Below are positions 1 through 43,214 of a stretch of 43,214 bases of DNA, one piece after another. The notes beneath the pieces are model-generated. The model made no database searches. It saw only the letters and a list, made by a program, of their open reading frames with translations, and was not told where the DNA came from. Position 1 is the stretch's first letter; each line of letters begins with the position of its first letter. The DNA lies in IMG/VR virus record IMGVR_UViG_3300046524_000291, positions 1-43,214 of that record, one strand, 5' to 3'. Source of the DNA: a virus. The position numbers and the translations under genes were made by a program.

Positions 1-127
1 CGTCGGTACGCCGTCCCAGGCGCCGAAGTGCTGGAGGACTTCCATGTAGGTGCGGGCGGCGGCGTGGTGGCACTCGTCCACGATGATCAGGCCGATATTG
101 CGGATGGCCTCGCGGCGCTTCGGTACG
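1..127. repeat. Terminal direct repeat, copy 1 (circular overlap)
   Basis: These 127 bases are identical to the last 127 bases of the window (43088-43214). Both copies carry the same helicase codons in the same frame, and joining them restores one uninterrupted gene. The simplest reading is a circular molecule whose assembly graph closed on itself with a k-mer-sized overlap. A true terminal redundancy of a linear genome is less likely, because it would fall inside a gene at exactly this length. Confidence 0.95.
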
Positions 128-447
128 GCCAGGGTCTGGACGCTGGCCACGATCACGTCGGCGTCGTGGTGGTCGTCGCGCTGGGCCTTGACGATGCCGA
201 CCCGCAGCATCGGGTCGACGGCGAGCAGCTTGGAAGCGGCCTGCTCGATCAGCTCCTCCCTGTGGGCAATGACGAGCACTCGACGGCCGTCGAGGTTGTC
301 GAGCATCTGGTGTGCCAGGTGGGAGAACACCACGGTCTTGCCCGAGCCGGTCGGGAGGACGACGGCGACTCGGTTCTTGCCGTCGGCCCATCCCTGGCGC
401 AGCGCCTCGATGGCGTCGAGCTGGTAGGGGCGGGGGGTGAAGGACAT
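1..447 (-). CDS. DEAD/DEAH-type superfamily II helicase, N-terminal part (gene crosses the circular join)
   Basis: This is the 5' part of an SF2 DNA/RNA helicase or translocase that would unwind or remodel DNA during replication or repair. The ATG at 447 follows a GAGG ribosome site. The protein begins MSFTPRPYQLDAIEAL, a typical Q-motif-like start. Walker A, PTGSGKT, lies at residues 32-38 and the Walker B box DECHH at about 124-128. Reading continues off base 1 and resumes at 43087, giving a 534-residue protein that ends at 41930. It sits directly downstream of the iteron-rich 448-773 region and the Prim-Pol gene, which suits a replication role. The family resembles the SSL2/RadD-like helicases of many actinophages; the exact substrate is unknown. 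Confidence 0.9.
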   Translation of the reverse strand, partial: MSFTPRPYQLDAIEALRQGWADGKNRVAVVLPTGSGKTVVFSHLAHQMLDNLDGRRVLVIAHREELIEQAASKLLAVDPMLRVGIVKAQRDDHHDADVIVASVQTLAVPKRREAIRNIGLIIVDECHHAAARTYMEVLQHFGAWDGVPT

Positions 448-490
448 GGGGCACCTCGATCCGGTGGAGAGGGGAGAGGAGCGGTACGCA

Positions 491-523
491 CTGCGTACCG
501 GCTGCGTACCGGCTGCGTACCGG
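491..523. repeat. Three tandem 11-bp repeats CTGCGTACCGG
   Basis: Perfect direct repeats at 491-501, 502-512 and 513-523. The period is 11 bp, so one face of the helix would be presented to a bound protein. The first unit also forms an inverted repeat with CGGTACGCA at 482-490. Confidence 0.95.
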
Positions 524-733
524 GCAAAAACAGGCTCTGAGCTGCTGTTATGTCTCTCTCTAGAGACAGTGGTACGCAGGTACGCAGAAACAGACAGGGG
601 TCGATGTGTGCGCCCACGCCCGCACGCACACGCGCACACGCTCACGCCTGAGGGGTGCCATTTCCGGGCGAGTGCGTACCACCCCGAAAAGCGCACCTGC
701 GGACGCTCTGACCTGCGGTGATGCGGGCGGGCG

Positions 734-760
734 GGTGGTACGCACCTCGTGCGTACCACC
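734..760. repeat. 12-bp inverted repeat containing the GGTACGCA motif
   Basis: GGTGGTACGCAC (734-745) and its exact complement (749-760) are separated by CTC. The repeat lies just past the Prim-Pol stop codon at 774. It could act as a transcription terminator for that gene, but the motif is shared with the iteron-like copies at 482-680, so a protein site is equally likely. Confidence 0.85.
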
Positions 761-773
761 GCCGTGGCGGCCC

Positions 774-3635
774 TCATGCCGCCACGTCCTCGTCGCCGAA
801 GCCGATGCCCTCAGGCGTGAACACGAGGCACTTCGCTCGGGCACCATCGAACCGGCGGGGCAGCAGGTGTGAGGGTCGCTGGCTCTTCAGCGTCTTCAGG
901 TACTCGGCATCGACCCAGCTGCCTACGACAGCGTCGAGCGAGTAGCCCGCATCCGCGAGGATCTTGTTGACCCGCTGCGGCAGGAGGGCTACCTCGGTGA
1001 CGCCGTCCTTGGTGGACAGGACGCCGAGCCAGCCGGAGAACGGAGGCCGTTGTTCGTTCATGACGGCGCGGCTGGTGGTGAAAAGTTCGTGCGCGTGGCC
1101 CGCTACGTACTCCCGAAGGACGTCCAAGGCCATGTCAGGCCGGTTGTCCGTGGGGTTGTGGGCGGTGAACAGCGAGCGCCACACATCGTGGCTCAGCGGC
1201 TCGTACGGCAGCAGCCCGGTTCGGCAGGCCAGCGTCTCGGCGAGGACCAACGCTGCGACCATGGGCGCGCGCCTGTTGGTCATGTCGCCGGCACCGCGGA
1301 ACTCGTCGACCAGCGTGCGGTGATGCTCCTTGAGCTTCTCCCTGCCGTTCGGCTGGGCGAGGCCGCTGAGGATGTACCGGATGAACTCCGGTCCTGCGTG
1401 GCCGTGATGGGCGAGGACGCCCTCGCGAGCAGCTGCCGCCGTCGGGCCGCCCCCGTCGCCGAACGGGGCGATGGTCGTACCGAGGATGCGGGCCGCCGCG
1501 CCCTGGCTGGTCGTGAAGGACAGCGCGGGACGCTCGCCGGACGACAGGAGGATGGTCTCCCAGGGCAGCATGTTGCCGAACGCGCCGCCGCTGCGCGCCT
1601 TCCCGTGGTTCATCGGGAGCTGGTACAGCACCTCGTCAATGAGGGTGTCGTCCGTGACGGCCATCGTCTCGTCGAAGACGGTGACGAGACCGCGCACCAG
1701 GTTCAGCCGCTTCTCGATCGCGTACAGCGTGGTGCGCCAGTTGGACATGGCGCTCGCGTGCTCGGACGGGTCGGCCCACACGCTGAGCGCGACCTGAAGC
1801 GCGGTCGTCTTGCCCTTGGTGCTGCGCGAGGAGATGTCCAGGGTGAAGGAGTTCAGCCCGAGGGGCTTGAGCAGCGGGGCGGCGAGTGCCGCCGCGACGG
1901 CGACGCGCGGCACCGGGAATCCAGCCAGCTGGGCGACGGTCGCCTGCCAGTCCTCCAGCGTCCCTTTCCTGGCGTGTGCTCGGGCCGGGCCGCGCTGCTC
2001 CTCGAAGGCGGTGTCGACCTTGATGCCGTCCTCGGGGGAGCTGACGAATGTGCCGTCGTCCTGCCACCCGAGCCAGCGCGCCAGCTGCTCGGACGGGATG
2101 CGGTGGACGTTCTCCGCCTCGAACTCGGCGAGCCACTTCTCGACGGCCCGGGCGTCGCCCTCGACCGCGGGGAGGCCCGCTGAACCGAGGGTCTCAATGA
2201 GCTTCCGCCCACGCTTGGCGGTCTCGCGGCTGACGATGCGGGAGATGCGGCGCGGCCGGCCGAGGCTGCGGTCGATCCAGGACAGCTCTACGTACTGGTC
2301 ACCCTCGGGGTCCTCGAAGGTGGCCGTCACCACCAGCGGGGCGAAGGTGACCCGCGTCCAGCTCTCGCCGCTCTGGCTGAGCACCTCGACGCCCCTGCCG
2401 GTGACCCGGTAGTCGTACGGCGTGCGGACAGTGGGCGGCAGGCCGAAGGTATCGGCGTACCCGAAGCCTTCGGAGTTCCGCGCGGTGTCGTCCTGGGGCG
2501 CCTGATCCTCGTCGGCCCTGGCGTGCTCGTCCTCGTCGGGCGCTGCGGCCGGGGCCGGGGCTGCGGGTGCGGGGGAGGGTGCGCCGACCGAGGCCAGGTG
2601 ACGACTGCCGAAGCCCTGGCGGGCCAACTCGCGGGCGGCGGCCTTGTGGTCGCCGTTGTGGTTGAGCAGGGCGTACGCGCCGAACTTCGAGTAGGGCACC
2701 TCGGGGGTGAAGTCGCTGCCGGTCGCGAAGACGAACAGCCGGTCGTGCTCGTCTTTGCCGGTGGTGGCCTTGACCCCGCCGACGCCGTCCGCCCACCCCC
2801 AGTAGGTCTCACTGCCCCGGGTGGTCAGCGGCCGGAAGACGCCACGCAGGATGTCTGTCCAGTCCGCGCGGGCCTCGAAGTCGTCGCCGGGGCGCAGGGT
2901 CCCGTCTGGCCGCGGTGCGGCAGGCCGGGGCGCTGTCTTGGCGGGCTCGGGCCGGGGCAGGCTGTCGAGCATCCGGCAGACGTCCCGGATCGCCGTCATG
3001 GTCTCGGCGTCCAGAACGGGGATGCTCTCGGGGCCTCCAGCGAGGCGGACGTACGGACGTCCGGAAGCGTGGACCGTGCCGCCGGACGGCTCGACGAGCC
3101 CGTATCCGCCCTCGCCGCGGGTCTCGATGAGGACGCGGACGATGCGCGTGCCGGGCTTCTCCCGGAGACGCTGGCGTTCCTCGTCGGTGTACTCGTCCTC
3201 GCGTGCGAGGCGGCTGGCGAGCTTGGTGTTCCCGGGGACGTCGGCGCCCTCAACGTGGACGCGGTAGTGCCGGCCGCCGGACGGGGACTCGGTGGCCCAC
3301 CCTCCGAGGACGGCGGCCCAGGGCTCGCTGAGACCGGACGCCTGCATGATCTCGGTGACGGCGTCCAGCATGCCTTCGCGGACGGCCAGGCCCTCGAACT
3401 CCAGCATCTCGACGTTGCCGGACACGGCGCCGTAGACGACGGCGATGCCGCGCGGGCGGTCGCCGCCGAACCACTGGTCGTGGTCGTCGGGGGCCGAGCG
3501 GTTGAGCTTGTACGGGGTCCAGCTGCGGACGTCGGGCGCCTTGCTGCCGTCGGCCTTGATGGGCAGGACGCACAGACCGGCGTCGTGCAACTCGCGGGCT
3601 GCCGCCCGGAGATCTGGAGTCTGTGAGTCGGTCAA
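774..3635 (-). CDS. Prim-Pol / DUF927 replication protein (953 aa)
   Basis: Putative replication initiator that primes and helps open the element's DNA. Residues 1-200 match the bifunctional primase/polymerase fold: an acidic strand MLEFEG near 77-82 and the SPSGGRHYRV motif near 117-126. An Ala/Pro/Glu linker follows at about 352-385. Residues 400-830 resemble a DUF927 helicase-like domain with a P-loop SRSTKGKTT at about 603-611 and a Walker B FDE near 654-656. The start is a TTG at 3635 with GGGGGAG five bases upstream, overlapping the previous gene's TGA (TTGA); an upstream-extended frame is Arg/Pro-rich noise. Prim-Pol replication proteins are typical of Streptomyces AICEs. It ends beside the iteron-like region. 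Confidence 0.88.
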   Translation of the reverse strand: MTDSQTPDLRAAARELHDAGLCVLPIKADGSKAPDVRSWTPYKLNRSAPDDHDQWFGGDRPRGIAVVYGAVSGNVEMLEFEGLAVREGMLDAVTEIMQASGLSEPWAAVLGGWATESPSGGRHYRVHVEGADVPGNTKLASRLAREDEYTDEERQRLREKPGTRIVRVLIETRGEGGYGLVEPSGGTVHASGRPYVRLAGGPESIPVLDAETMTAIRDVCRMLDSLPRPEPAKTAPRPAAPRPDGTLRPGDDFEARADWTDILRGVFRPLTTRGSETYWGWADGVGGVKATTGKDEHDRLFVFATGSDFTPEVPYSKFGAYALLNHNGDHKAAARELARQGFGSRHLASVGAPSPAPAAPAPAAAPDEDEHARADEDQAPQDDTARNSEGFGYADTFGLPPTVRTPYDYRVTGRGVEVLSQSGESWTRVTFAPLVVTATFEDPEGDQYVELSWIDRSLGRPRRISRIVSRETAKRGRKLIETLGSAGLPAVEGDARAVEKWLAEFEAENVHRIPSEQLARWLGWQDDGTFVSSPEDGIKVDTAFEEQRGPARAHARKGTLEDWQATVAQLAGFPVPRVAVAAALAAPLLKPLGLNSFTLDISSRSTKGKTTALQVALSVWADPSEHASAMSNWRTTLYAIEKRLNLVRGLVTVFDETMAVTDDTLIDEVLYQLPMNHGKARSGGAFGNMLPWETILLSSGERPALSFTTSQGAAARILGTTIAPFGDGGGPTAAAAREGVLAHHGHAGPEFIRYILSGLAQPNGREKLKEHHRTLVDEFRGAGDMTNRRAPMVAALVLAETLACRTGLLPYEPLSHDVWRSLFTAHNPTDNRPDMALDVLREYVAGHAHELFTTSRAVMNEQRPPFSGWLGVLSTKDGVTEVALLPQRVNKILADAGYSLDAVVGSWVDAEYLKTLKSQRPSHLLPRRFDGARAKCLVFTPEGIGFGDEDVAA

Positions 3636-3862
3636 GGCTGCTCCCCCGGGTGGTACTGGGCGATGTGCTCGGCCCTGACGGTCTTGGACCACTCCGGGAT
3701 CGCGGCCCCGTACACCGGGCCCTCGCGGCGCTTCGGGCAGCCGGGCCGGTGGCAGTCGTAGCGGGCTCTGCCGTTGTCGGCGTCGATGACGAGCACGCCG
3801 ACGACCTGGGGTTCGGCCGTGCGGCCCGGGGTGTCCCGGGAGCGCACGGCGGAGGTGGTCAA
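3632..3862 (-). CDS. Small cysteine-containing protein of unknown function (76 aa)
   Basis: Not assigned to a family. It has a central YDCHRPGCPKRREG segment whose two Cys and one His could help bind a metal. The start is TTG at 3862, overlapping the upstream gene's TGA (TTGA). Its own TGA overlaps the TTG of the Prim-Pol gene, so the three genes look translationally coupled. Its position inside the replication operon suggests an accessory role, but no motif states one. Confidence 0.75.
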   Translation of the reverse strand: MTTSAVRSRDTPGRTAEPQVVGVLVIDADNGRARYDCHRPGCPKRREGPVYGAAIPEWSKTVRAEHIAQYHPGEQP

Positions 3863-4329
3863 CGCCCGGCCTGAGAGGAGATGCGGGCGTCCCAGGCGTC
3901 GAGGCCCTCGACGTGGCCAGCCGCGACGGACGCCTGGAAGTCAGCGGCCAGACGCTCTTCCTCTTCACGCGCGCGGATGAACCCGCGCAGCTGGTCGAGG
4001 GCATCGCGGGGGCGCTGCTCGCGCGGGATGGCCGCGATGCCGGTCCCGTCCGCCTGCCACACAAGGAAGGCGTCGTTGCGGTACCCGAGGGTGACCGGCT
4101 TGGCGGTCGTCATGTGCAGGCGCACGCGGTGCGCGGCGGCCAGTACCCGGATTTCCTCACGGGCGAAGGCGTCCAGGACGCTGTCGAAGACGCTCGCCGG
4201 GTCGCCGGTCTGCTGGACGAGGTCCGCGATCGCGGTCAGGCACTCAACGACGGCCGGTTCGGCGCCCTGCTTGACGGCCTCGATGTCGGCGAGCGCGCGG
4301 CTGACGTCGGGCGTGGGAAGGTGCTTCAC
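3859..4329 (-). CDS. Hypothetical protein in the replication operon (156 aa)
   Basis: Unrecognised, predicted soluble and largely helical, with a Glu/Arg-rich segment near RAREEEERLAADFQ in the last third. The GTG at 4329 is preferred because GGGGA lies six bases upstream. An in-frame TTG at 4335 would place that ribosome site directly against the start. It is followed by coupled genes for a small Cys protein and Prim-Pol, and preceded by an Xis-like gene. Confidence 0.75.
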   Translation of the reverse strand: MKHLPTPDVSRALADIEAVKQGAEPAVVECLTAIADLVQQTGDPASVFDSVLDAFAREEIRVLAAAHRVRLHMTTAKPVTLGYRNDAFLVWQADGTGIAAIPREQRPRDALDQLRGFIRAREEEERLAADFQASVAAGHVEGLDAWDARISSQAGR

Positions 4330-4345
4330 GAGCAATCCCCGTTCT

Positions 4346-4663
4346 CTACTTGCTGGTGGGTGCGGGCTGCTCTGCTGGCGGCGCCTTCGGCTGGACCCCG
4401 GGGGCGCCGTCGTTGTTGGTGGCTGATGCCGACTGGACCTCGGCAGCAGCGCGCTCGGTCAGGCCGAGGAAGTCGACGAGGTCGCTGCGGCGTACGCGGA
4501 ACGCGCGGCCGAAGGGGATGACCTCGATGGGGAACTGGCCCTCTTTGACGAGGGCGTAGCCGTTCGTCGGCCCGATGTTCATCGCGGCGAACGCGTCCTT
4601 CACGGACGGCATCGCGGGCAGGGCCAATACCTGCTCGGGTGAGAGACCGGTCGTCGCGGTCAT
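4346..4663 (-). CDS. Xis-like helix-turn-helix DNA-binding protein (105 aa), candidate recombination directionality factor
   Basis: The segment LPAMPSVKDAFAAMNIGPTNGYALVKEGQFPIEVIPFGRAFRVRRSDLVDFLGL has the layout of the MerR/excisionase-type winged helix (helix_turn_helix_17): a recognition helix, a short wing PFGRAFRVRR and a closing helix. In phages and AICEs such proteins direct the integrase towards excision. The tail is Pro/Ala-rich and probably disordered. The ATG at 4663 overlaps the TGA of the upstream XRE gene (ATGA). Transcription away from the integrase, within the lytic-direction operon, is the expected placement for a directionality factor. It could equally be a transcription regulator. 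Confidence 0.72.
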   Translation of the reverse strand: MTATTGLSPEQVLALPAMPSVKDAFAAMNIGPTNGYALVKEGQFPIEVIPFGRAFRVRRSDLVDFLGLTERAAAEVQSASATNNDGAPGVQPKAPPAEQPAPTSK

Positions 4664-4944
4664 GACGCGGCCTGTACGGGGATGAAGGCACGGCCGGCGC
4701 GTTCCATCGGGACCCACAGCACCAGGAGGTCGATGCCGAGTGCGGCGGCGATGGCCTTCGCCTTGTGCTCCGGCACGGTGCGCTGCGCCCCAGACATCAG
4801 CGCACCGATCGTGCCGTGGGCGATGCCGACGGCCTCGGCCAGTTCGCGGCTCGTGATGGACTCTCCGGTCCCCGTTCTCTCCATCAGGAGCTTGAGCCGG
4901 GCGCCGCTTTCGACGGCGTACATCGTGGGTTGGGAATCGGTCAC
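4660..4944 (-). CDS. XRE-family regulator, Cro-like (94 aa)
   Basis: A short helix-turn-helix protein: the segment ITSRELAEAVGIAHGTIGALMSGAQRTVPEHKAKAIAAALGIDLLVLW is a typical XRE HTH at about residues 25-75. It is the first gene of the leftward replication operon and faces the 5215-5643 XRE gene across a 270-bp region with three operator palindromes, as Cro faces CI. The GTG at 4944 has GAGG five bases upstream. An in-frame ATG at 4971 lacks a ribosome site and falls within operator 3, so it was rejected. Confidence 0.82.
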   Translation of the reverse strand: MTDSQPTMYAVESGARLKLLMERTGTGESITSRELAEAVGIAHGTIGALMSGAQRTVPEHKAKAIAAALGIDLLVLWVPMERAGRAFIPVQAAS

Positions 4945-4954
4945 GTTCACCTCA

Positions 4955-4971
4955 CTGAAAGGCTTGTTCAT
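4955..4971. promoter_or_regulatory. Operator-like palindrome, copy 1 (CTGAAAG-GCT-TGTTCAT)
   Basis: A 7-3-7 inverted repeat matching the perfect site at 5097-5113 with changes in both half-sites. It lies just ahead of the Cro-like gene's GTG start, where binding would shut off the leftward operon. Confidence 0.6.
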
Positions 4972-5006
4972 CGTGCTGAACGTCGTGAGCGTGAGCATTC
5001 CACTCG

Positions 5007-5023
5007 CTGAACGGTTTGTCCAG
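5007..5023. promoter_or_regulatory. Operator-like palindrome, copy 2 (CTGAACG-GTT-TGTCCAG)
   Basis: Same 7-3-7 architecture and consensus as the sites at 4955 and 5097, with two mismatched arm positions. It overlaps possible leftward promoter elements (TGGACA on the minus strand). Confidence 0.65.
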
Positions 5024-5027
5024 TGTG

Positions 5028-5056
5028 TTGAATGGTGAGGGGCGCGTAAGTAATCG
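5028..5056 (+). promoter_or_regulatory. Candidate rightward (lysogeny) promoter
   Basis: TTGAAT (5028-5033), a 17-bp spacer and TAATCG (5051-5056) form a weak sigma-70-type promoter between operators 2 and 3, reading towards the XRE repressor gene. It rests on consensus likeness only. Confidence 0.35.
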
Positions 5057-5096
5057 GCCAATGACTCCGTGCGACCTGGCGGAGTTGGCCATCCTG

Positions 5097-5113
5097 CTGA
5101 ACAATCTGTTCAG
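5097..5113. promoter_or_regulatory. Operator palindrome, copy 3 (CTGAACA-ATC-TGTTCAG, perfect)
   Basis: A perfect 7-bp inverted repeat with a 3-bp spacer in the leader of the rightward XRE gene. The three sites are centred near 4963, 5015 and 5105. Confidence 0.75.
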
Positions 5114-5214
5114 TGTCTGGAATGAACGCGCTCTATGACCTGCCCGTACGTGACAGTGATCCCCGTGCAGCCCCTGAACGGCCAGTGCACTACTCAGACC
5201 ACAGGAGTGGCAGG

Positions 5215-5643
5215 ATGACCCCCATGGCGGCCAGAGATGAGAACCCCGGCAACCCTGAACGGCGGACGCAGTTCGCGGACTTGATCCGCAATCGGCGTAA
5301 GCAGTTGGGCTTGGGTCTCGATGCGTTCGCCGACAGGGCCATAGACCCCCGCACGGGTACCCGTGTGACGCGTGGATGGATCTATCGGCTGGAGACCGGC
5401 GAGAAGGTGACTCCGCCGGAGTTCGAGGAGCTGTGCGCTCTTGCCGCTGCCGCCGGGCTTCCGGTCGAGACGCTTCAGGATGCTGCCGGTTCGCAGTTCC
5501 ACGGCAGGGACCCTCTGGTGACCGGATCCCCCGTCTCGGTCGCCTATGTGCGCAAGCTCGACAGCCTGCCGCCCGAGCAGCGCGACCGCCTGCTCGCGTT
5601 CATCGACTCCTTGGTTCCGCCGACTGAGGGTGAAGATCAATAG
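5215..5643 (+). CDS. XRE-family transcriptional regulator, candidate lysogeny repressor (142 aa)
   Basis: The N-terminal segment FADLIRNRRKQLGLGLDAFADRAIDPRTGTRVTRGWIYRLETGEKVTPPEFEELCALAAAAGLPVETL is an XRE helix-turn-helix with a loop insertion. A C-terminal SLPPEQRDRLLAFIDSL helix could support dimer formation. The ATG at 5215 has AGGAG seven bases upstream; reading is open back to 5113, but that stretch holds an operator and no ribosome site. It is the first gene of the rightward operon with the integrase and faces the Cro-like gene over shared operators. That is why it is taken as the immunity repressor, although it lacks the peptidase domain of CI. Confidence 0.78.
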   Translation: MTPMAARDENPGNPERRTQFADLIRNRRKQLGLGLDAFADRAIDPRTGTRVTRGWIYRLETGEKVTPPEFEELCALAAAAGLPVETLQDAAGSQFHGRDPLVTGSPVSVAYVRKLDSLPPEQRDRLLAFIDSLVPPTEGEDQ

Positions 5644-5653
5644 GGCATGCGTT

Positions 5654-5691
5654 CCCCTGCGAATTACTCTGAGTGACTAATTCGTGCGGGG
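5654..5691 (+). terminator. Imperfect hairpin after the repressor gene
   Basis: CGAATTA (5660-5666) pairs with TAATTCG (5678-5684), extended by CCCC/GGGG across a small interior loop. It lies 10 bases past the repressor stop. No T-run follows, so it may attenuate transcription into the integrase rather than end it. Confidence 0.45.
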
Positions 5692-5800
5692 AGTACACAT
5701 CTGAGTCGTGTGGTGCGATCATGTCGGCACACCCCGTAGCTGTAGGGGTGCAGGTCTAAGTCTAAAATCGAACGCGCTTGCGGGAGATGGGGGAGACTGC

Positions 5801-6070
5801 ATGGAGTCACCGAAACCGCCTGGGCCTGACGATGGAGAAAACCCCCCACGACACAGGCCCGCCCGGGCCTGGTACGTCTTCAGCGATGACCTCCCAGACG
5901 GCGAGATCCTCATGCCGATCCTGACTCCGTACGGCACCGCCATGGCCGTACGGCGCGGGCACATGACAGAGGAGCTGATGACGGAACTGAATGCCTCGCT
6001 GAGGCACCTCATCGGCACGGGTCTCTGGCAGCCTGGCGACGAGGGCAAACCGCCCGACCGAAAGGAGTAG
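5801..6070 (+). CDS. Hypothetical protein upstream of the integrase (89 aa)
   Basis: Unrecognised. A Pro-rich N-terminus (MESPKPPGPDDGENPPRH) precedes a compact segment, RAWYVFSDDLPDGEILMPILTPYGTAMAVRRGHMTEELMTELNASLRHLIGTGLW, that looks folded. The ATG at 5801 has GGGGGAG five bases upstream. The stop lies in the integrase ribosome site, four bases before its ATG, so the two are likely co-translated. Small proteins in this position often modulate integration, but nothing in this one proves it. Confidence 0.72.
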   Translation: MESPKPPGPDDGENPPRHRPARAWYVFSDDLPDGEILMPILTPYGTAMAVRRGHMTEELMTELNASLRHLIGTGLWQPGDEGKPPDRKE

Positions 6071-6074
6071 CACC

Positions 6075-7733
6075 ATGCCGTCTGCACGCCGGTCCGGAGG
6101 CATCACGAAACGATGCGAGTGCCGCGACGCAGACGGAAAACTGCTGGGCAAGTCGTGCCCACAGCTCAGCAAGAAGAACCATGGTTCCCTAGCTCTGCGC
6201 CAAGAGTTGCCACCCGACGCAGACGGAAAGCGCCGCACCTTCCGGCGCACTGGCTACAGCAAGACGACGGACGCCTCGGCCGACCTCTCCCGGCTACAGG
6301 CGATCCTCGACCTCCCCGGCGACGACGCTGACGAGCACCGACGCGTGGGCGATCTCCTCGCTGATGTAATGACGCGCCGTGCCCCGATCCCTGCCGCCGC
6401 CGATGTTCAGCGGAAGCTCGGAGTCGGCATCCCCCTTGACGGCAAGATGACCGTCGGCGACTGGCTTGACCAGGTCATGGCCAGCAAGAAGACGCGCACC
6501 ACCACGAACCACGGCTACAACAGCCACATCCGCGTGCACCTCAAGCCGGCCCTCGCGCACCTGCGGCTGGACCGTCTGGCGGTCGGGCACGTCGAGGACA
6601 TGTTCAACGCGATCGACGACCGCAACGACGTCATTGCCGCAGAGAACGCCGCGCGTCGCGAGCAGGTCGCCCGCTGCAAGAGGGGCAGGCCCGGGGCCCC
6701 CAAGGCCAGCGAGCGCGCTCAACTGGCCGCTGAACGGGCGAAGCTCGCCGAGATGCCGCCCTTCCGCCGGATCACCGGACCGGCCACGAAGCAGGCCATC
6801 CGCCGCACACTCCGCATGATGCTCAACAAGGCGATCGCCAAGCGGCTCATCACCTTCAACGCGGCCGCCCATGTCGAGCTGGATCCCGCCGCCCGGCCGA
6901 AGGGGCTGCTGTGGACCGATGAGCGGGTCGCGCGCTGGCGCGAGACCGGAGTGAAACCTGGCCCGGTCATGGTGTGGACCCCAGCCCAGCTCGGCCGGTT
7001 TCTTGACGAAGCGGACGGGCACCGGCTCTACGCCGGGTACCACCTGATCTCCCACCACGGGCTGCGCCGCGGTGAGGGAGTCGGCCAGGAGTGGCCCGAC
7101 TTCTCGCCGGCGCGCAAGGAGATCCGTGTCGCCAAGGAGATCGTGGTCGACGGCTGGACCCCGATCGAGACGGCGCCCAAGACTGACGGGTCGGTGGGCA
7201 TCGTCAAGGTGGACACCGGCACAGTGGCCGTTCTCCTGAAGCACCGGGAGCTGCAACGTGCGGAGCGGGACGCGTGGAACGCCCGGGCTGTTGAACTCCG
7301 GGCCGAGGGCAAGGACGCCCACGACTGGATCGACACCGGGAAGATCCTCACCGCCGAGGACGGATCGTGGTTGCACCCCGACGTCCTGAGCCGGGAGTTC
7401 GTCAAGATTTATGAGGCGGCCGACCTCCCACCCATCAACCTCCGTGACCTCCGCCACGGCGCTGCTGCTCTCGTGAAGGCGGCCGGCGGCGACCTGCACG
7501 ACGCGAAGGTCAAGCTGCGGCACAGCACCATCACGTTGACCAGCGACACGTACATGGAGCTGTTCCAGGAGTACGAGGACGAGCTGACGGAGAAGGCCGC
7601 AGCGGTCGTGCCCCGTACGCGGCGCACACGCGACGAGGCCCCCACCCCGGTCGCTGTTCCAGAGCAGGGGCCGAGCGCGTCGCAGCCAGCAGACGCAGCT
7701 ATGGACGACTTCCACCGTACGGAGCAGCACTGA
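6075..7733 (+). CDS. int: Tyrosine-family site-specific integrase (552 aa)
   Basis: Integrates and excises the element at a tRNA gene. The N-terminus (CEC near residues 14-16 and a Cys at 28) resembles the actinobacterial arm-binding domain. An SAM-like core-binding domain spans about 125-260, with an Arg/Lys-rich insertion (CKRGRPGAPK). The catalytic domain shows HGLRRGE (Arg331), a lysine region near 369, LRDLRHG at 456-462, LRHSTITLTSDTY with His483, and the nucleophile Tyr493. The usual His of box II (HDLRH) is Arg457 here. The ATG at 6075 has AAAGGAG seven bases upstream. Downstream lie a terminator and attP, the normal arrangement. Confidence 0.95.
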   Translation: MPSARRSGGITKRCECRDADGKLLGKSCPQLSKKNHGSLALRQELPPDADGKRRTFRRTGYSKTTDASADLSRLQAILDLPGDDADEHRRVGDLLADVMTRRAPIPAAADVQRKLGVGIPLDGKMTVGDWLDQVMASKKTRTTTNHGYNSHIRVHLKPALAHLRLDRLAVGHVEDMFNAIDDRNDVIAAENAARREQVARCKRGRPGAPKASERAQLAAERAKLAEMPPFRRITGPATKQAIRRTLRMMLNKAIAKRLITFNAAAHVELDPAARPKGLLWTDERVARWRETGVKPGPVMVWTPAQLGRFLDEADGHRLYAGYHLISHHGLRRGEGVGQEWPDFSPARKEIRVAKEIVVDGWTPIETAPKTDGSVGIVKVDTGTVAVLLKHRELQRAERDAWNARAVELRAEGKDAHDWIDTGKILTAEDGSWLHPDVLSREFVKIYEAADLPPINLRDLRHGAAALVKAAGGDLHDAKVKLRHSTITLTSDTYMELFQEYEDELTEKAAAVVPRTRRTRDEAPTPVAVPEQGPSASQPADAAMDDFHRTEQH

Positions 7734-7773
7734 CAACGGGCGGTCGGCGGCGTAGAATCGGCGCTCAGAGAAA

Positions 7774-7801
7774 GGGCCTTTGACCTGCGGGTCAAGGGCC
7801 C
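7774..7801 (+). terminator. Terminator hairpin after the integrase
   Basis: A 12-bp stem (7774-7785 with 7790-7801, one G-T position) and a TGCG loop, 40 bases past the integrase stop. It separates integrase transcription from attP. Confidence 0.7.
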
Positions 7802-7805
7802 TTCC

Positions 7806-7828
7806 TGCTGGCCCCGTGCTGGCCCGAA
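7806..7828 (+). repeat. Left pair of arm-type repeats (TGCTGGCCC)
   Basis: TGCTGGCCCC at 7806 and TGCTGGCCCGAA at 7817 lie 11 bp apart in direct orientation. The same pair, with the same spacing and orientation, recurs at 8091-8113 on the other side of the attP core. This is what arm-type integrase binding sites look like. Confidence 0.75.
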
Positions 7829-7837
7829 GGCCACGCA

Positions 7838-7867
7838 ACGAGACGATACGAGGCGGTACGAGGCGAT
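7838..7867 (+). repeat. Three tandem 10-bp repeats ACGAGRCGRT
   Basis: ACGAGACGAT, ACGAGGCGGT and ACGAGGCGAT lie end to end between the left arm repeats and the attP core, with one helical turn per unit. A related ACGGGGCGAC follows at 7951. They are candidate sites for the Xis-like protein or another accessory factor. Confidence 0.6.
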
Positions 7868-7975
7868 GTGAAGCCCTGACGATGAACGGACGCTAAACGC
7901 CCCTGACCAGCACACAACGGCATGGCGCACGGCGAGACGGCGCAGTGCGATACGGGGCGACATGGCAAGGCCGCA

Positions 7976-8019
7976 GACTTTTAATCCATTGGTTGTGGGT
8001 TCGAGTCCCACAGGGTCTA
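7976..8019 (+). other. attP: attP core: 3' part of a tRNA-Lys(UUU) gene
   Basis: From the anticodon loop CTTTTAA (7978-7984) the sequence continues as a tRNA: anticodon-stem 3' strand TCCAT, a 5-nt variable loop, T-stem GTGGG, T-loop TTCGAGT, CCCAC, acceptor AGGGTCT and discriminator A (8019). The 5' half of the tRNA is absent. Carrying the tRNA 3' end lets integration rebuild an intact host tRNA. The anticodon TTT identifies tRNA-Lys. It lies between paired arm-type repeats, 240 bases after the integrase. Confidence 0.88.
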
Positions 8020-8025
8020 CAGCTT

Positions 8026-8060
8026 CGCCCCCAGCTCAGAGCTAGTTCGAGCTGGGGGCG
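8026..8060. terminator. 12-bp hairpin beside the attP core
   Basis: CGCCCCCAGCTC (8026-8037) and its exact complement (8049-8060) around an 11-nt loop, starting seven bases after the tRNA fragment. After integration it would stand right behind the rebuilt tRNA gene and could serve as its terminator. Confidence 0.7.
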
Positions 8061-8090
8061 AGTCCGTTTTGAGGGGGCCTGGTGATCGTT

Positions 8091-8113
8091 AGCTGGCCCG
8101 CTGCTGGCCCGAA
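8091..8113 (+). repeat. Right pair of arm-type repeats (TGCTGGCCC)
   Basis: AGCTGGCCCG at 8091 and TGCTGGCCCGAA at 8102, again 11 bp apart and in the same direction as the left pair (7806-7828). Together they bracket the core, as P and P' arm sites do in lambda-type attP. Confidence 0.75.
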
Positions 8114-8221
8114 AGGACGCCCAGGACGCAGCGCGGGCGGCCACCCCATGAGGGATGACCGCCCGGCCCGCCTCGGCGCCCTCTCCGGGGCCGTAACCCC
8201 AACGCCTCGGCGGGTCTGTAG

Positions 8222-8262
8222 TCGCCGGTTGCGTGAGCATGCGTGAGCGCTCCAACCGGCGA
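8222..8262. repeat. 10-bp inverted repeat with a repeat-containing loop
   Basis: TCGCCGGTTG (8222-8231) pairs with 8253-8262. The 21-nt loop contains GCGTGAGC twice. It lies between attP and the XRE promoter. Its role is unknown; it may be a terminator insulating the regulator from host transcription after integration. Confidence 0.55.
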
Positions 8263-8273
8263 GTACCAAGCAA

Positions 8274-8291
8274 TGTAGGTTTTAACCTACA
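8274..8291. promoter_or_regulatory. Operator palindrome TGTAGGTT-TT-AACCTACA
   Basis: A perfect 8-bp inverted repeat with a 2-bp spacer, 33 bases before the GTG start of the XRE gene at 8325. It is in the right place for autoregulation by that protein. Confidence 0.7.
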
Positions 8292-8324
8292 GACTTTTGA
8301 TCTTGATCGGTGGAGCTTGGTCGG

Positions 8325-8555
8325 GTGCCGACCGCTCCTCCCGACCCGCTCTTCGAGCGGCGCCGGGCCATCGGTGAGCGCATCCGGGATGGTCGCCACG
8401 CCGCTGGCTTGACCCAGGAGGCGCTCGCCAATCACGTCGGCATCGATCGGCCGTCCGTGGTGGAGATCGAAGCGGGGCGCCGAAACGCGACGATCAACAC
8501 CCTCCTGCGCATCTCCGACGTGATCGGAGTGCCGCTTGCCGACCTCGTGAGGTGA
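8325..8555 (+). CDS. Small XRE-family regulator (76 aa)
   Basis: Almost entirely one XRE helix-turn-helix: RRAIGERIRDGRHAAGLTQEALANHVGIDRPSVVEIEAGRRNATINTLLRISDVIGVPLADLV. The GTG at 8325 has GGTGGAG nine bases upstream. Another in-frame GTG at 8310 would add five residues but has no ribosome site. A perfect palindrome sits in its promoter, and its stop codon lies inside a 14-bp terminator stem shared with the convergent DUF6415 operon. It is a likely self-controlled regulator at the attP-proximal end of the prophage; its targets are unknown. Confidence 0.82.
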   Translation: MPTAPPDPLFERRRAIGERIRDGRHAAGLTQEALANHVGIDRPSVVEIEAGRRNATINTLLRISDVIGVPLADLVR

Positions 8556-8593
8556 CCCGCCGCTGGGTCAGGGGATCCTCAGCGGCGGGTCAC
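8552..8593. terminator. Bidirectional 14-bp terminator hairpin
   Basis: GTGACCCGCCGCTG (8552-8565) and its exact complement (8580-8593) around a 14-nt loop. It lies between the convergent XRE (plus) and zinc-protein (minus) genes and includes the XRE stop codon. Confidence 0.8.
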
Positions 8594-8686
8594 AGCGGCT
8601 GCACGGATGGGGCGTCGGAGCAGCCGCGTACATCCCGCCCCCGGCCCGACCACGGTTACCGGGAGCGGGGGATCAGTGGCGGCGTA

Positions 8687-8857
8687 TCAGCATGCGCCGC
8701 GCCCACGCGGATAGCGGAGAGGCTGCTCGACCTCGACCCGCTCACAAAGCTTCTTATGCAGGTAGACAGTGCCGCCGCCCGGGCCGCTTGGCCGCACCAC
8801 ATCGTGCCGCTCCCACGCCTGCCCCGGTCCGATCGGCTTGTCGCAGCGCGCGCACAT
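8687..8857 (-). CDS. Small zinc-ribbon-like protein paired with the DUF6415 gene (56 aa)
   Basis: Starts MCARCDKPIGPGQAWERHD and continues through a Gly-rich turn to YLHKKLCE. The CxxC pair, with His34 and Cys38, suggests one zinc-binding knuckle. The ATG overlaps the DUF6415 stop as TGATG (8857-8855), so translation is coupled. Codon third positions are strongly GC, supporting a real gene. Function unknown; it probably works with its neighbour. Confidence 0.72.
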   Translation of the reverse strand: MCARCDKPIGPGQAWERHDVVRPSGPGGGTVYLHKKLCERVEVEQPLRYPRGRGAC

Positions 8858-9237
8858 CACTGGTCTGCCCCGCCGAGGTTCTCCCAGTGGTCGGTCAGGG
8901 CGAGTACGGAGCGGGCGAGGCGGCGAGTCCGCTTCGTCTCGCCGTCGAGCCCGATGGCCTCGATCTCGTCGAGACGCCGTCGGGCCTCGTCAATGCAGGC
9001 GCGCGCGATGGCTGCCGGGACGTCGTCCTTCGGCTGCCGGAAGATGCCGGCCTCGACCTCGGGGACCAGGTGCAGGATGTGGGTGCGGTACAGGTGGGCG
9101 AGACGCTGTACGTCCTCCCATCGCGGGAGCATGTCGTCGCCGAGTAATACGGCCGCGTCAGCCCGCATGGTTGCAACATCCGGGGCGGCTACGCCTTCCG
9201 GTGTGGTTCCCGACGGCTCGGCTGTGCTGTGCCCCAT
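8857..9237 (-). CDS. DUF6415-like protein (126 aa)
   Basis: The pattern DVATMRADAAVLLGDDMLPRWEDVQRLAHLYRTHILHLVPEVEAGI, followed by a helical region DEARRRLDEIEAIG and a closing RSVLALTDHWENL, matches a Streptomyces family annotated DUF6415. Its biochemical role is unknown. The ATG at 9237 has GGAGG seven bases upstream. Codon 9147-9145 is TTA (Leu), rare in Streptomyces and read by the developmentally controlled bldA tRNA. The promoter region carries two 23-bp direct repeats near the end of the upstream XRE/TPR gene, a likely control by that regulator. Confidence 0.72.
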   Translation of the reverse strand: MGHSTAEPSGTTPEGVAAPDVATMRADAAVLLGDDMLPRWEDVQRLAHLYRTHILHLVPEVEAGIFRQPKDDVPAAIARACIDEARRRLDEIEAIGLDGETKRTRRLARSVLALTDHWENLGGADQ

Positions 9238-9304
9238 CGCTACGCCTCCACGGTCACGGTGATCCGTCTCACACACCCGACCGTAGGAGCCCCAGCGTGG
9301 GCAC

Positions 9305-9327
9305 AACAGACACGTTCCGTGGACCTT
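9305..9327 (-). promoter_or_regulatory. Regulator site 1 upstream of the DUF6415 gene
   Basis: One of two 23-bp direct repeats (21 of 23 positions equal) exactly 42 bp apart. The core CACG-TTC-CGTG is itself a palindrome. It is a candidate binding site for the adjacent XRE/TPR protein. Confidence 0.65.
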
Positions 9328-9346
9328 GCAGACGTGACTGCTCGGT

Positions 9347-9369
9347 AACAGGCACGTTCCGTGTACCTT
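9347..9369 (-). promoter_or_regulatory. Regulator site 2 upstream of the DUF6415 gene
   Basis: Second copy of the 23-bp repeat, four helical turns from site 1. It ends two bases before the XRE/TPR stop codon at 9371. The fixed 42-bp spacing suggests cooperative binding on one face of the DNA. Confidence 0.65.
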
Positions 9370-9370
9370 C

Positions 9371-10615
9371 TCAGCGCCCTCCGAAGAACGCAGCCAACTC
9401 CCGTTCCTTCAGCGTCATCCTGCGCCGCTTGCTCTTCCCCACAGCGTCGTGGAACGTGTCGGCGGCCATCCGCTGGTGCCGCAGCCACTCCGGTGTCTCG
9501 CCCATCAGCGACCACAGGATGGCCGTCGCCTCGTCCGGGGTCCGCATCATCACGTGCGCCTGCGCCACGTCCAGCAGGTGCCGACGCATGAACAGCCGGC
9601 CCTTCTTGTCTGTGGGTGTCGGCATCCGCTCCGACAACCGCAACACTCTGTCGGGCTTTTCCGCGACCAACTGGTTCTCGATCCCCTGGAACGCGACCGT
9701 GCGCCAGTCGAAGCGCCCCCAGCTCGACACGGCGACCGCCTGGCCGCCGCCGAGGGCGACGCCCGCCGTGCGGCCAAGCCGGAGGATCTCCCGGGCCTCT
9801 GCCGGCCGGTTGTTGCGGGCCGCCGCCGCACTGCCGTGGACCAGCAGCTTGCCCCACGCCCCCAGCGTCTGTTTCGTCGCTCGGGAGATCCTCGGCTCCA
9901 CCGCGTCCGCCGTAGCCACGCTCACCTGCTCTGCCTCGTCCAGGCGTCCCTGACGCATCAGCAGCCAGCCCTGCTGGTACACGGCCGCTGCAACGCTGCC
10001 CAAGTCGTCCGCCCGTACCGCGTCGCTGATCGCGTCGCGCAGCGCAGTGTGCGCGAGGTCGTAGGCGCGGACCTGGGTCAGATAGCGGCCAGCCATCTGG
10101 AGAACGTCAGACCGGATCCGGACCGCTGCGGTGTGCTCGGGGCCGTTGTCGAAATAGCCGACGGCAGCGTGGGCGGCGTGGACGAGGGCGGGGAGGAACT
10201 CGGCGACGTAGCCGTATTGGTCGCGGTGGTAGGCGGTGCCGACCTCGGCGGCAGTGGAGCGCAGCCGGTCCAGGTCCGGATCGACCGCGACGGTGCCGGT
10301 GAGGCGCCCGGAGTAGGTGACGGCCGGTGCGATGGCCTGCCGGAGCGGCATCAAATCGATGTTGTCGTCGTCCCCGCGCGTCGAGGCGTGAGCCCCGCCC
10401 GATTCGAAGAGCGCGCTCGTTCGGACGCCGAGAGCGCGGGCGAGGGCATGGTAGGTGTCGACCCGGGCGGTGCCGCCGCCTTCGAGCTTCTTGATCACGC
10501 CGACGCTGATGCCTGATCGTTCGGAGAGGCGTTCTTGGGTGAAGCCTCTGTCGCGGCGTAGCTTTTTCAGATGGTCGCCGGGATGAGGGGATGCGGTGTC
10601 GGTGGGCTCGGGCAT
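9371..10615 (-). CDS. XRE-family regulator with a C-terminal helical-repeat domain (414 aa)
   Basis: Residues about 15-65 (LKKLRRDRGFTQERLSERSGISVGVIKKLEGGGTARVDTYHALARALGV) are an XRE helix-turn-helix. The remainder is Ala-rich paired helices of TPR type (for example SVAAAVYQQGWLLMRQGRLDEAEQVSVATADAV), a layout common in Streptomyces regulators that sense a peptide or small ligand. The ATG at 10615 has GAGGAG seven bases upstream. Its end abuts two repeats in the DUF6415 promoter, so it probably controls that operon. Such XRE/TPR plus small-gene loci also occur in host chromosomes, so this may be acquired cargo. Confidence 0.85.
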   Translation of the reverse strand: MPEPTDTASPHPGDHLKKLRRDRGFTQERLSERSGISVGVIKKLEGGGTARVDTYHALARALGVRTSALFESGGAHASTRGDDDNIDLMPLRQAIAPAVTYSGRLTGTVAVDPDLDRLRSTAAEVGTAYHRDQYGYVAEFLPALVHAAHAAVGYFDNGPEHTAAVRIRSDVLQMAGRYLTQVRAYDLAHTALRDAISDAVRADDLGSVAAAVYQQGWLLMRQGRLDEAEQVSVATADAVEPRISRATKQTLGAWGKLLVHGSAAAARNNRPAEAREILRLGRTAGVALGGGQAVAVSSWGRFDWRTVAFQGIENQLVAEKPDRVLRLSERMPTPTDKKGRLFMRRHLLDVAQAHVMMRTPDEATAILWSLMGETPEWLRHQRMAADTFHDAVGKSKRRRMTLKERELAAFFGGR

Positions 10616-10685
10616 ACTGAGACTCCTCGTTCTGACCTCGACACTCAGAACGCTACTCCTCGGCCCCGGTCTGGAGTTGCTGGTT

Positions 10686-10711
10686 GCGCCCCCTGCACAC
10701 GCAGGGGGCGC
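10686..10711. terminator. 11-bp hairpin
   Basis: GCGCCCCCTGC pairs with GCAGGGGGCGC around an ACAC loop, 75 bases upstream of the XRE/TPR start. With the larger hairpin at 10738 it separates the late operon from that gene. Confidence 0.7.
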
Positions 10712-10737
10712 GCCTGTTTCCGGTGACCCCGAACGCA

Positions 10738-10779
10738 CGAAGCGGCCCCGCCCTCCCGAAGGAGAGCGGGGCCGCTTCG
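10738..10779 (-). terminator. Strong terminator at the end of the late operon
   Basis: A 14-bp stem, CGAAGCGGCCCCGC (10738-10751) with 10766-10779, plus an inner CTCC/GGAG helix and CGAA loop. It lies directly against the stop codon of the last late gene (10780). Confidence 0.85.
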
Positions 10780-11130
10780 TCAGTCGATGCTGTACGGGAT
10801 CAGCTCCCGAGGCACTTCCTCCGGTGGAGCTCCAGAGCGGGCCAGACGCCGATTCGCGCGACGTACGATGCGCATCGCCATACGGAGCAGGCGTTCCAGC
10901 GCTGTGACCTCTTCCTTCTTCTTCTCCACCAGCTCGGTCAGGTGGTCGACCTTGGCCTCCAGGACGGCGAACCGCTCCCAGATCTCTGGACTGACGCGCA
11001 GCTCGGATACGTCCCTCTGCTCCTCGCTCTCCAGTGGTGACCCGGGCGCGGAGACCCGCGCGACGAGGAGAGAGCCGATGACGCCCACTACGGCGATCAC
11101 CACCCCCAGGACGGTGCCGTCACCTCCCAC
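10780..11130 (-). CDS. Membrane-anchored coiled-coil protein at the end of the lysis cassette (116 aa)
   Basis: Residues about 5-25 (TVLGVVIAVVGVIGSLLVARV) form one membrane helix. A charged stretch follows, then a heptad-like coiled coil, FAVLEAKVDHLTELVEKKKEEVTALERLL, and a basic tail. This layout recurs in small proteins beside actinophage holins (DUF2746-like) and could assist lysis, but the role is inferred from position. The GTG at 11130 has GAGGGGG five bases upstream and overlaps the previous gene by 11 bases. Confidence 0.75.
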   Translation of the reverse strand: MGGDGTVLGVVIAVVGVIGSLLVARVSAPGSPLESEEQRDVSELRVSPEIWERFAVLEAKVDHLTELVEKKKEEVTALERLLRMAMRIVRRANRRLARSGAPPEEVPRELIPYSID

Positions 11131-11566
11131 CGGTGCCCCCTCTCTCGCACGTGCATATCCGGCGCTGTCCCCCCGTCAGCGCGGCGACGATGACGACCAG
11201 GAGCAGGACCGCGACGAACAGCGGGACCGAGGCCCAGCCGGGCGCGTAGTCGCCGCGGACCGCTGCCGCGCTGTAGGCGATCGCCCACACGATGGTGGGT
11301 AGGGCGACCGCAGCGAACCCCCATAGGTCCCGGCCCGGGCGGCGGGCCCCGGCGAGCAGACCCAGGACGCCGCACGCGATCCAGACCGACCCCCAGGCTT
11401 CCATGCACATGAGGCCGGTGACGGGCTCGGTCGCCGCGGTGACGCCGGCGCGGCGGGTCACGATGAGGCCGGTGCCGTAGACGGTCCAGCAGGCGCCGAC
11501 TCCGGCGAGCGCCAGGCCGCGCCAGCCCAGATGTCGCCAGAGCCGGGCTGGCGCGGCCCGGGGCAT
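11120..11566 (-). CDS. Multi-pass membrane protein, possible holin partner (148 aa)
   Basis: Four hydrophobic segments are visible, near residues 15-37, 58-72, 81-103 and 110-130, with little soluble sequence apart from a Cys-containing tail (ICTCERGG). It lies between the r1t-like holin and a TM/coiled-coil protein, so a second holin or antiholin is plausible. The ATG at 11566 overlaps the holin stop as TGATG. Confidence 0.72.
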   Translation of the reverse strand: MPRAAPARLWRHLGWRGLALAGVGACWTVYGTGLIVTRRAGVTAATEPVTGLMCMEAWGSVWIACGVLGLLAGARRPGRDLWGFAAVALPTIVWAIAYSAAAVRGDYAPGWASVPLFVAVLLLVVIVAALTGGQRRICTCERGGTGGR

Positions 11567-11835
11567 CAGACGCCCTTGGCGGTGGACGCGCTGTTCGTGG
11601 CGCCTCTCCAGCGGGCGACGAGGCCCTTTCCGAGGGACACGACTGCCGCGTAGCCGCCGACTCCGACGGCCTGCCAGAACGACGCGTGGAACATGTCGGA
11701 TGGGCCAGCGGCCACGACCACGGCGGTGGTGCCGCCGAGGAAGGACCAGACGACGCGCTCGGCCAGGTCACGGCCGTAGGTGGCCGCCGTCTTCACGAGG
11801 GTCTCGGCGTCGCCGGGGAAGTTGATCTCGGACAT
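11566..11835 (-). CDS. Holin, r1t-like (89 aa)
   Basis: Would open the cell membrane so the endolysin reaches the wall. The sequence TYGRDLAERVVWSFLGGTTAVVVAAGPSDMFHASFWQAVGVGGYAAVVSLGKGLVARWRG has an amphipathic start, two membrane helices joined by a short turn, and a basic C-terminal end, as in the r1t holin family of actinophages. The ATG at 11835 follows AAAGGAA. It stands directly after the endolysin gene, the usual lysis order. Confidence 0.8.
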   Translation of the reverse strand: MSEINFPGDAETLVKTAATYGRDLAERVVWSFLGGTTAVVVAAGPSDMFHASFWQAVGVGGYAAVVSLGKGLVARWRGATNSASTAKGV

Positions 11836-11857
11836 GGTCGGGGTTCCTTTCGAGGAG

Positions 11858-12712
11858 TCAGACGTTGGGGACGTGCAGCTTCGACCAGGACGCGGAACCC
11901 GGGATGCCGTCGGCAGCGGTGCCGGTGTAGCCGAGCTTCCGCTGCCACTTCGCGTAGGAGGCCTTGTCGCCGGAGCCCCACACGTCGGAGTTGGCGCTGG
12001 ACTTGTACGCGTTGCAGCCCTCGGCGACGAGCCGCTTGTGCATCGCCGCGATGACCGGGGACTTGCGGCCGTCCGTGAAGTACGAGCTGCCCGGGAACGG
12101 CTCGTACACGGGCGGCGTGGCCGTGGTCGTACCGACGAACGCGGGCCACGAGCCGGGGTCCTGGTGGGTGTTCTCGGGGATCTGCGAGTGCCCGTACCAG
12201 CCGGCCGTCTTCTCCCACGTCGACTCGTTGCGGTGGGAGGTGAAGTCCACGGGCTTGCCCATGGGCCACGAGTTCGGCACACCCCAGGAGTGCACCCAGG
12301 CCTGAAGCTCCGGCCACCCCTTGCACGGGGTGTCGATGAGCCTGGCGTACACCGACTTCCCGACCCGGCAGTACGGGAAGAAGAGCGCCTCGACCTGGAT
12401 CACCACCGCGCCAGCTCTGTTCGTCCGCGTCCCGCCGCTCAGGTCGACGAGGCTCTTCGAGCGGGAGGTGGCGGGCACGAACTGGGTGACCCTGCCGGTG
12501 AACGGGTCCCACAGCAGGTGGGGCGCGACCGCCTTGCCGGAGCCCGCGAAGTACGAGCGGAGGTCCTCGTAGGGCACGAGGTCCTGCGGCTTCGCGGCCG
12601 TGGCGTTGCGGTCCCACGTGATGTGGCCGATCGCCTTCGCGGGTCCGCCGTCGGTGTCGGCGTGGTCGCCTATGTCCAGCCGGGTCGCGCCCGGCATCCA
12701 GAGATCAGCCAT
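11858..12712 (-). CDS. Endolysin: N-acetylmuramoyl-L-alanine amidase with a wall-binding domain (284 aa)
   Basis: Cleaves the amide between muramic acid and the stem peptide at lysis. The N-terminal domain has Amidase_2/PGRP features: GHITWD with His30, HLLWDPFTGRVTQFVP near 65-80, and GHSQIPENTHQDPGSWP near 174-190, where His175, His183 and Asp185 fit metal or catalytic positions. After a Thr/Pro linker, residues about 220-284 form a peptidoglycan-binding-like module (MHKRLVAEGCNAYKSS ... YAKWQRKLGYTGTAADGIPG). There is no signal peptide, so holin export is expected. The ATG at 12712 overlaps the upstream stop as TGATG. Confidence 0.9.
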   Translation of the reverse strand: MADLWMPGATRLDIGDHADTDGGPAKAIGHITWDRNATAAKPQDLVPYEDLRSYFAGSGKAVAPHLLWDPFTGRVTQFVPATSRSKSLVDLSGGTRTNRAGAVVIQVEALFFPYCRVGKSVYARLIDTPCKGWPELQAWVHSWGVPNSWPMGKPVDFTSHRNESTWEKTAGWYGHSQIPENTHQDPGSWPAFVGTTTATPPVYEPFPGSSYFTDGRKSPVIAAMHKRLVAEGCNAYKSSANSDVWGSGDKASYAKWQRKLGYTGTAADGIPGSASWSKLHVPNV

Positions 12713-12990
12713 CAGACACGCTCCGGCCATGCCCAGTAGAACGGGCCCTCGCCGAGCGTGCGGGAGGTCGCCCAGTACGAGTCGTTCCCGTCGAGGAACA
12801 CCTGGAGGTTGACCGCCGACTCCGGCGTCGCGCCGAAGATACGGACGATCATCGCGGGGTAGACGTCGCCCTCCTGGGCCTGGTTGCCGGTCTGCGCCGT
12901 ACCGACCCGGCGCTGATTGATCTCGTCGGCGTCCACCTGGGTCAGGGTGTAGTGGACGATCCGTCCGATGGACGGCTGTTGCTCTGGCAC
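12712..12990 (-). CDS. Small virion or lysis-region protein (92 aa)
   Basis: The sequence IGRIVHYTLTQVDADEINQRRVG ... YPAMIVRIFGATPESAVNLQVFLDGNDSYWATSR looks like a small beta-rich domain; relatives recur near endolysins of Streptomyces phages, with no proven role. The GTG at 12990 follows GGAGG by five bases. A hairpin with a short T-run lies just upstream (13014-13036), in a module also found ahead of the tail tube gene. The stop overlaps the endolysin ATG. Confidence 0.75.
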   Translation of the reverse strand: MPEQQPSIGRIVHYTLTQVDADEINQRRVGTAQTGNQAQEGDVYPAMIVRIFGATPESAVNLQVFLDGNDSYWATSRTLGEGPFYWAWPERV

Positions 12991-13010
12991 GTGCCCTCCC
13001 AGGGCATGAG

Positions 13011-13036
13011 AAAGCCCCGGCCGGTCGGCACGGGGC
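13011..13036 (-). terminator. Hairpin with T-run inside the late operon
   Basis: GCCCCG (13014-13019) pairs with CGGGGC (13031-13036), with an inner CCG/CGG pair. On the minus strand it is followed by TTTCT and then a CATGCCCTGGGAGGG leader, closely matching the module at 22385-22423. Confidence 0.6.
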
Positions 13037-13057
13037 GAGAGGGGAAGAACGGGGTGG

Positions 13058-13267
13058 CTACGACACTTCAGGCTGGGGGTCGAGGAGGACGGCGGTGAGT
13101 ATCTCCATCCGCTGTCGGCAGATGCCGCAGGTGACGTAGCAGTGGACGCCGTCATTCGAGTAGAACTCGGCGACGTCGAAGACCTGCTCGTAGTTCCGGC
13201 AGTCCGGGTTGTTGTCCCGGACTGTGACCGCGTAGTACAGCGCGGGCTGGAACGTCACGTCGCTCAC
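13058..13267 (-). CDS. Small zinc-binding-like protein of the tail/lysis region (69 aa)
   Basis: The sequence YYAVTVRDNNPDCRNYEQVFDVAEFYSNDGVHCYVTCGICRQRMEIL contains Cys residues ending in a CGIC pair, suggesting one zinc site. The GTG at 13267 overlaps the stop of the upstream tail gene (GTGA). Function unknown; such small Cys proteins are common next to tail genes of actinophages. Confidence 0.72.
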   Translation of the reverse strand: MSDVTFQPALYYAVTVRDNNPDCRNYEQVFDVAEFYSNDGVHCYVTCGICRQRMEILTAVLLDPQPEVS

Positions 13268-14031
13268 AGGCCGATCACCATCCAATTGACCACCGTGGCG
13301 GTCGTGTTGGTACGGGTCACCCAAACCGTCAGCCCGGACGCGGTCACGGCAGTGGTGCCGACGCCGGTGACGTTCGAGCCGGGGGCCGCGGTTTGCGCGG
13401 TGGCGAACGCGTAGAACGTGGACCCGCGTAGGGACAGCCCGCTCACCACGGACGAGGTCGGTGTGTTGGCTGCGCTCGGTGTGATGGTGACGGTGCCCAT
13501 TGCCCAGTTCGACGAGGTGAACACCCCGTCCAGGTCCAGGTTGCAGGCGCCGGCCTCCCCGCTGCCGTCGATCTCACGGAAGCCTGCGATCAGGGCGGTA
13601 GGTACGCCGCCGCCTGCCACCGAGTTGAGGTCGAGGATCGCCGCCCAGTCGGTCTCCTTGATCGAGCCCGAGGAGAGCTGAAGGTCGTTGCCGGTCTCGG
13701 GGATCGTGTCGTAGGAGAGCCTGGCGGGGACGTCGCTGATCTGGGGTACGGCAGGCCGGAAGTTCAGTTCGCCGGAGGTCAGGGTCGCGATGATGGGGAT
13801 CTCGTCGAGACCGAGGTCGCCGTAGGTCTGGAGGCCGCCCCCGCCGTCGTCGGTGGGTCCGAGTACGGCGAGGAGGGTCTGCCCGTCGTCGCTGTAGATC
13901 CGCAGGGTGCCGACGCTGGCCGATCCCATGCGGCGGGCCGCCCGCAATTCCTTGACCTGCCGTTCCAGGTCGGCGAGCCGTCGCATGATGGCGGTGGAAT
14001 CGGCGGGCAGCTGGTCGAGTTGGCTGGGCAT
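13264..14031 (-). CDS. Minor tail / tail-tip fibre-like protein (255 aa)
   Basis: An N-terminal coiled-coil segment, AIMRRLADLERQVKELRAARR (residues 15-35), would trimerise the protein. Next comes a beta-rich region (GTLRIYSDDGQTLLAVLG, typical of phage tip proteins), and the C-terminal half is Thr/Ser/Gly/Val-rich and probably beta-structured. This layout and its place after the tail hub genes suggest a receptor-facing fibre. The ATG at 14031 overlaps the upstream TGA (TGATG). Confidence 0.72.
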   Translation of the reverse strand: MPSQLDQLPADSTAIMRRLADLERQVKELRAARRMGSASVGTLRIYSDDGQTLLAVLGPTDDGGGGLQTYGDLGLDEIPIIATLTSGELNFRPAVPQISDVPARLSYDTIPETGNDLQLSSGSIKETDWAAILDLNSVAGGGVPTALIAGFREIDGSGEAGACNLDLDGVFTSSNWAMGTVTITPSAANTPTSSVVSGLSLRGSTFYAFATAQTAAPGSNVTGVGTTAVTASGLTVWVTRTNTTATVVNWMVIGL

Positions 14032-15107
14032 CAGCTTTCCTCCACGAGGATCGGGCGGACGCGGTCGGCGCCGGCGTCCAGCTCCCAGGCCCAGCAGCGC
14101 GCCGTCATATCAGCGCCCTGGGGGTGCCGCGGCGAGGTCTCCACGGCCAGGTGGATGCTGTCGCCAAGTCCCCAGCTCTGTCCGAGCCGTGGCGCCCGTG
14201 AGGCGATGGCCTCGACACTCCACACCTGGGCGCCCTGCGCCATCAGCGACTGTGACTGAGCGGCGTGGAGGTTGAGCATGTCCGGGTCCGTCACCCCGGT
14301 CGCGGGCGTGAACCTGAAGTCGCGGCGCGGCCACCCTGCCCCGATCAGGGCGGTCGCCTCGTGCAGGCTGGAGGTGAGGCGAGACTCTCCCTCACCCTCG
14401 CCGCGGGCCAGGATGTCGGTCGCCCCTTTCCCAGCCTCGTAGGACTCGCCAAGGTTGTAGGAGGCGACGCAGCCGGGGAAGTCGAACGTCACCGCAGTGC
14501 CCGCCTGGACGCCGATCTTGGGGCGGACGCGCAGCGGGAACCGGAACCCTGAGTGGCCCGGGTTCCAGGTGACATCGATCGTCCACTCGGGTCCGCCGTC
14601 CAGGGCCATGACCTCTTTGAGGCAGCTCAGGATCGACTTGTCGTCGCCGTCGCTGCTCAGGTAGTCCATGGTGACGCCGGTGTTCTGGGCGTCGATGACG
14701 AACGGCGGCCCGTTGGTGAGCGCCGGGGTGGCGAGGGCTGTGATGACGGCGGCCTGGTCGGTGGCGAGCAGGGTCTGGGTGCCGGGGTAGCGGCTGTCCA
14801 GGTAGTGCTCCAGGGTGGCCGCGCCGAGCTGGGCGGTCTGGGCGCTGCCTGCGTCGCGGGTGAGGACTTCGCCGGCCCATACCGGGGTGTCGGTGGCGAT
14901 GTCGACGGCGACCAGGACGGTCGCGCCGGCCACGGTCGCCTCGTCCCAGTTCGCGGCGGCCCCGGGCAGGCCGAGGTCGAACTGAAGGGTCGTCGCGTCG
15001 CCCAGCTTCCTCGACAGCGCGCCGGTTGGCTTGAGGGACGGCAGGTCTTCGATGATGCCGCCGGTCCGCATGTCGCAGCCGAACCAGGCAAGTTCGACCG
15101 CGGTCAT
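14031..15107 (-). CDS. Minor tail protein, hub/baseplate-like (358 aa)
   Basis: An N-terminal beta-rich domain (LAWFGCDMRTGGIIEDLPSLKPTGALSRKLGDATTLQFDLGLPG), a central segment with TWNPGHSGFRFPLRVRP, and a C-terminal GLGDSIHLAVETSPRHPQGADMTARCWAWELDAG resemble the phage tail hub/minor tail proteins that follow Dit in actinophages. No enzymatic motif is visible. The ATG at 15107 overlaps the stop of the preceding tail gene (ATGA). Confidence 0.75.
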   Translation of the reverse strand: MTAVELAWFGCDMRTGGIIEDLPSLKPTGALSRKLGDATTLQFDLGLPGAAANWDEATVAGATVLVAVDIATDTPVWAGEVLTRDAGSAQTAQLGAATLEHYLDSRYPGTQTLLATDQAAVITALATPALTNGPPFVIDAQNTGVTMDYLSSDGDDKSILSCLKEVMALDGGPEWTIDVTWNPGHSGFRFPLRVRPKIGVQAGTAVTFDFPGCVASYNLGESYEAGKGATDILARGEGEGESRLTSSLHEATALIGAGWPRRDFRFTPATGVTDPDMLNLHAAQSQSLMAQGAQVWSVEAIASRAPRLGQSWGLGDSIHLAVETSPRHPQGADMTARCWAWELDAGADRVRPILVEES

Positions 15108-16132
15108 GCGGCGGCGACGGGCTCGACGGCCAACAGCCCGTTGTCGGCCCGGGTGACGGTGGTCAGGGCGCCAACCGAGCTGAACAGGTACTGCGGGGTG
15201 AGCGTGACCGCGGCGCCCGGCGTCCAGGAGCGCAGGACGCGGCGGGTGCCGTAGTTACGTCCGCCGACCGTGGACAGGCCGTTCGATTCGGACGCGGCCT
15301 CGGTCACACCGCCGGACGCACGCCAGGCCATCCAGCCCGACGACGTGCCGGTGTTCGTGTTCATGACCGAGCCGCCGATGCTGATCCACACCAGCCCGCT
15401 GGGCGGCACGGTGAAGCTGAGTGTCGGCCAGTTCGCGCCGGGGAAGTCCGTGAACGGGCCCGCTGTGAACGAGCCGGGCTGGCTGATCTGCGCCTGGGAG
15501 AGCGGCGTGTAGGGGTTGACCTGCCGCCAGTTCGTGCCGTTCCAGCGGAGCAGGCCGGTGCCGTCGTCGTAGTACTGGCCGACGTACAGGCCCGTCGGGG
15601 CGGACGAGGCGGGCAGGATGCCGCCCGGCGCCACGGTGTACGGCCGCACCACGGTGCTCACGGACGCCGTGCTGCCGGCGGCCACCGACAGCACGGTGAT
15701 CGTGGCGAGCGGCACATAGATCACGGTGCCCGCCGGCGTCGGGGCAACCGGCGATGCGGAGGGGGTGCCCGCCAGATAGACGATGTCGCCCTTGAACAGG
15801 CCGGACGAGTCCACGGAGCTGTCCCACACCCGCAGATAGACGAGGTCGATCCTGGTGAGGGTGGCGTGCGCCGCCGTGTACACGCCGGGCGACACCGACG
15901 AGGGGAAGGCGGCACGGTAGATGCCCTGCCCGGGGTAGGCGACCAGGGCCACACCTGCCGAGCAGTTGATGGTCGTACCGGCCAGGGTGACGGTCAGGCC
16001 CGGGTCGCCCGGGCGGACGCCCGAGCGGGAGCCGAGCGCGGTGCCGTTGCCCATGGACAGCAGGGAGTCGACGAGTCGGGCCTCCAGGCCCGAGAACGCC
16101 AGTGTGTCGATGGCCCACACGTCTACGGGCAT
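15104..16132 (-). CDS. Minor tail protein, candidate receptor-binding/upper baseplate protein (342 aa)
   Basis: The N-terminal part (WAIDTLAFSGLEARLVDSLLSMGNGTALGSRSGVRPGDPGLTVTLAGTTINCSAGVALVAYPGQGIYRAAFP) resembles a domain found at the start of many actinophage tail-tip proteins. A middle repeat-like TGLYVGQYYDDGTGLLRWNGTNWRQVNP follows. The C-terminal 110 residues are Ser/Thr/Gly-rich beta sequence suited to receptor contact. The ATG at 16132 has AGGAGG five bases upstream. Host receptor unknown. Confidence 0.72.
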   Translation of the reverse strand: MPVDVWAIDTLAFSGLEARLVDSLLSMGNGTALGSRSGVRPGDPGLTVTLAGTTINCSAGVALVAYPGQGIYRAAFPSSVSPGVYTAAHATLTRIDLVYLRVWDSSVDSSGLFKGDIVYLAGTPSASPVAPTPAGTVIYVPLATITVLSVAAGSTASVSTVVRPYTVAPGGILPASSAPTGLYVGQYYDDGTGLLRWNGTNWRQVNPYTPLSQAQISQPGSFTAGPFTDFPGANWPTLSFTVPPSGLVWISIGGSVMNTNTGTSSGWMAWRASGGVTEAASESNGLSTVGGRNYGTRRVLRSWTPGAAVTLTPQYLFSSVGALTTVTRADNGLLAVEPVAAA

Positions 16133-16142
16133 GGCTGCCTCC

Positions 16143-16997
16143 TCACATCCATGCCGAGCGCCAGGCGGCGGTCAGCGTGGCGGTCGCGTTGTAGGTGGAC
16201 GACTGGAACTGGTAGGTCACGGCGGCGCTGGCGGGAATGATGGGCCAGCCGCCCACGGGTGTCATGAACCGGCGCCGGGAGACGTTGCCGTTGAGCAGGA
16301 CGGTCCGGGCGTCGGTGTCGATGGTCAGGACGTCGCCGGTGGCCAGGTCGAGGGAGTAGAGGAGCTGGCGCACCGTGCCGTCCGGGTACAGCGCCGACAC
16401 GGACGGGGCAACGACCGGCCCGGTGATCGTGAGCACCGGGCGCGTGTCGACGTTCCCCGCGTTCACTGCCGAGATGGACCCGGCCACCGTCGTCGCCGAG
16501 AACGTCACGGGGAAGGTGACCGGGAAGGTGAGGCCGCCGCTGGCGGACGGCAGGTTGGTCGTTCCGCCGCTCAGGGTGGTGCTGTAGCGGCGCGGGTCGG
16601 CGGCCGTCACCAGCACGGAGTAGCTGGACCGGGTGTCGGTGAGGTACTGCATGAGGGGTTTCCCCGAGCGCCTCACCACAGCCTGCTTCGGAGAGGTCTC
16701 CCACACCGTCAGCAGCGTGTCGGTGAGGCCGGCCGCTGCCCGAAGCTGATCCATCGCGGCTTCGAGCAACGCCTGCGACGGGGCGACGATGACACCGCCC
16801 AGGGTGATCGGCCGCGAGGAGAGGTAGACCGGGGATGCCCAGGCCCCGTGGTCGGCCTCCCGGTCGGTGAACTCGCTGCGGGAGTCCGGGGAGTCCCAGC
16901 CCTCCAGGGTCATCAGGCGCCAGTCCACCCCGCTGGCGTCGACCGCACCCAGCGCGACCGCCCCCAGCGTGGCGCTCATCCCGTTCTGGATCGCCAT
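16143..16997 (-). CDS. Distal tail protein (Dit-like, 284 aa)
   Basis: Forms the ring between tail tube and tip. The N-terminal segment VDWRLMTLEGWDSPDSRSEFTDREADHGAWASPVYLSSRPITLGGVI is typical of siphophage Dit proteins, where a strand-rich ring domain is followed by a C-terminal jelly-roll-like half (ITGPVVAPSVSALYPDGTVRQLLYSLDLATGDVLTIDTDARTVLLNG). It follows the tape measure gene immediately, the conserved order. The ATG at 16997 has AAGGGGG four bases upstream. Confidence 0.85.
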   Translation of the reverse strand: MAIQNGMSATLGAVALGAVDASGVDWRLMTLEGWDSPDSRSEFTDREADHGAWASPVYLSSRPITLGGVIVAPSQALLEAAMDQLRAAAGLTDTLLTVWETSPKQAVVRRSGKPLMQYLTDTRSSYSVLVTAADPRRYSTTLSGGTTNLPSASGGLTFPVTFPVTFSATTVAGSISAVNAGNVDTRPVLTITGPVVAPSVSALYPDGTVRQLLYSLDLATGDVLTIDTDARTVLLNGNVSRRRFMTPVGGWPIIPASAAVTYQFQSSTYNATATLTAAWRSAWM

Positions 16998-17010
16998 CCT
17001 GCCCCCTTCC

Positions 17011-20000
17011 TCAGCCGACGAACGTCATGTGCCGGGCGACGTCCATCGCCTGCTCTGCGGTGGTCTGCTTGGCGCCGTAGAGGTTCACCGTGATCTGCTT
17101 GCTGACCTCCCTCGCGACGGCCGCCGCAGACGTGGTGCCGCCCCCGTACCGTCCGGCAGGGGTGAGCTGATAGCCCATGGAGGCCGCGGTCTTGGCGAGC
17201 AGCGCCCGGGAGCGGGCGGAACCGTTCCACGGGATCCACGACTCACGCACGCCGGCCTCGGCGCCGAGCACCATCGTGGGCCGCGAGAGGATGCCGCCTG
17301 CGGCCATGGCCTTACCGCCCTGCTGCACCCACTGCCGGACGAACGTCGCCTTGTTCGCCTCCGGCAGGCCGCCAATCTGCTTGGTCATTTTCGGGACCAG
17401 GGCGCGGATGGTGGCCACGTCCAGGCCTGCCGCGATGAGGTCGGCGAAGCCCTTGCCCGTTCCGCTGCGCAGGGTCGACAGCAGGATCAGGCTGTCGGCG
17501 AGGTCGTCACCGGTCAGCGTGGACTGAGCCGTGCCCACCGACTTGTTGGCCGCGGATGCGGCCTTGCTATCGCCGGCGGCCTGGTGGGCGAGCGTCATGG
17601 CGTTGGCGTCGCCCTGCGCGGCCAGGGCCTGGGCCAGGTCACCGAACCCGTTCGCCGCCAACTTCTGAAGGTCTGCGGCGAACTGCTGGGACTCCTTGGT
17701 CGAGCTGTTGAGCTGGCTGGTGAAGTCCTTGAGTGTGGCCTTGGCCAGCTCGCCCGTCTTCTCTAGCTTGGCCGTGATCGACTTGAACTGTTTGTCGCTC
17801 GCCCCGGCCAGGGCGTTGACGAGGGCGTACCCGTCCTCGCCCATCCCCTCCAGCAGGCTCTGGAGCTCCTTGCCGCCCCGGGTGCCGATCTTGTTCAGGT
17901 TGGAGCGCCACTTCTGTGTCGCGGCGACGCTCTTGTTGAGCTGCGCCTCATACGCCTTGAGGTCGAAGCCAGTGGGTGCCTTGGCGCCCTTCTTCACCCC
18001 AAGGGCCGCGTCTGCCGCGTACACCTTCTGGCGGTCCGCGCTGACCGTCTTGTCGGTGGTCTTCTTCGCGGCCTTGGCCTTGTCGACCTTCTCCTCTGCG
18101 GCCCTCAACTGGGCCGCCGTGTGGTGCCCCTTCCGCACGCGGCTGAGGTTCTTCTCGGCGGTCGAGAGGTTGTCGGCGGCCTTTTTCTGGGCCTTCAGCG
18201 CGGTGTTGAGGGTGTCCCAGGCCTTCTTGAGGGCCTCGACCTGCTTGTCGTACCGCTCCTTCGCGTCGGACGGGCCGCCGAGCACGGCCTGAGCTGCTGG
18301 CGAGTACGTGAAGCCTGGAATGCCGCCGCCGGCGAACCATGCGACCTGCCCGCCGAGCCGCTTCACGGTCTCGGCGGCGATCTGCCGCGAGCGGGGCCGC
18401 TTCGAGCGGGCGAGCGGGATGTAGGCCTCGCCGCCCGTCTCGTCCTCGGCCCACACCCGCCACATGCCGGCCTTCGCGATCTGCGCGACGTGGTTCTCGG
18501 TGCCGCCGTCGGCGTAGTACACCGCCCCGTTGGCGTTGTAGCCGCGGGACAGGACGCTGTCGCGGCCGGCGGCGGCCTTGATGTGCTCCTGGACGTAGAC
18601 GTCCACGGATTTGCCGTGCAGGCCGTTGACCCAGGCCTGGATGGCGCTAACCGCACCCTTGGGAGTGCCGGTGGGGATGGTGATCTGCACCTTCCCGTTC
18701 TTCATGTGGGTGACCTTGAAGCCCAGCCCGGTCAGGGCGTCCTCGGCGGTCTTGGTCAGGGCGTTGACCGTGACCGATTTTCCCTTCATGTTCTTGATCT
18801 TGTCTTCGACGGTCTTCAGATCGGCGAGTGCTGCCGAGGTCTTCGCGTCGACCTTCGTCGTCGCTGTCGGGGGCACCTTCAGGTAGGACGCGATGAGTGT
18901 GTCGATCGCGTCCTTCGAGAAACCGGCCTGATGCATCTGCTCCTTGAGCAGCTCGATGTCCGTCTTCAGCGCGGCCTGCCCCTTGGCCTGGGAGCCGGTC
19001 TGCTTGGCGATCGCGTCGGCGTGGTCGAGAGCGGCCTGTGCGGCGTCGAGGAACGCGCCCTTGACCTTCCGGCCGGCCTCCGAGGAGACGTTGAGGCTGT
19101 GCCCGTTCTCCTTCACGGCGTCGGTCAGGTCGTGCACTGACTGCCGGAACGAGATCTCCTTCTCCGCAGCGGAGATGTTGACCCCGTTGAGGGCGTCCAG
19201 GGCGTCGGAGAGCTTCTCTGCCTCGGTGCGCTGGTCCTGGAGGGCGTCGTTCGTCAGACCCAGCTCCTGGGACAGCTTCGCCTGCGAGTCCGCGGACAAC
19301 TTCGACTGCGTGTCCGTCTCCGTCAGGGCATCGGCGTACCCCGGCAGGAGCGTCCGTAGTTTTTCCGTCGATGTGCCCTGAGCTTCGGCCTCCTTGGCTA
19401 GCCGCTGGAATGCGGCTGCTGCCGTGTCCGGGGCTCCTCCCTGGACCAGGTTCGTGAGGGCCTGGTCCACGGACTTCAGTTTGTCGCGGGCTTCGTCCAG
19501 GCCCTGGGAGTCGGAGCCGAGGTGGGTGATCGTGTAGAGGGAGTCACCGACCCGGTCGAGGGCGCCCGGGTGGGCGAGCCGGGCGACGGCGTCACCGAAA
19601 CCGTCCAGGTCCTTGCCGAAGGACTTCGTCAGCTCACCCGACGCCTTGCCGGTCTTTCCGAAGGCCAGCAGGGCATTGCCCAGTTGCGTGACGTTCGGCG
19701 GGGCGTCCTCGAACGCCTCCTTCAGCTTGTCGGCCCCGAACGACATGGCCTCCAGAGTCGCCAGGACAACCCCGGCCCGCGCGAGCCCGGCCAGCAGCAC
19801 GCGGGTACGGGCCGCGGTGAGACCGAGGGACTGAAGCGCGGTACGGGTGGCCGCGATCCGGGGCAGCAGCAGGAGAAACCCGGCGACTGCGAGGGCGCTC
19901 GCGCCGCCGATGCCGCTCATCAGGGTGACCGTGTGCTGGAGACTCGGGGGCAGGTCGTTGTAGGCGTTGATGAGCTTGGTGACCCACTGGACCATGTCCC

Positions 20001-21039
20001 GCATCGCGCCGTTGGCGCTGCTTCCGCCCTCGATGAGCGCGACCTCCAGGGCGCCCTTGAGCCGCTGGAAGTCGCCGACCAGGTTGTCGGTCTGGATCGA
20101 CGCCATGCGGGAGGCGGCGCCCTGGTCGTTGACGGACTTGACGTACTTGTCGATGCCCTTCGAGCCCAGCTCGTACAGGATCGTCGCCGACCGGACGGCG
20201 TCGCTGCCGAAGATCGTTGCGAAGGCGCTGTTGCGGGCCTCGGGGGTCAGCTTGCTGAACGACGTCTTCAGGTTCCCGGCCAGCTTGCTCAGGCCGACGA
20301 ACTTGCCCTGCGAGTCGTAGGCGGTGAAGCCGAGGCGGTCCATCATGGTGCGGGCCTCGTCGGACTGCGGGGTGAGCCTCTGCAGCATGACCTTGAGCGA
20401 GGTGCCCGCGTCGGAGCCGATCAGGGCGTGGTCGGCGAAGGCGGCGAGGGTGCCGACCGTCTCTTCCAAGCTCAGGCCGGTCTGGTTGGCGAGCAGCCCG
20501 CCCATCCGCAGGGACATTCCCAGCCCGTGCATGTCCGCGGCGCTCTTGTTCGCCGCAGCGGACAGGACGTCGGCGATGTGGGAGACGTCTTTGCCCTTCA
20601 GCCCGAAGGTGTTCATGGTCTGGGCTGCGATGACGGCGCTGTCGGCGAGGTCCATCTGACCCGACGCCGCCAGCGCCAGCGACCCCTTGAGGGCGCCCCC
20701 GGTGATGTCGGCGACGGAGATGCCGGCGCGTGCCAGCTCCGCCTCGGCGTCCGCTGCCTGCGTGGCCGTGAAGGAGGTGGTACGGCCCGCGTCCAGGGCG
20801 GCCGCCCGCAGCTTGGCCATCTGCGCCGTGCTGGCGCCCGTCACGGCCCTCACGTTCGACAGGCCCTTGTCGAATTTGGCGGCGGCGGCAACCGCCAACG
20901 CGAAACCGGTGACCAAGACGGCGCCGACCTTCGCTCCGACTCCGGCGAGCTGGGAGGTGCGGTCGGAGGCGTCCCGCAGCGAGCGGGTGTACTGGTTGAC
21001 GTCGGCGCGGAGCCGGACGGTGACGGTACGGACGGCCAT
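17011..21039 (-). CDS. Tail tape measure protein, TP901-type (1342 aa)
   Basis: Sets tail length and is released with DNA at infection. Residues about 40-330 contain the TP901 core (LSNVRAVTGASTAQMAKLRAAALDAGRTTSFTATQAADAEAELARAGIS; later MNTFGLKGKDVSHIADVLSAAANKSAADMHGLG). Hydrophobic stretches near residue 390 (VAGFLLLLPRI) could insert in the host membrane. Long Ala/Lys helices and coiled-coil sequence fill the rest. The ATG at 21039 has GGAGG four bases upstream; a start 12 bases earlier lacks one. At about 0.15 nm per residue the tail would be near 200 nm (inference). Confidence 0.95.
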   Translation of the reverse strand: MAVRTVTVRLRADVNQYTRSLRDASDRTSQLAGVGAKVGAVLVTGFALAVAAAAKFDKGLSNVRAVTGASTAQMAKLRAAALDAGRTTSFTATQAADAEAELARAGISVADITGGALKGSLALAASGQMDLADSAVIAAQTMNTFGLKGKDVSHIADVLSAAANKSAADMHGLGMSLRMGGLLANQTGLSLEETVGTLAAFADHALIGSDAGTSLKVMLQRLTPQSDEARTMMDRLGFTAYDSQGKFVGLSKLAGNLKTSFSKLTPEARNSAFATIFGSDAVRSATILYELGSKGIDKYVKSVNDQGAASRMASIQTDNLVGDFQRLKGALEVALIEGGSSANGAMRDMVQWVTKLINAYNDLPPSLQHTVTLMSGIGGASALAVAGFLLLLPRIAATRTALQSLGLTAARTRVLLAGLARAGVVLATLEAMSFGADKLKEAFEDAPPNVTQLGNALLAFGKTGKASGELTKSFGKDLDGFGDAVARLAHPGALDRVGDSLYTITHLGSDSQGLDEARDKLKSVDQALTNLVQGGAPDTAAAAFQRLAKEAEAQGTSTEKLRTLLPGYADALTETDTQSKLSADSQAKLSQELGLTNDALQDQRTEAEKLSDALDALNGVNISAAEKEISFRQSVHDLTDAVKENGHSLNVSSEAGRKVKGAFLDAAQAALDHADAIAKQTGSQAKGQAALKTDIELLKEQMHQAGFSKDAIDTLIASYLKVPPTATTKVDAKTSAALADLKTVEDKIKNMKGKSVTVNALTKTAEDALTGLGFKVTHMKNGKVQITIPTGTPKGAVSAIQAWVNGLHGKSVDVYVQEHIKAAAGRDSVLSRGYNANGAVYYADGGTENHVAQIAKAGMWRVWAEDETGGEAYIPLARSKRPRSRQIAAETVKRLGGQVAWFAGGGIPGFTYSPAAQAVLGGPSDAKERYDKQVEALKKAWDTLNTALKAQKKAADNLSTAEKNLSRVRKGHHTAAQLRAAEEKVDKAKAAKKTTDKTVSADRQKVYAADAALGVKKGAKAPTGFDLKAYEAQLNKSVAATQKWRSNLNKIGTRGGKELQSLLEGMGEDGYALVNALAGASDKQFKSITAKLEKTGELAKATLKDFTSQLNSSTKESQQFAADLQKLAANGFGDLAQALAAQGDANAMTLAHQAAGDSKAASAANKSVGTAQSTLTGDDLADSLILLSTLRSGTGKGFADLIAAGLDVATIRALVPKMTKQIGGLPEANKATFVRQWVQQGGKAMAAGGILSRPTMVLGAEAGVRESWIPWNGSARSRALLAKTAASMGYQLTPAGRYGGGTTSAAAVAREVSKQITVNLYGAKQTTAEQAMDVARHMTFVG

Positions 21040-21075
21040 GTCACCTCCCAAGGGGGTGCAGGGCCGGTGCGGCCG

Positions 21076-21902
21076 TCAGGTGCGGGTGATGTGGACGTGC
21101 AGGCCTTCGCCCTTGCCGCCCCGGTCCTGGTAGGCCTTGACCGCTTCCGCCGAGGTGGTGCACGGATGGCAGCGCACCAGCTCCGCCTGGTACTTGTACT
21201 GGTTCGCTTTGTCCGTGGCTTCGCTCCAGGGCTGACCGCACTCGGGGCACGAGTCGGCCTCGACATGGGCCAGGGCGAGCGCCCACGCCCGGTCCTCGGG
21301 TAGCCACAGAGGCTCGTTCTCAACCACCACGCGGCCGAGGAAGACGCTGCGGGGGACGCCCCAGGACCGGGCGGTTTCTAGCTCTCGCCGCCAAGGCCCG
21401 CCAGGAGCGCGGAGGCGGCCAGCGAGAAAGGGACGATCGAGTCGGCGGCGTTGTGGACGTCCCAGGCCCCGTCGAACAGGTCCTTGATCTGGCCCTCGTT
21501 GATGACCTCGAACAGCTCGATGACCTCGTCCTCGGTCATGACCGGGTCGACACACGAGGCAGCGATCAGCGCCCGGGGGAAGGTGACGCTGTCGAAGAGT
21601 TCTTCGTCCGGCTTCGTCGACGGGTGCGCGGCCAGCAGGTCCGAGTAGGCCTTGTCGCCGATGTACCGCAGCAGGAACGGCACTTCGGATACCTTCACCT
21701 GCGCGCGGACCGCCTTGAGCTGTGCGGCCAGTTCCCGGCCCGGGTGCACGTCGGTGAGGTCGGTCGGTTCCCAGTCCTCGGAGGCGCGGGCCAGCTCGGC
21801 GGCCAGGCGCGCGGCCTCGCCCGCCAGGTCGCCCCGGGTGCACACCATGACGGTGCGCTCCCGGGGCTTGGCCTGCGCGAGGATGTCGCTGATCTTCGCC
21901 AT
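21076..21902 (-). CDS. Tail assembly chaperone, -1 frameshifted GT-like form (275 aa)
   Basis: Shares residues 1-159 with the 174-residue form. It then shifts -1 at the heptamer C-CCT-TTC (21432-21426, minus strand), in the canonical X-XXY-YYZ register, and reads on to 21076. The 116-residue extension includes SWGVPRSVFLGRVVVENEPLWLPEDRAWALALAHVEADSCPECGQPWSEATDKANQYKYQAELVRCHPC. Its two CxxC pairs would make a zinc ribbon that could contact the tube or tape measure. The -1 frame has no own start with a ribosome site, and its upstream part is meaningless Arg-rich sequence, which supports fusion by frameshift. Confidence 0.82.
21378..21902 (-). CDS. Tail assembly chaperone, unshifted form (174 aa, G-like)
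   Basis: The sequence MAKISDILAQAKPRERTVMVCTRGDLAGEAARLAAELARA ... TMTEDEVIELFEVINEGQIKDLFDGAWDVHN is the usual acidic, helical actinophage chaperone that coats the tape measure during tail assembly. The ATG at 21902 overlaps the tail tube stop (TGATG). The slippery heptamer CCCTTTC lies at codons 158-159, so part of the ribosomes should shift into the -1 frame and make the longer GT-like form. Confidence 0.88.
   Translation of the reverse strand: MAKISDILAQAKPRERTVMVCTRGDLAGEAARLAAELARASEDWEPTDLTDVHPGRELAAQLKAVRAQVKVSEVPFLLRYIGDKAYSDLLAAHPSTKPDEELFDSVTFPRALIAASCVDPVMTEDEVIELFEVINEGQIKDLFDGAWDVHNAADSIVPFSLAASALLAGLGGES
21426..21432 (-). promoter_or_regulatory. Programmed -1 frameshift slippery site CCCTTTC
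   Basis: The heptamer lies in frame as C CCT TTC (codon boundaries count exactly from the ATG at 21902), and the -1 frame picks up at 21426. It sits 48 bases before the zero-frame stop. Confidence 0.8.
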
Positions 21903-22381
21903 CAGGCGACCGTCGCCGCAGTCGCGGGCGGGTTCGTGACCTTCATCGGGGACACGAACCGCATGACCTCGTTGGAGGCCGGCGCCGTGTTCTGCGGCTC
22001 GCCGCAGGTGATCGGGTAGATCTCAACCTTCTGCCCGGTGGCGTAGGCGGTGGCGTAGGCGACGCCGCGGCGGATTGCGAGGTAGCCGCTGACGCCGTAC
22101 TTGAGCGTCGTGTAGGGCAGGTCCTCCGGGCCGGTGGTGCCGCGCTTGAAAGTCAGCTCCGTGTCGAAGCCCACGCGGCCCACGGTCTTGGTGTCGAAGG
22201 TCGACGCCAGGCTGGACGTGTCGACGTCCGCCGTGGACGGGTCGATCTTCAGCCCGTCCGGGGTGATGCGGGTCGTGAAGTCCTGGCCCGCCGTCAGCTC
22301 GGCCGCGGTCGGCGAGTTGATGTTGGCGATGCTGGCCACCCAGCTCACCTTGGTCATTCCGTCGTTGATCAGGTCGGACAT
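21902..22381 (-). CDS. Major tail (tube) protein (159 aa)
   Basis: Its position between the tail terminator region and the chaperones, and its composition, identify the tube subunit. The sequence is beta-rich with a Thr/Asp-rich middle and KYGVSGYLAIRRGVAYATAYATGQKVEIYPITCGEPQ, followed by a short C-terminal FVSPMKVTNPPATAATVA typical of actinophage tube proteins. The ATG at 22381 has GGAGG four bases upstream. A hairpin followed by six T bases lies right before the ribosome site, possibly to control or protect this abundant message. Confidence 0.82.
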   Translation of the reverse strand: MSDLINDGMTKVSWVASIANINSPTAAELTAGQDFTTRITPDGLKIDPSTADVDTSSLASTFDTKTVGRVGFDTELTFKRGTTGPEDLPYTTLKYGVSGYLAIRRGVAYATAYATGQKVEIYPITCGEPQNTAPASNEVMRFVSPMKVTNPPATAATVA

Positions 22382-22400
22382 GGACCCTCCTCAGGGCATG

Positions 22401-22423
22401 AAAAAAGCCCCGGGCGACGGGGC
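22401..22423 (-). terminator. Intrinsic-terminator-like hairpin ahead of the tail tube gene
   Basis: GCCCCG (22407-22412) pairs with CGGGGC (22418-22423), followed on the minus strand by six T bases (22406-22401). It ends 20 bases before the tail tube ATG at 22381, inside the late operon. Confidence 0.7.
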
Positions 22424-22445
22424 GAACGGGGCGGGGCGGGGAGCG

Positions 22446-22778
22446 TCAGATGACGAGGCTGGCGACGGTGACGCTGGTCGTCGACGAGTAGGTGATCGTC
22501 GCGCTGACACCGTCGGCGAGGGACGCGAAGAGCTTGTTGCTGATCGGGCCGATCATCTTGTCGCCGGTCGTGGCCGGAACGGTGACCACCAGGTCGGCGG
22601 CGGCCTGGCCGTCGACCACTGCCGTGCACGCGATCGTCACGGTCATGCTGGAACCGTTGGTGTTCTTGACGTGCAGGAAGCTGCGGTCTCCGCACGTCAC
22701 CGTCGTCGAGGCGGCGGCAGCCGAGTACGTCGGCGTCGTTCCGGCTCGCGCGATGACCTGCTGTGCAAGCAGTGCCAT
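22446..22778 (-). CDS. Beta-rich structural protein of unknown role (110 aa)
   Basis: The sequence YSAAAASTTVTCGDRSFLHVKNTNGSSMTVTIACTAVVDGQAAADLVVTVPATTGDKMIGPISNKLFASLADGVSATITYSSTTSVTVASLVI reads as a small all-beta domain. In location (between tail terminator and tube genes) and style it resembles head decoration or head-tail accessory proteins. The ATG at 22778 has AAGGAG six bases upstream. An intrinsic terminator follows its stop. Confidence 0.75.
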   Translation of the reverse strand: MALLAQQVIARAGTTPTYSAAAASTTVTCGDRSFLHVKNTNGSSMTVTIACTAVVDGQAAADLVVTVPATTGDKMIGPISNKLFASLADGVSATITYSSTTSVTVASLVI

Positions 22779-22789
22779 GGGACTCTCCT

Positions 22790-23206
22790 TCAGGCGGGTG
22801 TGGAACAGATGCGGTACTGGACGGGCACGTACCAGACCGGTGGGGTGACGTCGTCGTCGCGGGCGACCGGCGGCCCGCCGAGGTCCTCGGGACGCCAGCA
22901 GGACCGCCCCTCGACGGTGATGCCGAAGGCAAGCGCCCACCGGACCCGGCCCGCGACCCACAGCACGCGTTCGACGTCGCCGCCGACGCACGTGATCTGC
23001 ATCGTCGACTCGAAGTCCGTGCGCTCGTCCGCCAGGGACTCGCGCACGGCCATCCCGGGGTCGGGGTAGAGGACGGCGAACTTGTCCGGCGGTGACCAGC
23101 CCGCACCGGTCGGGGTACCGCCGACGTACACCGTCAGGTCGGCGCCCTCCAGCGCCTCCTTGACGGCGTCGAGGTGCGGGAGGACGTCCGGCACGGTGGC
23201 GGTCAC
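22790..23206 (-). CDS. Tail terminator / head-tail joining protein (138 aa)
   Basis: The sequence VLPHLDAVKEALEGADLTVYVGGTPTGAGWSPPDKFAVLYPDPG opens with a helix and a strand-turn motif seen in siphophage tail terminator proteins, which cap the tube before head attachment. A later RTDFESTMQITCVGGDVERVLWVAGRVRWAL fits the same alpha-beta fold. The GTG at 23206 lies four bases after the upstream stop, so re-initiation is likely; no strong ribosome site is seen. Confidence 0.75.
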   Translation of the reverse strand: MTATVPDVLPHLDAVKEALEGADLTVYVGGTPTGAGWSPPDKFAVLYPDPGMAVRESLADERTDFESTMQITCVGGDVERVLWVAGRVRWALAFGITVEGRSCWRPEDLGGPPVARDDDVTPPVWYVPVQYRICSTPA

Positions 23207-23210
23207 CGGG

Positions 23211-23609
23211 TCACCACCACGCCAGGCCGCGCGCGGCCACGACGTCCATCGCCGCCGTGAAGCGCGGCATCTCGGCATCGAGCGCCCGGCCGCCGTCGCG
23301 GTGCGGCGGGTTCTTCACCGACCCGTACTCCAAGATGTTGCCGAGCGCGCCCTGAGGAGCGCCCTTATCCGGGCCGATACGGGCGTCGGTGATGTCCGGG
23401 CCGACCGTCAGCAGGTCGTAGGACACGCTCGCCGGGTAGAGGGGCGCGTGCCGGCCGCTGGACTGCCGGGCGTTCTTGGCCCAGTCGCGCTTCACGTTCA
23501 GCGCGCCCTTGGAGACCGTCGCGCGGGCCTCTCGCCGGACGATCGGGATGCTGCGGGCCAGGTGCAGTTGGAGGCGTCGGACGTCGCCCATGTCGAAGCT
23601 GCTGTCCAT
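23211..23609 (-). CDS. HK97 gp10-like head-tail connector (132 aa)
   Basis: The sequence MGDVRRLQLHLARSIPIVRREARATVSKGALNVKRDWAKNARQSSGRHAPLYPASVSYDL ... NILEYGSVKNPPHRDGGRALDAEMPRFTAAMDVVAARGL follows the gp10-like pattern of a long N-terminal helix, a basic middle and an EYGS turn. It joins the neck. The ATG at 23609 overlaps the previous stop (TGATG). Confidence 0.82.
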   Translation of the reverse strand: MDSSFDMGDVRRLQLHLARSIPIVRREARATVSKGALNVKRDWAKNARQSSGRHAPLYPASVSYDLLTVGPDITDARIGPDKGAPQGALGNILEYGSVKNPPHRDGGRALDAEMPRFTAAMDVVAARGLAWW

Positions 23610-24019
23610 CAGGATCGGTCCTCCGTCTTGATCCGCCAGGCCGTCGCCTGGTCACCGAACGCCGCCCCGATGACCCACAGGACCAGGCCGACCATGCGGG
23701 CGTCGCGTGAGGCCGTCACCTCGATCCGCATGCCGGGCAGGACCCGCACCCCGTCGGGCAGCGGCGCGTCCCAGGGCAGTTCGATCTCGTACTCCAGCAG
23801 GCGCACCTCGCGCTCGCTGGCCTGGGTGTCCTCGCCCGACGCCTGCGCGATGGTCTTCACGCGGGCCATGCCGGTGTAGAGGGCCGTCTGTGCGCCGGGC
23901 GTCGTGGTGCCGGTGGTGCGGTCGAAGGTGTCGTCCGCCTGCGAGTACAGGCGGACGGTGTCCCGCATCCGAGCCTTGGCGGCGATCCGTCCCCCGGCGA
24001 GGGCGCCGTCGACGCTCAC
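23609..24019 (-). CDS. Head-tail connector, DUF6093-like (136 aa)
   Basis: The sequence IAAKARMRDTVRLYSQADDTFDRTTGTTTPGAQTALYTGMARVK, followed by LLEYEIELPWDAPLPDGVRVLPGMRIEVTASRDARMVGLVLWVIGAAFGD, is a small beta-barrel-like protein, a stopper or adaptor in actinophage necks. The GTG at 24019 overlaps the upstream gene's TGA (GTGA). Confidence 0.78.
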   Translation of the reverse strand: MSVDGALAGGRIAAKARMRDTVRLYSQADDTFDRTTGTTTPGAQTALYTGMARVKTIAQASGEDTQASEREVRLLEYEIELPWDAPLPDGVRVLPGMRIEVTASRDARMVGLVLWVIGAAFGDQATAWRIKTEDRS

Positions 24020-24378
24020 GGCGCTGTCTCGCAGGGGACGCCGGGAACGATGCTGAACGCCCTCTTCGCCGGGGGCCGCAGCTCGTCCATCTCGTCGTCG
24101 GACAGGTACACCTCGCCGCGCGAGCGGGATGAGTCGACGGTGTACGAGTAGTCGTCGATGGATTCCTGCCGCTTGCCGTCCGGGTTGGTCAGCACGCGCA
24201 GCACCATCGCGCAGCACACCTTCTTGGAGACGGCGGTGGGTGCCGTCTCGTACTGCGGGAACCGGTCGAGGATCAGGGCGGTCGCGTCCTCCAGGTTCGC
24301 GGTGGCCCGGCGCTCCTCCTCGGCGGTCAGGTCGCGACCGAGCCGGTTCGCCACGTCCTCCAGAGTTGCCAGTGCCAC
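24016..24378 (-). CDS. Head-tail adaptor protein, gp6-like (120 aa)
   Basis: The sequence LATLEDVANRLGRDLTAEEERRATANLEDATALILDRFPQYE, then VSKKVCCAMVLRVLTNPDGKRQESIDDYSYTVDSSRSRGEVYLSDDEMDEL, is the standard actinophage connector that docks under the portal: three helices and a YSYT hairpin. The GTG at 24378 has GGGGAG six bases upstream. Confidence 0.85.
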   Translation of the reverse strand: MALATLEDVANRLGRDLTAEEERRATANLEDATALILDRFPQYETAPTAVSKKVCCAMVLRVLTNPDGKRQESIDDYSYTVDSSRSRGEVYLSDDEMDELRPPAKRAFSIVPGVPCETAP

Positions 24379-24393
24379 CGCCTTCTCCCCTCC

Positions 24394-25587
24394 TTACAGG
24401 CTGGCGACCAGGCCGGTCACCAGGCCGTGCTTGCGCTCGTTGCCGTACTTCAGGCCGACCTCGCCGTAGAGCTGCGTGCGCTCCTTGGCGCCGGTCTTGG
24501 CGAGCGGCTCGGCGAAGAAGTGGCCCTTGCCGGGGGTCTCCAGGTAGACCGGCATGCACTCTTCGAGCGACGCGACCATGATCTTGTGCCGGGGCATGTG
24601 CCGGTCGAGCATGATGTTCAGCACGCCGAAGTCGGTCTGGATCGTCTGGAGGTTGACCCCTCCGACGCTGCGGCTGGTCTCCTGGTACTTGCCGTAGGCG
24701 TTGGCGTAGGCGTCGGTGACGCCCCGCTTCGAGGTCGAGCCGACGACCAGCGTCGCGGTCTCCGACTCCATGATCCCGCCGTTGTCGAAGACGGTCTGGA
24801 GGATGCCGTCGATGACCGCCTTGGTGACGGCGGCCAGCTTGGTGACGTTGGCGGTGCCGTCGGCGCCTGCCAGGTCGATCGCCGCGCCGCCCTTGGTCGC
24901 CGCCAGCTTGAAGGTGTTGGTGGTCGGGGTGACGACGTAGTACGGGGTGTCCGCGCTGACGCCGGTCAGGTTGACGATGGTGTCCAGGGTGACCTGGTCG
25001 TTGAGGATGAGGCCGTGGGCGCTCAGGGTGAATGCGTCCGTGCTGATGGCACCCGCCGCCGAGCCGAGCGCGGCGCCGGCGCTCGCGACGTTGGTGGCGA
25101 TGGCCTGGAGCATGCCCCGGGTGCGGCGGGCCGTCGTGTTGTCGGTCGGCTTCTGGTAGATGCCGTTGATGAACGAGTACTCCACGTCCCGGTTCATCTG
25201 CTTCAGCATCTGCTCGACCTGCCAGTCCAGTTCGTTGCGGACCGGGTTGGTGGCCTCGATGTTCAGGCCGGAGTGCGCGCCGACCGCAGCGAGCTTGGAG
25301 TAGGAGACGCCGACAGTCTCGTGGTGGATCTGGCAGATGTTGTCGACCGACCCGCGCACCCGCTCCTGGTCGTTGGGCGCGTCCTGGCCCTCAAGGGCGG
25401 TGTTCTGGCCCGCGCCGCGAAGGTCGAAGGTCTGCCATTCGAACTCTTTCGCGGTGCTCTGGCCGCCGCCGGTCAGGCCGCCGATCGCGGAGAAGAACGG
25501 GGTGTCGTCCGGCGTCAGCTGATGCAGGATGCCGGTGTAGTTGGGCAGGTTGTACGTCGTGCCCAGGGCGGTGATGCTCCCAGCCAT
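24394..25587 (-). CDS. Major capsid protein, SU10/DUF5309-like (397 aa)
   Basis: The N-terminus SITALGTTYNLPNYTGILHQLTPDDTPFFSAIGGLTGG, then FEWQTFDLRGAGQNTALEGQDAP and RNELDWQVEQMLKQMNRDVEYSFINGIYQ, match the SU10-type (DUF5309) HK97-fold capsid family. A central insertion (about residues 165-250) is Ala/Thr/Val-rich and may form a surface beta domain. A C-terminal GKGHFFAEPLAKTGAKERTQLYGEVGLKYGNERKHGLVTGL closes the fold. The ATG at 25587 follows GGAGG. It is preceded by the scaffold gene. Confidence 0.92.
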   Translation of the reverse strand: MAGSITALGTTYNLPNYTGILHQLTPDDTPFFSAIGGLTGGGQSTAKEFEWQTFDLRGAGQNTALEGQDAPNDQERVRGSVDNICQIHHETVGVSYSKLAAVGAHSGLNIEATNPVRNELDWQVEQMLKQMNRDVEYSFINGIYQKPTDNTTARRTRGMLQAIATNVASAGAALGSAAGAISTDAFTLSAHGLILNDQVTLDTIVNLTGVSADTPYYVVTPTTNTFKLAATKGGAAIDLAGADGTANVTKLAAVTKAVIDGILQTVFDNGGIMESETATLVVGSTSKRGVTDAYANAYGKYQETSRSVGGVNLQTIQTDFGVLNIMLDRHMPRHKIMVASLEECMPVYLETPGKGHFFAEPLAKTGAKERTQLYGEVGLKYGNERKHGLVTGLVASL

Positions 25588-25633
25588 GGGGGCCTCCTAC
25601 GGTGCGGGGCACGGCGTGCGCCTGCCCGGATGG

Positions 25634-26323
25634 TCAGTTCTTGACGTTGGCGAGCTTGCTGTTTTGCAGGGACAGGACCTTGCGCCAGTCCTTGGCCGCC
25701 GTGGCTTCGGCGATCTGCTGGTCGACGGTGCCTGCGCCCGGGTTGCCGCCCGGCCGCGGCCCCTGGGAGGGGTCCGGGAGCGGTGTGCGGGCGCCGTTCG
25801 CCGCCCAGTGCGGCTTCTGGGCGATCAGGTTGTCGAGGGCGGTCGTGATGGCAGCCCGGTCGACCGTGCCGTCCGCCGTGACGAAGTTGCCGCTCTGGAG
25901 GGCGGTCACCGCGTCCTGCGGGTCCTGGAAGCGGCCTGCGGCGAGGGCCTCGACCTGGGAGCTGACTGCGAGCCGGGTGGCCTGATCGGCGCGCTCGGTG
26001 GCGGCCTTCAGGGCGTCCGCCTGCTTCTCCACATCGGTCTTGTCGCGGTCCTCGAACTCCTTGACCTTGGCTGCGTGATCCGCGGCCAGCTTCTCGGCGT
26101 CCTTGGCCCGCTGCTTCCACAGGGCGAGCGCCTTTTCTCCCTCCGGCCCCAGGGCCGGATCGTCCGACGGCGGACCGCCCACAGGTGGCACCGGGGCAGG
26201 CCCGGGCGCCGGCGGTTGCGGGACGGGGGCCGGAGGCGCCGGCGGTGCGGGCGGACCGGCAGGCGGCTGCGGATTGCCCGGAGCCGGGGCCGGTGGGGTG
26301 GTCGGGGCCGGAGGTGTGCTCAT
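25634..26323 (-). CDS. Capsid scaffolding protein (229 aa)
   Basis: The first 55 residues are almost only Pro and Ala (disordered). Next come a charged helical region, EKALALWKQRAKDAEKLAADHAAKVKEFEDRDKTDVEKQADALKAATERADQATRLAVSSQVEALAAG, and a C-terminal TVDQQIAEATAAKDWRKVLSLQNSKL, the helix-turn-helix-like capsid-binding end of siphophage scaffolds. It lies directly before the capsid gene. The ATG at 26323 follows GGGAG. Confidence 0.85.
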   Translation of the reverse strand: MSTPPAPTTPPAPAPGNPQPPAGPPAPPAPPAPVPQPPAPGPAPVPPVGGPPSDDPALGPEGEKALALWKQRAKDAEKLAADHAAKVKEFEDRDKTDVEKQADALKAATERADQATRLAVSSQVEALAAGRFQDPQDAVTALQSGNFVTADGTVDRAAITTALDNLIAQKPHWAANGARTPLPDPSQGPRPGGNPGAGTVDQQIAEATAAKDWRKVLSLQNSKLANVKN

Positions 26324-26370
26324 TGCTACTCCCGTTGCAGGAGGGTGTGACCGTCGGCGTTGCGCCGGGG

Positions 26371-27420
26371 TCAGGTCAGGTAGCCGAAGCGCCGCAGCAT
26401 GGCGAGCGCCTCGTCCCGGCTCTGGGTGAGCCGGAAGATCTCTTCGGGCATCAGGCGGGGCGTCAGCAGGCGGAAGTTCGCGGCCGTCGTCTGCCCGGCC
26501 GCGACCGCGCGTGCCCGCTCCTGCCGGTAGAAGGCGCCGCGCCGGGTTGTGCCCTCTGTCGTGGCCTGCACGCGGCGCCCGTAGGCGGTCATCGTCGTCA
26601 TGCCGCGGCGGGCGTTGACGACCTGCGCCATGTCGGCGCCCTCGCGGATCGCGCGGGCGCCGGCCTCGCCGAAGGCGCGGTCCTGCTCCGCCCTGGACAG
26701 GCTGGTGAAGTAGGCGCGCGGGTCGATGAACCCGGGCGATCCGCTGCCGGGCCGGGTGGTCGGCGAGAACCGGTCCGATCCGAGCCGCCCATGCTGGTGA
26801 CGGGCGATCAGCGTGGTCGGCAGGTGGATGCAGTCACACCGCGGGTGTCTCTGGAACCCTTTGTTCCAGCCGTACTCGGTGCCCGCGAGGATCACGCACC
26901 GGGAGCAGGCGGGCGGCTGCACCACACGGACATAGCCCTGAATGGTGCGGCGCCCGGCCATGGCCACGCTGGTCGCACCGCGTCCGGCATCGGCGACCTG
27001 AGTCGAGGTGATCCGCAACGCGCTCGCCAGGGATCCGCGGAACGCGTCCTCCATGGACTGCCCGGCCAGCATCCGCACTTTCCAGTCGATGACCGGCTGG
27101 TACAGCAGAGAGAGGAGCGGGCGGCCGTCCGAGGCAATGCCCGCGAGCGAGCCCGGGACGACATGGCCGTCGGCAGCCGGGTCGGCGTCCTCGGCGGCCA
27201 GGACGTCGTCAAGGTACGGGTCCGCGAGCCGGGCCGACTGCGTCTGCGCGTCGGTGACGGCGCCCACCAGCAGCGGTGAGAGCTGGCTCCAGGACCCGCT
27301 AATGTCGCCCCGGTCGATCTGCCCCCACAGTGTCTGTACGCGGTTGACGGCGCGGCGCACGACGAGCTGCTGGCGCCGGTACTGCGCGAGCGCGATCGAG
27401 CGCACCAGCGTGTCGGTCAC
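26371..27420 (-). CDS. MuF-like head morphogenesis protein (349 aa)
   Basis: A helical N-terminus (VRSIALAQYRRQQLVVRRAVNRVQTLWGQ) is followed by a MuF-type core with PPACSRCVILAGTEYGWNKGFQRHPRCDCIHLPTTL. The CxxC and HPRCDC pairs are the conserved metal-binding signature of minor capsid proteins next to portals. No ADP-ribosylation or toxin domain is appended. The GTG at 27420 lies just after the portal stop codon. Confidence 0.82.
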   Translation of the reverse strand: MTDTLVRSIALAQYRRQQLVVRRAVNRVQTLWGQIDRGDISGSWSQLSPLLVGAVTDAQTQSARLADPYLDDVLAAEDADPAADGHVVPGSLAGIASDGRPLLSLLYQPVIDWKVRMLAGQSMEDAFRGSLASALRITSTQVADAGRGATSVAMAGRRTIQGYVRVVQPPACSRCVILAGTEYGWNKGFQRHPRCDCIHLPTTLIARHQHGRLGSDRFSPTTRPGSGSPGFIDPRAYFTSLSRAEQDRAFGEAGARAIREGADMAQVVNARRGMTTMTAYGRRVQATTEGTTRRGAFYRQERARAVAAGQTTAANFRLLTPRLMPEEIFRLTQSRDEALAMLRRFGYLT

Positions 27421-27423
27421 GGC

Positions 27424-28857
27424 TTACCCCACGGGCACCGGGTCAGCCGGCGCGATCGTCGGGTCAGCCGGCGCGGGCGGCTCGACCGGAGGCTTCGGCC
27501 CGTACCCGGCGGCGAAGTCGCCGCCCATGGCCCGGTCCAGGGCGCGCTCGTCCATCTCCCGCATCCGGGCCAGTTGTACGGCGGTGTAGCCGAGGTCCTC
27601 GCGGCCCTGCTCGACCGGGATGATGTCGGCCTGCACCAGCTTCACCGTGGCGTCCGCCTTCTGTGCGAACGTCGGCGTGGCCGGGTCCCGCCACAGCGTT
27701 TCCAGGCGCAGCAGGCGAGGGTCCCAGTCGCCTTCGATGATCCGCATGACCAGACGGTTCATCCGTTCGTGACCGGCCTCGAAGGGCTTCTGTGTGCGCT
27801 CGCACCGCTTGACCAGCCGGGTCTCGCGCGAGCGGATCGCGTCGGCCGAGGCGGCATCGTCTGCGCTGAGGCCCAGATAGTTCGGCGGCAGGGCGGCGAG
27901 CGCGGCGACCATCCGGGCGAGGAACTCGATCGTCCCGGTGAAGTTGGCCAGGTCGGCGGCCGGGAACTGGACGACGTCGGCGCCGTCTTCCTTGCGGGTC
28001 TTCGACGTCGACCAGATGCGGCCCGCCAGCCGCGACCACACCGACAGTTGCTTGCCGTTGACGTCGACGAAGTCTTCCTCGTCGAAGCCGAAAGCGGCCC
28101 GACGGGGGAGGGCGTGGAACTCAGCGCCCACCATCAGGTCGGTGGCCATCTTGCAGGCCGCGTCCGAGACCGGCAGAACTGCCTTCAGCCCTGACTGGCC
28201 ACCAGGGACCAAGAGTCGAGCGCGGTTGGCCAGCACCGCGACGAGCGGTTCACCAACCCCGTGGTCGTCGCGGTCGATGACCGTCCAGGTGCCGGGTCCG
28301 CCGGACTTGAAATGCACCGTGGCGTTGGGCCGGTACAGGGTGGCGTACCGGTCGCGTACGGCCGAGGTGAGGGGGTCGATCTCGTTGTACCGCTTCAGGG
28401 CGGCTCGGATCTCGCGGGTCGCCGGGTCGAAGTCGGCGTACATCTGGAGCGGTGACTCTGCCGTCACCAGCGGGGTGGTGGGATCCTTCGGGTTCGACCC
28501 GACGACGAGGAAGGACCGTTTCATGACGAGCGCGTCGGTGTGGGCCTGCTGGCTCTTCTCGTCCATGCCGTTGGCCTGCCAGATCCGCCACAGCTCGTCA
28601 CTGGCAGAGTCCGTGTCCGGGTACCGGAAGCCCTCGACGTCGAGCCGCTCTTCGATCGCGTCAATGACCAACTGCGGCCAGTTGATGACGACTTGGCGGA
28701 TCTGCTCGCCGATCTCCTTCAGCAGTTCCGGGTGCATGTAGGAGAGCGGCTGTGTGCCCTCGTAGTACGCGTTGTACTCCTGGAGTTCCTGCAGCTCGAA
28801 GTCGTGGCTGCGTGAGAGGTAGGTTGCCCAGTCCTCTTCGCTCAGGTTCAGGTCCAC
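27424..28857 (-). CDS. Portal protein, SPP1 gp6-like (477 aa)
   Basis: Forms the dodecameric DNA channel at the capsid vertex. ELQEYNAYYEGTQPLSYMHPE near residues 22-42 is the classic N-terminal portal motif. It is followed by INWPQLVIDAIEERLDVEGFRY, a beta-rich wing, and an ALAALPPNYLGLSADDAASADAIRSRETRLVKRCERTQKPFEAGHERMNRLV stem-helix region. The C-terminus is Pro/Ala-rich. The GTG at 28857 has GAGGAG six bases upstream. Confidence 0.92.
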   Translation of the reverse strand: MDLNLSEEDWATYLSRSHDFELQELQEYNAYYEGTQPLSYMHPELLKEIGEQIRQVVINWPQLVIDAIEERLDVEGFRYPDTDSASDELWRIWQANGMDEKSQQAHTDALVMKRSFLVVGSNPKDPTTPLVTAESPLQMYADFDPATREIRAALKRYNEIDPLTSAVRDRYATLYRPNATVHFKSGGPGTWTVIDRDDHGVGEPLVAVLANRARLLVPGGQSGLKAVLPVSDAACKMATDLMVGAEFHALPRRAAFGFDEEDFVDVNGKQLSVWSRLAGRIWSTSKTRKEDGADVVQFPAADLANFTGTIEFLARMVAALAALPPNYLGLSADDAASADAIRSRETRLVKRCERTQKPFEAGHERMNRLVMRIIEGDWDPRLLRLETLWRDPATPTFAQKADATVKLVQADIIPVEQGREDLGYTAVQLARMREMDERALDRAMGGDFAAGYGPKPPVEPPAPADPTIAPADPVPVG

Positions 28858-28869
28858 CGGTCGCTCCTC

Positions 28870-30519
28870 TCACATCACGACCATGGAGGCCTTCTTCTTC
28901 GGCTTGTTCTGGCCCGCGGCGATGGCGTCCAGGTACGCCTCCCAGGACAGGCACCCGGCCATCGCGCCGTCCATGGACAGCGGGCTCTGGTGACGCTCTT
29001 TCTCGATGACCCACAGCGGCTGGCCCTGCTCGTCCAGCATCTTGAGGATCTTCCGGCGGGCGTTGCCTACGTGCCGGGCAAGCACTGCATCGCCGGAGTG
29101 GGTAAGGGCGCCGGACTGCATGGCGCCCTTGTATGCCTTCAGCGAGTACGCCATGGCCTTCAGCCGGTTCGTCCACCACTCGGTGACCCGCTTGTCACCC
29201 CAGCGGCCTTTCCAGAGGCTGATCATTCCCTCCCAGTACGGAGGGTCTGCGTACAGGCGGACGACGTCCCACGTGGCGAACGCGTTCACCAGGACGGCGT
29301 CGACCTCGTCCTCGGGGCACTTCCAGCCCGGGCCGCCGGGGTCGTTGGCTCCGGGCGGGCACTCCCAGATGCCCAGCGGCCACTGGAAGCCGGTCGCGAG
29401 GTGTGTTGCGACCAGCGCGGTGGCGTCCCGGAACTGGGCGCCATCGAAGCCGATTGTGATCCGGTCGCCCTTGGGCGGCAACGGCAGGTCAGGCCGGGCC
29501 AGTTCCGTCCACCGCTCGACCGAGAACGCCTGACGGCCCGCCTGCACCCGCCGGTTGAGCCACACGCGCTCCCAGTACGCCCGGTCGGTGTCCGGGGCGT
29601 TGTACAGGGCGACGATCGCGTCGACCTGGCCCTCGAAGTCGGGCCAGGCCGCGATGGACGGGCCGGACGCTTCTCGGACCGCTGCACGGATCTGCGGCTC
29701 GTCCGAGAGGTCCTCGTCCACGCGGGGGGCTGCCTCGCGGTGGAAGAAGAACAGCGTCCGGTCCTTCGATTTGCCCGCCACGATCAGCTCGGCGAACTCG
29801 TGCGTGCCCTGCGCCACACTGTCCTCGCCGGGTGTGTACGTGGTCGTGGTCTCCAGCGACCACGGATCGAACAGCATGATCTTCGGGATGTTCGCCAGCA
29901 TCGTCTGGTGCGCTTCCTTGTGCCGCGGCAGCGTGAAGCGGTGGGTCTCGTCGAAGTGCTGGAACGTCGTGCGCGCGCCGTCCCTGCTGTCCGGGGAGGA
30001 CGCGAGCGGCACGGCCTTGCCGGAGCCGCCCCACCGCATGATGCGGTCTAGGCCGGGATCGAACAGGTCGCCGTCCGGCCCTTCCACGATCATCACGTAC
30101 AGGGCGGCGTAGGCCAGTTCCTCCGTCTGCTCCTCGGTGTACGCCACCATCGGGATGTACGGGTCGGAGACCGGCACGCCCACGGGATCGCCGTTCGCGT
30201 CGAACCCGTCGCAGCGCACCGGGCCATCCGGGTGCAGCTCGGCGAACGCCACCGCGGCGGCGAGCTCCGTCTTGGCCGTGCCCTTGCGGACGCTCAGGCC
30301 GACCCGTTTGAAGCGCCGCTTCCCCGCTCGGGGATGGCCCTGCGGGTACACCTCGTACCAGCGGTAGATGAGCGCGCGTTTCTCCGGATCGAGGACGTAG
30401 GGGCGTCCGCGCAGGGCGCCCGGTCCGTGCACGGCCCGTTCCTCGACCAGGTCGCACACCTGCGGTCCCAGCGTCGGCCACGGCTCCGTGTCCGGGGCTG
30501 GGACCATCAGGACGCCCAC
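28870..30519 (-). CDS. terL: Terminase large subunit (549 aa)
   Basis: The packaging motor and genome-cutting nuclease. The ATPase has a Walker A-like SVRKGTAKTE (about residues 76-85) and Walker B FQHFDETH (Asp190, Glu191). The RNase H-like nuclease has acidic residues in IGFDGAQFRDATA (Asp359), LYADPPYW (Asp425) and SMDGAMAG (Asp517). The GTG at 30519 has GGAG six bases upstream, and the stop of the small subunit lies in the ribosome site. The full length for the family argues that packaging is functional. Confidence 0.95.
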   Translation of the reverse strand: MGVLMVPAPDTEPWPTLGPQVCDLVEERAVHGPGALRGRPYVLDPEKRALIYRWYEVYPQGHPRAGKRRFKRVGLSVRKGTAKTELAAAVAFAELHPDGPVRCDGFDANGDPVGVPVSDPYIPMVAYTEEQTEELAYAALYVMIVEGPDGDLFDPGLDRIMRWGGSGKAVPLASSPDSRDGARTTFQHFDETHRFTLPRHKEAHQTMLANIPKIMLFDPWSLETTTTYTPGEDSVAQGTHEFAELIVAGKSKDRTLFFFHREAAPRVDEDLSDEPQIRAAVREASGPSIAAWPDFEGQVDAIVALYNAPDTDRAYWERVWLNRRVQAGRQAFSVERWTELARPDLPLPPKGDRITIGFDGAQFRDATALVATHLATGFQWPLGIWECPPGANDPGGPGWKCPEDEVDAVLVNAFATWDVVRLYADPPYWEGMISLWKGRWGDKRVTEWWTNRLKAMAYSLKAYKGAMQSGALTHSGDAVLARHVGNARRKILKMLDEQGQPLWVIEKERHQSPLSMDGAMAGCLSWEAYLDAIAAGQNKPKKKASMVVM

Positions 30520-30522
30520 GGT

Positions 30523-31125
30523 CTACTCCACCACGTGCAGGGTGGCCCGCGGATCGTCCGGCCGGCGTCCTCCGGCCACGGCCCGGCGTCGGGGCCGCGC
30601 GGCGCGGTCCTCGTCGTCGGCCGTGACCTTCCAGCGCAGCCGCAGCATCGCCAGAGGAGACAGCCCCAGGCGGTCGGCCAGTTGACGCGCTTCCTTCGAC
30701 GCGTCCAGGTCGCCCTGTTCCGCGCGGCCCTTCCAGCGGACGTACTGCGCGATCTCGCGAGTCCAGCCCGCGCGCTCCCACTCGACTGCCTGAGGGAGCG
30801 TCCACAGCTGCGCCCACAGCTCGGCTTCCACCCGTTCCTGGGCGGCGAGCTGCGCCGTGAGGATCGCCGCTGCTTCCCGGGCCGCGTCAGCCTTGCGCTG
30901 CGCGGCGGTACGGCGACGGCCGATCAGATCGGGCTCCGCCAGTGCCAATTCCAGTTCGTCGGCGGCTCGTTGGGCCGAATCCCGCTGTGTTTGCAGCACG
31001 ATGTCGGCGAGGAGTGGCCAGGCCGGAGGTGGTCCCTCGCGGCCGGCGGCGGGCAGTTCGACCATCGCGACGGTGGCGTTGCGCCGCCTCGCGTTGGGCT
31101 TCGGAGCAGGGCCCATTCCGGCCAT
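30523..31125 (-). CDS. terS: Terminase small subunit (200 aa)
   Basis: Recognises the packaging site. It begins MAGMGPAPKPNARRRNATV, the usual start of actinophage small terminases. A long helical oligomerisation region (AAQRKADAAREAAAILTAQLAAQERVEAELWAQLW) and a C-terminal domain with a basic, disordered end follow. The ATG at 31125 with GGGGG eight bases upstream is preferred; GTG codons at 31134 and 31140 are also in frame. Confidence 0.85.
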   Translation of the reverse strand: MAGMGPAPKPNARRRNATVAMVELPAAGREGPPPAWPLLADIVLQTQRDSAQRAADELELALAEPDLIGRRRTAAQRKADAAREAAAILTAQLAAQERVEAELWAQLWTLPQAVEWERAGWTREIAQYVRWKGRAEQGDLDASKEARQLADRLGLSPLAMLRLRWKVTADDEDRAARPRRRAVAGGRRPDDPRATLHVVE

Positions 31126-31140
31126 GCCGATCACCCCCAC

Positions 31141-31188
31141 GGTGCCGTTGCGGCACCTCTGAAGGGGTCCGGCCGTTGCGGCCGGACC
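31141..31188. repeat. Twin hairpins upstream of the terminase genes
   Basis: GGTGCCG/CGGCACC (31141-31157) and GGTCCGGCCG/CGGCCGGACC (31166-31188) both close on the same TTG loop, so both contain CCGTTGCGG. They stand between the small terminase start and the next gene, where cos/pac recognition elements or a late-operon leader would be. Confidence 0.7.
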
Positions 31189-31286
31189 TGGTTACTGTGC
31201 GTGCTGCTGGGGCTGCGACTGCGGGCCTCCCAGACCCGTACAGACAGACAGCTCCCTCCCCGGCGGTCCTGATTGGATCATGGTTT

Positions 31287-31306
31287 GGGGGTCACCCCCC
31301 GGGGTG
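31287..31306. repeat. G/C-run inverted repeats near the packaging genes
   Basis: GGGGG-TCA-CCCCC overlaps CACCCC-CC-GGGGTG (31293-31306), just after a small gene's stop. Short dyads like these beside an HNH/terminase cluster are worth testing as part of a cos site; a terminator is the alternative. Confidence 0.4.
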
Positions 31307-31309
31307 TGG

Positions 31310-31561
31310 TTACGGAGAGTTATCACCGGTCAGGCCGTCCGACCTGGCCTCCATCAACTCGGCGATGTGGATCATTCCCGCCCGCTCGACCCAGGACAGG
31401 CCGTCGGAGTAGGCCATGCTCAGCCGCACGTCGCCGTCCTCGTCGATGACCTTGAGCAGGACGATCGCGCCGGCGGCCAGCTCTCCCTTGGCCTCGTCGA
31501 AGGTGGCCTCGATGCCGAGGGCGTCGAGGACATCGCCGATCGACCTCGTCTCGTCGCTCAC
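31310..31561 (-). CDS. Hypothetical protein between HNH and terminase genes (83 aa)
   Basis: Acidic and soluble, including IGDVLDALGIEATFDEAKGELAAGAIVLLKVIDEDGDVRLSMAYSDGLSWVERAGMIHIAELM. A beta-strand pair (VLLKVIDEDGDVRLSMAYS) is visible but no family was recognised. The GTG at 31561 overlaps the preceding stop (GTGA). It lies in the conserved small-gene slot before terminase. Confidence 0.72.
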   Translation of the reverse strand: MSDETRSIGDVLDALGIEATFDEAKGELAAGAIVLLKVIDEDGDVRLSMAYSDGLSWVERAGMIHIAELMEARSDGLTGDNSP

Positions 31562-31818
31562 CCCTCGCTGTCCTTCGGTGGTGTCCAGCCGAGCACCTTG
31601 AGCGCCTCGGCTACGCCGTAACCCAGCACGACCTGTGCCTCCGCGTCGCACAACGTCGTGACGTCGATGAGCATCAGGTCGAGGGACAGCATGGGCACGC
31701 CCTGGTCGATGCCTGTCGTGAACTTCAGGCCGGTGACGCTCTTCGCGATGTCGTGGCCGTCGATGAGGACCTGACCGGACATGCCGTCGGTGCGGATCTC
31801 CACGTGGTGCGTGGTCAT
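31558..31818 (-). CDS. Hypothetical protein between HNH and terminase genes (86 aa)
   Basis: The sequence HHVEIRTDGMSGQVLIDGHDIAKSVTGLKFTTGIDQGVPMLSLDLMLIDVTTLCDAEAQVVLGYGVAEALKVLGW looks like a small beta sandwich followed by a helix. Similar small proteins lie near actinophage terminases, with no proven role. The ATG at 31818 has GGAGG nine bases upstream and overlaps the HNH stop (ATGA); an in-frame ATG at 31827 abuts the ribosome site. Confidence 0.75.
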   Translation of the reverse strand: MTTHHVEIRTDGMSGQVLIDGHDIAKSVTGLKFTTGIDQGVPMLSLDLMLIDVTTLCDAEAQVVLGYGVAEALKVLGWTPPKDSEG

Positions 31819-32198
31819 CGGTGCCATCCTCCGGGTTGCTCGGCCGCGGTGTGGCTGCTGTGGCATGGAGGGCACAGGCCGCGTCCGTACTGCGGATCGT
31901 TGGGGTCGAGGCCAGCGGCGACTAGGGCACGGCGGTCCTGGGGGTAGTGGTCGGCATGCCGGGATGCCTGTCCGCACGGGGTGCCGTGTCCGTGGCCCTG
32001 CTCCTCGCACACGCACGTGGGGTCGCGCTGAAGGACGGGGCGTCGGAAGCGGCGCTCGTGCTCGGCGTCGTAGCCGCGCTGGCGTGCGCTGCCTCGCTGC
32101 TGCTCTGCCGCGCGCCGGTGCTCGTCGCACTTGCCGTGCTGGGTGTACTCGGGGCAGCGGGGTGTGGAACAGACACGCCAGCGCTGGGACTTGGGCAT
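31815..32198 (-). CDS. HNH endonuclease (127 aa)
   Basis: Zinc-supported nuclease: RHADHYPQDRRAL near 80-91 supplies His81, Asp83 and His84. GRGLCPPCHSSHTA near 106-118 supplies the second CxxC and the closing His. Further Cys pairs lie at 10-24 and 62-64. HNH enzymes next to terminase are needed for cos cleavage in HK97-like phages, so a packaging role is likely, rather than a homing enzyme. The ATG at 32198 has GGAGG four bases upstream. Confidence 0.9.
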   Translation of the reverse strand: MPKSQRWRVCSTPRCPEYTQHGKCDEHRRAAEQQRGSARQRGYDAEHERRFRRPVLQRDPTCVCEEQGHGHGTPCGQASRHADHYPQDRRALVAAGLDPNDPQYGRGLCPPCHSSHTAAEQPGGWHR

Positions 32199-32238
32199 GG
32201 CACCTCCGCTACGGTGTCGGGCCTTGGGGGTGGTGCGG

Positions 32239-32457
32239 ATGAAGACGAGCGGAGCGCTCGGTGTGTTCGTGGTGGGCTTGGCCCTGCTCATGGTTGGGGT
32301 GGCCCGGGACTTCACGGTGGCGTGGATGGCGGTCGGCGGTGTCCTGATGCTCGGCGCGGTGGGAGCGACCGCCGGCCGACGCCGGACGGGCCCGGAGCCT
32401 GAGGTGACTATGCAGCCCGGCGGCGAGGGTCGGCCGTGGCGTAGGCCTCGGGGTTGA
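32239..32457 (+). CDS. Small two-helix membrane protein on the opposite strand (72 aa)
   Basis: The sequence SGALGVFVVGLALLMVGVARDFTVAWMAVGGVLMLGAVGATAG makes two membrane helices, followed by a basic cytoplasmic-type tail. The ATG at 32239 follows a G-rich GGGGGTGG stretch. GC-rich third positions support coding. It is the only plus-strand gene I accept between 10 and 43 kb, so it may be expressed separately, for example from a prophage. Function unknown; an exclusion or stress protein is possible. Confidence 0.62.
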   Translation: MKTSGALGVFVVGLALLMVGVARDFTVAWMAVGGVLMLGAVGATAGRRRTGPEPEVTMQPGGEGRPWRRPRG

Positions 32458-32658
32458 TCAGAGGCGGCGGATGCCGAGGTCGAGGCTGAGGCGGATCAGA
32501 CGTGCTCGCTCCCGCACGGTCTCAGGGAGCGGAACGGGCGCTGGGTCGCATGTCCCCTTGAGACAGGTGCTGTGCCCCTCGGAGACGAGGTGGACGTGGC
32601 GACCATCGCGGGCGAGTTGGTGGGCTGCGTCGGCGGCGGGGTTGGGGGTGGCGAGCAT
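32458..32658 (-). CDS. Hypothetical protein (66 aa)
   Basis: The sequence MLATPNPAADAAHQLARDGRHVHLVSEGHSTCLKGTCDPAPVPLPETVRERARLIRLSLDLGIRRL has a CLKGTC pair and a basic C-terminal helix. The ATG at 32658 has GGAG five bases upstream, and third positions are GC-rich. It ends tail-to-tail against the plus-strand gene (TGATCA). Function unknown. Confidence 0.6.
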   Translation of the reverse strand: MLATPNPAADAAHQLARDGRHVHLVSEGHSTCLKGTCDPAPVPLPETVRERARLIRLSLDLGIRRL

Positions 32659-32752
32659 GGCGGCTCCGCGGGTTGGGCGGCGACGACGCGGCCGGGTTGC
32701 CCTATCCCGAGCCCCCAGTTGCTACCTGGTCTCCGCGCCGTCGCCGGGCACG

Positions 32753-32790
32753 ACGAAGCCCCTCGGGTTCAGGTCACCGAGGGGCTTCGT
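32753..32790. terminator. 14-bp terminator hairpin
   Basis: ACGAAGCCCCTCGG (32753-32766) pairs perfectly with 32777-32790 around a 10-nt loop, 70 bases downstream of the HTH gene at 32860. No T-run; a typical GC-rich actinomycete terminator. Confidence 0.78.
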
Positions 32791-32859
32791 GTGCGTCTTG
32801 TGGTGCCGGTTGAGGGCACAGTTGTACACGCGGATCGTCACACAGTGTCTGACCTGCGG

Positions 32860-33060
32860 TCAAGCGACTGCGCGTGCTTGGCGTTTCGCCGCGATGGCGG
32901 CGACCGCGGCGACAGCGTAGTACGGGTGCCGGGCAGTGCCGCCATCGCGCTTCAGCCGCTTCCTGTAGACGAGGTTGCGGAGGGCGCCCGCGCTGATGCC
33001 GAGGGCCTCTTGCGTCTGTTGGGCGGTGAGGTAGCCGGGGCGGATGATCTGCGACTCCAT
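32860..33060 (-). CDS. Small helix-turn-helix protein (66 aa)
   Basis: GYLTAQQTQEALGISAGALRNLVYRKRLKRDGGTARHPYYAVAAVAAIAAKRQ is an HTH with the MerR/excisionase layout, where the wing RDGGTARHPYY is followed by a helix. It is a likely DNA-binding regulator or second Xis-like factor, but it stands alone between small genes far from the integrase. The ATG at 33060 starts just after the next gene's stop region. A strong terminator follows it. Confidence 0.75.
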   Translation of the reverse strand: MESQIIRPGYLTAQQTQEALGISAGALRNLVYRKRLKRDGGTARHPYYAVAAVAAIAAKRQARAVA

Positions 33061-33098
33061 GGCCCCATGATGCTTCAGCGTCTACGCGTTCTCGCTTG

Positions 33099-33284
33099 TC
33101 AGGCGTCAGGATTCGACTGGTGGTCCTCGCTGGCCTGCTGGGTTTCGGAGTTCGGAACCTGCTTGGTCCAGCCGCACGTACAGGTGAGGTTCGTGGTGCC
33201 GGACGGCTCGATGTTCCTGAACGAGTTGGAGGAGGGGAGTTCGATCGCCTCGCGCTCCCAGGACACTTCGTGGTTGTCGCTCAT
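33099..33284 (-). CDS. Small protein with a CxC motif (61 aa)
   Basis: The sequence MSDNHEVSWEREAIELPSSNSFRNIEPSGTTNLTCTCGWTKQVPNSETQQASEDHQSNPDA is acidic and Ser/Asn-rich. TCTCGW suggests half of a zinc ribbon. The ATG at 33284 follows a GAGAGG site. Function unknown. Confidence 0.65.
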   Translation of the reverse strand: MSDNHEVSWEREAIELPSSNSFRNIEPSGTTNLTCTCGWTKQVPNSETQQASEDHQSNPDA

Positions 33285-33308
33285 GGGGTCATCCTCTCGC
33301 AGGGACGC

Positions 33309-33533
33309 TCAGCGGGTACCGGCTTCGTGGGTGCGGCGCCAGGTGTTGTGGGCGCGGCGGCCGATGCGGAGGCGGTGCTTGTGGCCTCGGCAGCGTGGGC
33401 AGGTTCGGGGCTTCCCGAAGCGTGTGGTCTCGCCGGTGGCCTGGCATCGGCGGCAGCGGGCGAACGGCTTGGCGGTGCACAGGACGGCGTAGCCGACGAG
33501 GGCGAGCAGGAGCGCGGCCATAGCGAGCAGCAT
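33309..33533 (-). CDS. Membrane-anchored zinc-ribbon protein (74 aa)
   Basis: Residues 1-20 form a membrane helix (MLLAMAALLLALVGYAVLCT). They are followed by CRRCQATGETTRFGKPRTCPRCRGHKHRLRIGRRAHN, a DnaJ-like zinc ribbon with two CxxC pairs and a basic tail. It stands directly next to the CTAG-rich region and the FtsK-like gene, so it may belong to the transfer module. The ATG at 33533 follows GGAG. Confidence 0.75.
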   Translation of the reverse strand: MLLAMAALLLALVGYAVLCTAKPFARCRRCQATGETTRFGKPRTCPRCRGHKHRLRIGRRAHNTWRRTHEAGTR

Positions 33534-33587
33534 GGGTGTCTGTCTCCTTCGGATCGTGGGTGTTTCCCGTTTCCCGGCGCCTCTGCT

Positions 33588-33688
33588 GCTAGGCGCTAGG
33601 TGGCAGGTCAGGGGCGCTTTTTGGTGCTAGCGGAGGTGCTAGACCTAGCAGGGTGGCCTGCTAGGTCTAGTGGGGCCTGTGGGGCTAG
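33588..33688. repeat. CTAG-rich repeat region, candidate clt (transfer locus)
   Basis: Eight CTAG tetranucleotides lie within about 100 bases. Six are in direct GCTAG copies (33588, 33595, 33626, 33638, 33660, 33684), two of them inside identical GGTGCTAG octamers. CTAG is rare in GC-rich actinomycete DNA. The region ends in the stop codon of the FtsK/TraB-like gene. In Streptomyces plasmids the TraB translocase binds short octamer repeats in a nearby clt locus, which makes this a clt candidate. Confidence 0.5.
33639..33670. repeat. 14-bp inverted repeat within the CTAG-rich region
   Basis: CTAGACCTAGCAGG (33639-33652) and its exact complement (33657-33670) around GTGG. It could be the terminator of the FtsK-like gene or the core of a protein-binding site. 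Confidence 0.85.
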
Positions 33689-35748
33689 GCGGCGGCCCTG
33701 TCGGCGTCGCGGCGGGTGATCGCGGTGGCTACGTCGGCGCGTTTGATGCCGCGTCGGTTCTTGCCTTCGCCGTCGTCGGTGGTGCCCCACACCTGGTCTG
33801 CTTTGATCCCCCAGGGCTTGACCGCGGCCGTGATGTTTTCGGCCTTCCAGCCGCCGTAGACGTCGGGCCGCAGCTCGGCGAGGCGGGCGGCGATCCGCTC
33901 GTTCCACACCTGTTCCTCGTCGGCGCCGACGACCTTGAGGATGTCGCCGAGGACGTCCATGCCGGCCGACTCGGCGGGGCCTTCGCCGAGGGCGTGGCCG
34001 GTGATGTTGCCGTAGGCCTCGCGCAGCTGGCGGGCGCGGGCGACGACGAGTTCGGCGGCCGGGCCGTCGACGAACGCGGACGCTGCGATGACGGGGTCGT
34101 CGCCCTCGCCGGACATCCAGCAGATGCCGCGGTCGGAGCGGCTGAACATGGTGGCGCGGATGCCGGCCTTGTAGGCGCCGGTGCCGAGCACCATGTCGTT
34201 GGCGGTGTGGCTCATGACCTTGAGGCAGAACCGCAGGATGGCGTTGGCGCTGATGCCCGGGGGCAGGGACTTCGCGTCGGGGCGTTGGGTGGCGAAGATG
34301 CCGATGATGCCGAGGGCGGGGCCGCGCTTGGCGATGTCGGTGCAGATGGACTCCAGCTCGGCGCCGTACTTCTCGTGTTCGAAGGGGACTTGGCACTCGT
34401 CGAAGCCGATGACGATGGGGTGCAGTCCGAGGCTCTTGTCGCTGGCCAGGGCCGGGGTGACCTTCGATTCGGGGCAGCGGGTCTTGGGCAGGGAGCGGAT
34501 CACCTTGGCGCGGCGGCGCAGCTCTTCCTTGACCTCCCGCATGGCGTGCAGGACGTAGAGGAGGTCGTCGTCTTCCTCGCCGGAGCGGTAGCGGTGGCTG
34601 ACGGGTTCGAGGGGTCCGAGGTCGCCGGTGCCCTTGAAGTCGAAGCCGAGGATCCAGGCGCGTGGGTCGAGGGAGGCGATAAGGAGGAGGAGGCGGAGCA
34701 GGAACGTCTTGCCCATGCGGGGCACGGAGCCGATGACGACGGACACGAACATGAGGCAGACGACGATGTCGCGCATGCGCTGGTCGTTGCCGAAGACGAC
34801 GGGCTTGAACAGGTCGACCTCGCCCTCCTTGAGGAGGGGCCAGGGGGGTTTGGTGGTCTCGTTCATGGGCTTGTCGCCGACCCAGAGGATGAGGCGGCCT
34901 TCGTGTTCGGTGGGGTCGCCGGAGGGCCAGACGCAGCCGAGTTTGCGGCGCAGGCCGGAGGCGAGGGCCTGGCGTTCTTCCATGACGTCTTCGGGGACGA
35001 CGCCGTAGGGGAGGTCGAGGTCGGCGCGGTAGCCGGGGCCGTCGCGGGTGATCTCCGAGGTGAAGCGCATGCCGTTCATGTCGCCGCCCTTCTTCACGGC
35101 CGCGCTGATCTTGGCGTTGCCGATGGAGTCGAGGGCGCGGAGCACGATGGAGCCGGTGAGCTTCTGGAGTTCGGTGCGCATGACGGCGGGACCGATGACG
35201 GGTGCGTCGGGCTGCTGGCCGAAGTAGCCGAGGGTGAGGACTCCGCCAGCGGCGAAGACGTACAGGTAGGCGGGGGCCATGACGTACAGCCAGAGGGCGA
35301 AGCCGAGGCCGAACACGCAGGCGACGACGGTGACGAAGCCGCGCAGGCGGACACGTCCGGCGCGCAGGCGGGCCAGGGTCATGTACTCGGTGACGTCCTC
35401 CTGGCGGACGGCGAAGTCCCGCAGGGGTGCGGCCTCCCGGTCCCAGATCCATCGGTTCGTGGACGCGACCAGGCGGGCGGTGCCGCGGGGGGCCATCATG
35501 CCGAGCTGGACGGCGTACCCGGGGGTGCGCAGGCCGTGGTAGGCGGTTGCGTACCAGGCGTGACCTGCCGCGCGTTCGAGGGTGGCGGCGAGGTCGCGGC
35601 GGGAGCGCAGCCACGGGGCGATGATCGGGCGCCGCTTCTCGGTGGTGACTCCGGGGTCGGGCAACTTCGGGTTGTCGACCGGGATGGGCGCAGGCAGGGC
35701 CGTCCCATCGGTGGGTTCCGCTTGGGCGGGGGCCATCGTGTCCGTCAT
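33685..35748 (-). CDS. FtsK/SpoIIIE-type DNA translocase, TraB-like (687 aa)
   Basis: A membrane-bound motor of the class that alone moves double-stranded DNA in Streptomyces conjugation. Two membrane helices span about residues 137-176. The RecA-like motor has Walker A GSVPRMGKT (340-348), FDFKGTGDL (369-377) and Walker B VIGFDECQ (446-452). The C-terminal 80 residues (VYGGWKAENITAAVKPWGIKADQVWG ... KRADVATAI) look like a winged-helix DNA-reading domain. The ATG at 35748 has GGAGAG six bases upstream. Upstream genes are Spd-like, and the CTAG cluster follows. An alternative role is moving phage DNA within the cell. Confidence 0.88.
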   Translation of the reverse strand: MTDTMAPAQAEPTDGTALPAPIPVDNPKLPDPGVTTEKRRPIIAPWLRSRRDLAATLERAAGHAWYATAYHGLRTPGYAVQLGMMAPRGTARLVASTNRWIWDREAAPLRDFAVRQEDVTEYMTLARLRAGRVRLRGFVTVVACVFGLGFALWLYVMAPAYLYVFAAGGVLTLGYFGQQPDAPVIGPAVMRTELQKLTGSIVLRALDSIGNAKISAAVKKGGDMNGMRFTSEITRDGPGYRADLDLPYGVVPEDVMEERQALASGLRRKLGCVWPSGDPTEHEGRLILWVGDKPMNETTKPPWPLLKEGEVDLFKPVVFGNDQRMRDIVVCLMFVSVVIGSVPRMGKTFLLRLLLLIASLDPRAWILGFDFKGTGDLGPLEPVSHRYRSGEEDDDLLYVLHAMREVKEELRRRAKVIRSLPKTRCPESKVTPALASDKSLGLHPIVIGFDECQVPFEHEKYGAELESICTDIAKRGPALGIIGIFATQRPDAKSLPPGISANAILRFCLKVMSHTANDMVLGTGAYKAGIRATMFSRSDRGICWMSGEGDDPVIAASAFVDGPAAELVVARARQLREAYGNITGHALGEGPAESAGMDVLGDILKVVGADEEQVWNERIAARLAELRPDVYGGWKAENITAAVKPWGIKADQVWGTTDDGEGKNRRGIKRADVATAITRRDADRAAA

Positions 35749-35785
35749 GCTGATCTCTCCGGTCGTTCGGTTGGGCGGTCCGGGG

Positions 35786-35828
35786 CCCGGGGACGGCGGT
35801 CTTCTTGCCGGTTGACGCCGTCCCCGGG
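35786..35828 (-). terminator. 13-bp hairpin between the helper gene and the FtsK-like gene
   Basis: CCCGGGGACGGCG (35786-35798) pairs with 35816-35828 around a 17-nt loop. It may lower transcription into the translocase gene. Confidence 0.7.
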
Positions 35829-35834
35829 GCGTCG

Positions 35835-36170
35835 CTACTGGTACCTGCGCAGTTCGCGTTCGAGGCGGCGGGCGGCGGCCTCGTGGTCGTGCATCTGCCG
35901 GCGGGCGGCGGCCCGGTCCGGCCCCTTGCTGGTGCGCATCGTGACCTTCGCGGTCGCGGCGTCACCACGGGCCTTCGCCAGCTGCGTTTTCAGGGCTGAG
36001 GCCTCGGCCTTCCCGCGTTCGGCGGCCCGGTCGGCGATCTTCTCGGCCTCCCGCTTCACGCGGTCGTCGATGGTGTCGACGTTGCGGTCACCGGCCATGG
36101 ACTGCTTGGCGGCCTTAGCGACGAGCCAGCCCAGACGCAGCTTCTCGCCGGTCGTGTACGAGCGACGCAT
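35835..36170 (-). CDS. Basic coiled-coil protein of the transfer module (111 aa)
   Basis: The sequence MRRSYTTGEKLRLGWLVAKAAKQSMAGDRNVDTIDDRVKREAEKIADRAAERGKAEASALKTQLAKARGDAATAKVTMR, followed by HDHEAAARRLERELRRYQ, is rich in Lys, Arg and Ala and almost wholly helical. The ATG at 36170 has GGAG eight bases upstream, overlapping the previous stop region. Small basic helical proteins of this type accompany tra genes in Streptomyces plasmids; its function is unproven. Confidence 0.72.
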   Translation of the reverse strand: MRRSYTTGEKLRLGWLVAKAAKQSMAGDRNVDTIDDRVKREAEKIADRAAERGKAEASALKTQLAKARGDAATAKVTMRTSKGPDRAAARRQMHDHEAAARRLERELRRYQ

Positions 36171-36172
36171 GG

Positions 36173-36409
36173 TCAGTACTCCGTTCCGGTGGTGGGGAGT
36201 TCGGGCAGCGGCTCGGGGAGCACGGCCGCGATGGCGGCGTAGGACTGCGCGACGTCGGCCCACAGGCTGCCGGCGGCGGCGAGCGGTTCGACCTTGTGCC
36301 GGAAGTCCTCGTCGCGGGCGTACCGCTCGGCTTCCCTGGCCAGCTGCTCGGCCTTGGCGGTGGCGTCCCACGCGAGGTGGACGTACTGCTCTTGAGTGGT
36401 CTTGTTCAC
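36173..36409 (-). CDS. Small helical protein of the transfer module (78 aa)
   Basis: The sequence NKTTQEQYVHLAWDATAKAEQLAREAERYARDEDFRHKVEPLAAAGSLWADVAQSYAAIAAVL is an acidic helical hairpin with no recognised family. The GTG at 36409 has GGGGG six bases upstream. It is conserved in style with small Spd-operon proteins. Confidence 0.7.
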   Translation of the reverse strand: MNKTTQEQYVHLAWDATAKAEQLAREAERYARDEDFRHKVEPLAAAGSLWADVAQSYAAIAAVLPEPLPELPTTGTEY

Positions 36410-36423
36410 GGGATTCCCCCTGG

Positions 36424-36744
36424 TCAGCGGTTCTTGGTGAAGTCGCGCCACATCGAGCGCAGGACGAGCAGGCAGCAGGTCACGGCGATCGCGCCAACCG
36501 CGACGGCGATCGCGGACAGGGCCAGGGAGATCGCACACACCGACCCGGCGAGGCCGATGGCGATCCACCGGCCGGTGCTGAACTGCGAGGCGGCCGGGGC
36601 GGGTTGCGAGGGCGGCGTCTGCTGCTGCGCCTGGGCAACCTTGGCGAGTTCGACGGCCGCGAGCGCTACCTGCACGGCCGCGCTGTTCACGGCAGCCTCG
36701 GTGACGGCGGCCTCCGCCTTGTCCAGTGCGGTGGGCTCGGTCAT
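36424..36744 (-). CDS. Spd-like membrane protein (106 aa)
   Basis: An Ala/Glu-rich N-terminal helix (TALDKAEAAVTEAAVNSAAVQVALAAVELAKVAQAQ) and a Gln/Pro linker precede two membrane helices, WIAIGLAGSVCAISLALSAIAVAVGAIAVTCCLLVL. The layout fits Spd (plasmid spread) membrane proteins. The ATG at 36744 overlaps the upstream small gene's stop (ATGA). Confidence 0.72.
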   Translation of the reverse strand: MTEPTALDKAEAAVTEAAVNSAAVQVALAAVELAKVAQAQQQTPPSQPAPAASQFSTGRWIAIGLAGSVCAISLALSAIAVAVGAIAVTCCLLVLRSMWRDFTKNR

Positions 36745-36914
36745 GCCGCCCACCGCCGGACGCGGGGCAGGCGGGCCCGGACGGCGACGCCGAGGCCGAA
36801 CGCCACCAGGACCGGCTTGGACAGCAGTGCAGCGACGATCCCGGCGGCGATGGCGAGCAGGGTCGGGCAGACGATGAGGAGCCCGAGGAGGGCGCCGAGG
36901 ATGAGCCAGCGCAT
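36741..36914 (-). CDS. SpdD-like hydrophobic small protein (57 aa)
   Basis: The sequence starts MRWLILGALLGLLIVCPTLL and continues as two membrane helices to a basic end (RARLPRVRRWAA), like the tiny hydrophobic Spd proteins of Streptomyces plasmids. It fits exactly between its neighbours: the ATG overlaps the upstream stop (TGATG at 36914) and its TGA overlaps the next ATG. Third positions are strongly GC. Confidence 0.75.
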   Translation of the reverse strand: MRWLILGALLGLLIVCPTLLAIAAGIVAALLSKPVLVAFGLGVAVRARLPRVRRWAA

Positions 36915-38029
36915 CAGTTGTATCCCTCGCGCATCGGGTCGGGCTTCGGGTCGGGCTGGGGCTTCTTCGCGGCCCGCGAGAGGGCACCGCGGATGTACGC
37001 CTGGTCGACGATCAGACGCCGTCTCTGCTCCAGGTGCTTGGCGATGTCGCGTGCTGATGCGCTCGCGCCGAGAGCTGATGCGGCTTCCTCGACCGCGCCT
37101 TGCAGATTCACGGCGGGCAGGGCGCTGACCTGGAGCGCATCAGCCGCATCAGCCCGGTGCACCTCGTACTCCGGGGGGCGTTGTCCGAGGATGAGGGCGA
37201 CTGCGACGGGGTCGATGTGGACGCCGTAGGTGCTGAGGATCGTGGCGAGTTCGGCGGGGGGCGCATCAGGTCGTGCGGCGGCGGCGAACTGGATGGCGTC
37301 GGCCGGGTCCATGGTGGTGAAGCGGTCGCGCAGGACCTCGGTCGCGGACGCCGAGCGCGGGGCAGGCGCATCAGGCTGCGCAGCGGGTGCAGCTAGGGCG
37401 AGCATTTCGTCCATGGCCTGGCCGGCGCCTGCGGTGAGCTTGTCGCGGGACACGTCGACGAGGCCTTCGCCGAGCTGCTGGTCGCCGATGCCGACTCTGC
37501 CAATCAGCGTCCAGGCCTTCTTCGTCGCGGACTTCCGCTTGTTCTCGTCGGGGTGCCGTGCCGACAGGGCCTGCTGGTAGGCGAGTTGCTGGACGGTGAC
37601 GGCGTTGCGCCGGTCGGCCTCGGCGTCACGGCCGGTGGTGTAGACGACGACCGAGCGGGCGATGAACCCCAGGCCTTCGGCGGCGCCGGACATGGCGAGC
37701 GGGGTGACCGCGTACACGGCGGCCTCGCGGGGGCTGCTGGCGATGGTGAGGCCGATGCAGCTGGCTGAGACCGGGGTGAGCCACATGCCGCCCCGCACGA
37801 CTGCCGGGGACGACTGTCCGAGCATCGTTCTGCCGAGCATGATCAGGGCGAGGATCAGGGTGAGGCCCTCGCCGGCGGCGACGACTCCGGCGGCGGTCGC
37901 CTGTCGGTGGAACGCGGCGAGCGTGTTGGTGTAGGTGCCCCAGGCGCCGACACCGCCGACGACCGTGATGACGACGGCGGCGATGCCGAGGACAGCCTGC
38001 TGCCCGGTGGTGAGTTTGCGGGTGGTCAC
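36914..38029 (-). CDS. SpdB-like multi-pass membrane protein (371 aa)
   Basis: Four membrane helices occupy about residues 10-30, 45-67, 80-98 and 103-125. A cytoplasmic region with VQQLAYQQALSARHPDENKRKSATKKAWTLIGRVGIGD follows. A C-terminal segment, SALGASASARDIAKHLEQRRRLIVDQAYIRGALSRAAKK, has helix-turn-helix character. SpdB-type proteins spread plasmids along the recipient mycelium together with TraB. The GTG at 38029 overlaps the preceding stop (GTGA). An alternative is a DUF2637-like membrane protein without transfer function. Confidence 0.75.
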   Translation of the reverse strand: MTTRKLTTGQQAVLGIAAVVITVVGGVGAWGTYTNTLAAFHRQATAAGVVAAGEGLTLILALIMLGRTMLGQSSPAVVRGGMWLTPVSASCIGLTIASSPREAAVYAVTPLAMSGAAEGLGFIARSVVVYTTGRDAEADRRNAVTVQQLAYQQALSARHPDENKRKSATKKAWTLIGRVGIGDQQLGEGLVDVSRDKLTAGAGQAMDEMLALAAPAAQPDAPAPRSASATEVLRDRFTTMDPADAIQFAAAARPDAPPAELATILSTYGVHIDPVAVALILGQRPPEYEVHRADAADALQVSALPAVNLQGAVEEAASALGASASARDIAKHLEQRRRLIVDQAYIRGALSRAAKKPQPDPKPDPMREGYN

Positions 38030-38688
38030 TGGCCTTCACCTGCCTGGCGGTTCTCCTCGCGGCTGAGCTGGGACGGCTCGGTGCGCGGGGCGTCTTCGTG
38101 CCAGGGGAAGGGCCGGATCTTGTCTGCGGCCTTGAAGACGCTGACGGCGGATCCGGCCGGGGCCTCAGGCAGGGCGTAGACACGGCCACCGTCGAGCGAG
38201 GCGAGCAGGCGGGCACCGTGGTGCTCGCAGCCGTCGGCGCCTGCGTCCGTGGCGTCGAGGACTGTGACGACGGCCGGCCCGCTGCAAGGCGTGGGGTCCT
38301 CGGGGTGAGCGGCGGGGCATCGAGGGGCGTCCGGGGCGTCCACGGCCTGCGGCTCGTTGTCCTGTGGTTCCGCACCGAGGGCGCGAAGCAGGATGCGAAG
38401 GGCTTCGGTGAGGCCGCCGTGGGCCTGGGCGTAGGCGAAGATGTCGCCGTGGCCGACGCCCCCGTACATGGCGAGCATCTTCTGTCCGACGCGAATGGCG
38501 ACGTCCAGGTCGCTCGGCTCGATGGCCGGTACGGCGAGGGCGACGGAGGCCGCGGCGTACGACGGGGCGAGCCTGGGGGTGGCGCGCTGCTGCTTCCCCT
38601 TGGCGTAGTCCTCGTTGCAGAGACGGTGCAGTTCGGCAATGCGCGGATTGGCCCCCTGGCCGGGGGCGATAGGGTTCCGCTGGGTCAT
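38026..38688 (-). CDS. Hypothetical protein heading the transfer operon (220 aa)
   Basis: A helical N-terminal part (RIAELHRLCNEDYAKGKQQRATPRLAPSYAAASVALAVPAIEPSDLDVAIRVGQKMLAMY) is followed by a Cys/His segment (CPAAHPEDPTPCSGPAVVTVLDATDAGADGCEHHGARLLASL) that could bind zinc. The ATG at 38688 has GAGGAG nine bases upstream. It couples to the SpdB-like gene by GTGA overlap. No family recognised. Confidence 0.75.
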   Translation of the reverse strand: MTQRNPIAPGQGANPRIAELHRLCNEDYAKGKQQRATPRLAPSYAAASVALAVPAIEPSDLDVAIRVGQKMLAMYGGVGHGDIFAYAQAHGGLTEALRILLRALGAEPQDNEPQAVDAPDAPRCPAAHPEDPTPCSGPAVVTVLDATDAGADGCEHHGARLLASLDGGRVYALPEAPAGSAVSVFKAADKIRPFPWHEDAPRTEPSQLSREENRQAGEGQ

Positions 38689-38719
38689 GAGGGTGTACTC
38701 CTCTTGATCAAGTGGTGGT

Positions 38720-38753
38720 CCCCGGACGGGCGGTAGGGTCGCGCGTTCCGGGG
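38720..38753 (-). terminator. Weak hairpin downstream of the HTH gene
   Basis: CCCCGGA (38720-38726) pairs with TCCGGGG (38747-38753) around a 20-nt loop, just past the HTH gene's stop at 38771. Confidence 0.4.
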
Positions 38754-38770
38754 CTGCCCGCTTTCCGGGC

Positions 38771-39025
38771 CTATTCGGTTGTGGTCGGGGAGCTGGGCGG
38801 GGGTAGGGTCCCGGTCCCGTGCTCGCGGATGGCTCTTCGGACTGCGCTCGGGCTGATGCCGCGGTCCGCTGCGACTGCCGTCTTGGTTCCCAGCTCTCGT
38901 ACGCCGTCTTCGAGCGCTGCGGCTCGCCGTTGGGCACTCGCTGAGATCAAGCCGAGTAGTCGCTTCTGTCGCTGGTCCTCGGCATCAACTCTTTCGCGCC
39001 AATTGGTTGTTGGCACGCAGGTCAC
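38771..39025 (-). CDS. Small helix-turn-helix regulator of the transfer module (84 aa)
   Basis: The C-terminal half, LGTKTAVAADRGISPSAVRRAIREHGTG, is a helix-turn-helix of the homeodomain-like type; the first half is a basic helix. A perfect 20-bp palindrome lies four bases upstream of the GTG at 39025, the expected operator for self-control. No ribosome site is visible, so the message may be leaderless; a GTG at 39016 is the alternative start. By position it resembles the Kor-type regulators of Streptomyces transfer genes (inference). Confidence 0.68.
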   Translation of the reverse strand: MTCVPTTNWRERVDAEDQRQKRLLGLISASAQRRAAALEDGVRELGTKTAVAADRGISPSAVRRAIREHGTGTLPPPSSPTTTE

Positions 39026-39029
39026 ACTA

Positions 39030-39049
39030 CTAGAACCCTAGGGTTCTAG
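39030..39049. promoter_or_regulatory. Perfect 20-bp palindrome ahead of the transfer module
   Basis: CTAGAACCCTAGGGTTCTAG, with three CTAG sequences in 20 bases. It overlaps the stop codon (TAG) of the upstream gene and abuts the HTH gene's start. Operator role inferred. Confidence 0.85.
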
Positions 39050-39708
39050 GCAACAGTTTCGGCATGTTCCGTGTCCGTGTCGGGCTGGAGATCCGCGAGC
39101 CTCAGGAAGTCTTTCCGCTGGTAGACGCATCGGCACCAGCGGCACGTCAGCGCGGTTTCACCCGGGTACAGGCGCAGCACCGCGCCGCACGGGCCACCGT
39201 CCTGGTTGAGGGCGACGCAGTACCCGAACCGGTGGCCCACCTCGGACGGGTCGCGCGGGTCGACGATGGACAGCACCTCGGCCTCAAGTTGCCGGATCTC
39301 CAGGGCGAACTGGCCAGCCGTCGGCCAGTAGGCGGCGATCCACTCCAGGTTGAGGACGAGCGCCTGAGCGGCGGCCTCGACGCGGGCGCTGACGCCGTCT
39401 CCGTTCGGCCGGCGACGCAGCGGCCGGGCCCACCCGCGGTCGAGGCGCATCGCGCGGTACCAGTCCTCCAAGACGCCGACCATGCCGCCGTTGGCGCGCA
39501 GGCTCAGCACGTCCTCGACGACGGGCAGCGGCGCCTCGACGGCTCGGGACCGGCCGACCTGGGGGCCGTTGTTGCCGGGGGCGAGGAACTCGGCGAGCTG
39601 CTCCCAGAGCGGTCGCATGCGGTCGAGTCGGTTGAGGGTGGCGAGGGTGCAGCCGGGGCACAGGTACCCGTGCTCCAGCTGCTGTTCGCACAGTCCGCAG
39701 ACGTTCAC
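39046..39708 (-). CDS. Protein with two zinc-binding ends (220 aa)
   Basis: The N-terminus NVCGLCEQQLEHGYLCPGC is a four-Cys zinc knuckle. The C-terminal CVALNQDGGPCGAVLRLYPGETALTCRWCRC is another. Between them, helical sequence (LVLNLEWIAAYWPTAGQFALEIRQLEAEVLSIVDP) resembles a scaffold rather than an enzyme. The GTG at 39708 overlaps the upstream stop. Proteins of this design recur in Streptomyces mobile elements; function unknown. Confidence 0.78.
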   Translation of the reverse strand: MNVCGLCEQQLEHGYLCPGCTLATLNRLDRMRPLWEQLAEFLAPGNNGPQVGRSRAVEAPLPVVEDVLSLRANGGMVGVLEDWYRAMRLDRGWARPLRRRPNGDGVSARVEAAAQALVLNLEWIAAYWPTAGQFALEIRQLEAEVLSIVDPRDPSEVGHRFGYCVALNQDGGPCGAVLRLYPGETALTCRWCRCVYQRKDFLRLADLQPDTDTEHAETVA

Positions 39709-39971
39709 GGTGTGCCGTCCTCCTTGAGCTCGGCGCGGATGCGGCGGGAGGCGTGACGCATGGCTTCGCGAGCGGGCTCGGCAAGTCCGATGCCGGTCGC
39801 TGCGTAGTCAAGTTCAGCGGCCACTGAGAGGGCGCGCTCGGTGGCGGCCTCGGCAGCCACGGCGCGCGCCTTCCAGCGGTCGCCGCGACGCCAGGCCGTG
39901 TTGGCGTTGCGGTACAGGGCGTCTAGGTCGTCGTCCGTGATGCTGTCGGCGGTGTGTCGACGTCTGCTCAT
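39705..39971 (-). CDS. Hypothetical helical protein (88 aa)
   Basis: The sequence MSRRRHTADSITDDDLDALYRNANTAWRRGDRWKARAVAAEAATERALSVAAELDYAATGIGLAEPAREAMRHASRRIRAELKEDGTP is charged and helical. The ATG at 39971 has AGGA six bases upstream and overlaps the previous stop (ATGA). No family recognised. Confidence 0.72.
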   Translation of the reverse strand: MSRRRHTADSITDDDLDALYRNANTAWRRGDRWKARAVAAEAATERALSVAAELDYAATGIGLAEPAREAMRHASRRIRAELKEDGTP

Positions 39972-40363
39972 GCGCTGTCCTGTCCCTCGTAGTAGGCGCT
40001 GGTGATGACCGCGAACGCGTCCTGCTCGGCGACGCTGAGGTGGGTGCGTGCGGCGAGCGGGCGAGTGCAGCGCTTCCCGTCGTGCACACCGCCGTGGGAG
40101 TGCACCCACAGTTGGCAGCAGGGGACGAGGGGCGGGGGCTCTGGGTGGTGCGGCCGAGTCATGCGCTCGGCCCGCTGTGCTTCGGCGCGGATCCTGCGCT
40201 GGTTGCGGTACTCCAGCGACGTGCCGAGGGCGAGGACGAAGGCGCCGTCGGCGAGCAGGGCGAAGGCGATCCACTGGTGGTGCCAGGCCGTGTAGCAGGC
40301 GAATCCGGCGAGGGTGAGCGTCACGAGGGCGAGGCCGCGGGCGAGGCGTAGGGGGTTGGGCAC
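39968..40363 (-). CDS. Membrane protein with a cytoplasmic Cys-containing tail (131 aa)
   Basis: Two membrane helices near residues 8-28 and 30-47 (LALVTLTLAGFACYTAWHHQWIAFALLADGAFVLAL). They are followed by a basic segment and VPCCQLWVHSHGGVHDGKRCTRPLAARTHLS, whose Cys and His residues may bind metal. The GTG at 40363 follows GGAGG in the first of three repeated leaders. Confidence 0.75.
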   Translation of the reverse strand: MPNPLRLARGLALVTLTLAGFACYTAWHHQWIAFALLADGAFVLALGTSLEYRNQRRIRAEAQRAERMTRPHHPEPPPLVPCCQLWVHSHGGVHDGKRCTRPLAARTHLSVAEQDAFAVITSAYYEGQDSA

Positions 40364-40420
40364 GGGTTCCTCCGTGGTGTGATGGGTGGGAGGCCGCCCC
40401 TATTAGCTGTAGGGGCGGCC
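40364..40420 (-). promoter_or_regulatory. Repeated hairpin-plus-RBS leader, copy 1
   Basis: An 11-bp stem (40392-40402 with 40410-40420, 7-nt loop), then a conserved sequence ending CACCACGGAGGAAC before the GTG at 40363. Thirty-seven bases are identical to copy 2. Confidence 0.8.
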
Positions 40421-40429
40421 TGCCCGGGG

Positions 40430-40642
40430 TCACGGGGCGATGTGGATCTCGCCGAGCGGCACGCCGTTGGTGATCTGGCTGTACAGCTCCTGGAGCCGGG
40501 CCATTGCCCGGCGATCGCGCCGGTTCAGCGCGCGGCAGGTGGTGTCCGGCAGGGCGAACCAGCAGGTGACGCACAGGTACTTGCCGGGGCCCTTCATGCC
40601 GTCGGGGCAGCCGGGGCAGCGGGTGGGGGCCATGGCGGTCAC
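40430..40642 (-). CDS. Small zinc-ribbon protein (70 aa)
   Basis: The sequence RCPGCPDGMKGPGKYLCVTCWFALPDTTCRALNRRDRRAMARLQELYSQITNG has a CxxC...CxxC ribbon followed by a basic helix, a design common in Streptomyces phages. The GTG at 40642 overlaps the preceding stop (GTGA); an ATG at 40633 is an alternative. It is followed by repeat-leader hairpin 1. Confidence 0.75.
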   Translation of the reverse strand: MTAMAPTRCPGCPDGMKGPGKYLCVTCWFALPDTTCRALNRRDRRAMARLQELYSQITNGVPLGEIHIAP

Positions 40643-41427
40643 TCGCCCGTCTCAACGGCGGCCGGCGCGGCGTGGATGGTGAACGTGCCGTCGCGGTGCC
40701 GGATCAGCCAGTCGCCGAAGCGGGTGACGACGTGGCCGGGCTTCTGACCGACGCGGAGGCCGACGGTGGTGACCTTGCCGTCGACGACCTCGGTGAAGGC
40801 CTTGGTGAAGACGCCGTCGCGGTCGAGCTGCCAGTCGATGAGTTCGTAGCTGCGCGGGGTCAGGTGCCAGGTCTTGCAGCCCGCGGCTTCCAGTTCGACG
40901 AGCGGGCGGCAGTGGGGGCACTCGGCGCGCACGTCCAGCAGCGGCAGCCCGGCGACCGCGCGGGAGACTTCCGCGTCGGTGACGTCACCGACGTACTGCC
41001 CGCAGCCGTTGCAGAAGCGCTTCAGCTTCATCGTGGTGTGCTTGCCGCCGTCAGCGTCCACGGTGACGGCGTCGGGGGTGAAGGTGCGCGGGGCCGCAGC
41101 CTTCGGGGTCTCCTCAACGGGGCTGCCCGCATGCTCGCGGCAGAAGTCGCCGTCCTCGTCGCACTGCCAGCCTCGCTTGCGCAGGTGCGCCCGGGCGACC
41201 TCCAGCCGCTCGGCCTTGCTCTGTTCCTCGGAAACCATGTACTCGCCCGACTCGGTGAAGCCGCACTCGTCGCAGAAGACGGCGATACGGGACGGGAAAA
41301 GCGGGCTGTCGGGGTCCCGCAGGATCGCCGAGACGATCTCGGGAGTGAGGGGCGTGGCGTACGCCGCAGTGCTCTCCTCGACGCTGATGTGCCCCAACTG
41401 CTGGCTGATGCTGGGCTGGTCGTTCAT
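40639..41427 (-). CDS. Multi-zinc-site protein of unknown function (262 aa)
   Basis: Three Cys clusters are visible: FCDECGFTESGEYM with a later CDEDGDFCREH, then RFCNGCGQYVG with CPHC near residues 137-170. A C-terminal domain without Cys (WHLTPRSYELIDWQLDRDGVFTKAFTEVVDG ... GDWLIRHRDGTFTIHA) follows. This suggests a nucleic-acid or protein adaptor. The ATG at 41427 follows repeat leader 2. Confidence 0.78.
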   Translation of the reverse strand: MNDQPSISQQLGHISVEESTAAYATPLTPEIVSAILRDPDSPLFPSRIAVFCDECGFTESGEYMVSEEQSKAERLEVARAHLRKRGWQCDEDGDFCREHAGSPVEETPKAAAPRTFTPDAVTVDADGGKHTTMKLKRFCNGCGQYVGDVTDAEVSRAVAGLPLLDVRAECPHCRPLVELEAAGCKTWHLTPRSYELIDWQLDRDGVFTKAFTEVVDGKVTTVGLRVGQKPGHVVTRFGDWLIRHRDGTFTIHAAPAAVETGE

Positions 41428-41486
41428 GGGTTCCTCCGTGGTGTGATGGGTGGGAGGCCGCCCCGCAACTCGACTGCGGGGCGGCC
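41428..41486 (-). promoter_or_regulatory. Repeated hairpin-plus-RBS leader, copy 2
   Basis: A 12-bp stem (41456-41467 with 41475-41486, 7-nt loop), then the same CACCACGGAGGAAC end before the ATG at 41427. Confidence 0.8.
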
Positions 41487-41495
41487 GACTTGAGG

Positions 41496-41870
41496 TCAGG
41501 CGCAGATGACGCAGCGATGGTCGGCGATCTCCGTGTCGCGGCAGTGGTCGACGCAGCCACGGCAGTACGGCGTCTTTCGGTACTGGGCGTGGCCGTCGAA
41601 GCGCATGTCAGCTGGGTCGAAGGGCCGCTTGCACTTTCCGCACGCTGTGGCGGTCGGCTGCTCCTCGACGGCCGGGTGCTCAACGACCCAACGCCGTACG
41701 GCCTGTTCAATGACGAGCAGCGCGGCGTTTCCTCGGGCCTGTACGGCGTCGTTCTCGGGACTGTCAGTCGCGGTCTGGGCAGCCTTACGAACAGCGCGCT
41801 GGTAGATGGCGTACGGCTTCTCGATCTCGCGCATGAGGGCCATCAGGGCAAGGTGCTGGTCACTGGTCAT
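41496..41870 (-). CDS. Zinc-ribbon protein (124 aa)
   Basis: A helical N-terminal half (LMALMREIEKPYAIYQRAVRKAAQ ... ALLVIEQAVRRWVVEHP) is followed by a ribbon, TACGKCKRPFDPADMRFDGHAQYRKTPYCRGCVDHCRDTEIADHRCVICA, with four CxxC-like pairs. Similar proteins in phages with Prim-Pol replication have unknown functions. The ATG at 41870 follows repeat leader 3. Confidence 0.78.
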   Translation of the reverse strand: MTSDQHLALMALMREIEKPYAIYQRAVRKAAQTATDSPENDAVQARGNAALLVIEQAVRRWVVEHPAVEEQPTATACGKCKRPFDPADMRFDGHAQYRKTPYCRGCVDHCRDTEIADHRCVICA

Positions 41871-41928
41871 GAGTTCCTCCGTGGTGTGATGGGTGGAGGT
41901 CCGGGCCTGATAGCGACAGGCCCGGACC
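41871..41928 (-). promoter_or_regulatory. Repeated hairpin-plus-RBS leader, copy 3
   Basis: A 12-bp stem (41898-41909 with 41917-41928, 7-nt loop), then CACCACGGAGGAAC before the ATG at 41870. The stem sequence differs from copies 1 and 2 but stays fully paired. It abuts the helicase stop codon. Confidence 0.78.
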
Positions 41929-41929
41929 G

Positions 41930-43214
41930 TCATGCGGCGACGAGCAGGGAGTCGAGGACCGCGGCTACGTGGTCGGTGTCGATCAGGTCGGCGACCTCGC
42001 CAGCCGTGGCCTGCCGGGGGATTGCGATGCCCCGGCGGCGGCACAGGCCCATCTGCTTCGGGCTCGGCTTGCCTGCTCGCCAGCGGGCCCGGCGGTCGAC
42101 GAACGCTCCGGGCGCCAGCACGCGGGCCTGCTGCTCCAGCCAGGCCAGGGCCTCGCCGAGCGGGCGGGCGACGTCCTCCACCGGCGGCTGTACGCCGTCC
42201 TGTGCTGTCCAGCGGCGCATCCGGTACAGGCGCGTCCCGTGGTCCCGGGCGAGGAACAGGGTCATCGAGTTCGAGACGCGGATGAACCAGGTCCCGGCCG
42301 GCGTCCGCAGCCAGCAGATCGACGAGCCGCCGAAGAGGTTGATCTCCTCGGCATGGACCTGCGCGGCCAGGGCGCGGCGCTTCTCGGAGGCCACGTGTTC
42401 CTCGGCGACCTGGCACAGGCTCTTGCCCTCGTCGGCCTCGCCGATCTCCCGCTCGGTCAGGTCGACCATCGAGGCGAGCTTGTGGCGGCTCGCGGCGCCC
42501 ATGACGTCGAGCAGCAGGGCGTCCCGCTTGCCCGGCGCCGGGCGCAGGCCGCGCCCGACCATCTGCACGTATAGGCCGGCGCTCTTGGTGGGGCGGGCGA
42601 CCACGATGCAGGAGGTGTGCGGGGCGTCGAACCCCTCGGTGAGCACCATGCAGTTGGTGAGCACCTGCACGTCGCCCGCCGCGTACTGGGCGAGGGTCGC
42701 GCGGCGCTCGTCGCGGCCCATGTCGCCCCAGACCGGGGCGGCCTTGATGCCGACGGCCCGCAGCGCGGCGGCGGCGCCCTGGGCGGTCGCCACGGTCGGC
42801 GTGAAGACGACGCCCGGGCGGTCGCTGGCGTGGTCGGCGTACGCCTTGGCGATCGCGTCGAGGGCGCCCGAGTCCTCCAGTGCCTTGCCGAGCTGGCCCT
42901 CGACGAGGTCGCCGCCCCTGGTCTTGACCTTGTTGAGGTCGAGGGTGTCGACGGTGATGGTCTTGCCGCGGACGTCGCAGAGGTAGCCATCGCTGATCAT
43001 GTCGAGGATGTCGAGGCGGAAGACGACGTCCTGCCAGACCTCGGCGAGGCCACCGTCTGTGCGGGTCATCGTGGCGGTGAAGCCGGCCGTCGGTACGCCG
43101 TCCCAGGCGCCGAAGTGCTGGAGGACTTCCATGTAGGTGCGGGCGGCGGCGTGGTGGCACTCGTCCACGATGATCAGGCCGATATTGCGGATGGCCTCGC
43201 GGCGCTTCGGTACG
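41930..43214 (-). CDS. DEAD/DEAH-type superfamily II helicase, C-terminal part (gene crosses the circular join)
   Basis: This is the 3' part of the 534-residue helicase that starts at 447. Bases 43088-43214 duplicate 1-127. Visible helicase motifs are GFTATMTRTD after the DECH box (motif III region), VLTEGFDAPHTSCIVVARPT (motif V) and QMVGRGLRP (motif VI with its arginine fingers). The C-terminus carries a basic tail and no recognisable extra domain. The stop codon is followed within two bases by a 12-bp hairpin (41898-41928), which leads into the next gene's leader. Confidence 0.9.
   Translation of the reverse strand, partial: VPKRREAIRNIGLIIVDECHHAAARTYMEVLQHFGAWDGVPTAGFTATMTRTDGGLAEVWQDVVFRLDILDMISDGYLCDVRGKTITVDTLDLNKVKTRGGDLVEGQLGKALEDSGALDAIAKAYADHASDRPGVVFTPTVATAQGAAAALRAVGIKAAPVWGDMGRDERRATLAQYAAGDVQVLTNCMVLTEGFDAPHTSCIVVARPTKSAGLYVQMVGRGLRPAPGKRDALLLDVMGAASRHKLASMVDLTEREIGEADEGKSLCQVAEEHVASEKRRALAAQVHAEEINLFGGSSICWLRTPAGTWFIRVSNSMTLFLARDHGTRLYRMRRWTAQDGVQPPVEDVARPLGEALAWLEQQARVLAPGAFVDRRARWRAGKPSPKQMGLCRRRGIAIPRQATAGEVADLIDTDHVAAVLDSLLVAA
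43088..43214. repeat. Terminal direct repeat, copy 2 (circular overlap)
   Basis: Exact second copy of bases 1-127. Removing one copy gives a circle of 43,087 bp. It covers the helicase DECH box. Confidence 0.95.

Follow-up and report, generated by a model that had tools for sequence, protein, structure and literature searches.

The C-terminal domain of SaPI Rep recognises an iteron origin directly 3' of rep (PMC7581432), and PICI origins always contain two sets of iterons around an AT-rich region, an organisation that, according to the authors, is common to no other known replicon (PMC6092414). In the SCCmec Cch2 operon, the short direct repeats bound by a self-loading helicase likewise lie 3' of the helicase gene, and binding is through the C-terminal domain (PMC7581432). 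Replication of plasmid pWTY27 in S. lividans is bidirectional and needs repA, repB, which encodes a Prim-Pol, and a 300-bp sequence 3' of repA; RepA footprints cover 405-447 and 462-509, and a 149-bp core is insufficient for replication (PMC3583192). For pRN1, the proposed origin 3' of the Prim-Pol gene consists of a 21-nt stem and a 58-nt loop, the stem arms being unconserved but complementary (PMC4234260).

Here, we propose that a 327-bp gap (447-773) in a window of 43,214 nucleotides, the whole of IMG/VR record IMGVR_UViG_3300046524_000291, is very probably the origin from which a temperate Streptomyces phage replicates. Four lines of evidence lead to this reading and strongly support the original prediction of a candidate origin: conserved synteny, natural swaps of iteron and initiator modules, an initiator homologous to SaPI Rep, and a plasmid locus with the same scaffold, that of pWTY27, that has been tested for replication. 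The gap represents a new variant of the SaPI/PICI-type rep-ori, and the element itself is no PICI.

The contig ends have a 127-bp direct repeat in common, consistent with a circular assembly of 43,087 bp, and a closed circle is its most likely form. By its genes the element is a temperate tailed phage: it has an integrase, HTH regulators and late-gene-like ORFs, together with plasmid-like FtsK-type (assigned by inspection) and membrane proteins. The late-gene-like ORFs, labelled by inspection of ORF size, order and sequence appearance with no profile search behind the labels, comprise terminase-like (28870-30519), portal-like (27424-28857), capsid-like (24394-25587) and tape-measure-like (17011-21051) ORFs. 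Because these virion-type ORFs are present, the element is not a PICI; it is a complete temperate Streptomyces phage rather than a satellite. The gap and its flanking genes contain the following features.

1-447, minus strand: 5' part of the SF2 (ResIII/DEAD) helicase gene, which continues at the other contig end
483-523: outer cluster B, three 11-bp direct iterons (492-499, 503-510 and 514-521, minus strand) and one inverted iteron (483-490, plus strand)
525-574, strandless: low-GC patch, 46% GC versus ~70% for the contig, among the lowest 0.09% of 50-mers
535-545, minus strand: box 2, GCAGCTCAGAG, found by the box pattern
571-586, plus strand: inner tandem iteron pair of 8-bp period, right half-origin, found by motif count and tandem check (571-587 in the latter)
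621-641, strandless: alternating purine-pyrimidine spacer of 21 nt, the longest such run of the contig (the next is 14)
673-680, minus strand: inner iteron, left half-origin, found by motif count
706-716, minus strand: box 1, GCAGGTCAGAG, found by the box pattern
734-760: outer cluster A, an inverted iteron pair (737-744, plus strand; 750-757, minus strand) forming a 12-bp dyad, kept in 17 close relatives
774-3635, minus strand: initiator gene encoding Prim-Pol, DUF927/AAA+ helicase and C-terminal winged helix (stop codon 774-776, probable TTG start at 3635)
810-1997, minus strand: SaPI-Rep-like AAA+ and winged-helix half of the initiator, the predicted iteron reader, from profile and Foldseek matches

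The array lies between the initiator stop codon (gene end at 774) and the SF2 helicase start at 447, and its position between two replication genes is as originally described. GGTACGCA or its complement occurs nine times within 483-757, starting at 483, 492, 503, 514, 571, 579, 673, 737 and 750. These nine copies in 278 bases, the three perfect 11-bp tandem units at 491-523, the 8-bp tandem pair predicted at 571-586, the 9-bp dyad at 482-500, the 12-bp dyad at 734-760 and the less GC-rich patch in the gene-free stretch had all been noted in the original prediction and were all recovered, with the copy number far above chance. The prediction would have lost its basis if the motif were common elsewhere in the element; the contig holds one further copy, at 35548 in coding sequence. 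In the whole window, 10 copies were counted against an expectation of 0.86, and none of 100 shuffles reached 10. Within 400 bp past the stop codon of the initiator gene, 9 copies of the best 7-mer stand against a shuffle mean of 2.7 (maximum 5 in 300 shuffles), and the corresponding count in 209 other windows of the contig is at most 7. The parts are arranged symmetrically. From the spacer of alternating purines and pyrimidines outwards, each half has inner iterons (one or more on one side, a pair on the other), then a GCWGGTCA box, then an outer cluster. The two boxes, of the form GCAG(G/C)TCAGAG, and the alternating run are additional to the features noted before. The gap thus holds two iteron sets around a central spacer that is GC-rich, and the low-GC patch lies inside the right half, just outside the right inner pair. 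GC skew of the contig gave no signal at the array and was uninformative as an origin marker, and an Rfam scan returned no match. A 13-bp inverted repeat formed by 808-820, at the coding end of the initiator gene, and 642-654 was rejected as a codon coincidence, since it shows no covariation in relatives.

The initiator, whose probable TTG start was placed by comparison with L036, a relative that starts with GTG, contains a Prim-Pol domain at residues 147-488 (PHROG primase match) and DUF927 at residues 569-825. HTH_56, the winged helix of Cch, matches weakly at 979-1077 (20.1 bits versus a cut-off of 26.2) and exceeds the cut-off in the relative L044. A profile of the C-terminal half matches SaPIbov1 Rep (PDB 8tch, E=2e-27), in an alignment that extends into the C-terminal domain of 8tch, and SCCmec Cch (PDB 5dgk, 5e-18). 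Likewise, an AlphaFold2 model with a mean pLDDT of 73.6 gave Foldseek matches to 8tch (E=1e-22) and 5dgk (~1e-22) over an alignment of 565 columns. Prim-Pol had originally been suspected as the iteron binder. This suspicion was not sustained, because relatives with the same Prim-Pol and another helicase half carry other iterons. The likely iteron reader is instead the C-terminal DUF927-AAA+-winged-helix half.

The array is conserved beyond this contig. An IMG/VR protein search and an exact 19-mer search returned the identical set of 17 viral contigs, and array location and part order are alike in 17/17. Closely related loci also occur in Streptomyces genomes (L039-L042 and L047), among them L040 in the lysogen Streptomyces sp. 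WAC 01529. Among 393 Streptomyces genomes, two contain the tandem pattern, one in a prophage and one, a 19-mer-like match that we discarded, inside an unrelated hydrolase-like gene. The array could alternatively be a repressor-bound promoter/operator of the downstream helicase gene, an explanation to which the position of the array immediately upstream of the helicase start and its dyads lend some support. However, no promoter of the sigma-70 type, the only type considered, was found in the gap. Moreover, L015 retains GGTACGCA but lacks the helicase and has another gene after the array, which is therefore not tied to the helicase. Arrays without the phage's SF2 helicase downstream are likewise present in L045, L046, L048, L069, pFP4 and L038, while L036, L071 and L072 retain the helicase at 72-73% identity yet have another iteron. 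The array does not, then, act as an operator for the helicase gene only, and we consider the operator explanation very unlikely; because initiators often repress neighbouring promoters, a secondary role of this type is possible.

Distant relatives connect the iteron to the initiator. DUF927 relatives of 40-64% identity are found in Streptomyces, Frankia, Parafrankia, Micromonospora and the plasmid-phage pFP4, and each has an array after the initiator stop codon with an iteron different from GGTACGCA. Over all the more distant relatives, the iterons are GTAACGCA, GTTACGCA, GGTTACG, GCTACGCA, GGGGTACG, GGGTAACT, GGGGAACA and GCAGGGAC. The best 7-mer exceeds all 300 shuffles in 16 of 21 loci, the other five having degenerate iterons or fewer copies. 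In L036, L071 and L072, Prim-Pol (70-72% identity) and the downstream helicase are kept, the DUF927 half is exchanged for an unrelated helicase, and the iteron is GCAGGGAC. Across ten DUF927 types, iteron similarity correlates with DUF927 and winged-helix similarity (Mantel r 0.54 and 0.57, p<0.001), a test in which the winged helix is not separable from the remaining domain. As far as these sequence comparisons go, the relatives keep the layout and switch the repeat together with the initiator, a behaviour also seen in staphylococcal pathogenicity islands and in one experimentally tested Streptomyces plasmid, and the iteron tracks the DUF927/winged-helix half and neither the Prim-Pol half nor the downstream helicase. 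The primase module is also exchanged: L044 and L067 have a DUF927 initiator fused to a DnaG/TOPRIM-type primase on the same origin scaffold, which reads as a replacement of Prim-Pol. Arthrobacter phages with the same Prim-Pol have no gap behind the Prim-Pol gene.

A Streptomyces plasmid carries the same scaffold in a locus whose role in replication has been demonstrated. The required 300 bp of pWTY27 (NC_013667.2) share with the phage the boxes (381-388 and 519-526), the inner tandem pairs (405-420 and 487-502) and the outer clusters, and they hold ten GTGGGAA iterons; a Prim-Pol is encoded beside the initiator. That the 149-bp core is not sufficient indicates that the outer clusters matter. 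pWTY27 differs in its iteron, GTGGGAAC, in having Prim-Pol as a separate gene and in its RepA, which belongs to the helicase family of L036 (42% identity between RepA and the L036 helicase half). RepA has no detectable homology to the DUF927 half, and the connection between the two runs via the module swaps; accordingly, pWTY27 was absent from a plasmid search with the window protein and was found with query P0003. In plasmids with pWTY27-type initiators, L101 (pCM32) and L100 (Saccharopolyspora, S. cyaneofuscatus), the corresponding position is occupied by arrays of AAACCCGG and CTACCCGCA.

The pRN1 family of Sulfolobus also combines Prim-Pol, helicase and winged helix with an origin 3' of the gene, but its helicase is of the SF3 type and a stem-loop is proposed in place of iterons (PMC4234260). 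By this precedent of a stem and loop 3' of a Prim-Pol gene (PMC4234260), the phage origin could act via an extruded stem-loop, with the inverted iterons as stem arms rather than protein sites, and as single-stranded DNA the gap indeed folds with z = -5.8. Identical inverted sites fold anyway, however. Most iterons are direct and their periods unequal (8-bp pair versus 11-bp triple), which breaks the stem register; complementarity ends at the iteron edges; and the dyad proximal to the stop codon is missing in L044, L045, L046 and L048. We therefore regard the stem-loop as highly improbable and the iterons as candidate protein sites.

In the Streptomyces plasmid-phage pFP4 (NC_017833.1), reportedly the subject of Chen et al. 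2012 (Plasmid 68:170), a DUF927 initiator 43-46% identical to that of the phage has an array directly 3' with the same layout and boxes. pFP4 differs in its iteron, GGGTAACT, in its separate Prim-Pol gene and in the presence of ParA. Partition proteins bind such arrays, and with ParA encoded in pFP4 the array might be a partition centromere. Yet in pFP4 it lies beside DUF927 and not parA, and it is always next to the initiator; the window has an integrase and no ParA-like protein among its scanned proteins, and the corresponding region of pWTY27 is needed for replication (PMC3583192). We give this explanation next to no weight and retain the reading as an origin.

The strict box pattern occurs in 14 of 15 actinomycete regions, mostly twice, versus 0.01-0.4 expected, and the fifteenth, L036, has the variant CAGGCCAG. 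In most clades and with any iteron, box 2 lies 32-34 bp from the inner pair on one side and 19-22 bp from the outer cluster on the other, while exact mirror symmetry of the inner-outer spacing holds in only about half of the origins. The spacer of the Streptomyces DUF927 group contains an alternating purine-pyrimidine run of 16-52 nt. A role of the box as a Prim-Pol priming site was ruled out, as L044 and L067 with their DnaG/TOPRIM-type primase domains also have it. Helicases of two families and primases of two families accompany the box; what these systems would most simply have in common is a host factor, which the boxes probably bind. A longer form of the box was absent from 61 Streptomyces genomes.

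In the phage, GCAGGTCA-type boxes are found in intergenic regions at 545, 716, 5143, 7788, 32857, 33603 and 39017, and within the intergenic stretch 39017-39049 such a box stands beside a perfect 20-bp palindrome, CTAGAACCCTAGGGTTCTAG. Of the contig's 15 GCTAG and 21 CTAG, 8 each lie in a second array, at 33588-33688 directly 3' of the stop codon of an FtsK/TraB-like gene; the array also has a 14-bp dyad and a GCAGGTCA box. Relatives of this gene on other contigs (L081-L093) show the same arrangement with 7-8 CTAG in 13/13. This array is a candidate clt-like loading site of the translocase.

Like the SaPI/PICI rep-ori, the phage locus encodes a DUF927 AAA+ helicase that ends in a winged helix, homologous to SaPIbov1 Rep (8tch) and Cch (5dgk). 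Immediately past the helicase gene lie iteron clusters, whose role as an origin is inferred in the phage, and they form two sets around what may be a melting region. The region downstream in SaPI PT1028 consists of an outer cluster, an inner pair, an AT-rich spacer, an inner iteron and outer iterons, and the same outer-inner-spacer-inner-outer plan is found in Thermoanaerobacterium phage THSA-485A, Faecalibacterium phage Epona and a Geobacillus plasmid, where SaPI-like iteron origins lie behind the DUF927 genes (L094 4072-4438, L095 4713-5041 and L096 4632-6044, respectively). By contrast, the phage is a complete temperate phage, its initiator is fused to Prim-Pol, its spacer is GC-rich alternating purine-pyrimidine DNA, and it has two GCWGGTCA boxes, whereas the strict box pattern was found in 0/4 of the SaPI and other Firmicutes regions examined. 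Where the left half of the phage origin has the inner iteron at 673-680, pFP4, pWTY27 and SaPI have an inner tandem pair. The SCCmec Cch2 operon is further removed, with a helicase of the D5/Primase_Cterm family, three iterons only and a novel primase-polymerase pair (PMC7581432).

We suggest that the C-terminal winged helix of the Prim-Pol-DUF927 protein binds GGTACGCA and that initiator hexamers would form on both of the opposed half-origins. Melting would follow, between the inner iterons or beside them; the DUF927 AAA+ ring would load itself and unwind, and the fused Prim-Pol would prime synthesis for elongation by the host polymerase. More tentatively, and somewhat short of an even chance, one scaffold may serve two or more initiator families that share no detectable homology, iterons being swapped with the initiator; in actinomycetes, GCWGGTCA would be the host-factor box of the half-origins, and the role of AT-rich DNA as unwinding element would fall to an alternating purine-pyrimidine spacer.

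With the gap, phage replicons of the Prim-Pol/DUF927 type have a defined, testable predicted origin. The swaps found in nature provide a specificity code of about ten winged-helix variants, each with its own iteron, which would be useful for understanding DNA recognition by self-loading MCM-like initiators and for compatible Streptomyces vectors. Altogether, the origin plan of PICIs extends beyond satellites, and its actinomycete version exposes a conserved box with a putative binder.
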